Shown here piece after piece: positions 1-64,000 of a stretch of DNA of 64,000 bases. Under the pieces are notes generated by a model, which did no database searches, was not told where the DNA came from, and worked only from the letters and a program-made list of their open reading frames with translations. Source of the stretch: Bugulina stolonifera. Lineage: Eukaryota > Bryozoa > Gymnolaemata > Cheilostomatida > Bugulidae. Numbering within the stretch: the stretch's first letter is position 1; the number at the start of each line of letters is the position of its first letter. The stretch lies in assembly GCA_935421135.1 (NCBI GenBank), contig OW285188.1, positions 27,998,433 through 28,062,432 of the forward strand. The letters are read 5' to 3'. Position numbers and translations under genes: made by a program.

Positions 1-2891
1 TTGCAGGCTTAGTACCGCATGTGAAGTTTGCCAACAGCACCAGCCCTGATATATCCGTCTCTGTTAAGCTACCTTCTTCATTCCTTTGGAACTATAAATA
101 AGGCAGTAATTACTGTTTAATGTGTTTTTCTACATGTATAATTGTCAAATGTAATATTATTTATTACTATGAAGTATTGTACTTTGGTTAGGTCTTTGTC
201 TGCAGAACTTAGGCTAAGAGGTTGGATAGAGCCCATGTTCTACTACAGTCCCACATTAGTCTGTAAACTCATTCATTAATGCAGAGGATGCTAGCTCATT
301 CTAGCAGCAACAGTGGCAGCCACTACCGACCTGTAAATAGGTGTTGTTAGTGCGATGATCTGTCAGGGCAGTAAGGGTGGGTGACTCCAATACCCTATAG
401 CCATCCGTAGTCTGGTAGTATGTGGACGCTATAACTGGGCTTTGACAAGGGAGTATCTGGGTGATAGATGCACCTGTAGACATTTCTCTCACTGGAGAAT
501 AGATAAGGTTTAGGTGCATGCAGGTAAATACATGTAGTACATACAGGTAAATACATGTAGTACATGCAGGTAAATACATGTAGTACATGCAGGTAAATAC
601 ATGTAATACATGCAGGTAAATACATGTAGTACATACAAGTAAATACATGTAGTACATGCAGGTAAATACATGTAGTACACGCAGGTAAATACATGTACTG
701 CATGCAGGTAGATAGATGTAGTTTACTTTGTCTACTAGCTACTGTTTATACAGTGAAACTGATCTATAGTGTAATTCTGTCAAACGCTGCTGAGGCGACT
801 GCATTAATACAATATTCATTCATCTTGTCAAGTTCTCTCATTAGAAAGATTATATTCTGCATGTACACGTCTCATACGTTACTCCAATACCCAGAAAGAG
901 GGAGAGATACCCAGACATACATGTGCTTTACCTGCTAACTTTGGGGTGACGATTAGATTTGTAGAGACTAATATGGTGAATAGAGAGCCGTGACCTTGAC
1001 CTTTGCTACCCGATAGCATCAGCTCCTTGCAGTCTATCAATACATTATAGTATTATACTGTAGTGTAGACAATGTTGACCAATGTATCAATGTAGTGTGT
1101 CAACTACAGTCAGTAGTATCAGTACCTGGGAGTAGACTACAGTCAGTAGTAACAGTACCTGGGAATAGACTACAGTCAGTAGTATCAGTACCTGGGAGTA
1201 GACTACAGTCAGTAGTATCAGTACCTGAGAGTAGACTACAGTCAGTAGTATCAGTACCTGAGAGTAGACTACAGTCAGTAGTATCAGTACCTGGGAGTAG
1301 ACTACAGTCAGTAGTATCAGTACCTGGGAGTAGATTACAGTCAGTAGTATCAGTACCTGGGAGTAGACTACAGTCAATAGTATCAGTACCTGAGAGTAGA
1401 CTACAGTCAGTAGTATCAGTACCTGAAAGTAGACTACAGTCAGTAGTATCAGTACCTGGGAGTAGACTACAGTCAGTAGTATCAGTACCTGGGAATAGAC
1501 TACAGTCAGTAGTATCAGTACCTGGGAGTAGACTACAGTCAGTAGTATCAGTACCTGAGAGTAGACTACAGTCAGTAGTATCAGTACCTGAGAGTAGACT
1601 ACAGTCAGTAGTATCAGTACCTGAGAGTAGACTACAGTCAGTAGTATCAGTACCTGGGAGTAGACTACAGTCAGTAGTATCAGTACCTGGGAGTAGACTA
1701 CAGTCAGTAGTATCAGTACCTGGGAGTAGACTACAGTCAATAGTATCAGTACCTGGGAGTAGACTACAGTTAGTAGTATCAGTACCTGGGATACTCTGGA
1801 CACACTTGCTTGTAAGAAGGGAGAAGGTGGGTCTCTCTGAAGTACATCTGCACTGGCAGGAGTCTAGAACCTCCATAGCTCCACCATAACGCTCTGAGCA
1901 TGCGTGACTTGTACATTCAGCACTGTCAGTGAATCTGTGATGCAAAGATCCAGGCAAGGTTTTATAAGCACAGGGATACACAACCAGATATGTTTGTTTG
2001 TTCAACATAATGCTATGGGTTATACAATGCAATTCAAAGTTGTCCTCTCTCTAATATAAGAGAGAGGACAACTTTCTATTACAACAAGAATTTGTCATTT
2101 TTATACACGCTGCATTATGTCATGAGAAGAAAAAGCGAAGAGGTGCGTGTGTGTAAAGGTGTACCTGTATATATAATGTGAATGAGGGACATATACATGT
2201 ATAAATACAATACAATTGTGCATTTATGTGTACATGTATGTTCAATTAATGTGAATTTTTGTTATAAATTCGGAGTTGTTTGTCCTTGAATGCTATAAAC
2301 ATAATATGTGAAAGAGGACAATTCCTTAGTGTGATCTGTGTTGGGAGCATACCAGTCAAGTAAGCAAATAATTAGAGAAACCTGGAGGCGTACTTGCCAA
2401 GTCTTCCTATTTTCCCTAGACCTCAGTATCTAATATCAGTTACAAATTCAAATAGCTGCCAACTCTTGCAAATCCAACATATGCAACTGTTAGAATGCAG
2501 TAAGGCAGATATTTTGCTGCCAAGACCTTTGTGGCGGAGGGGGGGGGGGGGGGTGGGGTGGTGGTAAATTGAGTGGGGGGGGGGGGGTGATTAATTGATC
2601 ATGGGGGTGGGAGGTAGAACCTCAGTAGCAATTCAGGCAATCTTAGTAAGCCTAGTGAGTTGTGAAGGGAGAGATTAGCTAAGCAGTAGTTGTCTCCTCT
2701 TATACACACTCAACAAGAACATTTTCCTCTGTTTTAGCCATCATCAACCACTACTACTTAGTCTATTATTACAATCTTAGTGGAGTAACTCACCTGTCAG
2801 GGTCAAATCCACTAGTTCTCCGTACCACAAGCTTAGCTGAACACATGCCCGCCGCAAGTATGACAATCGAACAAAACACGGTAGTTTGCAT
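1..2891 (-). CDS. Secreted or membrane protein with Cys-rich N-terminal domain (5' part, incomplete)
   Basis: Four minus-strand exons fit with matching phases: 2891-2794, 1934-1786, 491-331 and 91-1 (open at the window edge). Exon 1 starts with ATG and encodes a signal peptide (MQTTVFCSIVILAAGMCSA), ending at a CAG|GTGAGT donor in phase 2. Exon 2 encodes a compact Cys-rich module with spaced CTSHAC and CQCRC motifs and ends in phase 1. Exon 3 (phase 1 to 0) and exon 4 (phase 0, with an N-glycosylation site in ANFTC) read as extracellular sequence. I do not recognise the family. The Cys-rich module just after a signal peptide, followed by extracellular exons, suggests a receptor-like protein similar in style to the large gene at 22129. 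Exon 3 has a weak donor (GTCGGT), and further exons may exist between 491 and 1786. Exons 1 and 2 are the most secure. Confidence 0.6.
520..715. repeat. 23-bp minisatellite with TACATGTA core
   Basis: About eight tandem copies of a 23-bp unit (gtaaatacatgtagtacatgc plus ag) with single-base variants. It lies in an intron of the minus-strand gene at the left edge. Each unit contains the ACATGTA motif that recurs across the window. Confidence 0.9.
1100..1790. repeat. 33-bp minisatellite starting at a splice donor
   Basis: About 21 copies of a 33-bp unit. On the minus strand each unit begins with CAG|GTACTGATAC, which is the donor of the adjacent Cys-rich exon (last exon base 1786). The intron therefore contains a ladder of near-identical donors. 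The unit length is a multiple of three and the array is open in two minus frames and one plus frame. The minus frame continuous with the exon would add an 11-residue repeat (PGTDTTDCSLL) if the intron were retained. Confidence 0.92.
2036..2075. repeat. Perfect 17-bp inverted repeat (hairpin)
   Basis: Arms 2036-2052 and 2059-2075 are perfectly complementary (AAAGTTGTCCTCTCTCT) around a 6-base loop. The right-arm sequence AGAGAGAGGACAACTT recurs near 3495-3511. This could be a small foldback element or the end of a decayed MITE. It lies in intron 1 of the left-edge gene. Confidence 0.8.
2538..2588 (+). repeat. Poly-G tracts
   Basis: Two long G runs, each more than 12 bases, are separated by a short spacer inside intron 1 of the left-edge gene. 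The plus strand could form G-quadruplexes. Run lengths may also be assembly-sensitive. Confidence 0.85.
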
Positions 2892-5698
2892 CTTTCTAAT
2901 CTGGTTTATGTCTATCTGCTAATATAGGTGATTACTTTCCTATCTGTAGATCTGCGGGTGTTGATATCAACTCTACTGTACTACATGATTGTATAATACC
3001 TGTCAGCACCTCTCCACACCCTTAGTGCTGTTGTGAATGTAGCTAATATTGTATCCTGTGAGGGGAGTATGAAAGACAGTCTGGTTGGATCCAACTATTC
3101 TTATTGTCATCCTTATTGATCAGTCCAATCAATAGCATGTTTAGCATCATAGATTGTTACTCACTGAATAACATGCACTCGTATAACCATAATCCTGACT
3201 ACTTTAATGATTTTTTAAACAAACCCTGATTGATTTATATTGACAAATCAACAAGAGCCTTTGATGCCAGTCTGACAGTGTGAAGGCAACGAGGCTGTTC
3301 TTTCTTCCCAACAGACAGTTCTCACTCTCTCTGAGATTGCATGAACCATCTCCCTGTCATAATTGTGACCAAACTGTAATGTAGTGTAATGAAACACTGT
3401 GATGTCAAACAGGGTCTGCAGTAAAGCGACTTATAACACATTAGGTTATTATCTGAGCACACATTTGCTCTATTACTATTACTAATTACAAGTGCGAGAG
3501 AGAGAGGACAACTTCAAGAAGAGAAATTGGTTCACTCAATGATAATATCCTGTCCCAATTTTATAGTGCCAACGTACCGTATGGAGATTCAATTTCTATA
3601 GAATAGCTATTAGAACAGACAGTGTGCAGTTATATCAACCGCATATTATACGTGAATAGTTCATGTGGGGCCGCAGTAACAAAGCATCGCTGATTCACCT
3701 TAGGAATACTCCATTATAGCATAAGGTGGCATAACTCCTTGTCTAATCGGCACAGCGTTTGTAGGTAGCAAAGCAGCGGTGTATCCACTGCTTCAAAGTT
3801 GGTGGGGCCAATATGGTAGGGAGAGGGGAGGTAATTCAACAAGGTGACACCATGGCAGCAGAAAATATGGGTTATGGAAAACTTCTCATTCACATACATG
3901 CAGCTAATATGTACAAAAAAATCACATTCTCAAGACATAAAAGTATTTATTTCAGATATACATTTAAATTTAAATGTAGCAAAACTAACTTATAATTATA
4001 ATGGTTTGAATTCCGCCTATACATGTTCATTTTTTGAGAAAAGCTTGATGAATTGAACCCATGGCATGTGTGGCCGTATGGGTGGATACGGCCCTGAAAG
4101 CAAAGAGATGGTCTTTTTTTGGCAAAACCATCTATATTTTCTTCCATTATCTTTGGTGGGGAGGGGGTTGCTTAAAAACCAATCATGCCTTTGTCTAAGC
4201 GAAGAAGCATCAGTAGAAAGAGGTAAACATAATTACTCAGGTAAACCATACCAACCTCCTACTCCTTGGCCATACAAAAGCGCTACTCTTCAGGTTGGGT
4301 AAGGAAGAAAGGGAAGGTTGTTGCTAATTGCTTCGTGGGAAGAAAAACATTATTTGAATTATTATTACCCTCAAGTCGAGGGTGTCAAAAATAAGTCTAT
4401 AGACTCATTGTAATGTTCCTCTCCACGGAAATCTTTAGTAAAAGGCGAAAGATTTATTCGTGGATATGAAGAGAAACCAGAGTTAATAATACTCGACATG
4501 ACAAAATGCCTAATTCACCAAGATTCTGTTACAGATGTGTGTTATTTTGCTTAACACTGTACTTAAAGCAAAATAAATACAGAATTCCACAAAGTAAATT
4601 TGAGAAAGTGTGCTAAATATACGTGTAAATGTGTGTTTATACAGTTATTTCTTCATACATTGTTAAATAATTTGTTTTTAAACGTTTCTTAAAAAAGTCA
4701 AATAGTTAGGGGGAGACAAGTTCTGAAAATTGGTAATAGGACTAAGTGATCACGTGTCAATCATGTGATCGTAGAGTATTGCGATGTAAATAGAGCTAGT
4801 AGTGAGTGAATTCAAGGAATAAATGTTGTTACTAGCCCTCTGTACTATATTGCCATTTGGGCATTTACATGTATATTGTACAAGCCACAAAACTCCTGCA
4901 GCCACACCACAGACACCCGCAGCCCCATTGGCTGAGACTCTGACACTGAAAATGAGTGACCAGGACTTCTAAATTAATTCAAATAGAAATTTAATTAAAA
5001 ATATTTGTTTGTTTTCCTTTTATTTTTAATCTTATAATAATTATAATAATATTTATAATTCATGGGCAGAGGTGGTAGTGAATCTTGGGAATTGAAGTTA
5101 TCATAATGAACTCTTGATTGTGGCTGTTCAAGTGTAGGCGAATAGTCCTTCGTAACTAATCAGAACTTAAGTTCCAAGTCAATTTTATTACGTATTTTAG
5201 TTGTTTAGCTCAAGCTTTTTATAGACTGGTGACCTTACGCTATTGTTGACGTTTTATTGAAATACTGTATTGTAGTGGAGCAAAAAATTTGAATTTCAAA
5301 CCAGAATATGACTGCTTTTGTGTAAAATTTATTATAATATAATCTCACTAATTTGAAATTTTGATTGTGGCTATTTACAGCCTGCCAATGAAAACTTGTG
5401 CTATTAGGGGTGCTGGGGTCTTTGATCATAACCATAACCAAATTACAATTAAACTTACAAGTTTTCCATGGCTATTCATTCAATTCATGAGTCCTTTTAA
5501 TGAGCCGAAAACTGTTGATTTAATGAACTTGGGTATGATTGTTCATTTTTTCTTGCACTTGTGAAAAGGAATAATAAAATTGTAGTATTTCTATTTTCGT
5601 AAGTTATTTTAATATAGTTATAGTTGGTAAAGAAAAATCATATATACATGTACATGTATTACATGTAATACACAGAGTTTTTCTGAGAGCAACGACAA

Positions 5699-5733
5699 TG
5701 TATCTTTATCTACTTGTAATAGATAAAGATACA
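5699..5733. repeat. Perfect 14-bp hairpin
   Basis: Arms TGTATCTTTATCTA and its complement flank a 7-base loop. It is intergenic and of unknown role. Confidence 0.8.
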
Positions 5734-6467
5734 GAGTTATTGCTCTGGGATTTGAACCGAGTATAAATAAAGTACTAAGTCCTACACTGAGAAGTACAAG
5801 TAATTCTTTGATATTGAGAGCTAGTACAAATGTCGGTACAAGTAGGCCTATGTAATACTAAGTAGGCCTATGAGTAAAGTTGCAAGTACAGTTTTAATTG
5901 CGGATTTGATTACAAATGGCAGACTACTATAACAATAGAAGTATGACTACCAAAACGTATGACATGTACATTGTAGCTAACTCATTACACCACTCAGCTT
6001 AGTTGTTGAATTGATTACATCTTAGCAATAAGTTCTGGCCGGGAAACTGAATAATATTGTTGTGTCCAACTGGGTAGGGAGGATGCAGCTGTACAACATA
6101 CAGCCAGAGCATAGAAGAGTAAGACGAAGGTCAACCAGGCACACACTAGCCTAATGTCCTTATGTTCCAGCCAAGACAGCAAAATATGTGCTGTGAGGGG
6201 AGGTCAACCTCTGTGGGTGTGGGAAAAAGTCCACCTACAGCAGGGAAAGAGTGTATGGCTGCAGAATTCCAATCAGCCTGTATGGAAGTACTGGCACCCT
6301 CTGTATCTCAAGACCTACACATGGTTGTTAAAATATGCCCAGTAGGATTTATTTACCGATCCATAGCTATAGGATATTTGATCTGTTGTTCCACATTTGT
6401 AGATATAGCCCATCCCTGGCTGGGGTTTGTACTCAAGGCCTAACATCATCTAATCACCTAGCCCGGT

Positions 6468-6500
6468 GGAGAATGTCGGTTGAGTCAACCGACATTCTCC
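6468..6500. repeat. 33-bp near-perfect palindrome
   Basis: Sixteen-base arms (GGAGAATGTCGGTTGA and complement) are separated by a single base, about 240 bp upstream of the first dehydrogenase start codon. It could be a cruciform site, a foldback remnant or a dyad binding site. Sequence alone does not decide. Confidence 0.85.
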
Positions 6501-6736
6501 AGTTACCTAAGCCAAGGCATAGTAACAGTAAAGTGTTTTCTGTCCTTTGTTCCATGGGGACCAAGTGTTTCTCCAGTAATAGAGTCGAAGGACTGTACTG
6601 CATATTGGCTATCCACTTCTCATTAACATGTTTTATATTATTCTATAGGTGGATCGCAGTGTAGTTGTATTACATAATATTTTCGTACACAGGTTAATTC
6701 ATAGACTTTTCTGCTTTTTTCCAGTCCCAGACAGAT

Positions 6737-9700
6737 ATGATTATTTCTGGTAAAGTTGCTCTTATTACGGGAGGAACTGGTGGTTTAGGAAAGGCATTTG
6801 CAAGTGCTTTGTTAAAAGCTAAGGCTAAAGCCGTAAGTATCACAGTCTCAACTACATGTATGATCTCAGTAAGGTCATAGTCCACTACTTCCCCAGTCTG
6901 ATGAACTATCACCATATCCAGTGTATAGGCTCTTTCTCACTCCAGGTTTGCCTCATTGATATCAGTAAAAGTGGAGAAAAAGTAGCCTCAGAACTTAGAC
7001 AAAGATTCTCTCCTAGTCATGTGGATTTCTACCACTGCGATGTAACAGACTACAATTTATTTAAAGGTAATAAGGCTACCAGCTTATCACGTGCAGTCAA
7101 CACTTGCTATATTATCAGTTGTAATATGTGTACCATAAAAATGTGGGAGTATTTAGATAAGCTATTAACTGACATTGTGCGATAGATACCCATGCTAAGC
7201 AGTAGATACTCATGCTAAGCAGTAGATACCCATACTAAGTTTAACCAGAGTTATGTAGCTCTATAAGTCCACTACCCCAGTATCTGATCTATAAGTCCAC
7301 TACCCCAGTACCTGATCTATAAGTCCACTACCCCAGTATCTGATATATAAGTCCACTACCCCAGTACCTGATCTATAAGTCCACTACCCCAGTACCTGAC
7401 CTGTGTCCAATATGTCCACTGGCTCGTCCACCTAGCGATTTGGTTACCATGCACTGTGCCCATGATAAGCTCATGTGTTTCTAGGTGTGAGTAGGCTGCA
7501 TATACATGTACTTGTATATGTTAGGATTGCTAATGGTACTTCCTGTGTGGCTAACATTGCCTCACCACCACTCTCTGGGTGTTGTAGGAGCTTTTGACTT
7601 TGTACAGAATAAATATGGAGTGATAGATATAGTCTGTAATAATGCTGGCATAAATGCTCTGGACTGTGATCTAGAGAACTCAATAAGGACCCTAAGGCTG
7701 AACTTGGTGAGTGTGGGGGCTAAGGCTATATCTGTTGAGTGTAGAGACTGAAGCTATCCTTGGCGAGTGTAAGGACCACGGCCAGAGCTGAGGAGTCTAG
7801 GAACTTAGGCTATGTAGCAAAAGCAGCATATAATGCAGGTCATACTGGTAGATTAGGTCGATGACGGATTAGCCAGCGTATCACGTAGCTACATGTGATA
7901 CTCAAATATATTCATATTATCTACCATCACAGGAAGCTGTGTACTTTGGTACAAAGTTGGGCATGGAATACATGGACAAAGAGAGAGCCAGAGGTGGAGT
8001 TATAGTGAACATTGCATCTATGGCAGGTACGTCTATATGTAGGGTGTTGACTGTATGTAGGTTGTTGACTTTGACTATGTAAGGTGTTGACTGTATGCAG
8101 GTTGCTGACTATGAATATGTAAGGTGTTGACTGTATGTAGGTTGTTGACTATGAATATGTGAGGTATTGACTGTACGTAGGTTGTTGACTATGAATATGT
8201 AAGGTATTGACTGTATGTAGGCTGTTGACTATGAATATGTGAGGTATTGACTGTATGTAAGTTGTTGTTGACTATGAATATATAAGGTATTGACTGTATG
8301 TAGGCTGTTGACTATGAATATGTGAGGTATTGACTGTATGTAAGTTGTTGACTATGAATATGTAAGGTATCGACTGTATGTAGGTTGTTGACTATGAATA
8401 TGTAAGGTGTTGACTGTATGCAGGTTGTTGACTATGAATATGTAAGATATTGACTGTATGTAGGTTGTTGACTATGAATATGTAAGCTATTGACTGTATG
8501 TAGGTTGTTGACTATGAATATGTAAGGTATTGACTGTATGTAGGTTGTGTATTAGGTTCGACATATTTGGAAGACATAGGTCAGGTCAGGTGTTCTAAAA
8601 GCCTGTTACTAGTGATCATGATAAGCTGGTACTACCTGTATCATGGTCTCATGATAAGCTGGTACTAACTTTATCGTGGTCAACCTACCAGTGACTAAAC
8701 TGGCACCCACAATGTAAATAGGACGGATGAATTTCCAAGAAAGTCAATGGCTGACCACCACACAGGTTTCTGGATAAGCCTGCTAGACCTTCAATGTTTC
8801 TTATCAGAGAACGACTACCACTCCTTGCAGCTCTACTCCACTGCAGTTCTGCCACTGGATCAGTTGAGTAACAGTCAAGTTTGTGGTACATTCAATTAAA
8901 CACACGCGTTGTGTTTGTTGGCTTTTGGAACAATCAGACGTCTTACTTGATTGACTAATGAATAAACGGTTCCTCCACTTACCATAGCGGTCAACACTGC
9001 TTTCTTTTTAGCATATGTAGTTAAGTCATTGATAGGCAGCCATGCGTCAAACCGCTCCTTATAAATGGCTCATTGCTCTCCACCAGTATTAAATCCTCCA
9101 ACCGATATATCTAACAGGTATGGTAGCAGAACCACCTTGTTACCAATTTGTTATATGTCAACATGGATTACGAGTAATTTGTTAGCTGATTCTTTAGTAT
9201 AACTTTATTTCTCGAACTCCAACATGGTCACTCTTATTGCCAGCTGTGTTAAAAGCTTTAATTAATAAGATAAGGTCAAGTACAAACTGGTTTACAATGT
9301 TATGCATAGGGTGTTGACTGTGCTTTATATACACGTATAGGGCATTGACTGTGCTGCATATACGTGTGTAGGTTTGATACTGTACTGTATATAAATGGAT
9401 AGGGTGTTGACTATACTGCATGTACATGTGTAGGGTGTTGACTGTACTGTATATGCATGTATAGAATGTTGACTGTACTGTATATGCATGTATAGGGTGT
9501 TGACTGTACTGTATATAAATGGATCGGGTGTTAACTGTACTGCGTGTACATGTGTTAGGTGTTGACTGTACTGTATATGCATGTATAAAGTGTTGACTGT
9601 ACTGTATATACATGTATAGGGTGTTGATTGTAATGTATATAAATGGATAAGGCGTTGACTGTACTGTATATAAATGGATAAGGTGTTGACTGTACTGCAT

Positions 9701-11715
9701 GTACATGTGAAGGGTGTTGACTGTACTGTATATGCATGTATAAAGTGTTGACTGTACTGTATATACATGTATATGGTGTTGATTGTAATGTATATAAATG
9801 GATAAGGCGTTGACTGTACTGTATATAAATGGATAAGGTGTTGACTGTACTGCATGTGCATGTGCAGGGTGTTGACTGTACTGTATATACATGTATAGGG
9901 TGTTGATTGTACTGTATATAAATGGATAAGGCGTTGACTGTACTGTATATAAATGGATAAGGTGTTGACTGTACTGCATGTATATGTGTAGGGTGTTGAC
10001 TGTACTGTATATACATGTATAGGGTGTTGACTGTACTCTATATACATGTATAGAGTGTTAACTGTACTCTATATACATGTTTAGGGTGTTGTCTGCACTG
10101 TATAGAAAATTCATGTTACAGCATTCCTTCCAGTCATGGGAAGTATGTGTTATAATGGAAGTAAAGCAGGTGTGGTTGGACTCACTAAATCTGCAGGGGT
10201 GGGTATACTTATCCTCAGTATCTAAGTCTGTTAACTACTAATAGTTGCTACAGCTATAAATTCGACTTTACTAGAATAACATTATATGCTATGCATATGT
10301 GGTATTATAATAATGCAGGCATGTAATATTGTATTGCATATTATGTATGTCTCATTTATAGACCAGTGACCTCTATATTATAATATGTAGGCATGGGTCT
10401 CTACACTACATATACATGTACAAACAATGACCTCTTATGTTATACATGTATGTAACCAATGGTCTCTATGCCGTATATATACAATGACCTCTATGTTACG
10501 TGCAGATGCTGGAGCAGTATCAGATGACCGGAGTCCGAGTGAATGCATTGTGTCCTTCGTTTGCCGAGACTCCTATACTGGACACCATACCAGGTATACC
10601 ATGATGTTATGTCAGATTAACGTCTAGTACAGTGTTTTATTATATGTACATCATGTCATGGTGTTCTAAACAAAATTCCTTTCATATTTCTGATCTGTCT
10701 TGACTTGAAACTCATTCTGAAGTGTTTATACAGTTTACTAGCATGTACTACATTGTATATAATAATAGTGTATGTACTTGTATGTATGTGTAGTATATTG
10801 TATATTACTGTATAATAATAGTGTATGTACTTGTATGTATGTGTAGTACATTGTATATTACTGTATAATAATAGTGTATGTACTTGTATGTATGTGTAGT
10901 ACATTGTATATTACTGTATAATAATAGTGTATGTACTTGTATGTATGTGTGGTACATTGTATATTACTGTATAATAATAGTGTATGTACTTGTATGTATG
11001 TGTAGTACATTGTATATTACTGTATAATAATAGTGTATGTACTTGTATGTATGTGTAGTACATTGTATATTACTGTAAAGGGGGATGCTAGGATCTGGGT
11101 ATATTTTGATGTTCACTCAATGTTTTGTTACAAATACTAGAGGAACATTGTTTGAAATACAAAAATAATATAACTTTGCTAACCGTTTGTTGTAAAAGCA
11201 ATCTAAATAATCTGAGATTTGATAACTGATTTTCAAAAACAGCCCAGCAAGATTAATTCCCAGGGATATGGGTAATCTCAGCTTAGATCATATTTGAACT
11301 GAGGAATCGTCCAGTGGCATAGTGGTACAGTGACCAGTCCATTAGTACAGTGACCAGTCCAGTGGTACAGTGACCAGTTCAGTATTACAGTGACCAGTTC
11401 AGTGGTGCAATGACCCATCCATTAGTACAGTGACCAGTTCAGTATTACAGTGACCAGTCCAGTGGTACAGTGACCAGTCCATACTACCTAAAGTATGCGT
11501 TGTTGGTTTATGTAGGTGGAAGGGATGCCATAGCTACGCTACCAAACCATCCCATTCTCTCTCCCGAGTTTGTGGCAGAAGGATTCCAGCAGCTGGTGGA
11601 GGATGACTCCCTGCGCGGAGCCGTAATGAGAGTGACACCTCAAAAGGGGATAGAGGTGCTGGGTAGTAAAAGGGGCGGTGCTAAGGTGCCTGGATTTGTT
11701 CTAAGTAAACTATAA
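6737..11715 (+). CDS. HPGD-like: 15-hydroxyprostaglandin dehydrogenase-like SDR (7 exons, 260 aa)
   Basis: Classical short-chain dehydrogenase that uses NAD(P)+ to oxidise a secondary alcohol. The closest recognisable family is cytosolic 15-PGDH (human 266 aa), but the substrate here is inferred. Exons: 6737-6832, 6946-7066, 7588-7706, 7933-8026, 10134-10198, 10506-10593, 11516-11715. All have GT-AG borders and consistent phases (0,1,0,1,0,1). Visible motifs: cofactor glycine motif TGGTGGLG at residues 11-18, CDVTD near 62, NNAG at 90-93, catalytic Ser141, and the Tyr150/Lys154 pair in YNGSKAG. The C-terminal segment with EFVAEGFQQLVEDDSLRGAV resembles the HPGD tail. There is no signal peptide or membrane segment. 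The start is the first ATG, and MIISGKVALITGG is a normal SDR N-terminus. Introns 2, 4, 6 and others are packed with minisatellites. Two paralogues with the same exon structure lie at 14328 and 57030. Confidence 0.93.
7260..7400. repeat. 28-bp minisatellite (intron 2 of first SDR)
   Basis: About five copies of a unit containing ataagtccactaccccagt. A short run of a different unit (cagtagatacccatgctaag) lies just upstream at 7190-7235. Confidence 0.85.
8031..8546. repeat. About 40-bp minisatellite (intron 4 of first SDR)
   Basis: About 13 copies of a unit built from gtattgactgtatgtagg and ttgttgactatgaatatg. It begins within a few bases of the exon 4 donor at 8026. Confidence 0.9.
9300..10100. 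repeat. 31-bp minisatellite (intron 4 of first SDR)
   Basis: More than 20 copies of a 31-bp unit containing gggtgttgactgtactgt and a variable atacatgtata or ataaatggata segment. Variants alternate in blocks, suggesting local block duplication. Confidence 0.92.
10745..11085. repeat. About 53-bp minisatellite (intron 6 of first SDR)
   Basis: Six long, nearly identical copies of a unit containing gtgtatgtacttgtatgtat and acattgtatattactg. Near identity suggests recent expansion. Confidence 0.9.
11320..11482. repeat. 20-bp minisatellite (intron 6 of first SDR)
   Basis: About eight copies of cagtgaccagtccattagta with variants. It ends about 30 bp before the last exon's acceptor at 11515. Confidence 0.85.
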
Positions 11716-11807
11716 TACTGTAAATATGTGCATATGGATCAACAGATGAACAGGGAGATATTCTGTAGTCAAGGACAAAGATAACCAAAGGACTGTTGTG
11801 TGACTTC

Positions 11808-11854
11808 ACACCCAGTCCACACCCAGTCCACACCCAGTCCACACCCAGTCCACA
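11808..11854. repeat. 11-bp tandem repeat
   Basis: Four to five copies of cacacccagtc about 95 bp after the first SDR stop codon. Confidence 0.85.
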
Positions 11855-12188
11855 GTTGTTTTATGATGTTGGACAATCAACTACGGACTGGTTCTAAATT
11901 AACAGGCACATGGAATGAATACATATGTAGTGATGTTATTAAGGTCGTCCAGACTCTGACTAATCACTACTCACTTGCTGAAGGAGCTATATTTGGTTGG
12001 TGATTGTTTTTGGGGGCGGGGCAGGAGTTCTTCTGAGACTAAGTGACATTTTTTCTCTTACACTATCTTTGTTCAAAACTACCATTACGCTGTGTCCATT
12101 TAAATTTGCAATAACTCTATTCTATAAGGGTTATTCGTACTCTGTGCAGTATTCTATGCGAAGCTCATATCAAGGGCAGGTAACTCTC

Positions 12189-12194
12189 AATAAA
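12189..12194 (+). promoter_or_regulatory. Candidate poly(A) signal
   Basis: AATAAA on the plus strand about 470 bp after the first SDR stop codon. It is the first canonical hexamer I see downstream. The assignment to that gene is inferred. Confidence 0.35.
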
Positions 12195-12251
12195 TTACAT
12201 TGATTATTTGTATTGGTGACAATTCATAATTCTATTGTATGTAATTTATAT

Positions 12252-12556
12252 TCTAGAGAGTGGGAACACTAACTAATGTTCTATAGAGGGGAACACTAAC
12301 TAATGTTCTATAGAATGGGAACACTAACTAATGTTCTATAGAGGGGAACACTAACTAATATTCTATAGAGTGGGAACACTAACTAATGTTCTATAGAGTG
12401 GGAACACTAACTACTGTTCTATAGATGGAACACTAACTAGTATTCTATAGAGTGGGAACACTAACTAATGTTCTATAGAGTGGGAACACTAACTAATGTT
12501 CTATAGAGTGGGAACACTAACTAATGTTCTATAGAGTGGGAACACTAACTAGTGAC
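12252..12556. repeat. 28-bp minisatellite
   Basis: About 11 copies of gtgggaacactaactaatg followed by ttctataga, with small deletions in some units. Confidence 0.9.
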
Positions 12557-12557
12557 A

Positions 12558-12975
12558 TTAGTTAGTCACCCCACTCACCGAATGTGTGTTGGAACTCGGG
12601 CTATACTGGCAGTGGAGACCCTGCTGGACCCGTGATTTGTATATGTTGCAATGCCTCCTCCGGTTCGTGCTAGGACCTTGGGACTGGGTCCCCAGGCATT
12701 GCTGTCGGGTGGTGTCTGTAGCCTTTGGCCGGACCCACCCCACCCGCTATGTCGTTGTTGAAACTCGGGCCATGGACTTGGATTTGTCTCCCTAATGCAA
12801 GGAAACGCAACTCCTCATGGAATCCCTCCAAAGTGCCTGCGCCACCAGAGGTCTTGCACATGCATGACCACAGGATATGAGCATTATTCATCACCACATG
12901 CAGCGAGCCTAGCAAATACTGCAGTGAGAATTGCTTTGCAGACCAAGCCTGGAGGGTTTTATGGAGAATGAACAA
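12558..12975 (-). pseudogene. Possible degraded protein-coding fragment (transposon-like)
   Basis: A GC-richer island with a minus-strand open frame (12670-12975). Its composition looks more like real coding than the surrounding AT-rich DNA, for example the run LHVVMNNAHILWSC. I see no splice partners, start context or recognised catalytic motif. It could be a relic of a transposase or a retrocopy, and the identification is weak. Confidence 0.2.
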
Positions 12976-13130
12976 ATATTTCAGTGAGATTTTCGTCGCA
13001 GACCAAGCAGCAGACCAAACCAGTGCTTGTTTTTATAATGCCTACAGTTACACTGGTTGCTAGGTTACATACTACAATTTTTACAGTGCCGTTAGTCAAA
13101 CAGGTTACAAGGTTATATATTAATAATTTG

Positions 13131-13730
13131 CAGAGATGTGTGCAAGTTTTATTTTGGAAACTCAAGTTTCCATGGCCAACTCTTAGTTGTAACTCTTCAA
13201 GTTACAAGTCAATTCTTTCAGTGACAGATCAAAACTTTCAAGTTACGAGTTAAATATTTACATGTCCCCAGAAACTCAAGTTTTTGTCAAGTTTTCCAAG
13301 CTAACTACAAGCAAGTTTCAATTCAATTCTTTTCTTGTTTAACTCGAGTCTTTATATAGAGTTATTGGGTTATTGTTTAGCTTATGGTAAAATTTTTTAA
13401 TGAAATGGTGTTGGAAGTTCAAATTTCAAAGCAAAATGTCACAATTTTAGTTTAAAATGTGTTATAATTGTGGTTGTGGTTGGTGGTTATAACTGTGGTT
13501 ATTTCTATTCATTACAATTCACAGCTGCCCAATGAAAACTCGAGTTATTGAATATTTCAACATAATGATGTGTGAGTTGAGAGTCTTTGATCATAGCAAT
13601 AATTTAATTACAATTCAAGTTACAAGTTTTTGACAGCTGTATATTCAAGTTACGAGTCTTTCTAATAAACCATAAAATGTTGCTTGAATTAACTCGAGTG
13701 AGGGTCTTTAACTCGAGTCTGGCATCTCTG
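13131..13730. mobile_element. hAT-type non-autonomous element (600 bp)
   Basis: The ends read CAGAGATG and, inverted, CATCTCTG. The element is flanked by a perfect 8-bp direct repeat ATAATTTG (13123-13130 and 13731-13738), the target-duplication length of hAT transposons. The interior has repeated ctcgagt and aagttac motifs and no transposase frame. A TA-rich minisatellite starts directly beyond the right duplication. Confidence 0.82.
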
Positions 13731-13736
13731 ATAATT

Positions 13737-13945
13737 TGTATATGTATGTTATATATTATTATGTATGTTATATATTATTATGTATGTTATATATTATTAT
13801 TATGTATGTTATATATTATTATGTATGTTATATATTATTATTATGTATGTTATATATTATTATGTATGTTATATATTATTATGTATGTTATATATTATTA
13901 TGTATGTTATATATTATTATGTATGTTATATATTATTATGTATGT
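13737..13945. repeat. TA-rich minisatellite
   Basis: About ten copies of tatgtatgttatatattat with ATT-length variants, abutting the hAT-type element. The long open frames here (poly-YIIMYV) are artefacts of the repeat. Confidence 0.9.
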
Positions 13946-14327
13946 ACATTGTATAGCTGTAAGAAAGGGGCAGTGTGTGCATTTTCAGTTTCTTTTAGTA
14001 AAAACATCAAAATCTATTTAATGCTAACACATAAAATTTGTTCAATTTGAATGAAATAATATGCATTATTTTTATATCTATCTTGTCCATACATCAGCTT
14101 GAGTTGACATAGGTAAATACATTATTCAGTGCATCTACTATATACATGTACAGTATAATAGGTGATCAAATCTGTCTAATCCTTATATGGCAATAATCAT
14201 GATGAAAACATATTTAGCTATGAAATGTAGCTACTGCTGCGAACAACCGGTGGTTGTCTTCTCTCCCCACGAATGAAGAAGGGAGCACAACTTCAAAATA
14301 TTTTAATGTTTTAAATAGACTGCATCA

Positions 14328-17300
14328 TCAGTACTTCTCAATATCCAGTTCTGCTATAGATTTGGGTTCACCTACAAGTTCAATAGCTTCATTGGTGACC
14401 TTGAGTACCGCCCCGCAAAGCGTTTCATCTTCAACCAGCCGCACAAAGCCTTGGGCTACATACTCTGGTGTCATTAACTTGTACCCAGTGGCAGCCGTAA
14501 ACTGTCTCACACCTGCAAACACACACAATACGCATTAAGGGGCTGCCCATACTTGTATATATGATATTTGTAAGCGGCTAGAGACTTGGTTCCATGACTC
14601 AGCCCTGACTGGGGTTTGAACTGAGGCTCTACCTGATCGCCTAGCACAGACCACTGACCATTGCTAAGCTATTACTGTATAGAGCTTTGGGTTCAAACCT
14701 CCTCAGTCATGAATAGACTACTCTCACATACATAAACCAAATTCCTGGCTGCTCACAAATAAATTTTCTTGCAAGACAAATATCACAATACTTACTATTA
14801 TTAGTTACTTAGAGATAGGGAAACCTTCTGGATGGGTGGGGGTGATATTGAGTTGAGCCATGGGTGTATGGGAGGGGGGGTTAATCACTTACTGATTAAT
14901 TACATCAACTGTACCCACCTCTGATGTCTTCAAGTATCGGCGTCTCAGTCAGACCTGGACAGAGAGCGTTCACCCTCACACCAGTCAAGTTATAGTTTAA
15001 GTCCAGCTAAAATCACATCAACAAACCAAACTGAAATTGTGCTACTTGTCACTGTATGAGCCAAGGCAGGGCAGTTATAATACAACAAAATAAACTCGAC
15101 TTACATTGTTTATAGGGCCTACTGGTTTTCGATTATCTCCATGCGATTATTGTTTTAATAGAATGTATGACTCACCCCTGCTGATTTTGTCAGAGCCACT
15201 ACACCTGCTTTGCTGCCGTTATAGCACATGTACCCCTTTACAGTTTCAAATGCTGTAATTAATAGACCATAGACCATAGACAATAGACAATAGACAATAG
15301 ACCATAGACCATAGACAATAGACCATAGACCATAGACAATAGACAATAGACCATAGACCATAGACCATAGACAATAGACCATAGACCATAGACAATAGAC
15401 AATAGACCATAGACAATAGACCATAGACCATAGACAATAGACCATAGACCACAGACAATGGACCAATACATGTAATATACAACAAAGTTAATATAATATT
15501 ATGTTGCTGTAATAATATGGCATGTGCTGGAGCAGTCTGCTCTCTTGCAATGTGTGTGCCAGGAGGCTATAGCTTACTACAGAAACCACTCTATTCTTAT
15601 ACAAGTTTCATTATATGTTTTCAAAATCACTCATTTTGTTGTTATTTATTATAAATGGTGATGTAATATTCTGTTAACTTACCTGCCACTGATGCAGTGT
15701 TAACCACAACTCCTCCCCTTCCTCTCTTTTTATTCATGTAGTCCATCCCCAATCTAGTTCCGATATACACTCCCTCCTAGAACAGTCCACAAGTATTGTA
15801 TAGAGTATGTACTACAGAAGATAGTACACACAGTGTACAGGAGCGTACATGTACACACAGTGACAGTGTACAGGTGTGTACATACAGTGGCAGTATACAG
15901 GAGTGTACACAGATTGGGGGGAGATACTGGAATCTATAAGGTACTGACCAAATTTATCCTGAGAGATTTGATAGAGCGCTCTATTTCAGTATCATAAGCT
16001 ATAATCCCTGCATTGTTACACAATATATCCACTCCTCCATACTTTGTCTGCACATGCTCCAACGACCCTGTAGGTGGTAAGGTAGATATACTATACATGT
16101 ATATCTATGGTGTAGTATAATCTATGTATTGAGAATCATACAATACAGCCAGAGGCAGTCAAGACTCAGTCTGACCTTTGCTTTGATCTCTCTTAACCAT
16201 GAGATCTACATCAAAGTAAAGTCTAAATCGTAATATAATAATAATATACATTGTATATATCAGTATGTATCAGACATTAAAGTAATATGATAATAATATA
16301 CATCGTATATATCAGTATGTACATGTATATCAGATGTCGGCAGGCGTCTCCTGGGTATTATGTAGGTCATAGTCTTTATATTATAATAATATTAATTTTA
16401 TATAGTTTCAGTACCTTTAAACTGATCGTAGTCTGTTACATCGCAGGAGTAGAAATCCACAGAGCTTTGTGGAAATTGTTGCTGTAGTTCTGAGACTACA
16501 TGCTCACCACTGTTACTGATATCCACCAGACAGACCTGTTAATATGTAAAAGCGGGACATTGACTGTGTATTCAGTTGTGTGGACGAAAATGCAAACCAA
16601 TGTTATGTTGTAGGATCTCTCAGTCTATGGTAAGCTAGAGCACTGATTGGCTGAGTAGTGGTAAACTAGAGCACTAATTGGCTGAGTAGTGGTAAACTAG
16701 AGCACTAATTGGCTGAGTAGTGGTACAAGCAACTCATGATACCGTCAATCTCATTGAAGCAGGGACACCTGTTTTACGCGTGCTACGAGTATTAACATAG
16801 TTAAAAATTTGAGAAACCTTTATTACGATAGTGTTAAATAATTTTTGATCGCAAGCATTGCTCTATTTTTTCGCTGAAACTGAATCAAAAGTTTTCTAAA
16901 GATGAAAAAATTAGGGTGTTGCCCCACTGTGTCAAACTGACTCATGTTATGACATACAAAAAGGAGTCATATTTCATTGATGTCATCAACAGAAAGCCTA
17001 TTGTTACATCGCAACATACAGTAAGAGAAATTAACCTTCTAATAAATCATCTTTGAACTATTGTAATGTTTTAGTGCTTGTTTACATACGGGTGCCGAGG
17101 GCACAAGTATGCGAAAGGCTTGGAAGTTGGTAGAGGACGACCAAGTGACCTTCCACAAATCACATAAAAGAGTGAACAGTTATTAGGTGCTCTTGTTATT
17201 ATATATCTGGACGTAGGCCGATGCTGAGACTCATTAAAGAGTCCAGGGTCAACGTAGGTCTGTAGACTTTATACTCTGATATTCTAGGAACTTTAGCCCG

Positions 17301-19737
17301 ACGCTAGATTCATATAGAATCCGGGATCGACCTAAGCCGTAGAAGTGGTGTAGAGATATGCTTAAACGAGGATGGGGATGAACTCGAGCCGTATGGATCT
17401 ATGGATCTGCCGGTGGAGTTACCCGCCTACAAGAGTAAGCCTCTAGGTTTGAGTTAGGAGATGTTGCTTTATTAGAGCGCAATCAACAACTGGTTTCATA
17501 CAGAAAATGTGCTACCTTATATACTAAATATACTTCCGGTAAAAAGAGGCCGATAAGGTATCGGGTCCGGAACTGATGCAAAAACATGGATGGTTCCGCC
17601 CGACGTCGGCCACAAAAAGAGTCGGCCTTGGTACAAAAGGTGCTTACAATGGTCCGAAGTGGAAAATATATAAATATGAGCCTATTCCAAGATATCGGCC
17701 TTAACAAGTACATGGTAAAACTAAAAGACTCAGTTTAGTACAATCAGATAAGAGAAGATAATTGCTTATAATATGTGGGAAAAACCAAGTGTAATTGCAA
17801 TAATCTGATTGGTGGATAACAATAATAGAGCACACGATAAGTGGTTGATTATAATAGAGTGCAAGCATGCATTTATAATAATTGTACAAGGTAAGACAAT
17901 AATGCATGAATGGATAATATGGGTAAATGTCAATACATGTATGTATGCGATGTCAATGTCAGTGTGGCTAGCTCAGGGAGGCCATTACCACGGAGGCTGT
18001 TTCACCACACTATGTCCATTATGTTATGCATGTATATAATTACACGGACAATTGAACATACACTTATATACAACATACAAGCGTATGTATATAGGAAAAA
18101 GTGTTTTATTTAGATCATTTTGCTGGGCATGCCCTCTGTCACCGCAGATGGACGTATGCTACTGTCCTCTGACTTAGCCCACTTCACTTATGAAAACAGA
18201 GCTGTACTTTCCTGAATGTCATTGGTCAAAAATTTGTGGACTTTAGTATGATAGACAACTCCAAATTAGGTTTTAGAATATCTATAAACATGGTTTGTTA
18301 CACAGTTACAGTAAGGGGATGCCTTAATTGTCTCCTCTGGTTAAAGGTTGCATTTTTGGCCCACAATTTTTTATGGAGTGTACTGCCTTATGGTATACGT
18401 ATGGTCGTATACATGCAGCTTGAGCTGGTGCCATGTGCGAATAAATTTTGCAAGATGGAGTGCTTGATGTGGGTTGGGAGCTCTACTAGCCCACACTTTT
18501 GCTTGACTGAAGTTAGCCGTTCCTATCTCATCAACACATCACAGTTTCTCACAAACAATTGCCTATGTTCAGTGTTCGAAGTGTGGTTATACAGGAGTAT
18601 ACGATGTGCATCTACCTTAATTTTAGTAGTTATGTGGGCCGTGTACCCTCATTTTAATAGCTAGTTTTCCCCATTCAGTCACTGTGGACCTAATAGTGTA
18701 ATGGAAGAGTGCTTGACTCTCATTCACAAGGTCTTGAGTTCTGAATATTACCAGAGCATAATCTTTTTCATTTTAGCAATTCACTAATTTCTTAGCTACC
18801 ATAAGATTAAGTGGGTAGCTATACAATACTAATCTGTAAGATTGCATGTACCATGTACCCACCCCATTTGTTCCACTTCGAACACTGCTGTGTTATATAT
18901 TTGACTTGGGCTGTTCACAATATAATGATGCAGAGTAATCAAGTTTTAAACAATAAGCCAGGCTGAGAGCAAAAAGAGGCAAGCTATGTTGCAGCTAAAG
19001 CTGGGATGCAACAAGAAATAACAGGGTTTTGGGATGTCTGCCGAAATGCTGCTATGGTTGCACAAGGCTCACCCTGAATGGCTTAGTTAGCCCCAGTCTC
19101 ACGCGTGGTGATTGCTCAAAATAGTCTGCAAGTCTGTCAAGCCACCATGTACATGCGGTTACCGTGGTTACCGTGGTTACCGCTGCCAGTGATCAAACAA
19201 TACAGCACTGTTGAGTAAAGTATGATGACGTGTATGTTATATTTTTGTTCTTAGGCCTACATAAATGCACAGCCGATTACAAGGTCACATTGTGAATACA
19301 ACACGGAATTGACAATAATAAGCCTCTGCCAAAAGAGAGTTATAGCTGCCTTATACCCTAATTAGATGCCAAAATAACGACCAATCGGAGTTATACGATC
19401 ATCTGGTGTATTAGAATTGCACAACAACATTTGTAAATTGGAGCTATTGGCTCCAATAAAGCACATTGTTTTTGTACGTGGAACTTTATCTGTTTTTATA
19501 CTCAATGTATTCACGACCTAAGTTTCAGTGACAGCCCAACTTGGTCGAAAGGCTTGGACCTACAGTGTATTCCCAATGCAGGTGTCACGATCGCTCTGCC
19601 CTGAGCCAAACCACAAGTCCCATATATATACATGTACTCACAGCTTTAGCCTTAGCTTGAAGCAGAGCAGTAGCAAATGCTTTTCCTAAGCCTCCTACCC
19701 CTCCTGTTATAAGAGCTACCTTTCCCTCTATGATCAT
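14328..19737 (-). CDS. HPGD-like: 15-hydroxyprostaglandin dehydrogenase-like SDR, second copy (7 exons, 259 aa)
   Basis: Exons on the minus strand: 19737-19642, 16535-16415, 16067-15949, 15776-15683, 15252-15176, 15006-14919, 14512-14328. Exons 1-4 and 6 have the same lengths as in the 6737-11715 gene and every phase agrees. Motifs: TGGVGGLG for the cofactor, CDVTD, NNAGI, and YNGSKAG holding the catalytic Tyr and Lys. The C-terminal segment contains EYVAQGFVRLVEDETLCGAV. One difference is NTASVA where the first copy has NIASMA. The catalytic serine is kept. The protein should be a soluble NAD(P)+-dependent alcohol dehydrogenase. The substrate is inferred from HPGD resemblance only. Intron 1 is over 3 kb, while the others are short. 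It is convergent with the first copy. Confidence 0.93.
14591..14711. repeat. Imperfect inverted repeat with tRNA B-box-like arms
   Basis: The left arm (catgactcag...ggtttgaactgagg) and right arm (ggttcaaacctcctcagtcatg, split across 14685-14710) are roughly complementary. Each contains a sequence like the tRNA B box (GGTTCAAACC). A related stretch without the second arm occurs near 6405-6470. This could be a tRNA-derived SINE pair or foldback MITE in intron 6 of the second SDR. Confidence 0.4.
15259..15456. repeat. 10-bp simple repeat (atagaccata / atagacaata)
   Basis: About 20 copies of two 10-bp variants in mixed order, about 10 bp upstream of exon 5 of the second SDR on its strand. It lies very close to the splice acceptor. 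Confidence 0.92.
16617..16727. repeat. 31-bp tandem repeat (3 copies)
   Basis: Three copies of a unit with ggtaaactagagcactaatt and ggctgagta in intron 1 of the second SDR. Confidence 0.85.
16740..19640. other. Large intron 1 of second SDR, no gene seen
   Basis: A 3.1-kb intron (19641-16536). The 142-codon plus-strand frame at 18236-18664 has no motif or splice context. A tRNA-like stretch at 18690-18770 is listed separately. A short tandem repeat of ggttaccgt lies at 19155-19185. Nothing else is supportable. Confidence 0.5.
18690..18770 (+). repeat. tRNA-like SINE fragment
   Basis: Contains an A-box-like block (taatggaagagtgc) and, about 35 bp later, a B-box-like block (ggtcttgagttctg), spaced as in pol III promoters. 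The acceptor stem is not intact, so it is more likely a tRNA-derived SINE head than a functional tRNA. Confidence 0.35.
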
Positions 19738-20550
19738 GTTGGTGACTGTGCTAGTAGTTATCTACGCACTACTTACTACACCTTAACAGATGTGCGATGT
19801 GATACGGCTTACTGTACCTCACTGGTAGGATGCACTGAGTAAAGAATACCTGCATACTTCACATGCCATACACCTTACAGGACCCTGAGGCTGATAAACC
19901 TCTGCAACACTGTTTGGATATAATGTAGATGGCAGATGATTGATGATATGTGGACAATCAGATTACACTAGCCAAGTGTTACTGATAACATTAGAGTCAC
20001 TGTCTATGAAGTGATCCAGCAGATGGGGGAAGGGGGGGGGGGGTGGGGGCATGAAATTGATATTACAATCTGAATTGAAATAGGATTTTCAGCAGAATGG
20101 AACAGTGCATAATACTGTTACAATGCAAAATTCCTTAGTTTCCCAAAGTGAGCTGACACATATTACATTGTATATTCTGCTGGTAAACTAACAGTTTCTG
20201 GATGCCATTACATGATAGTATGCTGGATATTGGATCAGCTGTGACTGTGTATTGTTAGGTAAAGACTGGTTTTACAATGGCATAACTAATTTCAGTTAAT
20301 ATATTCAGGTCTTTGCTATGACTCATTGATTGTTATTATATTTTGTGATTGATGAGCTATCTGTGGATTTATAATACCCGTACATGTATATTCCTACCCA
20401 ATATGTGTTAGTATATCTTCTGTTGAATGTTTGAAGGCCTGGCACAAGTACAACAGTATAACTTTTAAACATTCAAGGAATATTCTTAAAATGTATTTAT
20501 TAGTGCACTTGAGTACAGCAGCTTTGAGGTACAGTACATTGTATGTGTAC

Positions 20551-20689
20551 GACGTGGGTGCGGCGTGGGTGCGGCGTGGGTGCGGCGTGGGTGCGGCGTG
20601 GGTGCGGCGTGGGTGCGGCGTGGGTGCGGCGTGGGTGCGGCGTGGGTGCGGCGTGGGTGCGGCGTGGGTGCGGCGTGGGTGCGGCGTCA
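20551..20689 (+). repeat. 11-bp GC-rich minisatellite
   Basis: About 12 nearly perfect copies of gtgggtgcggc. It is strikingly GC-rich against AT-rich flanks and very uniform, suggesting recent expansion or slippage. It is open in several frames as WVRRGCGVGAA, with no sign of translation. Confidence 0.93.
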
Positions 20690-20844
20690 GTGCAACGTTG
20701 TATCAGGCTATATAGCCTGACTGGCTGACTGAATGTGCTTGGCCCAGCATATATCTGAAAAGCTGAACAAAAAGCAAGTCTCAGGCAGTGTGGGTAGAAA
20801 CTTTTATACTACGTAGTTGTATTTAATGAACTGTGTCCTTTAAT

Positions 20845-20970
20845 GAGAAAGTGCCAACAATAAAAACTGTACTGGGATCCTCCAGAAAGGCTTGAATAAT
20901 CAACAGATGTGTGAGATTTATCTGTTTAATTTTAATGATGCCACACCATAATTATTGTTGGCACTTTCTC
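20845..20970. mobile_element. Foldback MITE (126 bp)
   Basis: Perfect 19-bp inverted ends, GAGAAAGTGCCAACAATAA at 20845-20863 and its complement at 20952-20970. No clear target duplication is visible, so the superfamily is undetermined. Confidence 0.6.
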
Positions 20971-22128
20971 CTGAACTACCAAAATTGAGTAGGAAATTTT
21001 CGGTTCTATTTATTTTTTTCCAAAATTTAAAAAGCCAGATTGAACTTAGGGGTAAAGGACAACTTCGGTATTATTCAGTTTTTTGAAAAATCAGCGAAGC
21101 AATTTAATGCAGGTGCAAATCAAAACTGCCCAGCACTAGTATAGATGCTTGTACTCTGCTTTGAATGAATTAAATGTTGTACATCCTGCCTTAATAACAA
21201 ATAGTATAAGACTGTTTATAATAAAATATGTTGTATCTACTCTTACTATATTATATCCACAATTAAAGATGCCTACTTTGGAGTTACCTACCCACAACTC
21301 TACCACTAAATAGGAATGCTACTGTTGCGGCACGATAGCGATCTTGAGAAACAGCTCCATGCGTGAGAAAAGCATTCTATACTTATACTTAGTAAATTTG
21401 GCTGGCCAGCCTTAGGTTAATGTTTTCCCAGATCTACTGACAACAAACAGGTAAATACACTTATGCAACAAAATACGCTTTTAATTATATAGATAACAAA
21501 GGACTGCTGTGATTGGCTGACTGTTAAGAGCTTCTGGCGACTGTTCGTTAAATACAACGGCCTGGCAAGGAACTAGAACTATATGGTAGAAAGTGTAAGT
21601 AGCACATGTATGAAAGATAGCTGACTAAATACAGGTAACTGGTTATCCCAGCTCTAATTAAAACACTAGCGATAAATGTCTGTCCAGAATGTTGGAATAA
21701 TTATAATTCAGAGCTTTATGCTTTACGCTTTATTGCTTTTGCTGTCAATGTCTGTCTTTTTATCGCTACTCAGTTGGTATCAGACCATTAATACATAAAT
21801 ATCTAAATTTCAACACAGAAATGAGGGCTTGGTTGTCGGTACAGGCTCAGGTTGTTAGGCAGTGGTTGTCCATCCATCAAAATATTCAACATTCACTTAA
21901 ATCCCATGCAGTCTCTGGTACACTATGTTCAAGGTAAAAAGGTACCATTGTTAGTACTGCTGCATATGTATCTACTAATTGTTATAATTTGTTTGTTGAA
22001 CTTTAAGTTGGAGGAGAACAATTATTTTTCATATTTCTGATTAAACTGAAGCATGCCATGTAGAAATGCATTGTCTCATACCATCTCATCACATCTCCCC
22101 TTATTTGAGAGAGAGACAACCTTTCAAC

Positions 22129-23606
22129 ATGCTCTTCTGTACACTGTTGACAATTGTGAAACTGTGCGTTCTCCATGGTAAGCTATGTGCTTGGTGTTGG
22201 ATTGAGCTATACCTATACCACACAATGTGTAGCTGTGAGTAATCACATGAGCATACACAATGTTACACAACGTTACACAATGTGTACAGTAAGATAATAG
22301 AGTATGTACACTGTGTTTAGTTGACCAATACAAGTATCTGTTGTTTTCTAGCTGACAGGACACTTGTGCCGCCCACCATTACAGAGATTATCGTCAACAC
22401 ATTTGAGGGTGAGGTACCTCTCCGCACTTCTCTGGATTACTACCAGTTCATAAATAATCAGGATTTGAGTGGCGACACCAATTACCTCAAATGTAAAGCT
22501 GTAAACTCAAGTGGCTTAACGTGGCAACACAAAGTAAAGTTTACAGACAGGTTTACAGATGTACTACCAGCTCCGTGGGTTGTAGAAGACATTACTCTGA
22601 TAGGAGAGAATGAGTATGCTGAGCTGAAGATTCACCTCCGTAACCTCAGTTATGATTTAGGTCAATACAGCGTGAGTAAGGTAGTGGATGGCTTCTATAG
22701 ATGTGTAGCCACCAGTCAGGGTGGTAAGACGGTTGCCTTGTCTCCTTCTGTGAGACTAGTTAGCCTAGGTGAGTATCACGACGTACGCAAAGTATACAGT
22801 AATTATATAATAGAATAATACAACATTGGTTATATTTACCCAACCACAGACAAATTCCCTAACACACTGCCTGCTATTCCACTACAGTAGAGTTCTCTAA
22901 CATGCTGCCCGTGAGATACACGAGATGAATGTAAATACACTTGTAGATTGAAGATGGGTTGTTTGTAGACAGTGCAGCCCTATCTGGAAACTATGGTGGA
23001 AGTTGAATGTAAAGAAAGCCTCCTAATATATTGTTCGATGATACGTGCATATAATATGTGATAGTAGATAGATACATGCATATATGTGATAGTAGATAGA
23101 TACATGCATATATGTGATAGTAGATAGATACATGCATATATCTGATAGTAGATAGATACATGCATATATGTGATAGTAGATAGATACATGCATATATCTG
23201 ATAGTAGATAGATACATGCATATATGTGATAGTAGATAGATACATGCATATATGTGATAGTAGATAGCAGCTGATTGTACATATAATACGTGTCATGGCT
23301 GATATTATACAATACAATAATATACAACGTGCAAATACCAAGAGTGACCTCATGTGACATTTATTTGGACAGGTCTGGAAGGAGATAATGTCCAGTTAAG
23401 CTCTGGATCGAAGGTTTTTCGGGAGAATGAAGCAGGAAGGTTTGTATGTGATCAGTCCAGTCAGATCAGGCCATCCGATATTACAAACTCCTTCCAAAGA
23501 CTAATAAATGGTCGGTCAGTAGTCACATACAGCTGGAGCTACCTCAACCCACCACCAAACCTACGATTCCAACTCACTTCACGCATTAAAATGGATCCTT
23601 TGACAG
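22129..23606 (+). CDS. Receptor exons 1-3: signal peptide and first Ig-like domains
   Basis: Exon 1 (49 nt) encodes the hydrophobic MLFCTLLTIVKLCVLHG leader and ends in phase 1, typical of secreted modular proteins. Exon 2 (139 aa) has Ig-like spacing, with YLKCKA near the first Cys and GFYRCVA near the second. Exon 3 carries RFVCDQ and a conserved-type Trp (SWSYL). Both are symmetric phase 1-1 exons, the classic shuffling phase. The exon 3 donor at 23606 is followed within a few bases by a 24-bp minisatellite that stays open in frame for hundreds of bases. Confidence 0.8.
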
Positions 23607-26600
23607 GTATTTATCCTTATTATGTACAATATAGTCACATCTATTATATACAGTATAGTCACATCTATTATATACAGTATAGTCACATCTATTATATACA
23701 GTATAGTCACATCTATTATATACAGTATAGTCACATCTATTATGTACAATATAGTCACATCTATTATGTACAGTATAGTCACATCTGTTATATACAGTAT
23801 AGTCACATCTGTTATATACAGTATAGTCTCATCTATTATATACAGTATAGTCACATCTATTATATACAGTATAGTCACATCTATTATATACAGTATAGTC
23901 ACATCTATTATATACAGTATAGTCACATCTATTATATACAGTATAGTCACATCTATTATATACAGTATAGTCACATCTATTATATACAATATAGTCACAT
24001 CTATTATATACAGTATAGTCACATCTATTATATAACATGTATTATATACAGCATAGTCACATCTATTATATACAGTATAGTCACATCTGTTATATACAGT
24101 ATAGTCACATCTATTATATACAGTATAGTCACATCTGTTATATACAGTATAGTCACATCTATTATATACAGTATAGTCACATCTGTTATATACAGTATAG
24201 TCACATCTATTATATACAGTATAGTCACATCTATTATATACAGTATAGTCACATCTGTTATATACAGTATAGTCACATCTATTATATACAGTATAGTCAC
24301 ATCTGTTATATACAGTATAGTCACATCTATTATATACAGTATAGTCACATCTATTATATACAGTATAGTCACATCTATTATATACAGTATAGTCACATCT
24401 ATTATATACAGTATAGTCACATCTATTATATACAGTATAGTCACATCTATTATATAACATGTATTATATACAGCATAGTCACATCTATTATATACAGTAT
24501 AGTCACATCTGTTATATACAGTATAGTCACATCTATTATATACAGTATAGTCACATCTGTTATATACAGTATAGTCACATCTATTATATACAGTATAGTC
24601 ACATCTGTTATATACAGTATAGTCACATCTATTATATACAGTATAGTCACATCTATTATATACAGTATAGTCACATCTATTATATACAGTATAGTCACAT
24701 CTGTTATATACAGTATAGTCACATCTATTATATACAGTATAGTCACATCTGTTATATACAGTATAGTCACATCTATTATATACAGTATAGTCACATCTGT
24801 TATATACAGTATAGTCACATCTATTATGTACAGTATAGTCACATCTGTTATATACAGTATAGTCACCTAGCACAGTGGACAGAACACAGTACTGCTGCAC
24901 CAACTCAGCAGCCGGTGAGCAGTACTAGATGTCCACTGAGCCAACTGCATATTATGGCCACCTTGCTGTATAATATATATTCCTTACTGTGTAGTATGTA
25001 CTGTCACAGCCCTAGGTGAGTAGGGATGGGCTGATACTGCTCATGTCAAAAGAGGACCAGTATTATAACCACCCATTATAATACATGTACCTTTCAGGTG
25101 ATCTCTACTATTCATTCGTTGAGAGAGCTGACGAAACACCGATTAATGTAGGTTTGTACTGCATTGCCACACTTGGATTGCTGCAATTTGACTTCTCCCC
25201 GTATTTTATTCAAGTTCTGAATAACAGTGTTCCCCCACAAGATTTAGTACTCCAGAGACCAGAAAGACACGACCTAGATTCTGCAGGTCGTAAGATGTTA
25301 GAGCAAATAGAGTGTGTTGAATCTCTCCCTTGCCATGTGGTCTGCATATTTGGGGGCAAGTGAGTTAGTGTACTAATAGCATCTACCTGTACATTTATTT
25401 GCCAGCCAAACAGCTGGCAATTGTTCAATAGCACATTCGCCCATTCATTGTGGATTGCATTGCGATGATACTTATTTAGTGTCTTTGCGACCTCTTGGAC
25501 GAACCCGAGTCGTGAATCAAAATCCCTGAGATGGCCGTCCTGCTTAGGCCACAAGGTCTATTGGCCTGGAATTTTGTTTGGATGGACGAAACCATCCTTT
25601 AGGTCACAAAGACACTAATTGATTTTTATTATCATTGGGTACAGGCATTTATGAAGCTGCTATTATGTGCATATCCATGTGTTAGCAGTTAGCCTCTTAG
25701 GTTTTTCTATATCCCAGTCAACCAAATGTGAAATTGAGAGGTTTAACAGCAATAAGAGCGTCCCCGAAGGCAGGCCAACCTTGGGTAGCAAATACTTTAT
25801 GAATACAAATATATAAGGTCAATAGCGGATTACCATTTCGATTCCAAAACCAGAATTTTCCAACTGGACCGGAGAATTAGAGGAAGAAACAAGAGAGACA
25901 ACTCCCTCGTCTTTAGTAACTCCACTACTGGATTTGTCTACGTACCTAAAGAGTCACAAGAGGTACACCTCTGGGACTGTGAGCTCTACACCCAGGATGA
26001 TATCTTATATTCTATAGAAGTAACGGTGAGACTCCTCCTTGTCTATTGTCTATTAGTTGTAGGCTGAGTAATGAAGTTAGTGCAGCTCTGTACATGCACG
26101 CACAGTGTACTTGATGACATATTTCTACATGTATATGATATATTATTGTCAATTTCACATACATGTAGCTACATGTAGCTAGCTGTTTATTGAGGCAGCA
26201 CATCCAAGTTGTAGTCTAATAGAACTGCTAGAGTTTATCCAGACTTGGTATCGCTTCAACCCAAATGTTATACATGTACAGCATGTACTGTACATGTAGG
26301 TAAAAGTAAGAAATCTCCCAAAGATAGAAGACAACTCCTCATCTCTACTTGTGAAAGTTGTTCCAGAACATGGATGGGCAGAGCTAACATGTGCAGTGAG
26401 AAACGTAGATGTCAGCAACATCACCATCTATTACAATGGGTCAAAGGTCACAGAAGGTTAGCTCACGTTCTGTGCATCACAACGTCATCTTTATAGATAC
26501 TGTATAGCTTATTTAGCTCCAATCAAATTTGAATTCCTCTGCTCTCTGCATTAAAATTTAATGCAAAGGAAACGCCTTTTGAAATCGAAATAGGCTCACT

Positions 26601-29600
26601 AGCGATGGGTCGATTTACAGCATGTAGCCTACAAAACCAGGCAAGGTCACGAGAAGTTAACATGTTTGGGTACAAATGCAGGTTGGACTGGTTACATTAG
26701 CGAGACAAGCATTTAATTACATTTTAATTCACACATTAAATTACTAATGTAGAGTAAGCATACTTCGTAGATTAGGGCATATTGATTGTATATCATAGTG
26801 TTGGTCTGCTGGTAGCACACAGGCCAGCACACCACGTACACTGGAATCCAATCAAATAAAGCCTACAGGGCTGACTTTTCAGATGCTAAATTTCCAACAG
26901 AGATCTAGAAAACAACAATTATACAACCTACCAACGGGTCCGACATTCTCCGACCATGTAATTATTATGCATGCGTAGGACCGACTTTGTGCTTCTAGAT
27001 CTGAGCTTGTATAAGTTTAGTTTATGTTTGACTACACTAGTACATGTAACTCCGAGAACTTTGCAAAACTAGGCGGGAGATTATAAAAGTTCCTATAAAA
27101 AATACAGAGCATTTAGTGATAGAAGTAGCTCTACTGCAATCTAAATTCTAACTGGCTAGCACAGAGACAGGTGCGGCTCACTTCACATGTATATAAAACT
27201 GGCAAAACCAGGACCTGCAGGGTTTGAGATTTGATGAAACCTCAGCCCGCAAATAACACCCAATTAATTCAACTCCAAACCCTCACACTCATCGTCATCA
27301 GGAAGCACAACTATTACACTACTGTGAGCAAAAACCTGCTTGAAGTAATTCAAAGCATGGAAAGCTAGTGTACAGCATGCAAAGTTCTTATACAGTGTAT
27401 CTAATTCAGTTGTATGCCCACATATCATGCTATATAAGAGTGTTCATCCATTGAGTGCCCACATATCATGCTGTATAAGAGTGTTCATCCATTGAGTGCC
27501 CACATATCATGCTATATAAGAGTGTTCATCCATTGAGTGCCCACATATCATGCTGTATAAGAGTGTTCATCCATTGAGTGCCCACATATCATGCTGTATT
27601 AGAGTGTTCATTCATTGAGTGCCATATGAATACTTATACTCCAGATTATCCTACCTTTGCTGAATTTGATTCTGTGGGATCACGGCTCATCTTTAGGAAT
27701 ATGACTCAGAACTATACGGCCAGCATAATGTGTGAGGCAGTTAACGAGGCAGGATCTATCTACTTAACTACTAACCTTATAGTCAGAGGTAGGGAGCATA
27801 CCTTAACACAGCCTGTATTGCTGCAGTGGATGTGCTGAGGTAGTTGCTTATCACTGCTTGACAACACCTAATCCCTTCTAACTGTAAACAGCACCATTCC
27901 CCTACTAGAGATTAACCTGGGTAGCACTGTGAACAGCACCATTCCCCTACTAGAGATTAACCTGGGGAGGGCATGTCAGACCTTGTCCTGGAGATAATGT
28001 AACAGATTAGAAACAGTAGCACCGTCTGGGTTGCCTTCCCATAATGCCATGTAGTTATATGATGCTCCTGAGACATTAAGACAATGCATACAATACTTTA
28101 GAATGTCAAGATGGATCCAGGTCCAATGGAACACACTGCGTCAGATGTAGCCAGATATGTTGGCAAAGGTGTTTGGTACATGACATTGAGTCAAGTAGAG
28201 ATAGAGAAGTTAACTTCCCAAGAGGATGCAGAAGAATAGGCGGCCATTTAATACTAAATTACGGTAAGAGGTCACTTGTCGGTAAAGGGCTAATTCAGTG
28301 TCAATGACTCCTGTATATTGATGCATGCTCCACTACTTGTAGATGCTCCAATACTTGCAGATGCTCCAATACTTTTAGATGATATACCACTTGACCACGA
28401 TGATCTCCAGCAGTCTCTCAGCACTATTGAAGAGATAACTGGTTCTCTTATCGTCAGAAGTAAAGTAGGCCTAGACTCCTCTTTTCTCTCCACTCTAGCA
28501 GTGCTTAAAAACCTAAAGCGTGTGTTGGGGAGAGGTTTGTGGAGGAACTCACGGCTGTGTGCTGGAAGTTTCACTGGTCACTGCAACAGGTAAGCTCCAT
28601 TAGCTCTTTCCCTCAACATGCATGTCAAGATATAATTCAAATTCTATACTATATAAATTTGAATAGTTACTTGTAAGACTAGCATAGTTTCATTCAGCCA
28701 ACAATTGCGGCATATAAAACGTAAGATTTACGTATACATTGTACATGACTTGTTGTGTTATGGAAGGTATACATATACATTGTACATGACTTGTTGTGTT
28801 TTGGAAGGTATACATATACATTGTACATGACTAGTTGTGTTATGGAAGGTATATAAGCACAATTATACACAAGATTTACATTGTACACGTACATGAGATT
28901 AATGCGTTCCTTGCTCTGTCTGTTTCTTTCTGCACAGAGAGCATGCTCTAGTCCTGGACTTACCAAACCTGCGAAGGTTGGAACTAGAGAACTTAATGGA
29001 AGTTGGGGGAAGTTTCTCCATACGATTACCAAACCTCTGTCTGACAACACAACTCAGCCTTGAGCAGACGCTCAGGTCTGCGTCTAATGAGAATAACATT
29101 CTGGAACCTCAAGTGATTGCGCGATGCTACTCAGGTGAGTTAAACTTGGGTCTACTAGCTACTTACTGTTATATGTACAGTAGGAGTGCGAGTAGTTGTA
29201 TATTGTATCTTATAGCAAGTGATAGCAAGTGCTTTCTAATCATGTTATGTAGGGCTACCTATACAGCACCTTCTCTATCAGCCCTCTACTGAAATGTGTG
29301 ACCATGAGGAAGATTGGAGATTTGATGACAAAGGTGAAAGGGATTTTGTACGACTCCACTTGTCTAAGCTACAACGCTGGAGGGACGTCAGTATCTGGTT
29401 ACGAGATGGTAACTATTACTATGCTTGATTGCTTTCTGTACTCATTCCTTCTAAGTTTCTCATATTTTGCTTTACTGTGGTTCAGTCAATAGTGGAATTT
29501 CTATATATCATGTGTTTGAGAATAATATTGTGTCCTGCCACCTTAGTCGTTCTGTTTTAGTTACATTTTAGCTAAAGACAACCCAACATATTGTGTGTTA

Positions 29601-32600
29601 TAAGCATTTACTTTGGATTTGTTAACTAACATTTACCTCAGACTATATGGAATGACCTTTCGTATACTGACCTACCATACCTTGAACATTCGTATACTGA
29701 CCTACCATACCTTGAACATTTGTATACTGACCTACCATACCTTGAACATTAGTATACTGACCTACCACACCTTGACCATTCGTATACTGACCTACCATAC
29801 CTTGACCATTCGTATACTGACCTACCATACCTTGAACATTTGTATACTGACCTACCATACCTTGAACATTTGTTACTTTGTATAACCATGTACCTAACAA
29901 CAATATACAGTAATGCAGGGTGACGCCATTAGAACCTGTTATGTCCCTTCACTTCCTTCTAACAGTTGACCTATTCTGAACACAACGATAAAACTGGATG
30001 GAAAATCCAGTGATAATCATTATATTATTGTGGTAAAATACCCTTTCTAACATTGGTTTGGCTAACTGTAGGCGGGGAGAGGTATCTTATGCCATTAACA
30101 TTACAAGGAGAGATACTACACACTAGCGGACCTACTGGTGACTCTAAGAGAGGGTATTTCCTGTGTAGAACCAATCTCGCTAGTTAGTGTTACATGTATA
30201 TAAGTGGACACGCTAGTTGGTGTTACATGTACATGTATATAAATAGACTCGCTAGTTAGTGTCACATGTATATAAGTGGACTCGCTAGTTGGTGTTACAT
30301 GTATATAAGTGGACTCGCTAGTCTCTGTCTTCTCTCTGCCATTCACACGGTATCAAATGAAACTAAGGGCATTCATTGTCTATCTATTCGTTAATGCCCA
30401 GGTGTTTTACTAACCAATTACCCAACTGATATATATGTAGCTTACATAATGTACCGTAGGTAAACTACTAGTTGTTATCCCAGCAATTGATATGCTAGGT
30501 CTAGGTAATTCGCATATATTGCACCATCAATTTGTACGTCATGTGATTTCTGCTGTGTATACATTGTAGCTGAAGCAGATATTGCACCAGTAAAGACTAC
30601 GGTGACTGAGGAATGCGATGGAAGAAGACGCTATGTAATGAATAGAACCATCTGTACCCATGCATATGGACAAGATTGTCAAGGTCGGTTCTGCACATGT
30701 GTAGAAGGTCTGTTACAGCCAGTGGGTCAGAGAGTATAAAAACAATGATGAACAATACATGCACATTGTTCATCATTGTGCTGACAGCTTGTATTTGATT
30801 GCTCTACAGAGAGTGAGCAAAGTAATGAGGTCACGCCCTGCTGCCTAAAAGATGACATTCACAGCAATCTATTGGTTACTGACGATGTGAACTATGCTGG
30901 TGGCACCGAGTCTCAGTTTGAATGTGCTTATGATAATACGATATCAGTACAGGGTCAGTGCAGTTCTAGTGGACAGTGGAAGTTTAACCAGATCCATGGA
31001 CTACTTATCACTATGCATGGTGACAAGGAGTTGTACAATGGTTGCCCCAGTAAGTCTCAGTATTTACCCGTATAGACGACGGTGCGGTGTTTGGGTTTTG
31101 GGTTTGGGTTCTTATTACTAGAGCACATGTTCAGAATCATCTCAAAACACGGAGAAGGAAGTACATGTAGTAATGCATCTCAGCTTATCTCTGTAAGAAC
31201 TGGTAGTCTTACTCTATCTAAAGGACTGGCTTACTGACTAATTGTAATCTCTATTGTAGGAGGACCTGACTGCTCCCTTGGCCCCCCTATTGAGGGAACC
31301 AATCTATTTATTCCAGTATATTATTTATCAAACAACACAAAGAGTGTTCCTCGTGGGGAGGCCGTTTTTCACCAATGTTTGGATGGCTACGAGAGACCTA
31401 CATATCCAGATGTCATTCCATCCTTATGTGACTATTCAAACAACCTTCAGCATACGTCAGGAATTTCTCTTCAATGTCACCCCAAAGTAAAATATGCATG
31501 TACATTGTATATGAACAATTTGCTTGCCTGAAATCATTTTATTAGGGAGTTGATTGCAACTTTATACATGTGTGACATCAGCATGCACAACTCAGGTTTG
31601 AGTTACCTGCTACTTTAACTGCTGCATGCAGTAGTGGAGAAATTTAGGCAGTTTGATCCTATTTGTAGTTGGGGCTTGGGGTTAAGGTGGCCGCCCAATA
31701 ATATATAGAGAAGACACCTACTTCTGTTTTGGTGAAGAACAAAGGTTATATTACATTTCTCTATCTCTGCACCTGTTGTGACCGTCTAACGCAGTCACCT
31801 GACACAATCTCCGCAATCACCTAATGCTATCACCTCAGGCTGTTATTATACACTCTATGAGATATCTATTGCTTAACAGGTTTCATTTGATTGGCTGATG
31901 AACACGACATTCTCTGATGGACTGTGTGTCGCTGTGAACTCTGAGTTCTCCTCCCACCAAGGGGCGATCCAGTCATGTCTAGACAACAATGCAACTCTAC
32001 TCAACCTTAATCAATCCAATGATCAGCTCATCAACTATATCATCCAAGAGACTATCAGAGATTCTCAGATAACTACCCTCTGGATAGCAGCTGGTGAGTT
32101 GGAAAGTTAAACCTTTATTCTATCTGAAATCAGCAGAGCTGGGTCCAAGTCATAGATTTGACTTGACTTGCCAAGTCAAGTCAAGTCACAAGTCGACTTG
32201 ACTTGGACTTGCCAACTTGCTGACTTGACTTGACTTTGACTTGCACATCAATGTGACTTGACTTGACTTGGACACATGAATGACTTGTGATTTTGACTTG
32301 ACTTTGACTTGCACATCAATGTGACTTGACTTGACTTGACTTGGACACAGGAATGACTTGTGATTTTGACTTGGGTTTTGCCAAGTCAATCTGGCAAATA
32401 AAAATTTTGTACAGTGTTTAGCCAACATGGAAAAAAGGTCTCAATTGCCTACCTAATTATCATTTTTACTAGATCAGTGCTACTAGCAGCACTCAGAGTA
32501 TATCAAGGTTAGCTATGAGGGTACACACTTCAGGCACTATCTAAGCTGTGTGTACGTACGTGAGACTACACAACGACAATGCATAGTCACAAGTACACAC

Positions 32601-35600
32601 AGTGCAAGTAGTGTAAGTGTAGCATACAATGTAGGTGGGGTGTAAGACTGTAAGTAGTGAATACAATGTGCCGTGCAGTAATTACTAGAGTTAAATTGCA
32701 GGACTGGCCAGTGGACACTCCTTGCTGTACCATGTGCTGTTTATACGCTATGTAACACTGCATCACCATTACAATATACAGTATATAATACTATATGACC
32801 AGTCTCGACCGTAGTGCCAATAATACTACTTATATAGACTAGTTCTTTACCATGATTGCATCATATACATGTCCATGCCCTACTACACCTTGGCATAGGT
32901 TTTTCATGGATTGGAATGCCTACTAAAAGAAAAAAATGATGTTTTGAAAAATGTAAAATTTTTTGAAGTTATCTTCCACTTGACTTGCATTTCGACTTGA
33001 CTTGACTTTGACTTGACTTGACTTGCGACTTGCATGACAGCTGACTTGACTTGACTTGACTTGAGGCAGCACTGACTTGACTTCGACTTGACTTGCTTTC
33101 AAAATTTTAGAAATTACTTGACTTGACTTGACTTGAGGCAGCACTGACTTGACTTGGACTTGACTTCCCTCCAAAATTTTAGAAATGACTTGACTTGTTG
33201 ACTTGCAAGTCGACTTGGACCCAACTCTGGAAATCAGTGAGTGAAGAAAACTCTAACAACTCATACTATGAACATATTTCACATGTAATTGTTACAAGGT
33301 AATATCATTGGCCCTACCTATACTACCATAATCGCAGACATGTGCCAAGCAGACAAATACTCAAGTCAAGAGTCAAGTAAGAGTATACATTCCCAATTGA
33401 TAAAAAGTAGTTTAGAGTCAACTCATCGGATGAAGCAAGTCAAAAGTAGAGTAAGAGTAAATAAACAGCCATTTTGAAAAGTAAAGTAAGAGTTAAGCAA
33501 CTAGTGCCAAAATGCTAGAGTCAGAGTAGAGTCAAAAGTACAGCAGTATGTCAAAGAGAATACCAATGGGAATTTTGTATAACACAAATTTCTGATGTAT
33601 ACAAGTGTGACAACACACAATAGGTAATACTTAGTGTTAGATCTGATTTTCTGTCAGTTATAGTAGTTCTGAGGAACAAAGGCTACTTCAAATTTCCACT
33701 ATTGTTCTAATGGTAGGTCTGTTTATCTATAAGCCTTTCAGCTTCTCTATGTTGGACAAGACTTATTACATAATTACACCAAACCAATAGAATTATCATT
33801 GATAGCTGAGAGATTAGAGTAAAGTAAGAGTCAAGCATCATGCTTTGTAGGAGAGTAGAAGTAAAAGTCAATTCCCAGCTTTCACACAATACAAAAGCAC
33901 AAGTCAATTAAAAGTAATGAAAAGCTGTTGCTCGAGTTAACTTGAGTCGAGTAAAATGACTCGAGTGCCCATCTCTGCATAATCGCCATGTTAAGGAAAT
34001 CAAACAGAGCACATTTATCTCTCCAACCTGAGAAAAAACTATTAAATTTAAAATATTAAAAAAACTGATTGAAGCAGAGAAAAACTCAATACCAAAACAG
34101 CATGGATACCAAATTCACGATTGATATGAATATCTAAACATTAGTTGACGGTGGAACATACATGTAGATTATATGTGGACTACAGTGCTTCAAGCAAATA
34201 TATGTTTTAGGTAGTGGACGAGTCAGCGTGAACGCCACATGTCTTACAATAGAATACAGCAGCGTGAATAATACATATGAAAGGAGAGATACGTCCTGTG
34301 ATGGACGATACCAGTCGCTCTGTGGCTCAGGTCACCACAAACTAGATGGTAAATAACATTTTACACTGTGTTACAGGACAATCCTGGCTCTCATATGCAT
34401 ATGCTAAATCTACCACCAGATACATGCAGTGGTTTGTGATCTCATCCGAGTATTACTGTTATGTAGGTGGGTGGGGTCAATGGTTAGATTGGACAGCTTG
34501 TGGTATCAAGACTAGAACTAGGTGGAGGAGTTGTGATAACCCCGCCCCCTTTTGTGGAGGTGAACTTTGCGTTGGTGTGAGTGAGGAGACAGGCCTGTGT
34601 TGTGAGGATCCAGGTTTGATATTACTAGTACTAAACTTATAACACTGATGTCTACACATCACAGTAGTAATGCTGCAGGATATAACTAATATCTACATAC
34701 TGTTGTAGCAGTGAACTATTTCCACTGATGTCTTTACAGTCAATACTGTAGTTATAGTATTGAAATATGACTGAGATCTGTAGGTCATCCAACATCCAGT
34801 ACCAGGAAGTACAATGGCCGGTTACCCGGGGAGTCAATTGAATATCACTGCTTGGAAGGATTCAAAACTGCAGACGGAGCCAATGAGAGTTTCATAGTCT
34901 GTGAGGAGACTGGCTATTGGTCAGCTGACCCACCTTCATGTATGAGTAAGCTCTTCAAATATTTACTCGTCTTCTGCATGTGGAATAAATTAATAACTTG
35001 ACTATTAAATAGAGAATGTAGGTAGGTGGGCAGAGAATTGAGTAAGTAAGTAGAGTTCACAGGCTCACTAGTTTGCCGTCCATGCACCAAGAGTGTAGGT
35101 ATCATGCTCTATAATATTACTAAGTATGAATTTTATACAGGAGTGCCGTGTGAACAACTGGCAGAAGGCAAGTTCTCCAGTTACTACATACCTCCGTGGT
35201 TGGAAGGGCAGCAACTGCTCTATGAGGACTATGTAGAATACGTATGCGATGACGGGTTTGTAGTCTCAGGTACCCAGGTGGAGATAAAACGGAGGGCGAC
35301 ATGTTCACGTGAAGGTGTTTGGAGACCTAGAACTGTCGACTGTTGGCGTTAGTATAGTGCAGATTATAGAATACAGTATAACATAACATATAATATATAG
35401 AGCATAGAACATACAGTACAGCATAACATATAATAAAATATAGATTATAGAACATACAGTATAGCATAACATGAAATTATAATATGTAGAGTATAGAATA
35501 TACAGTACAGCATAACATATAATAATATATACATGTAGAATATAGAATACACAGTGTAATGGCTTGCATACCTTGCATTGTATCCAAGTAACATACAATG

Positions 35601-38600
35601 TAGTGTAGTATAACGTAACGCTACAGATTATTTGGGTTATAGCTAGAAGATGTCCGGAGATACTCATTGAGAACTCCTTGTACGTGAATAAGGTGAGAAG
35701 TATGTACAACCGTGGAGAAGTAGAGGGTGGCTACTATTACAGTGACAAAGTGGAGGTAAAGTGCATGGATGGCTATAGATTCCTTGACCAGCGAGTGTCT
35801 GTATCCATTACCTGTACAGACGCTGGACAGTGGAGTCAGTCTCTATCCCATTGTGTAGGTAAGTTACATCGACTAGGCTCAGCCAAGGTCAACAGATAGA
35901 TCGGCAACTGTCCACTAGAGTTAGATTTAGGCATTGGTACATGTACATGTACATGTACCAATGCCTAAATCTATGCATATTATGCATAATTCTTTAATGA
36001 ACGTATACAAGTTTAGTATAGTTGGAGGTAACTTTGCTTCATGGGCTAGGGTAGGATATGTGTAAAGACACATTATACACCAATTGGCATATTGTAGAGA
36101 TTCACTGTGCAAAGCTACCACCACTATCTGACACCATAGTCTCATACCCTAATGTAAGTATATTTGTGAAGAAGGGAGAAGACCAACTTGTTGACTGTCT
36201 GGACGGATACGAGACGTCATCAGGGTCTCTCTACCAAAACCTAACCTGTGTGGAAGGAAGTATCTGGAATCCCCTACAGCCCCAGCCATGCAGCAGTATG
36301 TACTTACGCAATGTACTTACGCAATGTACTCACGCAATGTACTTACGCAATGTACTGCATATGATGTATTATAATTAGGACTCCACACGTGTACATGTAT
36401 ACTGTGTACATGTACAGTATTCAATCTACATGTAATAGGTGCACTCACTAGCTAAGCATTGAACAGTTCAGCTTCAAATTCTTTTACAGGCCTGCATCCA
36501 AAGATTTCCTGATGTTAATTGCTTTATACATATACTATTTTATCCATAATCAGAGAGATATAAGGCAGAGGTATTTAGTTAACTGAATTTTCCCTCCTGC
36601 CATTATCATTTGGAAATATAGTGCAGGCGTGATGCATAGTATTCTCAAAATAGAAATTTATAGACATCACAGCAGGTATGCGCAGAGTCGAGTTGAGGTA
36701 TTCTGGATTTGAGTGACCAGCATAACCACGGAGAATTTGAACTAATTGTATATCTAGAATAGCTTAGCTGAAACCAACACTCGCTGCTTCACAATTTTAG
36801 AGGTAAACTGCTCAGATCCTGGTGATGGTGTAAATGTAGTAGAGAGGGACGGTGTGAACTTTAGATTTGGTTCAGAAGTAACATATCTGTGTGCAGTGGG
36901 CTACATAACTCAAGATACTAAAACTACTTCGAGAAAGATAGTGTGTCGGACAGACAGGAGCTGGTCAATGCCTGCCCCTGTATGTGTCCGTGAGTATACA
37001 CATTAGTACAAGTACAAGGAACATGGTTGTTATGGCCTTTACAGACAAATAATGTGCTACAGCACTTACATCTAGTGTTGACAAGTGTATCGGTTACATA
37101 ACTGCATCGTGTAGCAGACTTTATTTAACATGTGAACAGTATATATTAGTGGCAGACGTTATTTAGCATGTGAACAGTACATCTAGTAGCAGGCGTTATT
37201 TAGCATGTGAACAGTATATCTATTAGTTTTGGACGAGCATTATGCTTGATTTCTCTAAATTCTTGATGCAACTTTAAATCACTGGTTCTGCTTCTGTGAA
37301 CCAAACATCCCACCGTCATAGGTTAGGAGGTACTTTGGTCTATATGTAGCTGTTCAGTGTGAACCTCCTCTCTTGGGAAACGGAACGGAGGACAGAATTC
37401 TGGAGAAGTCATATAATTATAGTGCTGAGTTAGGTGTCAACTGTCTGCCTACATTCCATGTATATGGGCACCGTGACCTCACTCATTTCTCTCTCACCTG
37501 CCAGGAAAATGAAGAATGGGAATCTGATTCCCCTCAGCTCTGTGTCAAGGACACTACTTATGTAGGTGACTCATTTGCTGCTTCACTTAATGACTCACTA
37601 GCATTGCGCAAATCTCAACCTACATGAATGCTTTAGTTTGCACTTTACCGCACAAAGATCACATAGATATACATTTCCCTCAAGTTTTTGATCGGCCATC
37701 TTGTCATCTTCGTTCCACTTATTTTTGCACCTTTGTAGTCTATAATTGCGGTGGTAACTCACTGTTTAAAATATCAACATATTGAACTCTTCCCGTCTGC
37801 TGTATATGCCTTGGGCTAATTATGAGCTTGGCCATGAAAGAACCAATATAATGTGTGTATCGTACCATTTGCTGCTACAGGTAAATTTCAACTTGACAGT
37901 GAGCACAGAGAAGGTGGGTGTGGTTCATGTTACATTTATCCAATCAAGAGCGTACCAAGGAATAAAGGTGAACTATACCCTAACAATGTCAGGTAAGGTG
38001 GTGTACCTGCTCACAAATATACGCCAACATAAATAATTATTATTTTAATTCAGTACGTGCTGGCTCTCAGACTATAGCATTGTCGTGTAGCTGAGTGTTG
38101 TGTCCGACTGGGTAGCTGTTGTGTGTATATATACTGGTTATAGTATACGTAGTACACTGTACACATCACACCGTATACACCTACATGTATATCACTGTTG
38201 TATGTGTATATACTGGTTATAGTATACGTAGTACACTGTACATATCACACAGTATTATACACCTACATGTATATCACTGTTGTGTGTATATATACTGGTT
38301 ATAGCAGACATACTACACTGTACATATCACACCGTATACACCTACATGTATATCACTGTTGTATGTGTATATACTGGTTATAGCATACGTACTACACTGT
38401 ACATATCACACAGTATTATACACCTACATGTATATCACTGTTGTATGTGTATATACTGGTTATAGTATACGTACTACACTGTACATATCACACAGTATTA
38501 TACACCTACATGTATATCACTATTGTATGTGTATATAATGGTTATAGTATACGTAGTACACTGTACATATCACACAGTATTATACACCTACATGTATATC

Positions 38601-41600
38601 ACTGTTGTGTGTATATATACTGGTTATAGCAGACATACTACACTGTACATATCACACCGTATACACCTACATGTATATCACTGTTGTATGTGAGTAGTAT
38701 AGTCATATGTGATGTATTCTAGAATAGATGATATACGACCATGAAAAATATGAGTCAGGGTAATGATACGCGAGTTTGTTTTAATTTTCAATACGTTTGA
38801 GAGTAATAATATAAAACTAAGTGATAAAAAACCTGATACACAACTATGAAAAATATGAGTAAGGGTAATGATACACGAGTTTGTTTTAATTTTCAATACG
38901 TTTGAGAGTAATAATATAAAACTAAGTGATAAAAAACTTGATACACAACTATGAAAAATATGAGTAAGGGTAATGATACACGAGTTTGTTTTAATTTTCA
39001 ATACGTTTGAGAGTAATAATATAAAATCAATCGATAAAAACCGATATACGACTATGAAGAATATGAGTAAGGCTAACGATACACGAGTTTGAGAGTAATA
39101 ATATGAAATCAATTGATAAGTAGACACGAATGAGTGTGAATGACAAAAGTTTTTGCCTCAAAACTGTGCAGTGGCGGGGAGGAGACGCTCGCCGAGGATG
39201 GAGTCTAGAATGGCACAATCGTAGAACGTTCTCCCGCTCTTGGAAGTCTTCTGTCCCTTGTACACCATCACGGAGGGGAGGAGGTCTTTCATCGAAACTG
39301 CCAGACGTCCCGGAAGGAAGACCTCTCCCTTTCTTTCTTCGTTTCCAATCCGACACTCGTAGGTGGCAATGGAGTTGCTCGCATTATCACCATCACCGCA
39401 TCTTGGGACGTATGCGGGTCGGAGCGCGGTCACCACCAGCACAGAACCAACGGGGAATGAAGATAGCGTTTGCACTCGAAGAAATTCTTCCAACTGGGCC
39501 AAGGTCTTCTTTCTCAAGTCACCGGCCAGTTTTTTCATGGCTGCTCCTGGCAGGGAGCACACGCTCTCGATACGGTTGAATGTGTTTTGTCCTTTAGCGG
39601 TCTCCTGCTGTCCCAAGTACACCATGATCCTAGGTGGAAGGGTAAGGTCCTTTAGCTCCTCTTCTTTGACATCCGCTAGCTTGGGCATGGCGTGACGAAT
39701 GTTGGTGTGAAAGCTGATGCAATGTCTCATCCCCTTGTCATCCACATAGCTTGCCCTGGCTAAGAATGCTTTTCCGAATGCCGTTTCAACCACCGAACCT
39801 CCACTCACTTCTAGCACAGTTCCTGGCTCTAGCTCTGACAACTTCACCGTTGTCTGCAGAGAGCTCCTCTTCTCCGCTCCCATGCTCCTACAATAACGAA
39901 AGTGGTGTATATAGATCCGACAAAGTGGTTAAACGGGAGAAAGATAGTACGGTAATTTATAGATATACGAACAGGGCTACTTACATTAGGGTTGCCGCCA
40001 CTGCACGAGCTTTCTCCAGGCTTAGTCCCCCGCTCTTTTTCTTCCCCTTGCAAGGGGACTTGGTAGCTTTTTTTCCCTTCGTCGTCGTCTCACCACCATC
40101 CATTTCTTCCGTAGCCGTATCGGCTCCGTGGCCATCATCATCATCATCATCTGATATTACAATCACCTGGGATTTCTTCTTTTTCTTAGCACAGATTTCA
40201 TCTCCTTTTGGGTTCTTCCTCTTCTTGGTTGTTGTGGTCTCGCCCCTATCCGAGGCCCGCTCCGGGGAGGACGGAGAGTCCGCCATGTTAGAAAGATCCT
40301 TTCGGGCAAGACTCCCCACTCCTATTATTTTCCCCTTCTTCCGTGCCTCTTTTAACGCATCCACCTCTTCTTTCCTCTTCTGACTGCACTCTTCTTCTTC
40401 AATAATTCCATCCATTTGTGAGTCCGTTAAGCCCGCAAATAACTCTTCTTGGTTTTGGACTATGTTGTCAGTATCCATTGATAATGTACTATTGTAGTAG
40501 TGTAGCTGTACAGTAGTGATGTGCTGAACTTTGAATGCTGAGACTGTGATCCCACTCTCCCTTTATACAACTGCTCATTTCTTGACTCCTCCCTTTTTTT
40601 ATCCAATCCCAATGTGACCCGATGCACCCCGATGTGAATCCGAAGCTTCCCGATGCATCCCGATGTGATTCCGAAGCTTCCCGATGCATCCCGATGTGAA
40701 TCCGAAGCTTCCCGATGCATCCCGATGTGATTCCGAAGCCTCCCGATGCATCCCGATGCACCCCGATGTGAATTGACACATCGGGACACATCGGGATGCA
40801 TCGGGAAGCTTCGGAATCACATCGGGATGCATCGGGAAGCTTCGGAATCACATCGGGATGCATCGGGAAGCTTCGGAATCACATCGGGATGCATCGGGAA
40901 GCTTCGGATTCACATCGGGATGCATCGGGAAGCTTCGGAATCACATCGGGATGCATCGGGAAGCTTCGGATTCACATCGGGATGCATCGGGAGGCTTCGG
41001 ATTCACATCGGGAAGCTTCGGAATCACATCGGGATGCATCGGGAAGCTTCGGAATCACATCGGGATGCATCGGGAGGCTTCGGATTCACATCGGGGTGCA
41101 TCGGGAGGCTTCGGATTCACATCGGGGTGCATCGGGAGGCTTCGGATTCACATCGGGAAGCTTTGGATTCACATCGGGGTGCATCGGAAGGCTTCGGATT
41201 CACATCGGGGGGCTTCGGATTCACATCGGGGTGGTATTGCCAAAGGTGGGGAAATGGTTAGACTCCGCCCACTGAATACTACTATTTAAGGTATGAGTTT
41301 CTCACTTTAGCAGTATGAACAATCAGCCTCTAGTCAACAGAGTGAGAGTAAACAGAGACAGCTACCTACTAGTCAGTGCGTGAACAGAGATGTCAACAAG
41401 TAGAACATAAGGTTAGTGTTAAATGGAGTAATTGGCAGCAATTGTGAAGTGTTTATTGTATAAAATGCTATCAAGCTAAAAAATGACTCACACCCTACTG
41501 CTATATATTTTTATAAGGAGACTAAACAGAGACACCTACCTTCTAGCCAGCACATGATCAGCAGAGATGTCAACAAGTGAAAAAGAAGGTTAGTGCTAAA

Positions 41601-44600
41601 TGAGGTATTTGGTAGCAATTGTGGATTGTTTATTGTTTATGTAGTGTGAAGTAAAAGAATAATAACTTACACCCTACCATTTTTTTTTATAGGGGGAGAG
41701 ACCTCTCGTCAGGTCGAGCACACCTGTCAACTATGCGGTCTGGTTCTCAGAACAGCGTTTTCTCTAGACAGGCACACGAAGAGAATGCATGCACAGGCTC
41801 ACCCGCACAAGTGCCCCGTTTGTGGCGGATGTTTTGATGGGAGGAGAAAGCTACGGTAGGTCATCACATGAGGCGATTTCATAGCGAGGGTAAGGTGGAA
41901 AAAGATGAGGGAGGTGCAGAGAAGTTTGATGATGTTTTCTGGTCTAAACCGCCAACAGCTGAAGAGGGGGATGAGATGGGGGTGCTACTAGCCCGCTATT
42001 GGAGCTCCATCAGGTCCGCAATACACTCTCGTCCCGTGGAAGATATTCTCAATGTTCGAGTGTGGAGAGGGGAAGGTGAAGACGAAGGAGATGAAGAGGT
42101 GTGGACTAAGTTGAGAGCAATGTGGAAGAGAGTGCCTTGTACTGTGAAGATTAACTGTAGCGCTGGAGTCATCCTCGAGCATAAGACCAGTGGAGAGTTG
42201 CGCTACTTTCACTCATCGAGCAACAATGCCGCATTCTTCCCCAAACCAAGACTGATCAGAACAGAGAATGAGATGAGAGAGTTTTGCGAATCTGTGCAGG
42301 AGCTCGACTTGAGAGAGAGGTCAGCACAAAGGAGACCGAATACCGCTTGGGCTTTACGTCACATTGCGAATCTGACATTCTACATCTATAAACTCCTAGA
42401 GATTGGCAAGGTGGGCGGTGTAGTGAGCAAACTCCCAGACTACATACTTAACAACCGACACGTGATAGCACTAGACGTAGACTTTTGGGCTAGAGGAGGT
42501 GCGCGTCCCTACTCAGACAACTTGTGTTTCTTTAGATGCTTGGCCATGATGTATGACTGTAACTGCGACCAAAAGAAGGGATGTCGTTGCCGTCGCCCCT
42601 CTTGCACCACAACACATCGCTTGTTTAAACAATACATGAGACAAACTAAATCTTCTTCCCCACCCTCATCAACTTTGTCAGACTTTCCCGGGGTGGACTC
42701 GAGTGATCTACTGGCCTTGGAAGATCATTTTGACGTATCTATAATAGTCTTCTGTCTAACTGATGAGGTGGTAGCTCCGATAGTTTGGTCATCCGGGGCA
42801 CGAAACAAAGCCCATAAACTCTTCGTCAACATGTACGAAAAACACTTCAGCTGGATAAAGAATGTTGATTCGTTTGCCAGATGTTTCACCTGCAAGCTGT
42901 GCGATAGCGCGTTTACACGCTTGTCCAGCCTACGACGACACAAGTGCTCGCCAGAAGAAGCATCGGTGTTCGTTTTCCCTGGTGGAACGTTTGGACCCCC
43001 GCCAACCATATTCACAAAACTCAAGCGAGTGGCGGGAATAGAGGTGGTGAACCCCGACCTCTTATACTACCCCTACTATATCACCTATGATATCGAATGC
43101 TTCATGCCAAAAGACAACCTACCAACTAACACCACCACGATGACTTTTAGTGCAAGACACGAGCTACTGAGCATATCCGCGTGTTCTAACGTCCCGGGGT
43201 TTGAGCGAGCCAAGTGTTTTGTGAGGAGCGTCGACAGCAAGGATGGGACGAAGTGCATTCGTCAATTCGTCCAATACATAGCAAAGATTGCTGACGTGGC
43301 AGGAGATTTGTTCGGAGAAAGATTCCAGGATGTACGCGAGCGACTCTCTACCTTCCTCGCGGATCGGGCGGATAGAGAAGAGGCCTTTGCTGACGACAAG
43401 TTCTCTAACGTCTCGACTTACAGGGTGAAGTCCGGTCTCTCCGGATTAGAAAGAGAATTAGAACAGCACATCTCCAGCGTTCCGGTGGTCGGCTTCAACT
43501 CGCAAAAGTATGACCTAAATATACTAAAGGGGCCTTTACTTCGCTCTCTACAAGAGGAGGAGGGAGAAGATTTTGTTTTCATCGTTAAGCGTGTTAACAG
43601 TATGTCCTGCGTGGAGAGTAGACGTTTTAGATTCCTTGACATATGCAACTTTATCGCACCAGGCTTCAACTACTCCAAATACTTGAAGGCATTTGGCGTG
43701 TCAGAGAGTAAGGGATTCTTTCCTTACGACTGGGTAGATTCCCTGAGAAGGTTGGATCATCACGGACTCCCTCCCCGAGAGAGTTTTTTCAACTCGCTGA
43801 CTCAGCAAGAATTGAGCCAGCAAGATTATCACCACTGTCAGCTCGTGTGGGAAAGAGAGAACATGGAAACGTTCAGGGATTTCCTCATCTGGTACAACAA
43901 CCTCGATGTGGCCCCATTCATCGAGGCCATTGCACGTCAGAGCTCTATCTATCGACAAAAGGGTATTGATATGTTGAAATCTGCAATCTCGCTTCCAGGC
44001 TTGGCTATCAGATGGTTGTTTATGGAGGTGGAGGCCCGACCTTACGGCTACTCTCCTCCGCAAGCCGCTCTCCCGCTGCATAGGTTAATGTCTCTCCGAG
44101 GCGAACTTTGCAACTCACAACCCATATGTCTGTTCGATGAGGAGAGCAAAAGTCTGTACCACACTCTCCGTGATAACCTCGTGGGAGGGCCAAGCATCAT
44201 CTTTCACAGACATCATGAAGTTGGAGTGACCTCTATTCGAGAGAAGATTTATGGCACATCCGCAAAACCCTGTAGGTCCATTCTGGGAGTCGATGCCAAC
44301 GCTCTCTACCTATACTGCATGATGGGGAATATGCCTACGGGTTATCCCAGGCGGAGGCTAGAGAGCCGAGGCTTTGCTCTGGAACCCGTTAAAAAGTTCA
44401 GCAAAGTGGCGCATGGATGGTTAGAGTTCCAATCGTGGAAGAGAGGAGAGGTCATCCTTCACCAACAGAATGGAGGAGAAATGAGGATAGGCTGTCACAA
44501 CCTACCGGTGGATGGTTATAGCGAACAGAGTCGGACTGTGTACCAATTCCACGGTTGCTACTGGCACGGACACGAGTGCGAGCTAGGAGGGAATGGAAAA

Positions 44601-46308
44601 GGTGTCAGAAACATGACAAATGAAGAGCTCCGGGTGGACACTGCGAGGAAAGAAGATTACATCAAGGCTCTAGGCTATAAGCTCATCACCACTCGGGAGT
44701 GTGAGTGGGGAGCGCGAGTTCGTTCGGATGAAGAGGTTAGGACATTTCTCTCCGTCTTCTTTTCTTCTCTCTATCCAGAGAGGGGTTGTGTCAACCTCGA
44801 TAAAATAATCAACAGTATTCGTAGTGGAGAGTACTACGGTTTAGTGGAGTGTGACATTTCCGTACCCGAAGAGCTAAAAGCGAAGTTCTCTGAGATGGCA
44901 CCTATTTTCAAGAATATAAATGTGGGAAGAGAACACCTTAGCGAACACATGCGCGCTTTTGCCAAACAGAACGGATTCTTGAAGAGACCTCAGCGAATGC
45001 TCGTGGGGAGTCTTTTTGGCGAGCGAATCACACTACTCACCGATCTGGCTAGATGGTATCTAGATCAAGGTTTGATAATTACCAGGGTCTATCAGTTTGT
45101 TCACTTTATCCCACGAGCCGTCTTCAAAGACTTTGGTTCTTCGGTCTCAGACGCAAGGAGAGGGGGAGATCTGGACCCTGATCTGGCCCTCTTGGCCAGC
45201 ACCAGCAAGCTCGTTGGGAATTCAGCCTACGGAAAGACCATAACAAATAAAGAGAAACATAAGACTGTCAAGTATGTAGAGACAGTAGAGGGGGCGGCCG
45301 TCAAAGTGAGGAGTAGGCACTTTTCTAGTCTCAACGAAGTCGATGAAAACTACTTTGAGATAGAGCTTCACAAGAAAAAGGTAAGTGTTGACAATCTTTC
45401 TTACTTTGACTCTTGATTTGACAAAACTTTTTCCGAGTGGAAGGGTGAACTTTCTCTCTCTCTCTCTCTCTTTCTTTTAGATTCGAATGGATGTTCCATC
45501 CGTCGTAGGATTCGTCATCCTCCAGAGAGCCAAGTTGAGGATGCTAGAGTTCTACTACGACTTTATGGATAGGTGAGTAGAACTAGACTATACAAAGATT
45601 TTATCAAATCCTTTTCTATTTATTCTTCGGTGTCAGCAACCTCTAACTCGCCCGATTTATTTTCACAGATTCGTCAGCAGAGAGGACTTTGAGTACGTAG
45701 AAATGGATACGGATAGCGCTTACATGGCCCTGAGTGCTCGCAATATAGATGAGGTCATCCGAAAAGATAAAAAAGAAGAGTTCTACAGAGAGTATGGTAA
45801 ATGGTTTCCCAGACCCTTCTGCGATAGCCACAAGGGAGACTTTATCACAACCAAGGTGCTCGGGCAAGAGTGGGAGATGAGGGAATGTTGTGAGAAGGTG
45901 CAGCGATACGAAACACGAACCCCTGGTCTGTTTAAGGAGGAGTTTCGGGGGGAGGGGGTCATCGCGCTCAACTCAAAAACTTACTTTTGTTGGTCCGCTG
46001 ACGGCGATAGCAAGTATAGTAGCAAAGGACTAAATAAAAGAGGAAACACCCTAACCAAAGAGAAGTTCCTCTCCGTGCTCAAAACAGGGGAGTCGGTGAG
46101 AGGAGACAATCGGGGTTTTATCAGAAGAGGAAATCAAACGTATAGCTATACCCAGCTAAAGACCGGACTCACCTACTTCTACGGTAAGCGGAAGGTTGCG
46201 GAAGACGGGGTGAGTACGAGTCCTATAGAATGTTAGTACTGATTTCTCGGAGATGAGACTACTTCATTCGATAAATCGGAGAGTAAACGAACAGTGCATC
46301 ATAACCCT

Positions 46309-46343
<35 letters not shown>

Positions 46344-46747
46344 ATAATTTTTTTTCACATTCACTCTCTATTGTAAGGGGTCTCCGTCCTCAAAACGGAG
46401 GGTTTACCGTTGTAGCCTTAAAACCGAGCAATAAAACACTAGCTAATACATTAAAAACCATTTACCTCTCCAAACCAAAGGGGTAGACGGTACTAGCGCA
46501 GCTTCCGCTCATACTCACCCCTTATCAGTTCACATTTCTTCTATTGTCTTCATTCGTAGGTGGGGGGTGACATCGCACGCGCACGATGCGCTCTCTCCCT
46601 ATCGGAGTTTGCTACCCGGGGGAAAGTGGACGCGGTGGTCAAAGAAATTGGTGGCGAGTCAACGACATCACCGTAGAGGCGGGTCTATTTGTAGGATGAT
46701 GATGATGATGATGATGGTGATGATGGTGATGATGATGATGGTGATGG

Positions 46748-46794
<47 letters not shown>

Positions 46795-49700
46795 GTGATG
46801 AAGATGGTGATGAGAAGACAAGCATCCATCTATCCCGTTTATCTATTTCTATTTCTACCCCTCCGAGCGATGATGTCGTCGGCTAACCTCCTCGCGAAGT
46901 CCACGGTTTGAAGCGCGGAAGAGCCACCGCCTTCACTTTCCCTCGCCACTCGTCACGGGGACGGGTGATTTCCCTAGGGGAGGGTCCGGGGAAAATGAGG
47001 GTTAAGACGCGAGTCTTTCATCGAAGGTCCGGGGGCGCTCGAACGGAGGAGCGCGCGAGTGCGGTGTCACCCCAACCAGTTCAGTCTCAACAGTCCCCGG
47101 CGAAGAAATCATCCGGAAGCACCACCACTCGGTAAGTTTCTTATAGTAGTATAGTCAGCGTCGTAAACTCTGCACGGGCACTCCGCAGGGATGTAGCCTA
47201 TCATTACTCTAACCCGTATTTTCCTTCGCTTCACCCTACTCCAGCCGACGGTCCGCCCGCGAGGGCCGCGACGGGTCGTTGGGGCGGGAGAGCGGGGGAG
47301 GGGCGGGGGATGGGCGGGGGGACGGCGGCGTGGGGCCACGGCTGGACTCGCAAACGAGAACCGCCGCGAGGCGGAGGGCGAGGCGGAGGGGTTTGGGGTG
47401 GGGAGGGGTGGGGAGGGGCGGGGACGGGTGGAGGGAGGACGGGTGGGGTTCGCGGGGCGGGGGGGCGCGCGCGTACGCGGGCGCCCCCTCGCCCGAGCCG
47501 TGGGACCGGGCGAGGGGTTTGCTCTTTAGACTGGGTTCTACGGAACAGCCGATGAGGTTTTTGAAACCACACCCGCGATCGGGGGGTAGGTTCTAGGGCT
47601 TTGCACATAGAGTGAGGTTTAGGGAAAGGGAGGGGGCGAGAGGACGGGTGGGGTGGTCGTCCGCCCGGGGAGTTTTTGGATCTAGGGCTAATAAGACGCG
47701 GAAATGACCGGGTGTCTGTGCAGATCTGCACTGACTATACTACTTATGTGTATATACTGGTTATAGCATACGTACTACACTGTACATATCACACAGTATT
47801 ATACACCTACATGTATATCACTGTTGTATGTGTATATACTGGTTATAGTATACGTACTACACTGTACATATCACACAGTATTATACACCTACATGTATAT
47901 CACTATTGTATGTGTATATAATGGTTATAGCATACGTACTACATTGTACATATCACACAGTATTATACACCTATCACTATTGTGTGTATATGTAGGTTAC
48001 AGTGAATACACTAGAGAGCTCACCAATTACAGTGTTAACTTCATTGTTAACACATCAGGACTGCATACACGGAGCCTTAGACTCACACCTGGGTTTGACT
48101 ACATTCTGGAGGTAAATCTTAAATCTGGGGTTCCTGTCAATGTGTACATGCGTACAGCCACTATATTCACTGCTACCCCGAGTATCATTCTGGGATTTAA
48201 ATATATGCTTGATTGTGTTCTTTTCATATTATAATAGCCTGAGCTCTTACTACTAGCAGTCTGCTGTATTGTGAGCCATCATTTAGGCGTCATTATTGGA
48301 AGGTACCAACAGGAGAATAAGCACTACGGATAAGATTCGAGTTCCCAGTGGTGCTCCTTCTCTAGACCCTTCATTCAGCCTGCTTGACGTACGGCCTCAG
48401 CTTATAGCTTGGTCAGAGAATGTTACTCTAGACATCAAGGTGACCAGCAGGTAAGAATTGAGACTATCTGTACCTATTAGTTACTGCTTACATGACAGGA
48501 TCCGTCCTCATTGCACGACTGGATCCGTACTCATTGGGATTAACCTATCAGTGTCCTCTATTCTAAGATGAAGATGCCCACGGCACATGAAATACAGACA
48601 TTAAAGAGACACCTGCTTCTTCACAGACAAGGTAAAAATAGCGGTTCATATATACTATGTACATGTACATATTATATATATATATGATGCAGCAATGCAT
48701 ATTTGGTATGATTCTTTGCAGCTCTTTTGATGTAGCCGTGAGGCAACTGTTCACCCAAGGCAATGGTAACATTGTTGGATTCACCCTAATTGTGTGTGAG
48801 GTCAACCCGTTCTTGGACCAAAGGTTTTATGATGGTCAGCTAGAGAGATACTTGCCCGGCTACAATCAGGTCACTTCAACCTATATAATTATTATATTGT
48901 GTCTCATGTACTAAACTATAGAGATGTACAAAACAGAAGAATAGGTACGAGCTGCCACTGGGGGCACATCTTCAAGGTCTTTGCTTTGTGTACACTATAA
49001 GTGATTTCATCTTTCCTGTCTTCCTGGATGTGATAGCCCAATAAATAATTAATAAGGGAGTAGAGAAAAGATGGACTTGAGAATTAAGATAATATTCTTG
49101 ACTTGACTGAAAGCTTATTAGCAAAGCTACATGTAAGTTAGCCTTGACTTGAATGCTTGAACTACAGGTGAAAGACATCACTGGGGCTGCCATCTGGCCA
49201 CCTTACCAAGCGTTTCCTCCCAGTGATTTCTTCCACTCTGTGACACCAGCGGATGGAAAGGTCAAGGTCATGTCATATAGGAATGCAGGGGCAGACGCTG
49301 CTAGCAACAGCAGTGAAAATTTCAGCTCAACTGAGAACAAGAATTTTAGAGTACCAATGATTAAACCCAAACCACTAAGTAAACAAACAGCTGATCTTAG
49401 TAGCCGTGGTGCAGCCATTATCCGCATTGGTGACGGGTGAGTGCCTAGCTGCAAATATTTGTTATTTAGATTATTAGGCAAGTGTTAGCTGGTACATGAT
49501 GTAGTTCTCCTATCTGCCTTTCATTCAAACTTCGTAACACCTCAGCAAGGATTGTAGAAAGTTGAACCGAATTCTGAGAAAGACATAATCAATTTTGTGA
49601 TCGGAGTTAATATTGTGGAAGAAGGAAAAGGGCAGAGAAGCACTTGTGTGTATCTGATACCACATTTCTTCTCTTATGGCATTCTTGAGATATTTTTAGG

Positions 49701-52700
49701 TCTTGTGAAACAGAGACACCTGGTGGCTTGTGCAATGGTCTTCTTAGGTCCCACAGAGTCTACTGTGTCAAGTTGAGAGCTTTTACTGAAGATAATTTTC
49801 TAGACTCGCCCTGTTCTGTACCTGTTCTGACAGGTAGAGTGTTAGACTGTACAGTATAGTCTACAGACGGTACTGGGCCACAGTATCGTATATTCGATGC
49901 TCTGCGTTGAAACAACACACTCATTATCAGTTTCTTCTTCTGTATTGGCTGCAACCAAACATGGACCAACGCCCTGGTAACATGAACCAATGGTTTATTT
50001 ATTGATTGCACACAGTCCTGAACTTAACTTGAGTGTTACATAATACATGTATGTACATGAAAAGGAACATAATTGCATGTCCACAACCGTGTGTACTGTT
50101 AAAATTGTAGCTGGAACTGGTGGACTAACATACACTGTAGTGGCTCCTCTCTTGCTCTCTCTTCTTCCATTCTGTACACTTGGGGTCATGGTTATGTTCC
50201 TAGTTCCCAGCTGCTTTAGGAAAGTGGAGTTCAGCTCCCAAGAGGAGAACTCGAACCTGGTGAGTAAGCCTATGTACATTATAACATGTACGTAGATGTA
50301 TGCACATTGTAGATGTATGTACATTGTAGATGTATGTACATTGTAGACGTATGTACATTGTAGATGTATGTACATTGTAGATGTATGTACATTGTAGATG
50401 TATGTACATTGTAGATGTATGTACATTGTAGATGTATGCACATTGTAGATGTATGCACATTGTAGATGTATGCACATTGTAGATGTATGTACATTGTAGA
50501 TGTATGTACATTGTAGATGTATGTACATTGTAGATGTATGCGCATTGTAGATGTATGCACATTGTAGATGTATGTACATTGTAGATGTATGTGCATGCAT
50601 TAGTGGATATGTAGAGATATTATACAAGGGAATCTTCACCTAGATATGTCGATATTTCATGAGCATGAGCAGAGACTATATCTTGGTCTGCTATACTATG
50701 CAGTCTGTGGGTTTCCATGGGTTTACAGCTGGACCTGTTGAATTGCCCTCCTTGCTAGTATTCATTTATCTAGTGCTCGTGCATACACCCACTGGGTACG
50801 TGCACTAACTACAGCCGCTGCTAACCACAGCTGTATACTAGTTTGGAGCAATGGAAACAGTAATGGAAGCACTGTGAATAATTCCTTGGCTATACTCATA
50901 AACTAATCTTGGTTGAATTTGTGTAGCCGAAAATAGTCCGAGGCAAAGGTGGATACTTCTTATTGTTGGGTAACACCGTCACTCCATGCCGAACTAAGCA
51001 GAGGATGAGTGTTATTGGTCAAAGTATAACCTTTGACGAGGATGTGCTAGAGGTGTTTGGTCATGAAGTGTTTTACAATCAGGAGTAAGTCTAACGCTGC
51101 TCAAAATCATACTATTTATCAGAACTAACTGTTGGGTGAGCATATAAGGAGGTGTTAGCTATAGTACACACAAATAATGAAACCCGCTCACCGATGGTAC
51201 AAAATGCACCATTATAATAACATGAGTGCTCGTCTTTATTTACAAGTACACCAGCTGATTCAATGTACAGTGTTGGACTTTATGATGCACATGTACTATT
51301 GTATTTACTTGCACATGTACTACATAACTTCTACTTGTTTATTAGGTATCCTTCTTTGGCAGCCACGGCAGCTAATGGTTGGAGACCAAGCTTAGATAAT
51401 AAGATGTCAAAGGTAACCTAACACTACACTACAGTTATGCAACTAGGTTATATGTAACACTGTGAATGTGTAGATCACACAGCTAGGTTATAGGTAATAC
51501 TTGTTTAGATAATAGAGGTCTGATGGCCTGAGTTGTGATGCGGCATCCTGTTATATTCATTAATATTCAAGCATGTAATCCACCATTTCCCAGTCAATAC
51601 TTGACAATATTCAAATCAATAGTGATCATTTCCTAGTTATAGTCAATACTTGATCATTACTAGTCAAATCACTTGAACATCACCAATTTAAATTGAATTT
51701 TGTAGGTTCAACTGTAAATTATGTCATAATCCAATGCAAATGCATTATTCTAGACATGGGGAAGTCTTTCTACAACAATAAGAATGGCTAGAGATAGAAT
51801 TCTGTCCAGATTGAAAGGTGTGTCCACTAGTGGGTCAGTGAGAGAGTCTAAAAGTAGTTCTGAGGAAACTGAGATTAAAAGAAGGGTTCTACAAGAGAAT
51901 ACAAATCCCTACCTAATTCCAATAGACTCTAACCCGTCTGTTGTTAGATCAGACATTAAAGTCGGTAGGTTCTCCAGTGGCCATACCCCACCAGTGGGAG
52001 CGAACGTCCAAATATCTCAGAGGAGCAACACCTCCATCTCTCAAAGTCACATGGAACTTAAGGCCTCTTCAGATCTAATTCAAAGCACAAGCTTGACATC
52101 TATTATAGAACCAGCTAACATCACAAACGAAAAATCAAGACTCACAGTTGAAAGCAGCTGGAATCGAAACCATCTCACCAAGAGTGGAACTCGCATCTCT
52201 TCTGCAAATTCGAAATTGTGGGATTCACATTATATGGATTCCAAGAGGCTTGCATCACAGAGATCACTAAGTAAAGGAGCATCACAGAGATCAATGAAAA
52301 AGGGGGCATCACAGAGATCAATGAAAAAGGGGGCATCACAGCGGTCTATGAATGCTAAACATGTGGCTGGAACCAAGACCTCTTCTAGCACTTCTTCCAC
52401 AGTAAATAGAGGATCAAAGCCGATGCTTCCTAGCAGATGGAGTGAAGAGCGTTACACAGTACTTGGTATGTTAGCTATTCCGTCACCTGATAAGCAGCAG
52501 GTGTTAGAGGGAGATGCCATAGCAGGTAATGCAAAACCCACTCCTGCTGCAACGATTCCTGGTGCTGTCATTTCAGAGGCAGTGATTAGCGAACCAATGA
52601 TAACAGGCTCTATGGCAACCGGCTCCATGGCAACTGGCTCCATCGTAACCGGCTCTATCGTAACTGGCTCCATCGTAACCAGTACAGTCAGAAGATTAAA

Positions 52701-52746
52701 GTACAAAGTAAATAGTAAGTCTCTGATGCAGCCTATATTTGAATAA
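22129..52746 (+). CDS. Large mosaic single-pass receptor (34 exons, about 2,298 aa)
   Basis: All 34 exons have GT-AG borders and phases agree throughout. Exons: 22129-22177, 22352-22768, 23373-23606, 25098-25286, 25826-26025, 26300-26456, 27645-27788, 28102-28263, 28379-28589, 28938-29134, 29253-29408, 30072-30182, 30570-30707, 30810-31049, 31260-31486, 31880-32093, 34211-34330, 34377-34613, 34784-34945, 35141-35347, 35643-35858, 36098-36295, 36801-36989, 37350-37561, 37881-37992, 47996-48111, 48287-48450, 48722-48869, 49168-49436, 49700-49833, 50111-50259, 50927-51084, 51346-51412, 51754-52746. Order: signal peptide, Ig-like region, furin-like and receptor-L module, Cys-rich region, two sushi-like units, C-type lectin, thrombospondin-1, six sushi domains, FN3-like region, one membrane helix, 420-aa cytoplasmic tail. 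I know no named protein with this order. A role in surface recognition or adhesion is inferred. Intron 25 holds a Polinton-type element. The AATAAA overlapping the stop codon may be the poly(A) signal. Confidence 0.85.
23048..23266. repeat. 28-bp minisatellite (receptor intron 2)
   Basis: About eight copies of gatagtagatagatacatgc plus atatatgt. Confidence 0.92.
23616..24866. repeat. 24-bp minisatellite with higher-order structure (receptor intron 3)
   Basis: About 50 copies of a 24-bp unit (agtcacatctattatataca plus gtat). A distinctive variant with tataacatgtattatatac occurs twice, at about 24031 and 24453, 422 bp apart. The order of ATCTAT and ATCTGT variants after each is nearly the same, so a large block was duplicated. 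All six frames contain long artefactual open frames. Confidence 0.95.
25098..27788 (+). CDS. Receptor exons 4-7: further Ig-like domains
   Basis: Exons 4 and 5 encode an Ig-like unit with GLYCIAT and HLWDCEL around the expected cysteines. Exons 6 and 7 together form a good I-set-like Ig domain (ELTCAVR, then IMCEAVNEAGS). Phases run 1,1,0,1,1. Several N-glycosylation sites are present (NITIYYNGS, NMTQNYT). Exon 5 was too short and split for ORF-length criteria and was placed from its acceptor after aatag at 25825 and donor at 26026. Confidence 0.78.
25476..25618. mobile_element. Short inverted-repeat MITE (143 bp, receptor intron 4)
   Basis: The ends TTAGTGTCTTTGCGACCT and TTAGTGTCTTTGTGACCT (inverted) match at 17 of 18 positions. 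Flanking direct repeats are not clear, so the superfamily is unassigned. Confidence 0.6.
26457..27644. other. Receptor intron 6
   Basis: About 1.2 kb without an exon I can support. The last 200 bp (27420-27620) are a 41-bp minisatellite of five copies (gtgcccacatatcatgctat and following) that runs up to the exon 7 acceptor. Confidence 0.7.
27885..27976. repeat. Two-copy tandem duplication (receptor intron 7)
   Basis: Two copies of a unit of about 47 bp containing gaacagcaccattcccctac and tagagattaacctggg. Confidence 0.8.
28102..29134 (+). CDS. Receptor exons 8-10: furin-like start and receptor L domain
   Basis: Exon 8 opens with a Cys cluster (CVRCSQICWQRC) and then FPRGCRRIGGHLILN, the usual start of an insulin-receptor/EGFR-type L domain. 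Exon 9 continues with LSTIEEITGSLIVRS and LKNLKRVLGRGLW. Exon 10 carries LVLDLPNLRRLELENL and SFSIRLPNLC. These match the repeating leucine/glycine pattern of the receptor L fold. Residues are about 464-653. Exon 9 has three possible acceptors 18 bp apart (28343, 28361, 28379), each followed by ATG, all phase compatible. Confidence 0.8.
28728..28856. repeat. About 41-bp tandem repeat (receptor intron 9)
   Basis: Three copies of a unit containing tacattgtacatgacttg and ttgtgttatggaaggtat. Confidence 0.85.
29253..31486 (+). CDS. Receptor exons 11-15: Cys-rich region and two sushi-like units
   Basis: Exons 11-12 encode CDHEEDW, then LSKLQRWRDVSIWLRDG and a Cys near GYFLCRTN. The pattern faintly resembles a lectin-like fold but is unassigned. 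Exon 13 is a small Cys-rich unit (CDGRRRY through CQGRFCTCVEG). Exons 14 and 15 have sushi-like cysteine and Trp/Gly spacing (FECAYDN..GQCSSSGQWKF, and FHQCLDGYERP). All junctions are phase 1 until the phase-0 end of exon 15. Exon 12's donor at 30182 is copied in the following minisatellite. Confidence 0.72.
29657..29872. repeat. 30-bp minisatellite (receptor intron 11)
   Basis: Seven copies of cgtatactgacctaccatac plus cttgaacatt with alternating variants. Confidence 0.92.
30174..30326. repeat. Minisatellite copying the exon 12 splice donor
   Basis: Four to five copies of a unit with ctcgctagttagtgttac and atgtatataagtgga. The first copy includes the exon 12 donor GCTA|GTTAGT, so donor-like sequences recur every 30 to 40 bp. 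Confidence 0.85.
31880..34613 (+). CDS. Receptor exons 16-18: C-type lectin domain and thrombospondin-1 repeat
   Basis: Exon 16 encodes the first half of a C-type lectin fold (DGLCVAVNSEF, CLDNNATLLNLN, LWIAAG). Exon 17 encodes a Cys-containing middle segment. Exon 18 encodes the closing part (QSWLSYAYAK, YYCYV), running directly into a TSP1 repeat (WGQWLDWTACG, RTRWRSC, CGGELC). Residues are about 945-1134. The canonical calcium-binding EPN/QPD and WND motifs are not evident, so sugar binding is uncertain. Intron 16 (32094-34210) between lectin halves holds two hAT-type elements. Confidence 0.8.
32134..33229. mobile_element. hAT-type non-autonomous element (1,096 bp)
   Basis: The ends CAGAGCTGGGTCCAAGTC and, inverted, CAGAGTTGGGTCCAAGTC match at 17 of 18 positions. 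Flanked by a perfect 8-bp duplication GAAATCAG (32126-32133 and 33230-33237). Both subterminal zones are arrays of a gacttg pentamer/hexamer repeat in opposite orientation, so the element could fold into a long hairpin. No transposase frame. Confidence 0.9.
33335..33977. mobile_element. hAT-type non-autonomous element (643 bp)
   Basis: Begins CAGACATGTGCC and ends with GGGCACTCGAG-complement to CATCTCTG. Flanked by a perfect 8-bp duplication CATAATCG (33327-33334 and 33978-33985). The ends are imperfect inverted repeats. Its right end (actcgagtgcccatctctg) resembles the right end of the element at 13131-13730, so the two may be one family. It lies 105 bp from the previous element in the same intron. 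Confidence 0.8.
34784..37561 (+). CDS. Receptor exons 19-24: six sushi (CCP) domains
   Basis: Each exon is essentially one CCP module. Shared features are a Cys near the start, a Y.C..G(Y/F) core, and a final W...P..C: IEYHCLEGFK/WSADPPSC, VEYVCDDGFV/WRPRTVDC, VKCMDGYRF/WSQSLSHC, LVDCLDGYET/WNPLQPQPC, VTYLCAVGYI/WSMPAPVC, LGVNCLPTF/WESDSPQLC. Exons 19-23 are symmetric phase 1-1, and exon 24 changes to phase 0. CCP strings are common in complement-like and adhesion proteins. The first Cys of exon 19's module lies at the end of exon 18. Residues are about 1135-1529. Confidence 0.88.
35350..35560. repeat. Degenerate AT-rich tandem repeat (receptor intron 20)
   Basis: Three to four copies of a 40- to 60-bp unit built on catacagtacagcataacat and ataatatataga, starting 3 bp after the exon 20 donor. 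Confidence 0.75.
36296..36800. other. Receptor intron 22
   Basis: Begins with four copies of acgcaatgtactt and a TACATGTA-rich palindrome near 36390-36420. There is no exon or element otherwise. Confidence 0.6.
37137..37226. repeat. About 37-bp tandem repeat (receptor intron 23)
   Basis: Three diverged copies of gttatttagcatgtgaacag with flanking agtatatcta. Confidence 0.8.
38119..38692. repeat. About 80-bp minisatellite, left part of interrupted array
   Basis: About seven copies of a unit with tatactggttatag, tacactgtacatatcacac and acctacatgtatatcactg. The array stops at TATGTG (38687-38692), where the Polinton-type element begins. It continues at 47745 in register. Confidence 0.93.
38687..38692. 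other. Target-site duplication, left copy
   Basis: TATGTG, matching 47745-47750. Six base pairs is the duplication length of Maverick/Polinton integration. The joined flanks reproduce the normal minisatellite unit exactly, giving the pre-insertion site. Confidence 0.9.
38715..39115. repeat. 98-bp tandem repeat inside Polinton-type element
   Basis: About four copies of a unit containing tatgaaaaatatgagtaagg, gtaatgatacacgagtttg and tacgtttgagagtaataata. The last copies are truncated. It is subterminal to the left inverted repeat. The minus-strand frame across it is a repeat artefact. Confidence 0.9.
39158..40478 (-). CDS. Polinton-type element protein with duplicated (OB-like?) domain, 407 aa
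   Basis: Two exons, 40478-39985 and 39887-39158, joined by a GTAAGT...TTGTAG intron of 97 bp in a consistent phase. The first about 165 residues are low-complexity: an acidic start, Lys-rich and Asp-rich tracts (VISDDDDDDG, CAKKKKKSQ), consistent with nuclear localisation. The second part has two repeats that each begin with (P)GSVL/GTVLEV and end with a similar strand: PRIMVYLGQQETAKGQNTF and PSVMVYKGQKTSKSGRTF, about 125 residues apart. Beta-rich, small and paired, they could be OB-fold single-strand DNA-binding domains. This is an inference from pattern, not from a recognised motif. It is divergently transcribed from the polymerase gene across the iteron array, so joint regulation is plausible. 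Confidence 0.75.
40611..41236. repeat. Inverted iteron array between the two Polinton-type genes
   Basis: About 31-bp units (aagcttcggaatcacatcgg plus gatgcatcggg) occur in one orientation from 40611 to about 40770 and in the opposite orientation from about 40780 to 41236. Arms meet near 40772-40778 (gaattgacaca). Each unit holds a HindIII-like AAGCTT palindrome and GATGCATC palindrome. The left arm can pair with the right arm to form a very long hairpin. It sits exactly between divergent genes. Candidate replication origin, shared promoter or hairpin-RNA source. Confidence 0.95.
41318..41692 (+). repeat. Duplicated leader exon-intron unit of the polymerase gene
   Basis: Two diverged copies of about 176 bp each hold cagagatgtcaacaagt, a GGTTAGTG donor and an AT-rich intron. 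In the first copy the ATG at 41390 runs into a stop after six codons. The second copy has ATG at 41567 and splices from 41588 to 41693 in phase. The first copy may be a non-coding leader exon or a short upstream frame. Confidence 0.7.
41567..46236 (+). CDS. polB: Protein-primed family-B DNA polymerase (Maverick/Polinton pPolB), frame broken near the N-terminus
   Basis: Replicates the element's DNA. Exons: 41567-41588, 41693 to the break, 41868-45380, 45481-45572, 45669-46236 (stop TAG). From ATG 41868 the product is about 1,390 aa. Proofreading motifs: Exo I YDIECF near residue 405, Exo II NSQKYD near 543, Exo III YNNLDV near 675. Polymerase motifs: A DANALYLY near 807, B KLVGNSAYGK near 1113, C MDTDSAY just after the third splice. 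A FHGCYWHGHEC block near 895 and YFYGKRKV near the C-terminus are typical of Maverick polymerases. Upstream, C2H2-type finger sequence begins (CQLCG, CPVCGG). It meets a stop at 41857, and the frame resumes by 41868, implying a net shift of two bases (five-base insertion). Either the N-terminus is damaged or translation starts at 41868. The catalytic core looks intact. Confidence 0.9.
46237..46697 (+). other. Polymerase 3' region with poly(A) signal and possible alternative exon
   Basis: Contains a TA dinucleotide run (46310-46340) and AATAAA at 46430-46435 about 190 bp after the stop. A coding-like stretch after the acceptor at 46559 reads DIARARCALSLSEF and continues to a stop at about 46668. 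The polymerase contains a perfect GTGAGT donor about 27 bases before its stop in a compatible phase, so an alternative C-terminus is possible. This is not demonstrated. Confidence 0.4.
46698..46812 (+). repeat. ATG/GAT trinucleotide microsatellite
   Basis: Over 30 copies of gat/ggt triplets. The poly-His and poly-Met frames here are artefacts. Confidence 0.97.
46995..47596 (+). CDS. Possible Arg/Gly-rich basic protein of the Polinton-type element (about 162 aa)
   Basis: Two segments, 46995-47131 (ending CG|GTAAGT, phase 2) and 47245-47596 (after ctccag, stop TAG), join in phase. The product starts MRVKTRVFHRRSGG, is strongly basic, has an RRRARRR cluster and ends with FLKPHPRSGGRF. Small basic DNA-condensing proteins are known in related viruses, but I see no family motif. 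The region is very GC-rich, so open frames arise easily by chance. The splice junction and the less biased C-terminus are the only arguments for it. Confidence 0.3.
47235..47500 (+). repeat. Very GC-rich, G-run-rich block
   Basis: Dense runs of G on the plus strand (ggggcgggg-type) unlike the AT-rich host DNA on either side. Likely to form G-quadruplexes. Located subterminally in the element. Confidence 0.85.
47745..47966. repeat. Right part of interrupted minisatellite and right target duplication
   Basis: Starts with the second TATGTG (47745-47750) and continues the same about 80-bp unit as 38119-38692 for nearly three copies, ending about 30 bp before receptor exon 26. Confidence 0.93.
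47996..49833 (+). CDS. Receptor exons 26-30: FN3-like juxtamembrane region
   Basis: Exon 25 (37881-37992) and exons 26-30 read as beta-rich FN3-like sequence: VNFNLTVSTEK, NYSVNFIVNTSG, LRLTPGFDYILE, then GFTLIVCEVNPF and LPGYNQ, ending with GLCNGLLRSHRVYCVKLRAF. The last resembles the membrane-proximal FN3 of receptor tyrosine phosphatases, but no phosphatase domain follows. Phase pairs across the 10-kb intron 25 match (1 and 1). Residues are about 1530-1843. Confidence 0.75.
50111..52746 (+). CDS. Receptor exons 31-34: transmembrane helix and cytoplasmic tail
   Basis: Exon 31 encodes one hydrophobic segment (VVAPLLLSLLPFCTLGVMVM, about residues 1852-1875) followed by a basic stop-transfer (CFRK). 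Exons 32-34 encode about 420 cytoplasmic residues with no kinase, phosphatase, TIR or death-domain signature that I can see. The tail is Ser/Thr-rich, with a triple SQRSMKKGA-type repeat and a GSMATGSIVTGS repeat near the C-terminus. One YTVL and one NPYL could be tyrosine-based sorting or docking sites. Stop at 52744-52746; AATAAA overlaps it. Confidence 0.8.
50283..50600. repeat. 17-bp minisatellite (receptor intron 31)
   Basis: About 18 copies of gtagatgtatgtacatt, starting about 20 bp after the exon 31 donor. Confidence 0.93.
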
Positions 52747-52899
52747 AGTAAATGGATGTCCATGTCAAGACGTTCGAAACAATAATTGTAGTGAAAGTAA
52801 CTACATGACTTGTAGTAGATGCAGTAAATTTTCCATTTCACAGACATGATTACCTTTCCGCATCACTAATTTATGTTTCATCTGTAAGTTTGTTTGTCT

Positions 52900-53672
52900 T
52901 ACTACACTCTACATGAAGTACATGTATAGTCTTACTACACTCTACAAGTCATGAAGTACATGTATATTCTTACTACACTCTACATGAAGTACATGTATAG
53001 TCTTACTATACTCTACATGAAGTACATGTATAGTCTTACTACACTCTACATGAAGTACATGTATATTCTTACTACACTCTACATGAAGTACATGTATATT
53101 CTTACTAGAGTCTACATGAAGTACATGTATATTCTTACTACACTCTACATGAAGTACATATATATTCTTACTATACTCTACATAAAGTACATGTATAGTC
53201 TTACTACAGTCTACATGAAGTACATGTATATTCTTACTATACTCTACATAAAGTACATGTATATTCTTACTATACTCTACATGAAGTACATGACTGTATA
53301 GTCAATTACTACACTCTACATAACGTACATGTATAGTCTTACTACACTCTACATGAAGTACATGTATAGTCTGACTACACTCTACATGAAGTACATGTAT
53401 AGTCTGACTACACTCTACATGAAGTACATGTATAGTCTGACTACACTCTACATGAAGTACATGTATATTCTTACTATACTCTACATGAAGTACATGTATA
53501 TTCTTACTACAGTCTACATGAAGTACATGTATATTCTTACTACACTCTACATGAAGTACATGTATAGTCTGACTACACTCTACATGAAGTACATGTATAG
53601 TCTGACTACACTCTACATGAAGTACATGTATATTCTTACTATACTCTACATGAAGTACATGTACATTCTCAC
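52900..53672. repeat. 33-bp minisatellite
   Basis: About 23 copies of ctctacatgaagtacatgta plus a variable tattcttactaca segment. Long frames here are artefacts. It is another TACATGTA-cored array. Confidence 0.94.
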
Positions 53673-53973
53673 TCTATGTACAGATACACTGCTCTGCCAC
53701 TTGCTGCAGTAGGGCAGGAGACCATGTAAACAATATGGTAGGCAGGGGTAGAGGAGGTAGGACTAGGGGGCTTTATAATAGCAAAGTCACACTGACAATA
53801 TCAGAGTCACTGGAGCAATTCAGGGAGATCTAGCAGGTGGGGGAGGGGGTCCTCTGTGTAACCAGTGGGGATATTAAGGAGACTTGACAAGTCTGGTAGA
53901 GAGCAAGTTAGTCTCGGTATGAAGTTGTCTTCTCTCCATTTTCAATTCATTTAGACTAACAGGCATATTAAGT

Positions 53974-54764
53974 CAGGGCTTAAAGTGTAAAATTTTTTTT
54001 ACAGGAACGCATCAACATTACTTTTACAGGAACGCATCAACATTACTTTTACAGGAACGCATCAACATTACTTTTACAGGAACGCATCAACATTACTTTT
54101 ACAGGAACGCATCAACATTACTTTTACAGGAACGCATCAACATTACATGACTTTCACTATCAAACAGGAAGTCCGCTTATATCTGGCTAAATTCAAAGAA
54201 GTAGCACATCGATAAGATGTTTTTACAATAAATATTTTTTCCCAACTCCTGTTCTCCGTGTTTAAACAAACATTTAATAAATATAATAGTTATATCTACA
54301 TTTCTGTTTAGAAGAGTGGTATTGAGCCAGTGTTGGAAGGTGCTTGCAAAATGTTTGAGAAGTGTAGATTTGTCTCCCTTGTTTTCCTGTCCATATTCAA
54401 AATGTTATGTATTTTTGAGTAAACAGTAGTACTAATTGGATCTTCTAATACAAAAATGTTTGCCATACATATTGCTACCAAATTTTCATGTGTTAACGTG
54501 TAGGAGATATTAATATTAAAATGAAAAAGCTTTAGACACCCATTAATGACCCTATTCAATTGAGTAAGTTAGCGACCTATCAACGTTTCGAGCGAGGGCG
54601 GTCTGACTAGCTGTAGTTAGTAAGGGAGCTATACCATTCCTAAAACAACTAGTTGACTAGCTAATGTACTGAAAATGCAACCGGAACGCGTTCCTGTAAG
54701 AATAGCTCTAATAAATTCTTACCAGAACGGCGTTCCGGTGCGTTCCGGTACACTTTAAGCCCTG
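53974..54764. mobile_element. hAT-type non-autonomous element (791 bp)
   Basis: Perfect 16-bp inverted ends CAGGGCTTAAAGTGTA, flanked by a perfect 8-bp duplication TATTAAGT (53966-53973 and 54765-54772). The left subterminal zone has six copies of a 26-bp unit (ttacaggaacgcatcaacat plus tacttt). The right zone has related inverted motifs (ggaacgcgttcctgt). No transposase frame. Confidence 0.93.
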
Positions 54765-56297
54765 TATTAAGTGTACAGTGTGCATACCTCACACATTGCA
54801 CAACATTTGTACAGCATTTGTACAGCACTTGTACAGCATTTGTACAGCATTCAGTACAGTACATGTATGTGTGTGTATCATTTAATATTATGTGTAACGT
54901 GCTGTATGTAATGTTGTACAGTTGACAGTATGATGGAGTGTGCATTCAGTATGTATTGTGTACACTGTAAGTTATGTATGTATACAGTAAGCTATATACA
55001 CTGTATATGCAGTAAGTAAATAGTTGCATGTAGATGCTCCTCGTATTTCAATTGCTTGCATAACTTAGTGAGTTCATGTTTGGATTTTTAGAAAGTTAGG
55101 TTGTTGAGCTTGATTGTATTTTGCGGTTATTAGTGTAATATTATTCACAACATTCTAAGATTTTCTAAAGATGGGCAATTGTTATGAAGTGAAATTGACC
55201 TTGTCTCTGGCATCTGCATGTACACTGTACATCATGTTTGCCAAGTGTTCGGATTTTGTCGAGACACCCCCTGGCTTTTGTGTCTATCCAGAATAGTGTT
55301 CCAGCTGTCCTGACTTTTCATCTATGGTGAAAATGCTACCAAGCCTCATAAAACACAAAATACAACCCAAAATAAATCATTTACATTGAAGAAAATATTC
55401 TTAAATAGCACGAAAAACGGATAATTTGATACTTTTCAGTAATAAATTTTATTCAAATAATATACACTCAAACTATCTCCAGGGATTTTGAGCTGAAAAT
55501 TCCAGATTTTTTGCTTCTGTTCCTTGGCAAGTATGCTGTACATAGTGCATATCATTATTATTACAGCACTAAAGCTATATCAAATAAAAATGCTAAAATA
55601 TGTTTTTTAAAGGAGAGAGGAAATTTTGCTCAAAATCGAAAAATCTCGTAATCCAAACATTGACAAGCAAGTTCAGAGGAAAACTTTTTTTATTGGTAGC
55701 ACTAGATGTGTGCACTCCACTGTCTACATTTATTAGTAGCACTAGATGTGTGCACTCCACTGTCTACATTTGAATCTACATTTGAATTGGATAAATTGAT
55801 AGATCACGTTCTGTGGTCATGTTGAGATTTTGTATTTCCTAGAAAACGCTGAGTTTGGTCGACTGTCTTGCACATTTTAGCATTGTCAACATTCTAAAAA
55901 TTCTTCCAATAGTCTTGCAAAGAGATCTCTCTCTTGAAGGGTGTGGATCCCCATTTCTAAGGCCACAATGTAAACGTGCTACTGTTTCCCTCAAAATAGC
56001 TGAATCCCAGGCTATTGTATGACCCAGTGTTAGATTGCATTGCAATGCTGACTACATGATAACACATTAGTATATTAGTATTATATGATATGAACACAAC
56101 CTAACTACTAGGTTGGAGCCAATCCATTTATACTCTGTGATCTCTTAAGTATTTCAAATATAAATCACAGTATATTGTGACACATGTGCAGTCTTGGTGA
56201 AATATGGGCCCTGAATTATGTGTGATATCCTACTCACATTCCTCTCCAATTATACATGCCAACTATTCTCTAAGTGTGTCAGTTTTTGGAGTGGAGC

Positions 56298-56482
56298 AAA
56301 CCAAGTAGGGTACAGTACAAGTAGGGTACAGTACAAGTAGGGTACAGTACAAGTAGGGTACAGTACAAGTAGGGTACAGTACAAGTAGGGTACAGTACAA
56401 GTAGGGTACAGTACAAGTAGGGTACAGTACAAGTAAGGTACAGTACAAGTAGGGTACTACAGTACAAGTAGGGTACAGTACA
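56298..56482. repeat. 15-bp minisatellite
   Basis: About 12 copies of agtacaagtagggtac-type units. Confidence 0.93.
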
Positions 56483-56892
56483 TCTGTGATTTCGCAGTAC
56501 ACGTAGGCCTTGACCTCGAGGAAGAGGAGGGTGCGCAAAGTGTAATCTGAACTATTGCACTGAATCATATAATACATATAATATTATGTTACAAAGGAAG
56601 CCTCAGCACTGCACTAGACTACATGTACATGTATATGTATATGATTGTGTAATGTTATTTATGCAAGGTAATTGGCTATATAATATTATACACGTATTAT
56701 GCCAGTGTAAGTTTAAAACTGATATGAGCAACCTGAGAGTTGAAGTTGCTGGGTTCAAGCTTAGACTATCTCAACTATCATGACGGAAAATTGAACAAAC
56801 TAGAGTTTCTAAAATCAGTTAAGATTGCTGACTGCCTGCACAGCCACAGATATCTAATATTCTAAACTAGGTGCAACTATTATTATTGCATG

Positions 56893-57040
56893 TAAACGGT
56901 TTACTATGTATAAACAGTGAGCTCTACTAAACACAGTACATAGTTTACTATGTATAAACAGTGAGCTCTACTAAACACAGTACATACATGTAGTTTACTA
57001 TGTATAAACAGTGAGCTCTACTAAACACACTACAGTATAT
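56893..57040. repeat. About 45-bp tandem repeat reaching the third SDR stop codon
   Basis: Three copies of a unit containing tttactatgtataaacagtg and agctctactaaacacagtac. The last copy ends within the 3' terminus of the SDR coding sequence, so the array touches the last codons. Confidence 0.8.
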
Positions 57041-60000
57041 AGTTTCCCGGTACAAACTTGGCAGAGGATTGCTTCTCTCCCACTAGCTCTATACCAGAGT
57101 GAGGCGTTACGGATATGCAAGCTCCACACAATTCCTCATCCTGTATGAGCTGTAGAAATCCTTCAGCTACAAACTCTGGCTCCAGAATATGGCTGTCCAG
57201 CCCAGGAGCCTGCGCTAAAGCTGTCCTTGTTCCTACAACAAGTAAAATATGCTACTTCATATTTTACACTATGGGTAAGATCGTCAACAGCGCAATTATC
57301 ACCACTATTAATGAGCACTGTCAGTATCACTGCCATCTTTGTCCCAGCAATTCAGATGCAGGCCACACTAGTATCGGCAAACTCATTTTGTCACCTGATA
57401 GGAAATTGATTTTGAATATAACGTAGGAAGTTGGTAGGCTAAACATACAATGGAGAAATAGAGTAATATTATAATGGGGAGGGAGGAGGGGAAAGGGGAG
57501 GAGGAGAAAAGGGGAGGAGCGGAGGAAGGAGAAAAGGGAGGAGGGGAATGAGAGGGGAGGAGGGGAAAGGGGAGGGGAAGGAGGGGAAAGGGGAGGGGAA
57601 GGAGGGGAAAGGGGAGGGGAAGGAGAGGGGAAAGGGGAGAGGAAAGAGGAGGGGAAAGGAGAGGGGAAGGAGAGGGGAGGGGGAGGGAAGGAAGGAGAGG
57701 CAGGGGAAGGAGGGGGAGGGCATGTTTAATTAGATTGAAGAACCAAACTATGTTTAACTACTGGCACGCGATACACTATGTACACCAAACAAAACACCTA
57801 CATGTGACCCTGTGTTTACAATGCATGCAATATTACATGGTAATGTAATGGTAATGAGATTGAACCAAGAGACACATGTACATGTCTGTGTCTGCCCACC
57901 TGCCTGCCATCCCCCCCCCCCCCCCGCCCGTTTGTCTGTCTGAATGAATGACTTCCAATTCTTGGGAGTACATAATAAAAAAGCTGGTAGTATATATATT
58001 ACTTCGGACTGATGGAATTTGTGCAAGAGAATGACGTACCCTCGTTCTGATCAAGTATAGGAGTCTCGGTAAACCAAGGACAGAGAACATTCACTCTAAC
58101 ACCAAACTTCTCATAGTTCTCTGGCAGCTACAAGGAAGATAATTTTCTAGTTGTGATAGAGCATAGATCTGGCCTCGAAATCCACCACTAAGTTTATATA
58201 TGGGAGAATGTGGGAGTGAGTGGTTTATCATTCCAGTGAACATGTACAGCGGTGCTTAGCTTCAGCTTACATTCATACTAATCTAGTATCACCATATCTG
58301 TATTTACATTACAACCACCCAGTTTATCACAATCCACACTTTCCAACTACATCCTTCTAAGCAGTTACATGTGCAGACTAGAGGATATTTACTTACTATA
58401 CTTACTTACTGTGCAGACTAGAGGATACTTACTGTACTTACTTACTGTGCAGACTAGAGGATACTTACTATACGTACTTACATGTGCAGACTAGAGGTTA
58501 CTTACTATACTTACTTACTCTGCAGACTAGAGGATACTTACTATACTTACTTACATGTGCAGACTAGAGGTTACTTACTGTACTTACTTACTGTGCAGAC
58601 TAGAGGATACTTACTATACTTACTTACTGTGTAGACTAGAGGATGCTTACTATACTTACTTACTGTGCAGACTAGAGGACACTTACTATACTTACTTACT
58701 GTGCAGATTAGAGGATACTTACTATACTTACTTACTGTGTAGACTAGAGGATACTTACTATACTTACTTACTGTGCAGACTAGAGGACACTTACTATACT
58801 TACTTACTGTGCAGATTAGAGGATACTTACTATACTTACTTACATGTGCAGACTAGAGGTTACTTACTATACTTACTTACTCTGCAGACTAGAGGATACT
58901 TACTATACTTACTTACATGTGCAGACTAGAGGATACTTACTATACTTACTTACATGTGCAGACTAGAGGTTACTTACTGTACTTACTTACTGTGCAGACT
59001 AGAGGACACTTACTATACTTACTTACTGTGCAGATTAGAGGATACTTACTATACTTACTTACTGTGCAGACTAGAGGACACTTACTATACTTACTTACTG
59101 TGCAGACTAGAGGATACTTACTATATTTACTTACTGTGCAGACTAGAGGATACTTACTTACTGTATTGACTTACTGTGCAGACTAGAGGTTACTTACTAT
59201 ACTTACTTACTGTGCAGACTAAAGGATACTTACACCAGCTGAGCGGCTCAGTCCAACCACTCCCGACTTGGCAGCATTGTAACACATGAATCCAGGTACA
59301 GGGAGATAGGCTGAAACACGTACATGTAATTTATCTACATTGTACATGTAATATATCTACATTGTACATGTAATATATCTACACGTACATGTAATATATC
59401 TACATTGTACATGTAATATATCTACATTGTACATGTAATATATCTACACGTACATGTAATATATCTACATTGTACATGTAATATATCTACATTGTACATG
59501 TAATATATCTACATTGTACATGTAATATATCTACACGTACATGTAATATATCTACACGTACATGTAATATATCTACATTGTACATGTAATATATCTACAT
59601 TGTACATGTAATATATCTACATTGTACATGTAATATATCTACATGTACATGTAATATATCTACACGTACATGTAATATATCTACACGTACATGTAATATA
59701 TCTACATTGTACATGTAATATATCTACACGTACATGTAATATATCTACACGTACATGTAATATATCTACATTGTACATGTAATATATCTACATTGTACAT
59801 GTAATATATCTACATGTACATGTAATATATCTACACGTACATGTAATATATCTACATTGTACATGTAATATATCTACATTGTACATGTAATATATCTACA
59901 TTGTACATGTAATATATCTACATTTTACATGCACAATAATGGATAGAATGTTGTTTCACATAGACCAGGGGTTCCCAACCTTTTTTATCCAAAGTACCCC

Positions 60001-63000
60001 TTGGCAGTCATGTAGCAAACAACGTACCCCTTTGTAGCCGTTTGTAGCAAACAACGTACCCCTTTGTAGCAAACAACGTACCCCTTTGTAGCAAACAACG
60101 TACCCCTTTGTAGCCGTTTGTAGTGAACAACGTACCCCTTTTGTAGCTTCTTGTAGCAAACAACGTACCCCTTGGCAGTCATGTAGCAAACAACGTACCC
60201 CTTTGTAGCCGTTTGTAGTGAACAACGTACCCCTTTGTAGCCGTTTGTAGCAAACAACATACCCCTTTGTAGCCCTTTGTAGTGAACGGCGTACCCCTCT
60301 GTAAAACTGTGTTTAATCAAGAATATCTTTGATTTAATTCGATTATTATTACATATGTGCATTATCTAAATGCGTCATCTAAACAAGTACATAAATGCAG
60401 CATGGCATGAAATATTTATTTATTAATTATTTAATGATAAAAATATGTAATGTAGCTTTCATAGATTGTAGTGTTTTATGGTTTCCATACTGGTTTAGCC
60501 TAACTTCATTTGCATCAGCGAGCCATTTGATGTTCAGTTCAGTAATACATGTACATAATGATAAATCATAATTGATAGTCTGTAACCGAAAATCACTGTC
60601 GAAAAATGTATTAAGTTGATAACTTGTTTTGTATCCCCTAGGTTTCTAAAATGTACCCCAGGTTGGGAACCCCTGACCTAGACAGTAGTAAAGATAGTAC
60701 ATTGTGTGTATGTATATAGTAGACAATAATACAGCCATGATATACAAAATATCGTTGTTTCCGGTTGGGTAGCTGAGACTCAGCCGTACAAAATGTGGGT
60801 CAGACAGAGTAAAGGGGAGAGGAAGTCAGAACCGGCTGACCAAGCAAGAGGGAGCTAGGAGTGAGCAGGTCCAACTGAACAGGGTAAACATATGAATTGG
60901 GCCAACTGGAGAGACTGCTCCCTGGGCCCGAAGGTGCCATCAAAATCTCAGAGTAAGTGCAAGACCTGAAGGTGCGTGTGAGAGACTGGGTAACGGACTG
61001 AATGAGTTCAGTTCAGTAAAATAACTACAACAGACAACTGTAATAAGAAAGCAAAATTGTGCTTTTTTAGTAGGATATCAGTTCCAGGGCCAGGTCAAAG
61101 GTTAACTGGACCACAAGGTGTTTGAGTTAATATCGGTACAAAAAGGTCTAGGATTACAGGCTTAATCATTTAAAAGGTATAACTACATGTACATGTACAT
61201 ATCAGTGGAGACAGTGATTACATGTACATATCAGTGGAGACAGTGATTACATGTACATACCAGTGGAGACAGTGATTACATGTACATATCAGTGGAGACA
61301 GTGATTACATGTACATATCAGTGGAGACAGTGATTACATGTACATATCAGTGGAGACAGTGATTACATGTACATATCAGTGGAGACAGTGATTACATGTA
61401 CATACCAGTGGAGACAGTGATTACATGTACATATCAGTGGAGACAGTGATTACATGTACATACCAGTGGAGACAGTGATTACATGTACATATCAGTGGAG
61501 ACAGTGATTACATGTACATATCAGTGGAGACAGTGATTACATGTACATATCAGTGGAGACAGTGATTACATGTACATATCAGTGGAGACAGTGATTACAT
61601 GTACATATCAGTGGAGACAGTGATTACATGTACATATCAGTGGAGACAGTGATTACATGTACATATCAGTGGAGACAGTGATTACATGTACATATCAGTG
61701 GAGACAGTGATTACATGTACATATCAGTGGAGACAGTGATTACATGTAATTGACAATGAATACATGTTGAAGATACATCGTAATAGCCAATACCAATGCC
61801 AAGCAGGTTGGCCGAAGGAGTAATAAAAGACACCCGGAAAGGGGAGATATATGCAATCAAATTAGGACAAGACAATGCATTATGGCGAAAGGTTATGTTA
61901 ATTATCTAAAAGTTATCTGGGAGTCAGTGTTGCTCAGAACACAACAATATAATATAATTGCTATTACTGTATAAAGCTGTATATGGTCGTGTTGGAATTT
62001 AAAATCAGAACGTGGGGCGTATTTTCACCTGAAGTTGAACAAAAATAGATAAAATAGACGCAACACGTTCATGAGGGTATAGCCAAGTTCTTCAGCAGAA
62101 TTAGCCTCAGGGCAGCTGGTTTAATGTGCAGGTGCTATGCCGTAGAGATAGCCTATATATACCATATTGTAGGTATGTTGTACAATACAAATGATGCTAC
62201 AAGTAGGTTACTGTAAGTAGTGAGGATTTGTACAGCTCACGTTTACTTTCATATACAAGTTGATGACATGCCACTTACTTCTATCTGTAGTACTAAAAGA
62301 CAACTTTAAGACCTCAGAGCTGATAAAACTGTGGCTGCCATGAAATGTGTGAGCATTACTTACAACTGACCTAGTATCGAGGCAATGTTTACTATAACTC
62401 CGCCTTTTCCTGTTTCTTTACTCTTTTCCATATAGTCAATTCCCAATTGTGTTCCATAATATACTGCTTCCTGCAAAATGTTACATTGCAATACTAACCT
62501 TATTAAAACACACAGCACACAACAGAAAAAGACTAAAATGTGGAGCTTTTGGAAAACTTGGCAATCCTCACATCTGCTATGCCCACCTAGAAATGCACTC
62601 ATGTGTTCGTATACATATATACCCAATGTACACCTATACATATACATATATACCCATGTACACCTATACATATACATATATGTATATACCCAATGTACAT
62701 GATTGTATACATACGTATATACCCCAGCATGTACATGTATACGTATGCATGTACATGGGGTATATATGCATACGTATGCATATATACCCCAGCATGTACA
62801 TGCATACGTATACATGTATACCCTACGTACATGTATACGTATACATGTATACCCAATGTATATGTATACCCCATTGTAGCCATCAACTCACCAAGTTGAT
62901 TTTTAATGTTTTCACTGATTTAACAAAGTCAGTGTCTGCTCCTGCAATACCTGCGTTGTTACAGACAATATCTGCTCCTCCATACTTGTTCATATGCTCA

Positions 63001-63220
63001 AACGCTCCTGGAACATACAATCAGAGATAGTAGAGTCGTGTCCACCTGCCCATCACATGAAAGCTTGTTGTTGGTATTATCATTCATTAGCCTCAGTACC
63101 TTTAAACTGATCGTAGTCTGTTACATCGCAATGGTAGAAATCCACAGAGCTTTGAGGGAACTCTTTCTGTAGTTCAGAAGCTACCTGTTCACCACTGCTA
63201 CTTATATCCACCAAACAGAC
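57030..63220 (-). CDS. HPGD-like: 15-hydroxyprostaglandin dehydrogenase-like SDR, third copy (exons 2-7; 5' end outside window)
   Basis: Minus-strand exons: 63220-63100, 63007-62892, 62470-62371, 59310-59234, 58127-58040, 57232-57030 (stop TAG). Exon 1 with the cofactor glycine motif must lie beyond 64000. Phases equal those of the two other copies. Exons 2, 5 and 6 have the same lengths as in the second copy. Motifs: CDVTD, NNAGIAG, NIASILG with the catalytic Ser, YNAAKSG with the Tyr-x3-Lys pair, and a C-terminal EFVAEGFLQLIQDEELCGA. Exon 4 has two extra codons near KSKETGKGG. Likely a soluble NAD(P)+-dependent dehydrogenase. The substrate is inferred. Intron 4 contains a hAT-type element. 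Confidence 0.92.
57472..57722 (+). repeat. 250-bp polypurine (GA) tract
   Basis: Almost pure G and A on the plus strand with imperfect aggggaagg periodicity, inside intron 6 of the third SDR. Such tracts can form triplex (H-DNA) structures. Confidence 0.95.
58368..59228. repeat. 34- to 36-bp minisatellite (third SDR intron 5)
   Basis: About 24 copies of gtgcagactagaggatactt plus actatacttactta with variants. It ends directly at the exon 5 donor at 59233, where the repeat supplies the acttac donor sequence. Confidence 0.94.
59320..59932. repeat. 20- to 22-bp minisatellite (third SDR intron 4)
   Basis: About 29 copies of atgtaatatatctaca followed by ttgtac or cgtac. The core is again TACATGTA. 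Starts about 10 bp upstream of exon 5 on the gene strand. Confidence 0.94.
59966..60675. mobile_element. hAT-type non-autonomous element (710 bp)
   Basis: Perfect 16-bp inverted ends CAGGGGTTCCCAACCT. Flanks ACATAGAC (59958-59965) and ACCTAGAC (60676-60683) match at 7 of 8 bases. The left third is a tandem array of caacgtaccccttttgtag-like units, and the unit overlaps the terminal-repeat composition. No transposase frame. It lies in intron 4 of the third SDR. Confidence 0.88.
60684..62370. other. Rest of third SDR intron 4
   Basis: No gene seen. Holds a 29-bp minisatellite (listed) and about 1 kb of unique AT-rich sequence. Confidence 0.5.
61185..61748. repeat. 29-bp minisatellite
   Basis: About 19 almost identical copies of atgtacatatcagtggagac plus agtgattac. 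The very low divergence suggests recent expansion or homogenisation. Confidence 0.95.
62605..62876. repeat. Palindrome-rich TACATGTA/TATACGTATA repeat
   Basis: Irregular copies of tatacccaatgtacac, atacatatacatata and tacgtatacatgtat in intron 3 of the third SDR. Nearly every block is self-complementary. Confidence 0.85.
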
Positions 63221-63245
63221 CTTTGAATATTGTCATAATAATTAT

Positions 63246-63396
63246 TAATGTAGTACTACATAGGGCACTGCTAGCTACTACATAGGGCACTGCTAGCTGC
63301 TACATAGGGCACTGCTAGCTACTACATAGGGCACTGCTAGCTACTACATAGGGCACTGCTAGGTACTACATAGGGCACTGCTAGCTACTACTTGGT
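63246..63396. repeat. 22-bp minisatellite
   Basis: Seven copies of tactacatagggcactgcta (plus gc) in intron 1 of the third SDR. Confidence 0.92.
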
Positions 63397-63587
63397 TAAA
63401 TGCTGAGACGAATCCGATTGTCATCAAATAATGTATGAACTCGGACTATGCAAGTCTACAGCTTGCATCTTAGAAATATGAATGACAACACAATAACCAC
63501 AGTTTTTAGTTTGAGGTTAAGAAAAATATGAATTAAGTTGGAACAGGTTGCCGACACATCAATATGAACTTTAGCGGGTCATGTATG

Positions 63588-63962
63588 CTGTACATGTACA
63601 GTACGTATGCTGTACATGTACAGTACGTATGCTGTACATGTACAGCATACGTACTGTACATGTACAGCATACGCGCTGTACATGTACAGCATACGTACTG
63701 TACATGTACAGTACGTCACAAGCATTTAGATCTACAGTACGTATGCTGTACATGTACAGTACGTATGCTGTACATGTACAGTACGTATGCTGTACATGTA
63801 CAGTACGTATGCTGTACATGTACAGTACGTATGCTGTACATCTACAGTACGCATGCTGTACATGTACAGTACGTATGCTGTACATGTACAGCGCGTATGC
63901 TGTACATGTACAGCGCGTATGCTGTACATGTACAGTACGTATGCTGTACATGTACAGTACAG
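63588..63962. repeat. 22-bp palindromic minisatellite
   Basis: About 16 copies of gtatgctgtacatgtacagt plus ac. The core GCTGTACATGTACAGC is a perfect palindrome, so open frames occur on both strands. Phase switches between GTACGTATGC and GCATACGTAC near 63640-63700. Confidence 0.94.
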
Positions 63963-64000
63963 TCCAGGATGTAGGTTCAATATTAAAGTCTTTGAGGTCA

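What the first reader, a model, noticed from the sequence alone, without database searches (positions are those of the whole stretch)
38687..47750. Complete Maverick/Polinton-type insertion with intact ends and a readable empty site
A 13-bp perfect inverted repeat (AGTAGTATAGTCA) and a 6-bp duplication (TATGTG) delimit exactly 9,052 bp. The flanking minisatellite rejoins in register when the element and one duplication copy are removed. The insertion is therefore precise and post-dates the minisatellite. Inverted repeats of 13 bp are far shorter than the usual long repeats of this class.
Basis: partly seen in the sequence, partly recalled or inferred. Interest (0 to 1): 0.88.

Follow-up and report, generated by a model that had tools for sequence, protein, structure and literature searches.

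The report
One part of a split Polinton
The insertion carries the DNA-copying enzyme of a virus-like mobile element whose capsid and integration genes sit on other insertions with the same ends, which looks like a virus genome divided over three kinds of piece scattered through one genome.

Summary
In detail: 38693-47744 (9,052 bp) has 13-bp inverted ends and a TATGTG duplication, and the minisatellite rejoins in register. It is not a complete Polinton: it encodes PolB and two small proteins, while marker genes for integrase, ATPase and capsid are absent. The 13-bp repeat is a remnant; ten siblings have 543-1089 bp terminal repeats, and this copy lacks 531 bp of its left arm. The same ends flank three element types: P (PolB, ~9.7 kb), C (integrase, ATPase, double-jelly-roll capsid, ~10.7 kb), A (ankyrin gene, ~9.5 kb); 25 of 25 elements read at both ends have 6-bp duplications. 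On contig C1 and part of C2, 76 of 76 tagged elements hold one type only. PolB and capsid genes show dN well below dS; P and four of six C elements share a near-identical internal region. Another Polinton family in this genome has PolB and ATPase together at six places. Best reading: a Polinton genome split over trans-complementing segments. Mutual dependence and packaging are inferred. Ten searches of one open-access library showed no such system.

The parts
38116..38692 (.). host minisatellite, left flank
   Evidence: Tandem Repeats Finder periods 161 and 82
38687..38692 (.). target-site duplication TATGTG, left copy
38693..38705 (+). left terminal 13-mer AGTAGTATAGTCA, the only part left of the left terminal repeat; 531 bp present in sibling L024 are missing between 38705 and 38706
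38729..39091 (.). 105-bp tandem repeat inside the element
39158..39883 (-). 241-aa protein gene, function unknown; kept with few amino-acid changes among P copies
39981..40478 (-). 165-aa protein gene; its first 84-85 residues also occur in four of six C elements at about 97-98%
40227..41528 (.). common region shared with four of six C elements read; holds 31-bp repeats in two opposed blocks (40618-40768 and 40787-41233)
41868..45380 (+). PolB, first exon of the stretch searched (frame open to 45416); exonuclease DIE, motifs A and B
   Evidence: PF03175 2.8e-6; motifs; gene may start further upstream
45381..45480 (+). likely intron, GTAAGT...TTTTAG
   Evidence: by inspection
45481..45572 (+). 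PolB, short exon
   Evidence: by inspection
45573..45668 (+). likely intron, GTGAGT...TCACAG
   Evidence: by inspection
45669..46236 (+). PolB, exon with motif C (DTDS)
47145..47157 (+). internal copy of the 13-mer
   Evidence: also in P siblings L013, L015, L024, L035, L036, L037, L045, L046
47202..47744 (-). intact right terminal-repeat arm, 543 bp as judged by L024
47732..47744 (-). right terminal 13-mer TGACTATACTACT
47745..47750 (.). target-site duplication TATGTG, right copy
47745..47973 (.). host minisatellite, right flank

Best explanation
The window insertion is a P element: the replication segment of a Polinton whose genome is divided over separately integrated elements. P supplies the protein-primed-type DNA polymerase; C supplies the RVE-type integrase, packaging ATPase, capsid protein and probably the protease; A carries accessory genes, among them an ankyrin-repeat protein. 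All three end in the same 13-18 bp, so one integrase (from C) could insert all three, giving 6-bp duplications with the same kind of centre. PolB of P would copy all three from these ends. Shown: three discrete element types, shared ends, duplications, exclusive gene content in the mapped stretch, low dN/dS for PolB and capsid genes, very similar copies. Inferred: use of one integrase and one polymerase in trans, mutual dependence, separate packaging of ~10-kb molecules.
For: Three types with the same 13-mer ends. 76 of 76 tagged end-bounded elements on C1 and C2 to 18.9 Mb hold one kind of tag only: 36 PolB, 19 integrase, 21 A. 25 of 25 elements (9 P, 6 C, 8 A, two 40-bp remnants) have perfect 6-bp duplications, 23 with pyrimidine-purine in the middle. 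C holds rve (2e-11), chromodomain (1.2e-6) and A32-type ATPase (7.9e-6) and a double-jelly-roll capsid fold. PolB dS 0.149 / dN 0.021 between P lineages; capsid dS 0.050 / dN 0.0085 between C copies. Common region shared by P and four of six C elements. 37 of 39 scored PolB copies lack stops; 114 of 114 scored integrase copies are identical. Control family: PolB and ATPase 3.65-3.69 kb apart at six places.
Against: No relatives in viral contigs by scans with PolB and ATPase, so no free segment was seen; these scans reach close relatives only. The P terminal repeat differs from that of C and A beyond the outer 18 bp. The common region is missing from two of six C elements. P lineages (PolB dS up to 0.16) differ more than the C copies compared (capsid dS up to 0.05), so the two do not track each other closely. 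Eight of 84 tags lie outside end pairs and 12 of 88 end pairs carry no tag. Hybrid pieces exist (L053, L036). The control family could supply PolB to C.
Confidence: 0.62

Rival explanations
1. Passengers: C is the only self-mobile element (copied by host enzymes or by the PolB of the other Polinton family), and P and A merely use its integrase, without mutual dependence.
For: Only C carries an integrase; other PolB families exist in the genome; A has no hallmark gene.
Against: A passenger has no need of PolB, yet PolB in P shows dN far below dS and most copies scored lack stops; P is as abundant as C by tags, 247 against 189; P and C exchange sequence.
Confidence: 0.25
2. P and C are deletion derivatives of an undivided Polinton that is rare, lost or lies outside the contigs mapped.
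For: The joint gene set is that of one Polinton; only C1 and part of C2 were mapped; element lengths up to 17.2 kb occur.
Against: P and C differ in terminal repeats beyond 18 bp, which simple internal deletion does not give; 36 P and 19 C elements in the mapped stretch never hold both tags; two long ones read (13.7 and 15.0 kb) are C and A with extra sequence and no PolB match.
Confidence: 0.08
3. One reading: a complete Maverick with naturally short 13-bp inverted repeats.
For: Precise ends and duplication.
Against: No match to integrase, ATPase or capsid markers; ten of ten siblings tested have 543-1089 bp repeats.
Confidence: 0.02

Closest known systems
Maverick/Polinton elements (PMC8097293, PMC4028283, PMC11071308)
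   Same: PolB of DNA_pol_B_2 type, rve integrase, A32/FtsK-type ATPase, double-jelly-roll capsid, 6-bp duplications, (AGT)2//(ACT)2 ends, long terminal repeats in siblings.
   Different: The genes are divided between P and C elements of ~9.7 and ~10.7 kb; intact vertebrate Mavericks hold them in one element of 12.7-24.6 kb (PMC8097293, section 7). A third element type with an ankyrin gene has the same ends.
Polintons without capsid, protease and ATPase genes (nine of 72 in PMC4028283)
   Same: Lack the morphogenesis genes, like P.
   Different: Explained there by concerted loss; here the genes are present in the same genome on an element with the same ends. I did not check whether those nine keep an integrase.
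Segmented bidnaviruses, such as Drosophila Vesanto virus (PMC8363768, PMC11071296, passages)
   Same: A PolB-bearing animal virus lineage whose genome is divided over segments.
   Different: Single-stranded DNA viruses with parvovirus-type capsid; no RVE integrase or chromosomal copies of this kind reported in the passages seen.
Polydnaviruses (recalled; PMC2646287 seen as a listing only)
   Same: Divided, chromosomally integrated virus genomes; ankyrin genes on some segments (recalled).
   Different: Domesticated by wasps, circular packaged segments, other core genes (recalled).

Membership tests
Polinton/Maverick (window element alone) | protein-primed-type family B DNA polymerase | tested here: met
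   PF03175 2.8e-6, motifs; protein priming itself not tested
Polinton/Maverick (window element alone) | RVE integrase in the element | tested here: not met
   no tblastn match of the C integrase at E 1e-3; no rve in the four ORFs scanned
Polinton/Maverick (window element alone) | packaging ATPase, capsid proteins, protease in the element | tested here: not met
   no match of the C-type markers; no other Pfam match above cut-off
Polinton/Maverick (window element alone) | 6-bp target-site duplication and AGTAGT...ACTACT ends | tested here: met
Polinton/Maverick (window element alone) | long terminal inverted repeats (46-1447 bp in vertebrate Mavericks) | tested here: not met
   13 bp here by deletion; met in ten of ten siblings tested
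Polinton/Maverick (P and C taken together) | PolB, integrase, ATPase, major capsid protein | tested here: met
Polinton/Maverick (P and C taken together) | Ulp1-type protease and minor capsid protein | tested here: inconclusive
   protease: best PDB match S273R, E 0.064, none in Pfam; minor capsid protein by eye only
Multipartite virus | essential genes divided over separate molecules with common ends | tested here: met
   as integrated DNA only
Multipartite virus | segments replicate together and are packaged | not testable with these tools
   no reads or particles at hand; viral-contig scans found none

The most novel reading that the evidence does not exclude
A tripartite Polinton virus: three ~10-kb linear double-stranded segments (replication; virion and integration; accessory with an ankyrin gene) sharing 13-18-bp ends, integrated, copied and packaged separately, and recently active in its host. 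If so, some PolB-only Polintons of other genomes, taken as defective, may be segments too.
Probability: 0.38. Interest if true: 0.92.

Novelty: new variant of a known kind. Interest (0 to 1): 0.78.

Why it matters
Polintons are described as single-unit elements that bridge transposons and viruses. A Polinton divided over segments would show that this lineage can become multipartite, would be a natural experiment on which genes must travel together, and would offer another reading of Polintons that lack capsid genes, so far put down to loss (PMC4028283). The many near-identical copies, most of those scored without stops, make it testable in a living host.

Tried and rejected
A naturally short inverted repeat was rejected. 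A broken PolB, suggested by the frame ending at 45416, was rejected: splice-like GT..AG boundaries follow, and 37 of 39 scored copies have no stop in the same 1182 residues. TATGTG just inside the left 13-mer looked like a third duplication copy; L024 has TGTGTG there, so it is one substitution from element sequence. The 13.7-kb and 15.0-kb elements read are not undivided Polintons; one of 17.2 kb was not read. The PF00665 search was uninformative: 150 of 986 candidates scored, none seen by eye near the other PolB places. The profile search of PDB sequences with the capsid alignment found no capsid; the predicted fold did. In one search the three rows with L024 PolB are an artefact of its in-frame stop and are not used. 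In one search eight unpaired A-end 27-mers were left out. Of the ten PolB places, six have an A32 match nearby; for the other four (two frames of 1415 aa, two weak matches) one search lists none. Structure prediction of the 241-aa protein was never accepted, so its function stays open. Papers were searched (open-licence PMC only); no Polinton divided over several elements was seen, but most hits were seen as listings only and one search was very broad (8,797 papers, 12 listed).
Full report
What is there. The window lies at G000:C2:27998433-28062432 of an unnamed 235-Mb genome. The insertion spans 38693-47744 (9,052 bp), with perfect 13-bp inverted ends and TATGTG on either side. The host minisatellite continues across the join when the element and one TATGTG are left out: 125 of 150 positions match at offset 161, at most 58 of 150 at the other offsets from 150 to 174.

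The 13-bp repeat is a remnant. Ten sibling elements (six read whole, four as left and right pieces) have terminal inverted repeats of 543-1089 bp, best-aligned arms 96.6-99.9% identical. The close sibling L024 (98.6-99.3% over the body) starts with the same 13 bp, continues for 531 bp that are absent here, and then matches from window 38706 on with one substitution near the junction. So this copy lost most of its left arm, before or after insertion.

Gene content. Between the ends are a 241-aa and a 165-aa protein on the minus strand and a PolB gene on the plus strand. PolB matches PF03175 at 2.8e-6 and has the exonuclease DIE motif, motif A, motif B and, in a further exon, motif C (motif names recalled). 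Two GT..AG intervals, 45381-45480 and 45573-45668, look like introns that keep the frame (by inspection; no transcript seen). PolB relatives at about 35-50% identity occur in amphioxus, starfish and unnamed contigs. The window element and the P siblings read have no match to the integrase, ATPase, capsid and other C-type marker proteins at E 1e-3.

Three element types with the same ends. The 13-mer occurs 903 + 902 times in the genome against 11 + 5 for the reversed control. Reading sibling loci gave three types. P: PolB, 241-aa and 165-aa genes. C: an rve integrase (2e-11) with a chromodomain (1.2e-6), an A32-type ATPase (7.9e-6), a 460-aa capsid protein, a probable minor capsid protein (by eye), and a probable Ulp1-type protease (best PDB match African swine fever virus S273R, E 0.064). 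A: an ankyrin-repeat gene in several exon-like pieces (Pfam 1.1e-5) and a 485-residue frame without a Pfam match above cut-off. The capsid call rests on a predicted model of a public protein 100% identical to C over 97% of the query (P0068; mean pLDDT 83.7). Its best matches among solved structures are the capsids of PBCV-1 (E 1.3e-17), Sputnik (2.7e-16) and mavirus (4.3e-16), TM-scores about 0.5-0.6, and among viral models NCLDV, virophage, adomavirus and adintovirus capsids.

Exclusive gene content. Exact tags for PolB, integrase and the A gene occur 247, 189 and 135 times, reversed controls 0. On C1 whole and C2 to 18.9 Mb I paired the listed ends into 88 bounded elements: 36 hold the PolB tag, 19 the integrase tag, 21 the A tag, 12 none, and none holds two kinds. 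The 36 PolB elements have one terminal-repeat type, the 40 integrase and A elements the other. Seven of the 12 untagged ones were looked at: L050 and L051 carry PolB at 98.5-98.7%, L052 is C, L053 is a hybrid piece, L015 is a shortened P element, L036 has P ends without the body of PolB and holds common-region and A/C-like repeats, L019 is a 40-bp remnant. Eight of 84 tags lie outside end pairs, as would copies with a damaged end such as the window's. 31 of 36 P elements are 9.6-9.8 kb, 13 of 19 C elements 10.5-10.9 kb and 14 of 21 A elements 9.0-9.6 kb. At two places where PolB and integrase genes are near each other (C11 4.70-4.73 Mb; C1 14.20-14.22 Mb), they lie in two neighbouring elements, each with its own ends.

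One integrase for all. 25 of 25 elements read at both ends (9 P, 6 C, 8 A, two 40-bp remnants) have a perfect 6-bp duplication, and 23 of 25 have pyrimidine-purine at its centre. Two loci with a single end (L043, L044) were left out. The outer 18 bp are the same in the P, C and A terminal repeats printed; beyond that P differs, while C and A repeats are 89.9-99.9% alike.

Selection and age. 39 of 482 PolB candidates were scored: all at 99-100% identity, 37 without a stop. 114 of 383 integrase candidates were scored: all identical in protein sequence and without a stop. Between P lineages PolB shows dS 0.149 against dN 0.021 (window and L035); between C copies the capsid gene shows dS 0.050 against dN 0.0085 (L012 and L033) (simple Nei-Gojobori, few pairs). 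Genes on both kinds of element thus look kept by selection although neither carries the other's genes. P and four of six C elements share the region window 40227-41528: left flank 98.5-99.5%, right flank 95.6-97.2% in the three C elements listed, about as close as among P copies; this suggests exchange between the two.

Control in the same genome. PF03175 finds ten other or divergent PolB places. Six of them have an A32-type ATPase on the opposite strand 3.65-3.69 kb away. So in that family PolB and ATPase stay together, and the split is a property of the P/C system. For the other four PolB places one search lists no ATPase, and the integrase and capsid genes of the control family were not examined.

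How it most likely works. PolB of P copies linear molecules from AGTAGT ends; C integrase inserts molecules with those ends, making 6-bp duplications; C capsid protein and ATPase would package ~10-kb molecules. A travels with them and may act on the host. The anatomy is shown; the enzymology in trans and the packaging are inferred from the known functions of the families.

Against this reading. Scans of viral contigs with PolB and ATPase found no relatives, so no free segment was seen. The P terminal repeat differs from C beyond 18 bp. The common region is absent from two of six C elements. P copies differ more than the C copies compared. The other family could supply PolB to C. An undivided parent outside the mapped contigs cannot be excluded.

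Known or new. The gene set, ends and duplications are those of Mavericks (PMC8097293, section 7 and passages; PMC4028283, section 4 and passages; PMC11071308, passages); intact vertebrate ones carry the genes in one element of 12.7-24.6 kb. Nine of 72 Polintons without capsid, protease and ATPase genes were read as concerted loss (PMC4028283). Segmented PolB-bearing bidnaviruses are known (PMC8363768 and PMC11071296, passages). The passages seen of PMC12567637, PMC6431247 and PMC11521997 say nothing of divided Polintons. Ten searches of an open-licence library showed no such system. I file the window element as a Polinton-derived segment, not as a complete Polinton.

Noticed in passing
L019 151-190; L018 282-321; G000 C8:2899210, C9:3897102, C9:15395067, C11:6431417: 40-bp palindromic remnants made of two element ends, flanked by 6-bp duplications where read (L018, L019). 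The exact form of L019 occurs at five places. They may be left by deletion between the palindromes near the two ends.
   Followed up: partly
window 47145-47157: A third 13-mer marks the inner edge of a ~588-bp terminal block in P elements (704 bp in L036), in the same orientation as the left end. Its role is unexplained.
   Followed up: partly
L020 1636-2926, minus strand: A elements carry an ankyrin-repeat gene in exon-like pieces. It reminds me of NF-kappaB inhibitors (by eye, recalled); the pieces were not joined.
   Followed up: partly
window about 44547-44729 (PolB residues about 894-954): A stretch of PolB between motifs A and B resembles Vsr endonuclease (profile against PDB 1vsr, E 9e-5; Pfam 0.0038, below cut-off).
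   Followed up: no
G000 C1:4280945, C1:12828897, C1:34622916, C2:16262050, C4:2373604, C10:524940: A second, low-copy Polinton family with PolB and ATPase together; two further PolB frames of 1415 aa at C1:22080281 and C7:13185903.
   Followed up: partly
capsid model: Its best viral match is an unnamed protein of Cotesia sesamiae Mombasa bracovirus at 25% identity, though the superposition is poor (TM 0.36).
   Followed up: no
window 1-64000: The host sequence is rich in minisatellites: 112 tandem-repeat rows.
   Followed up: no
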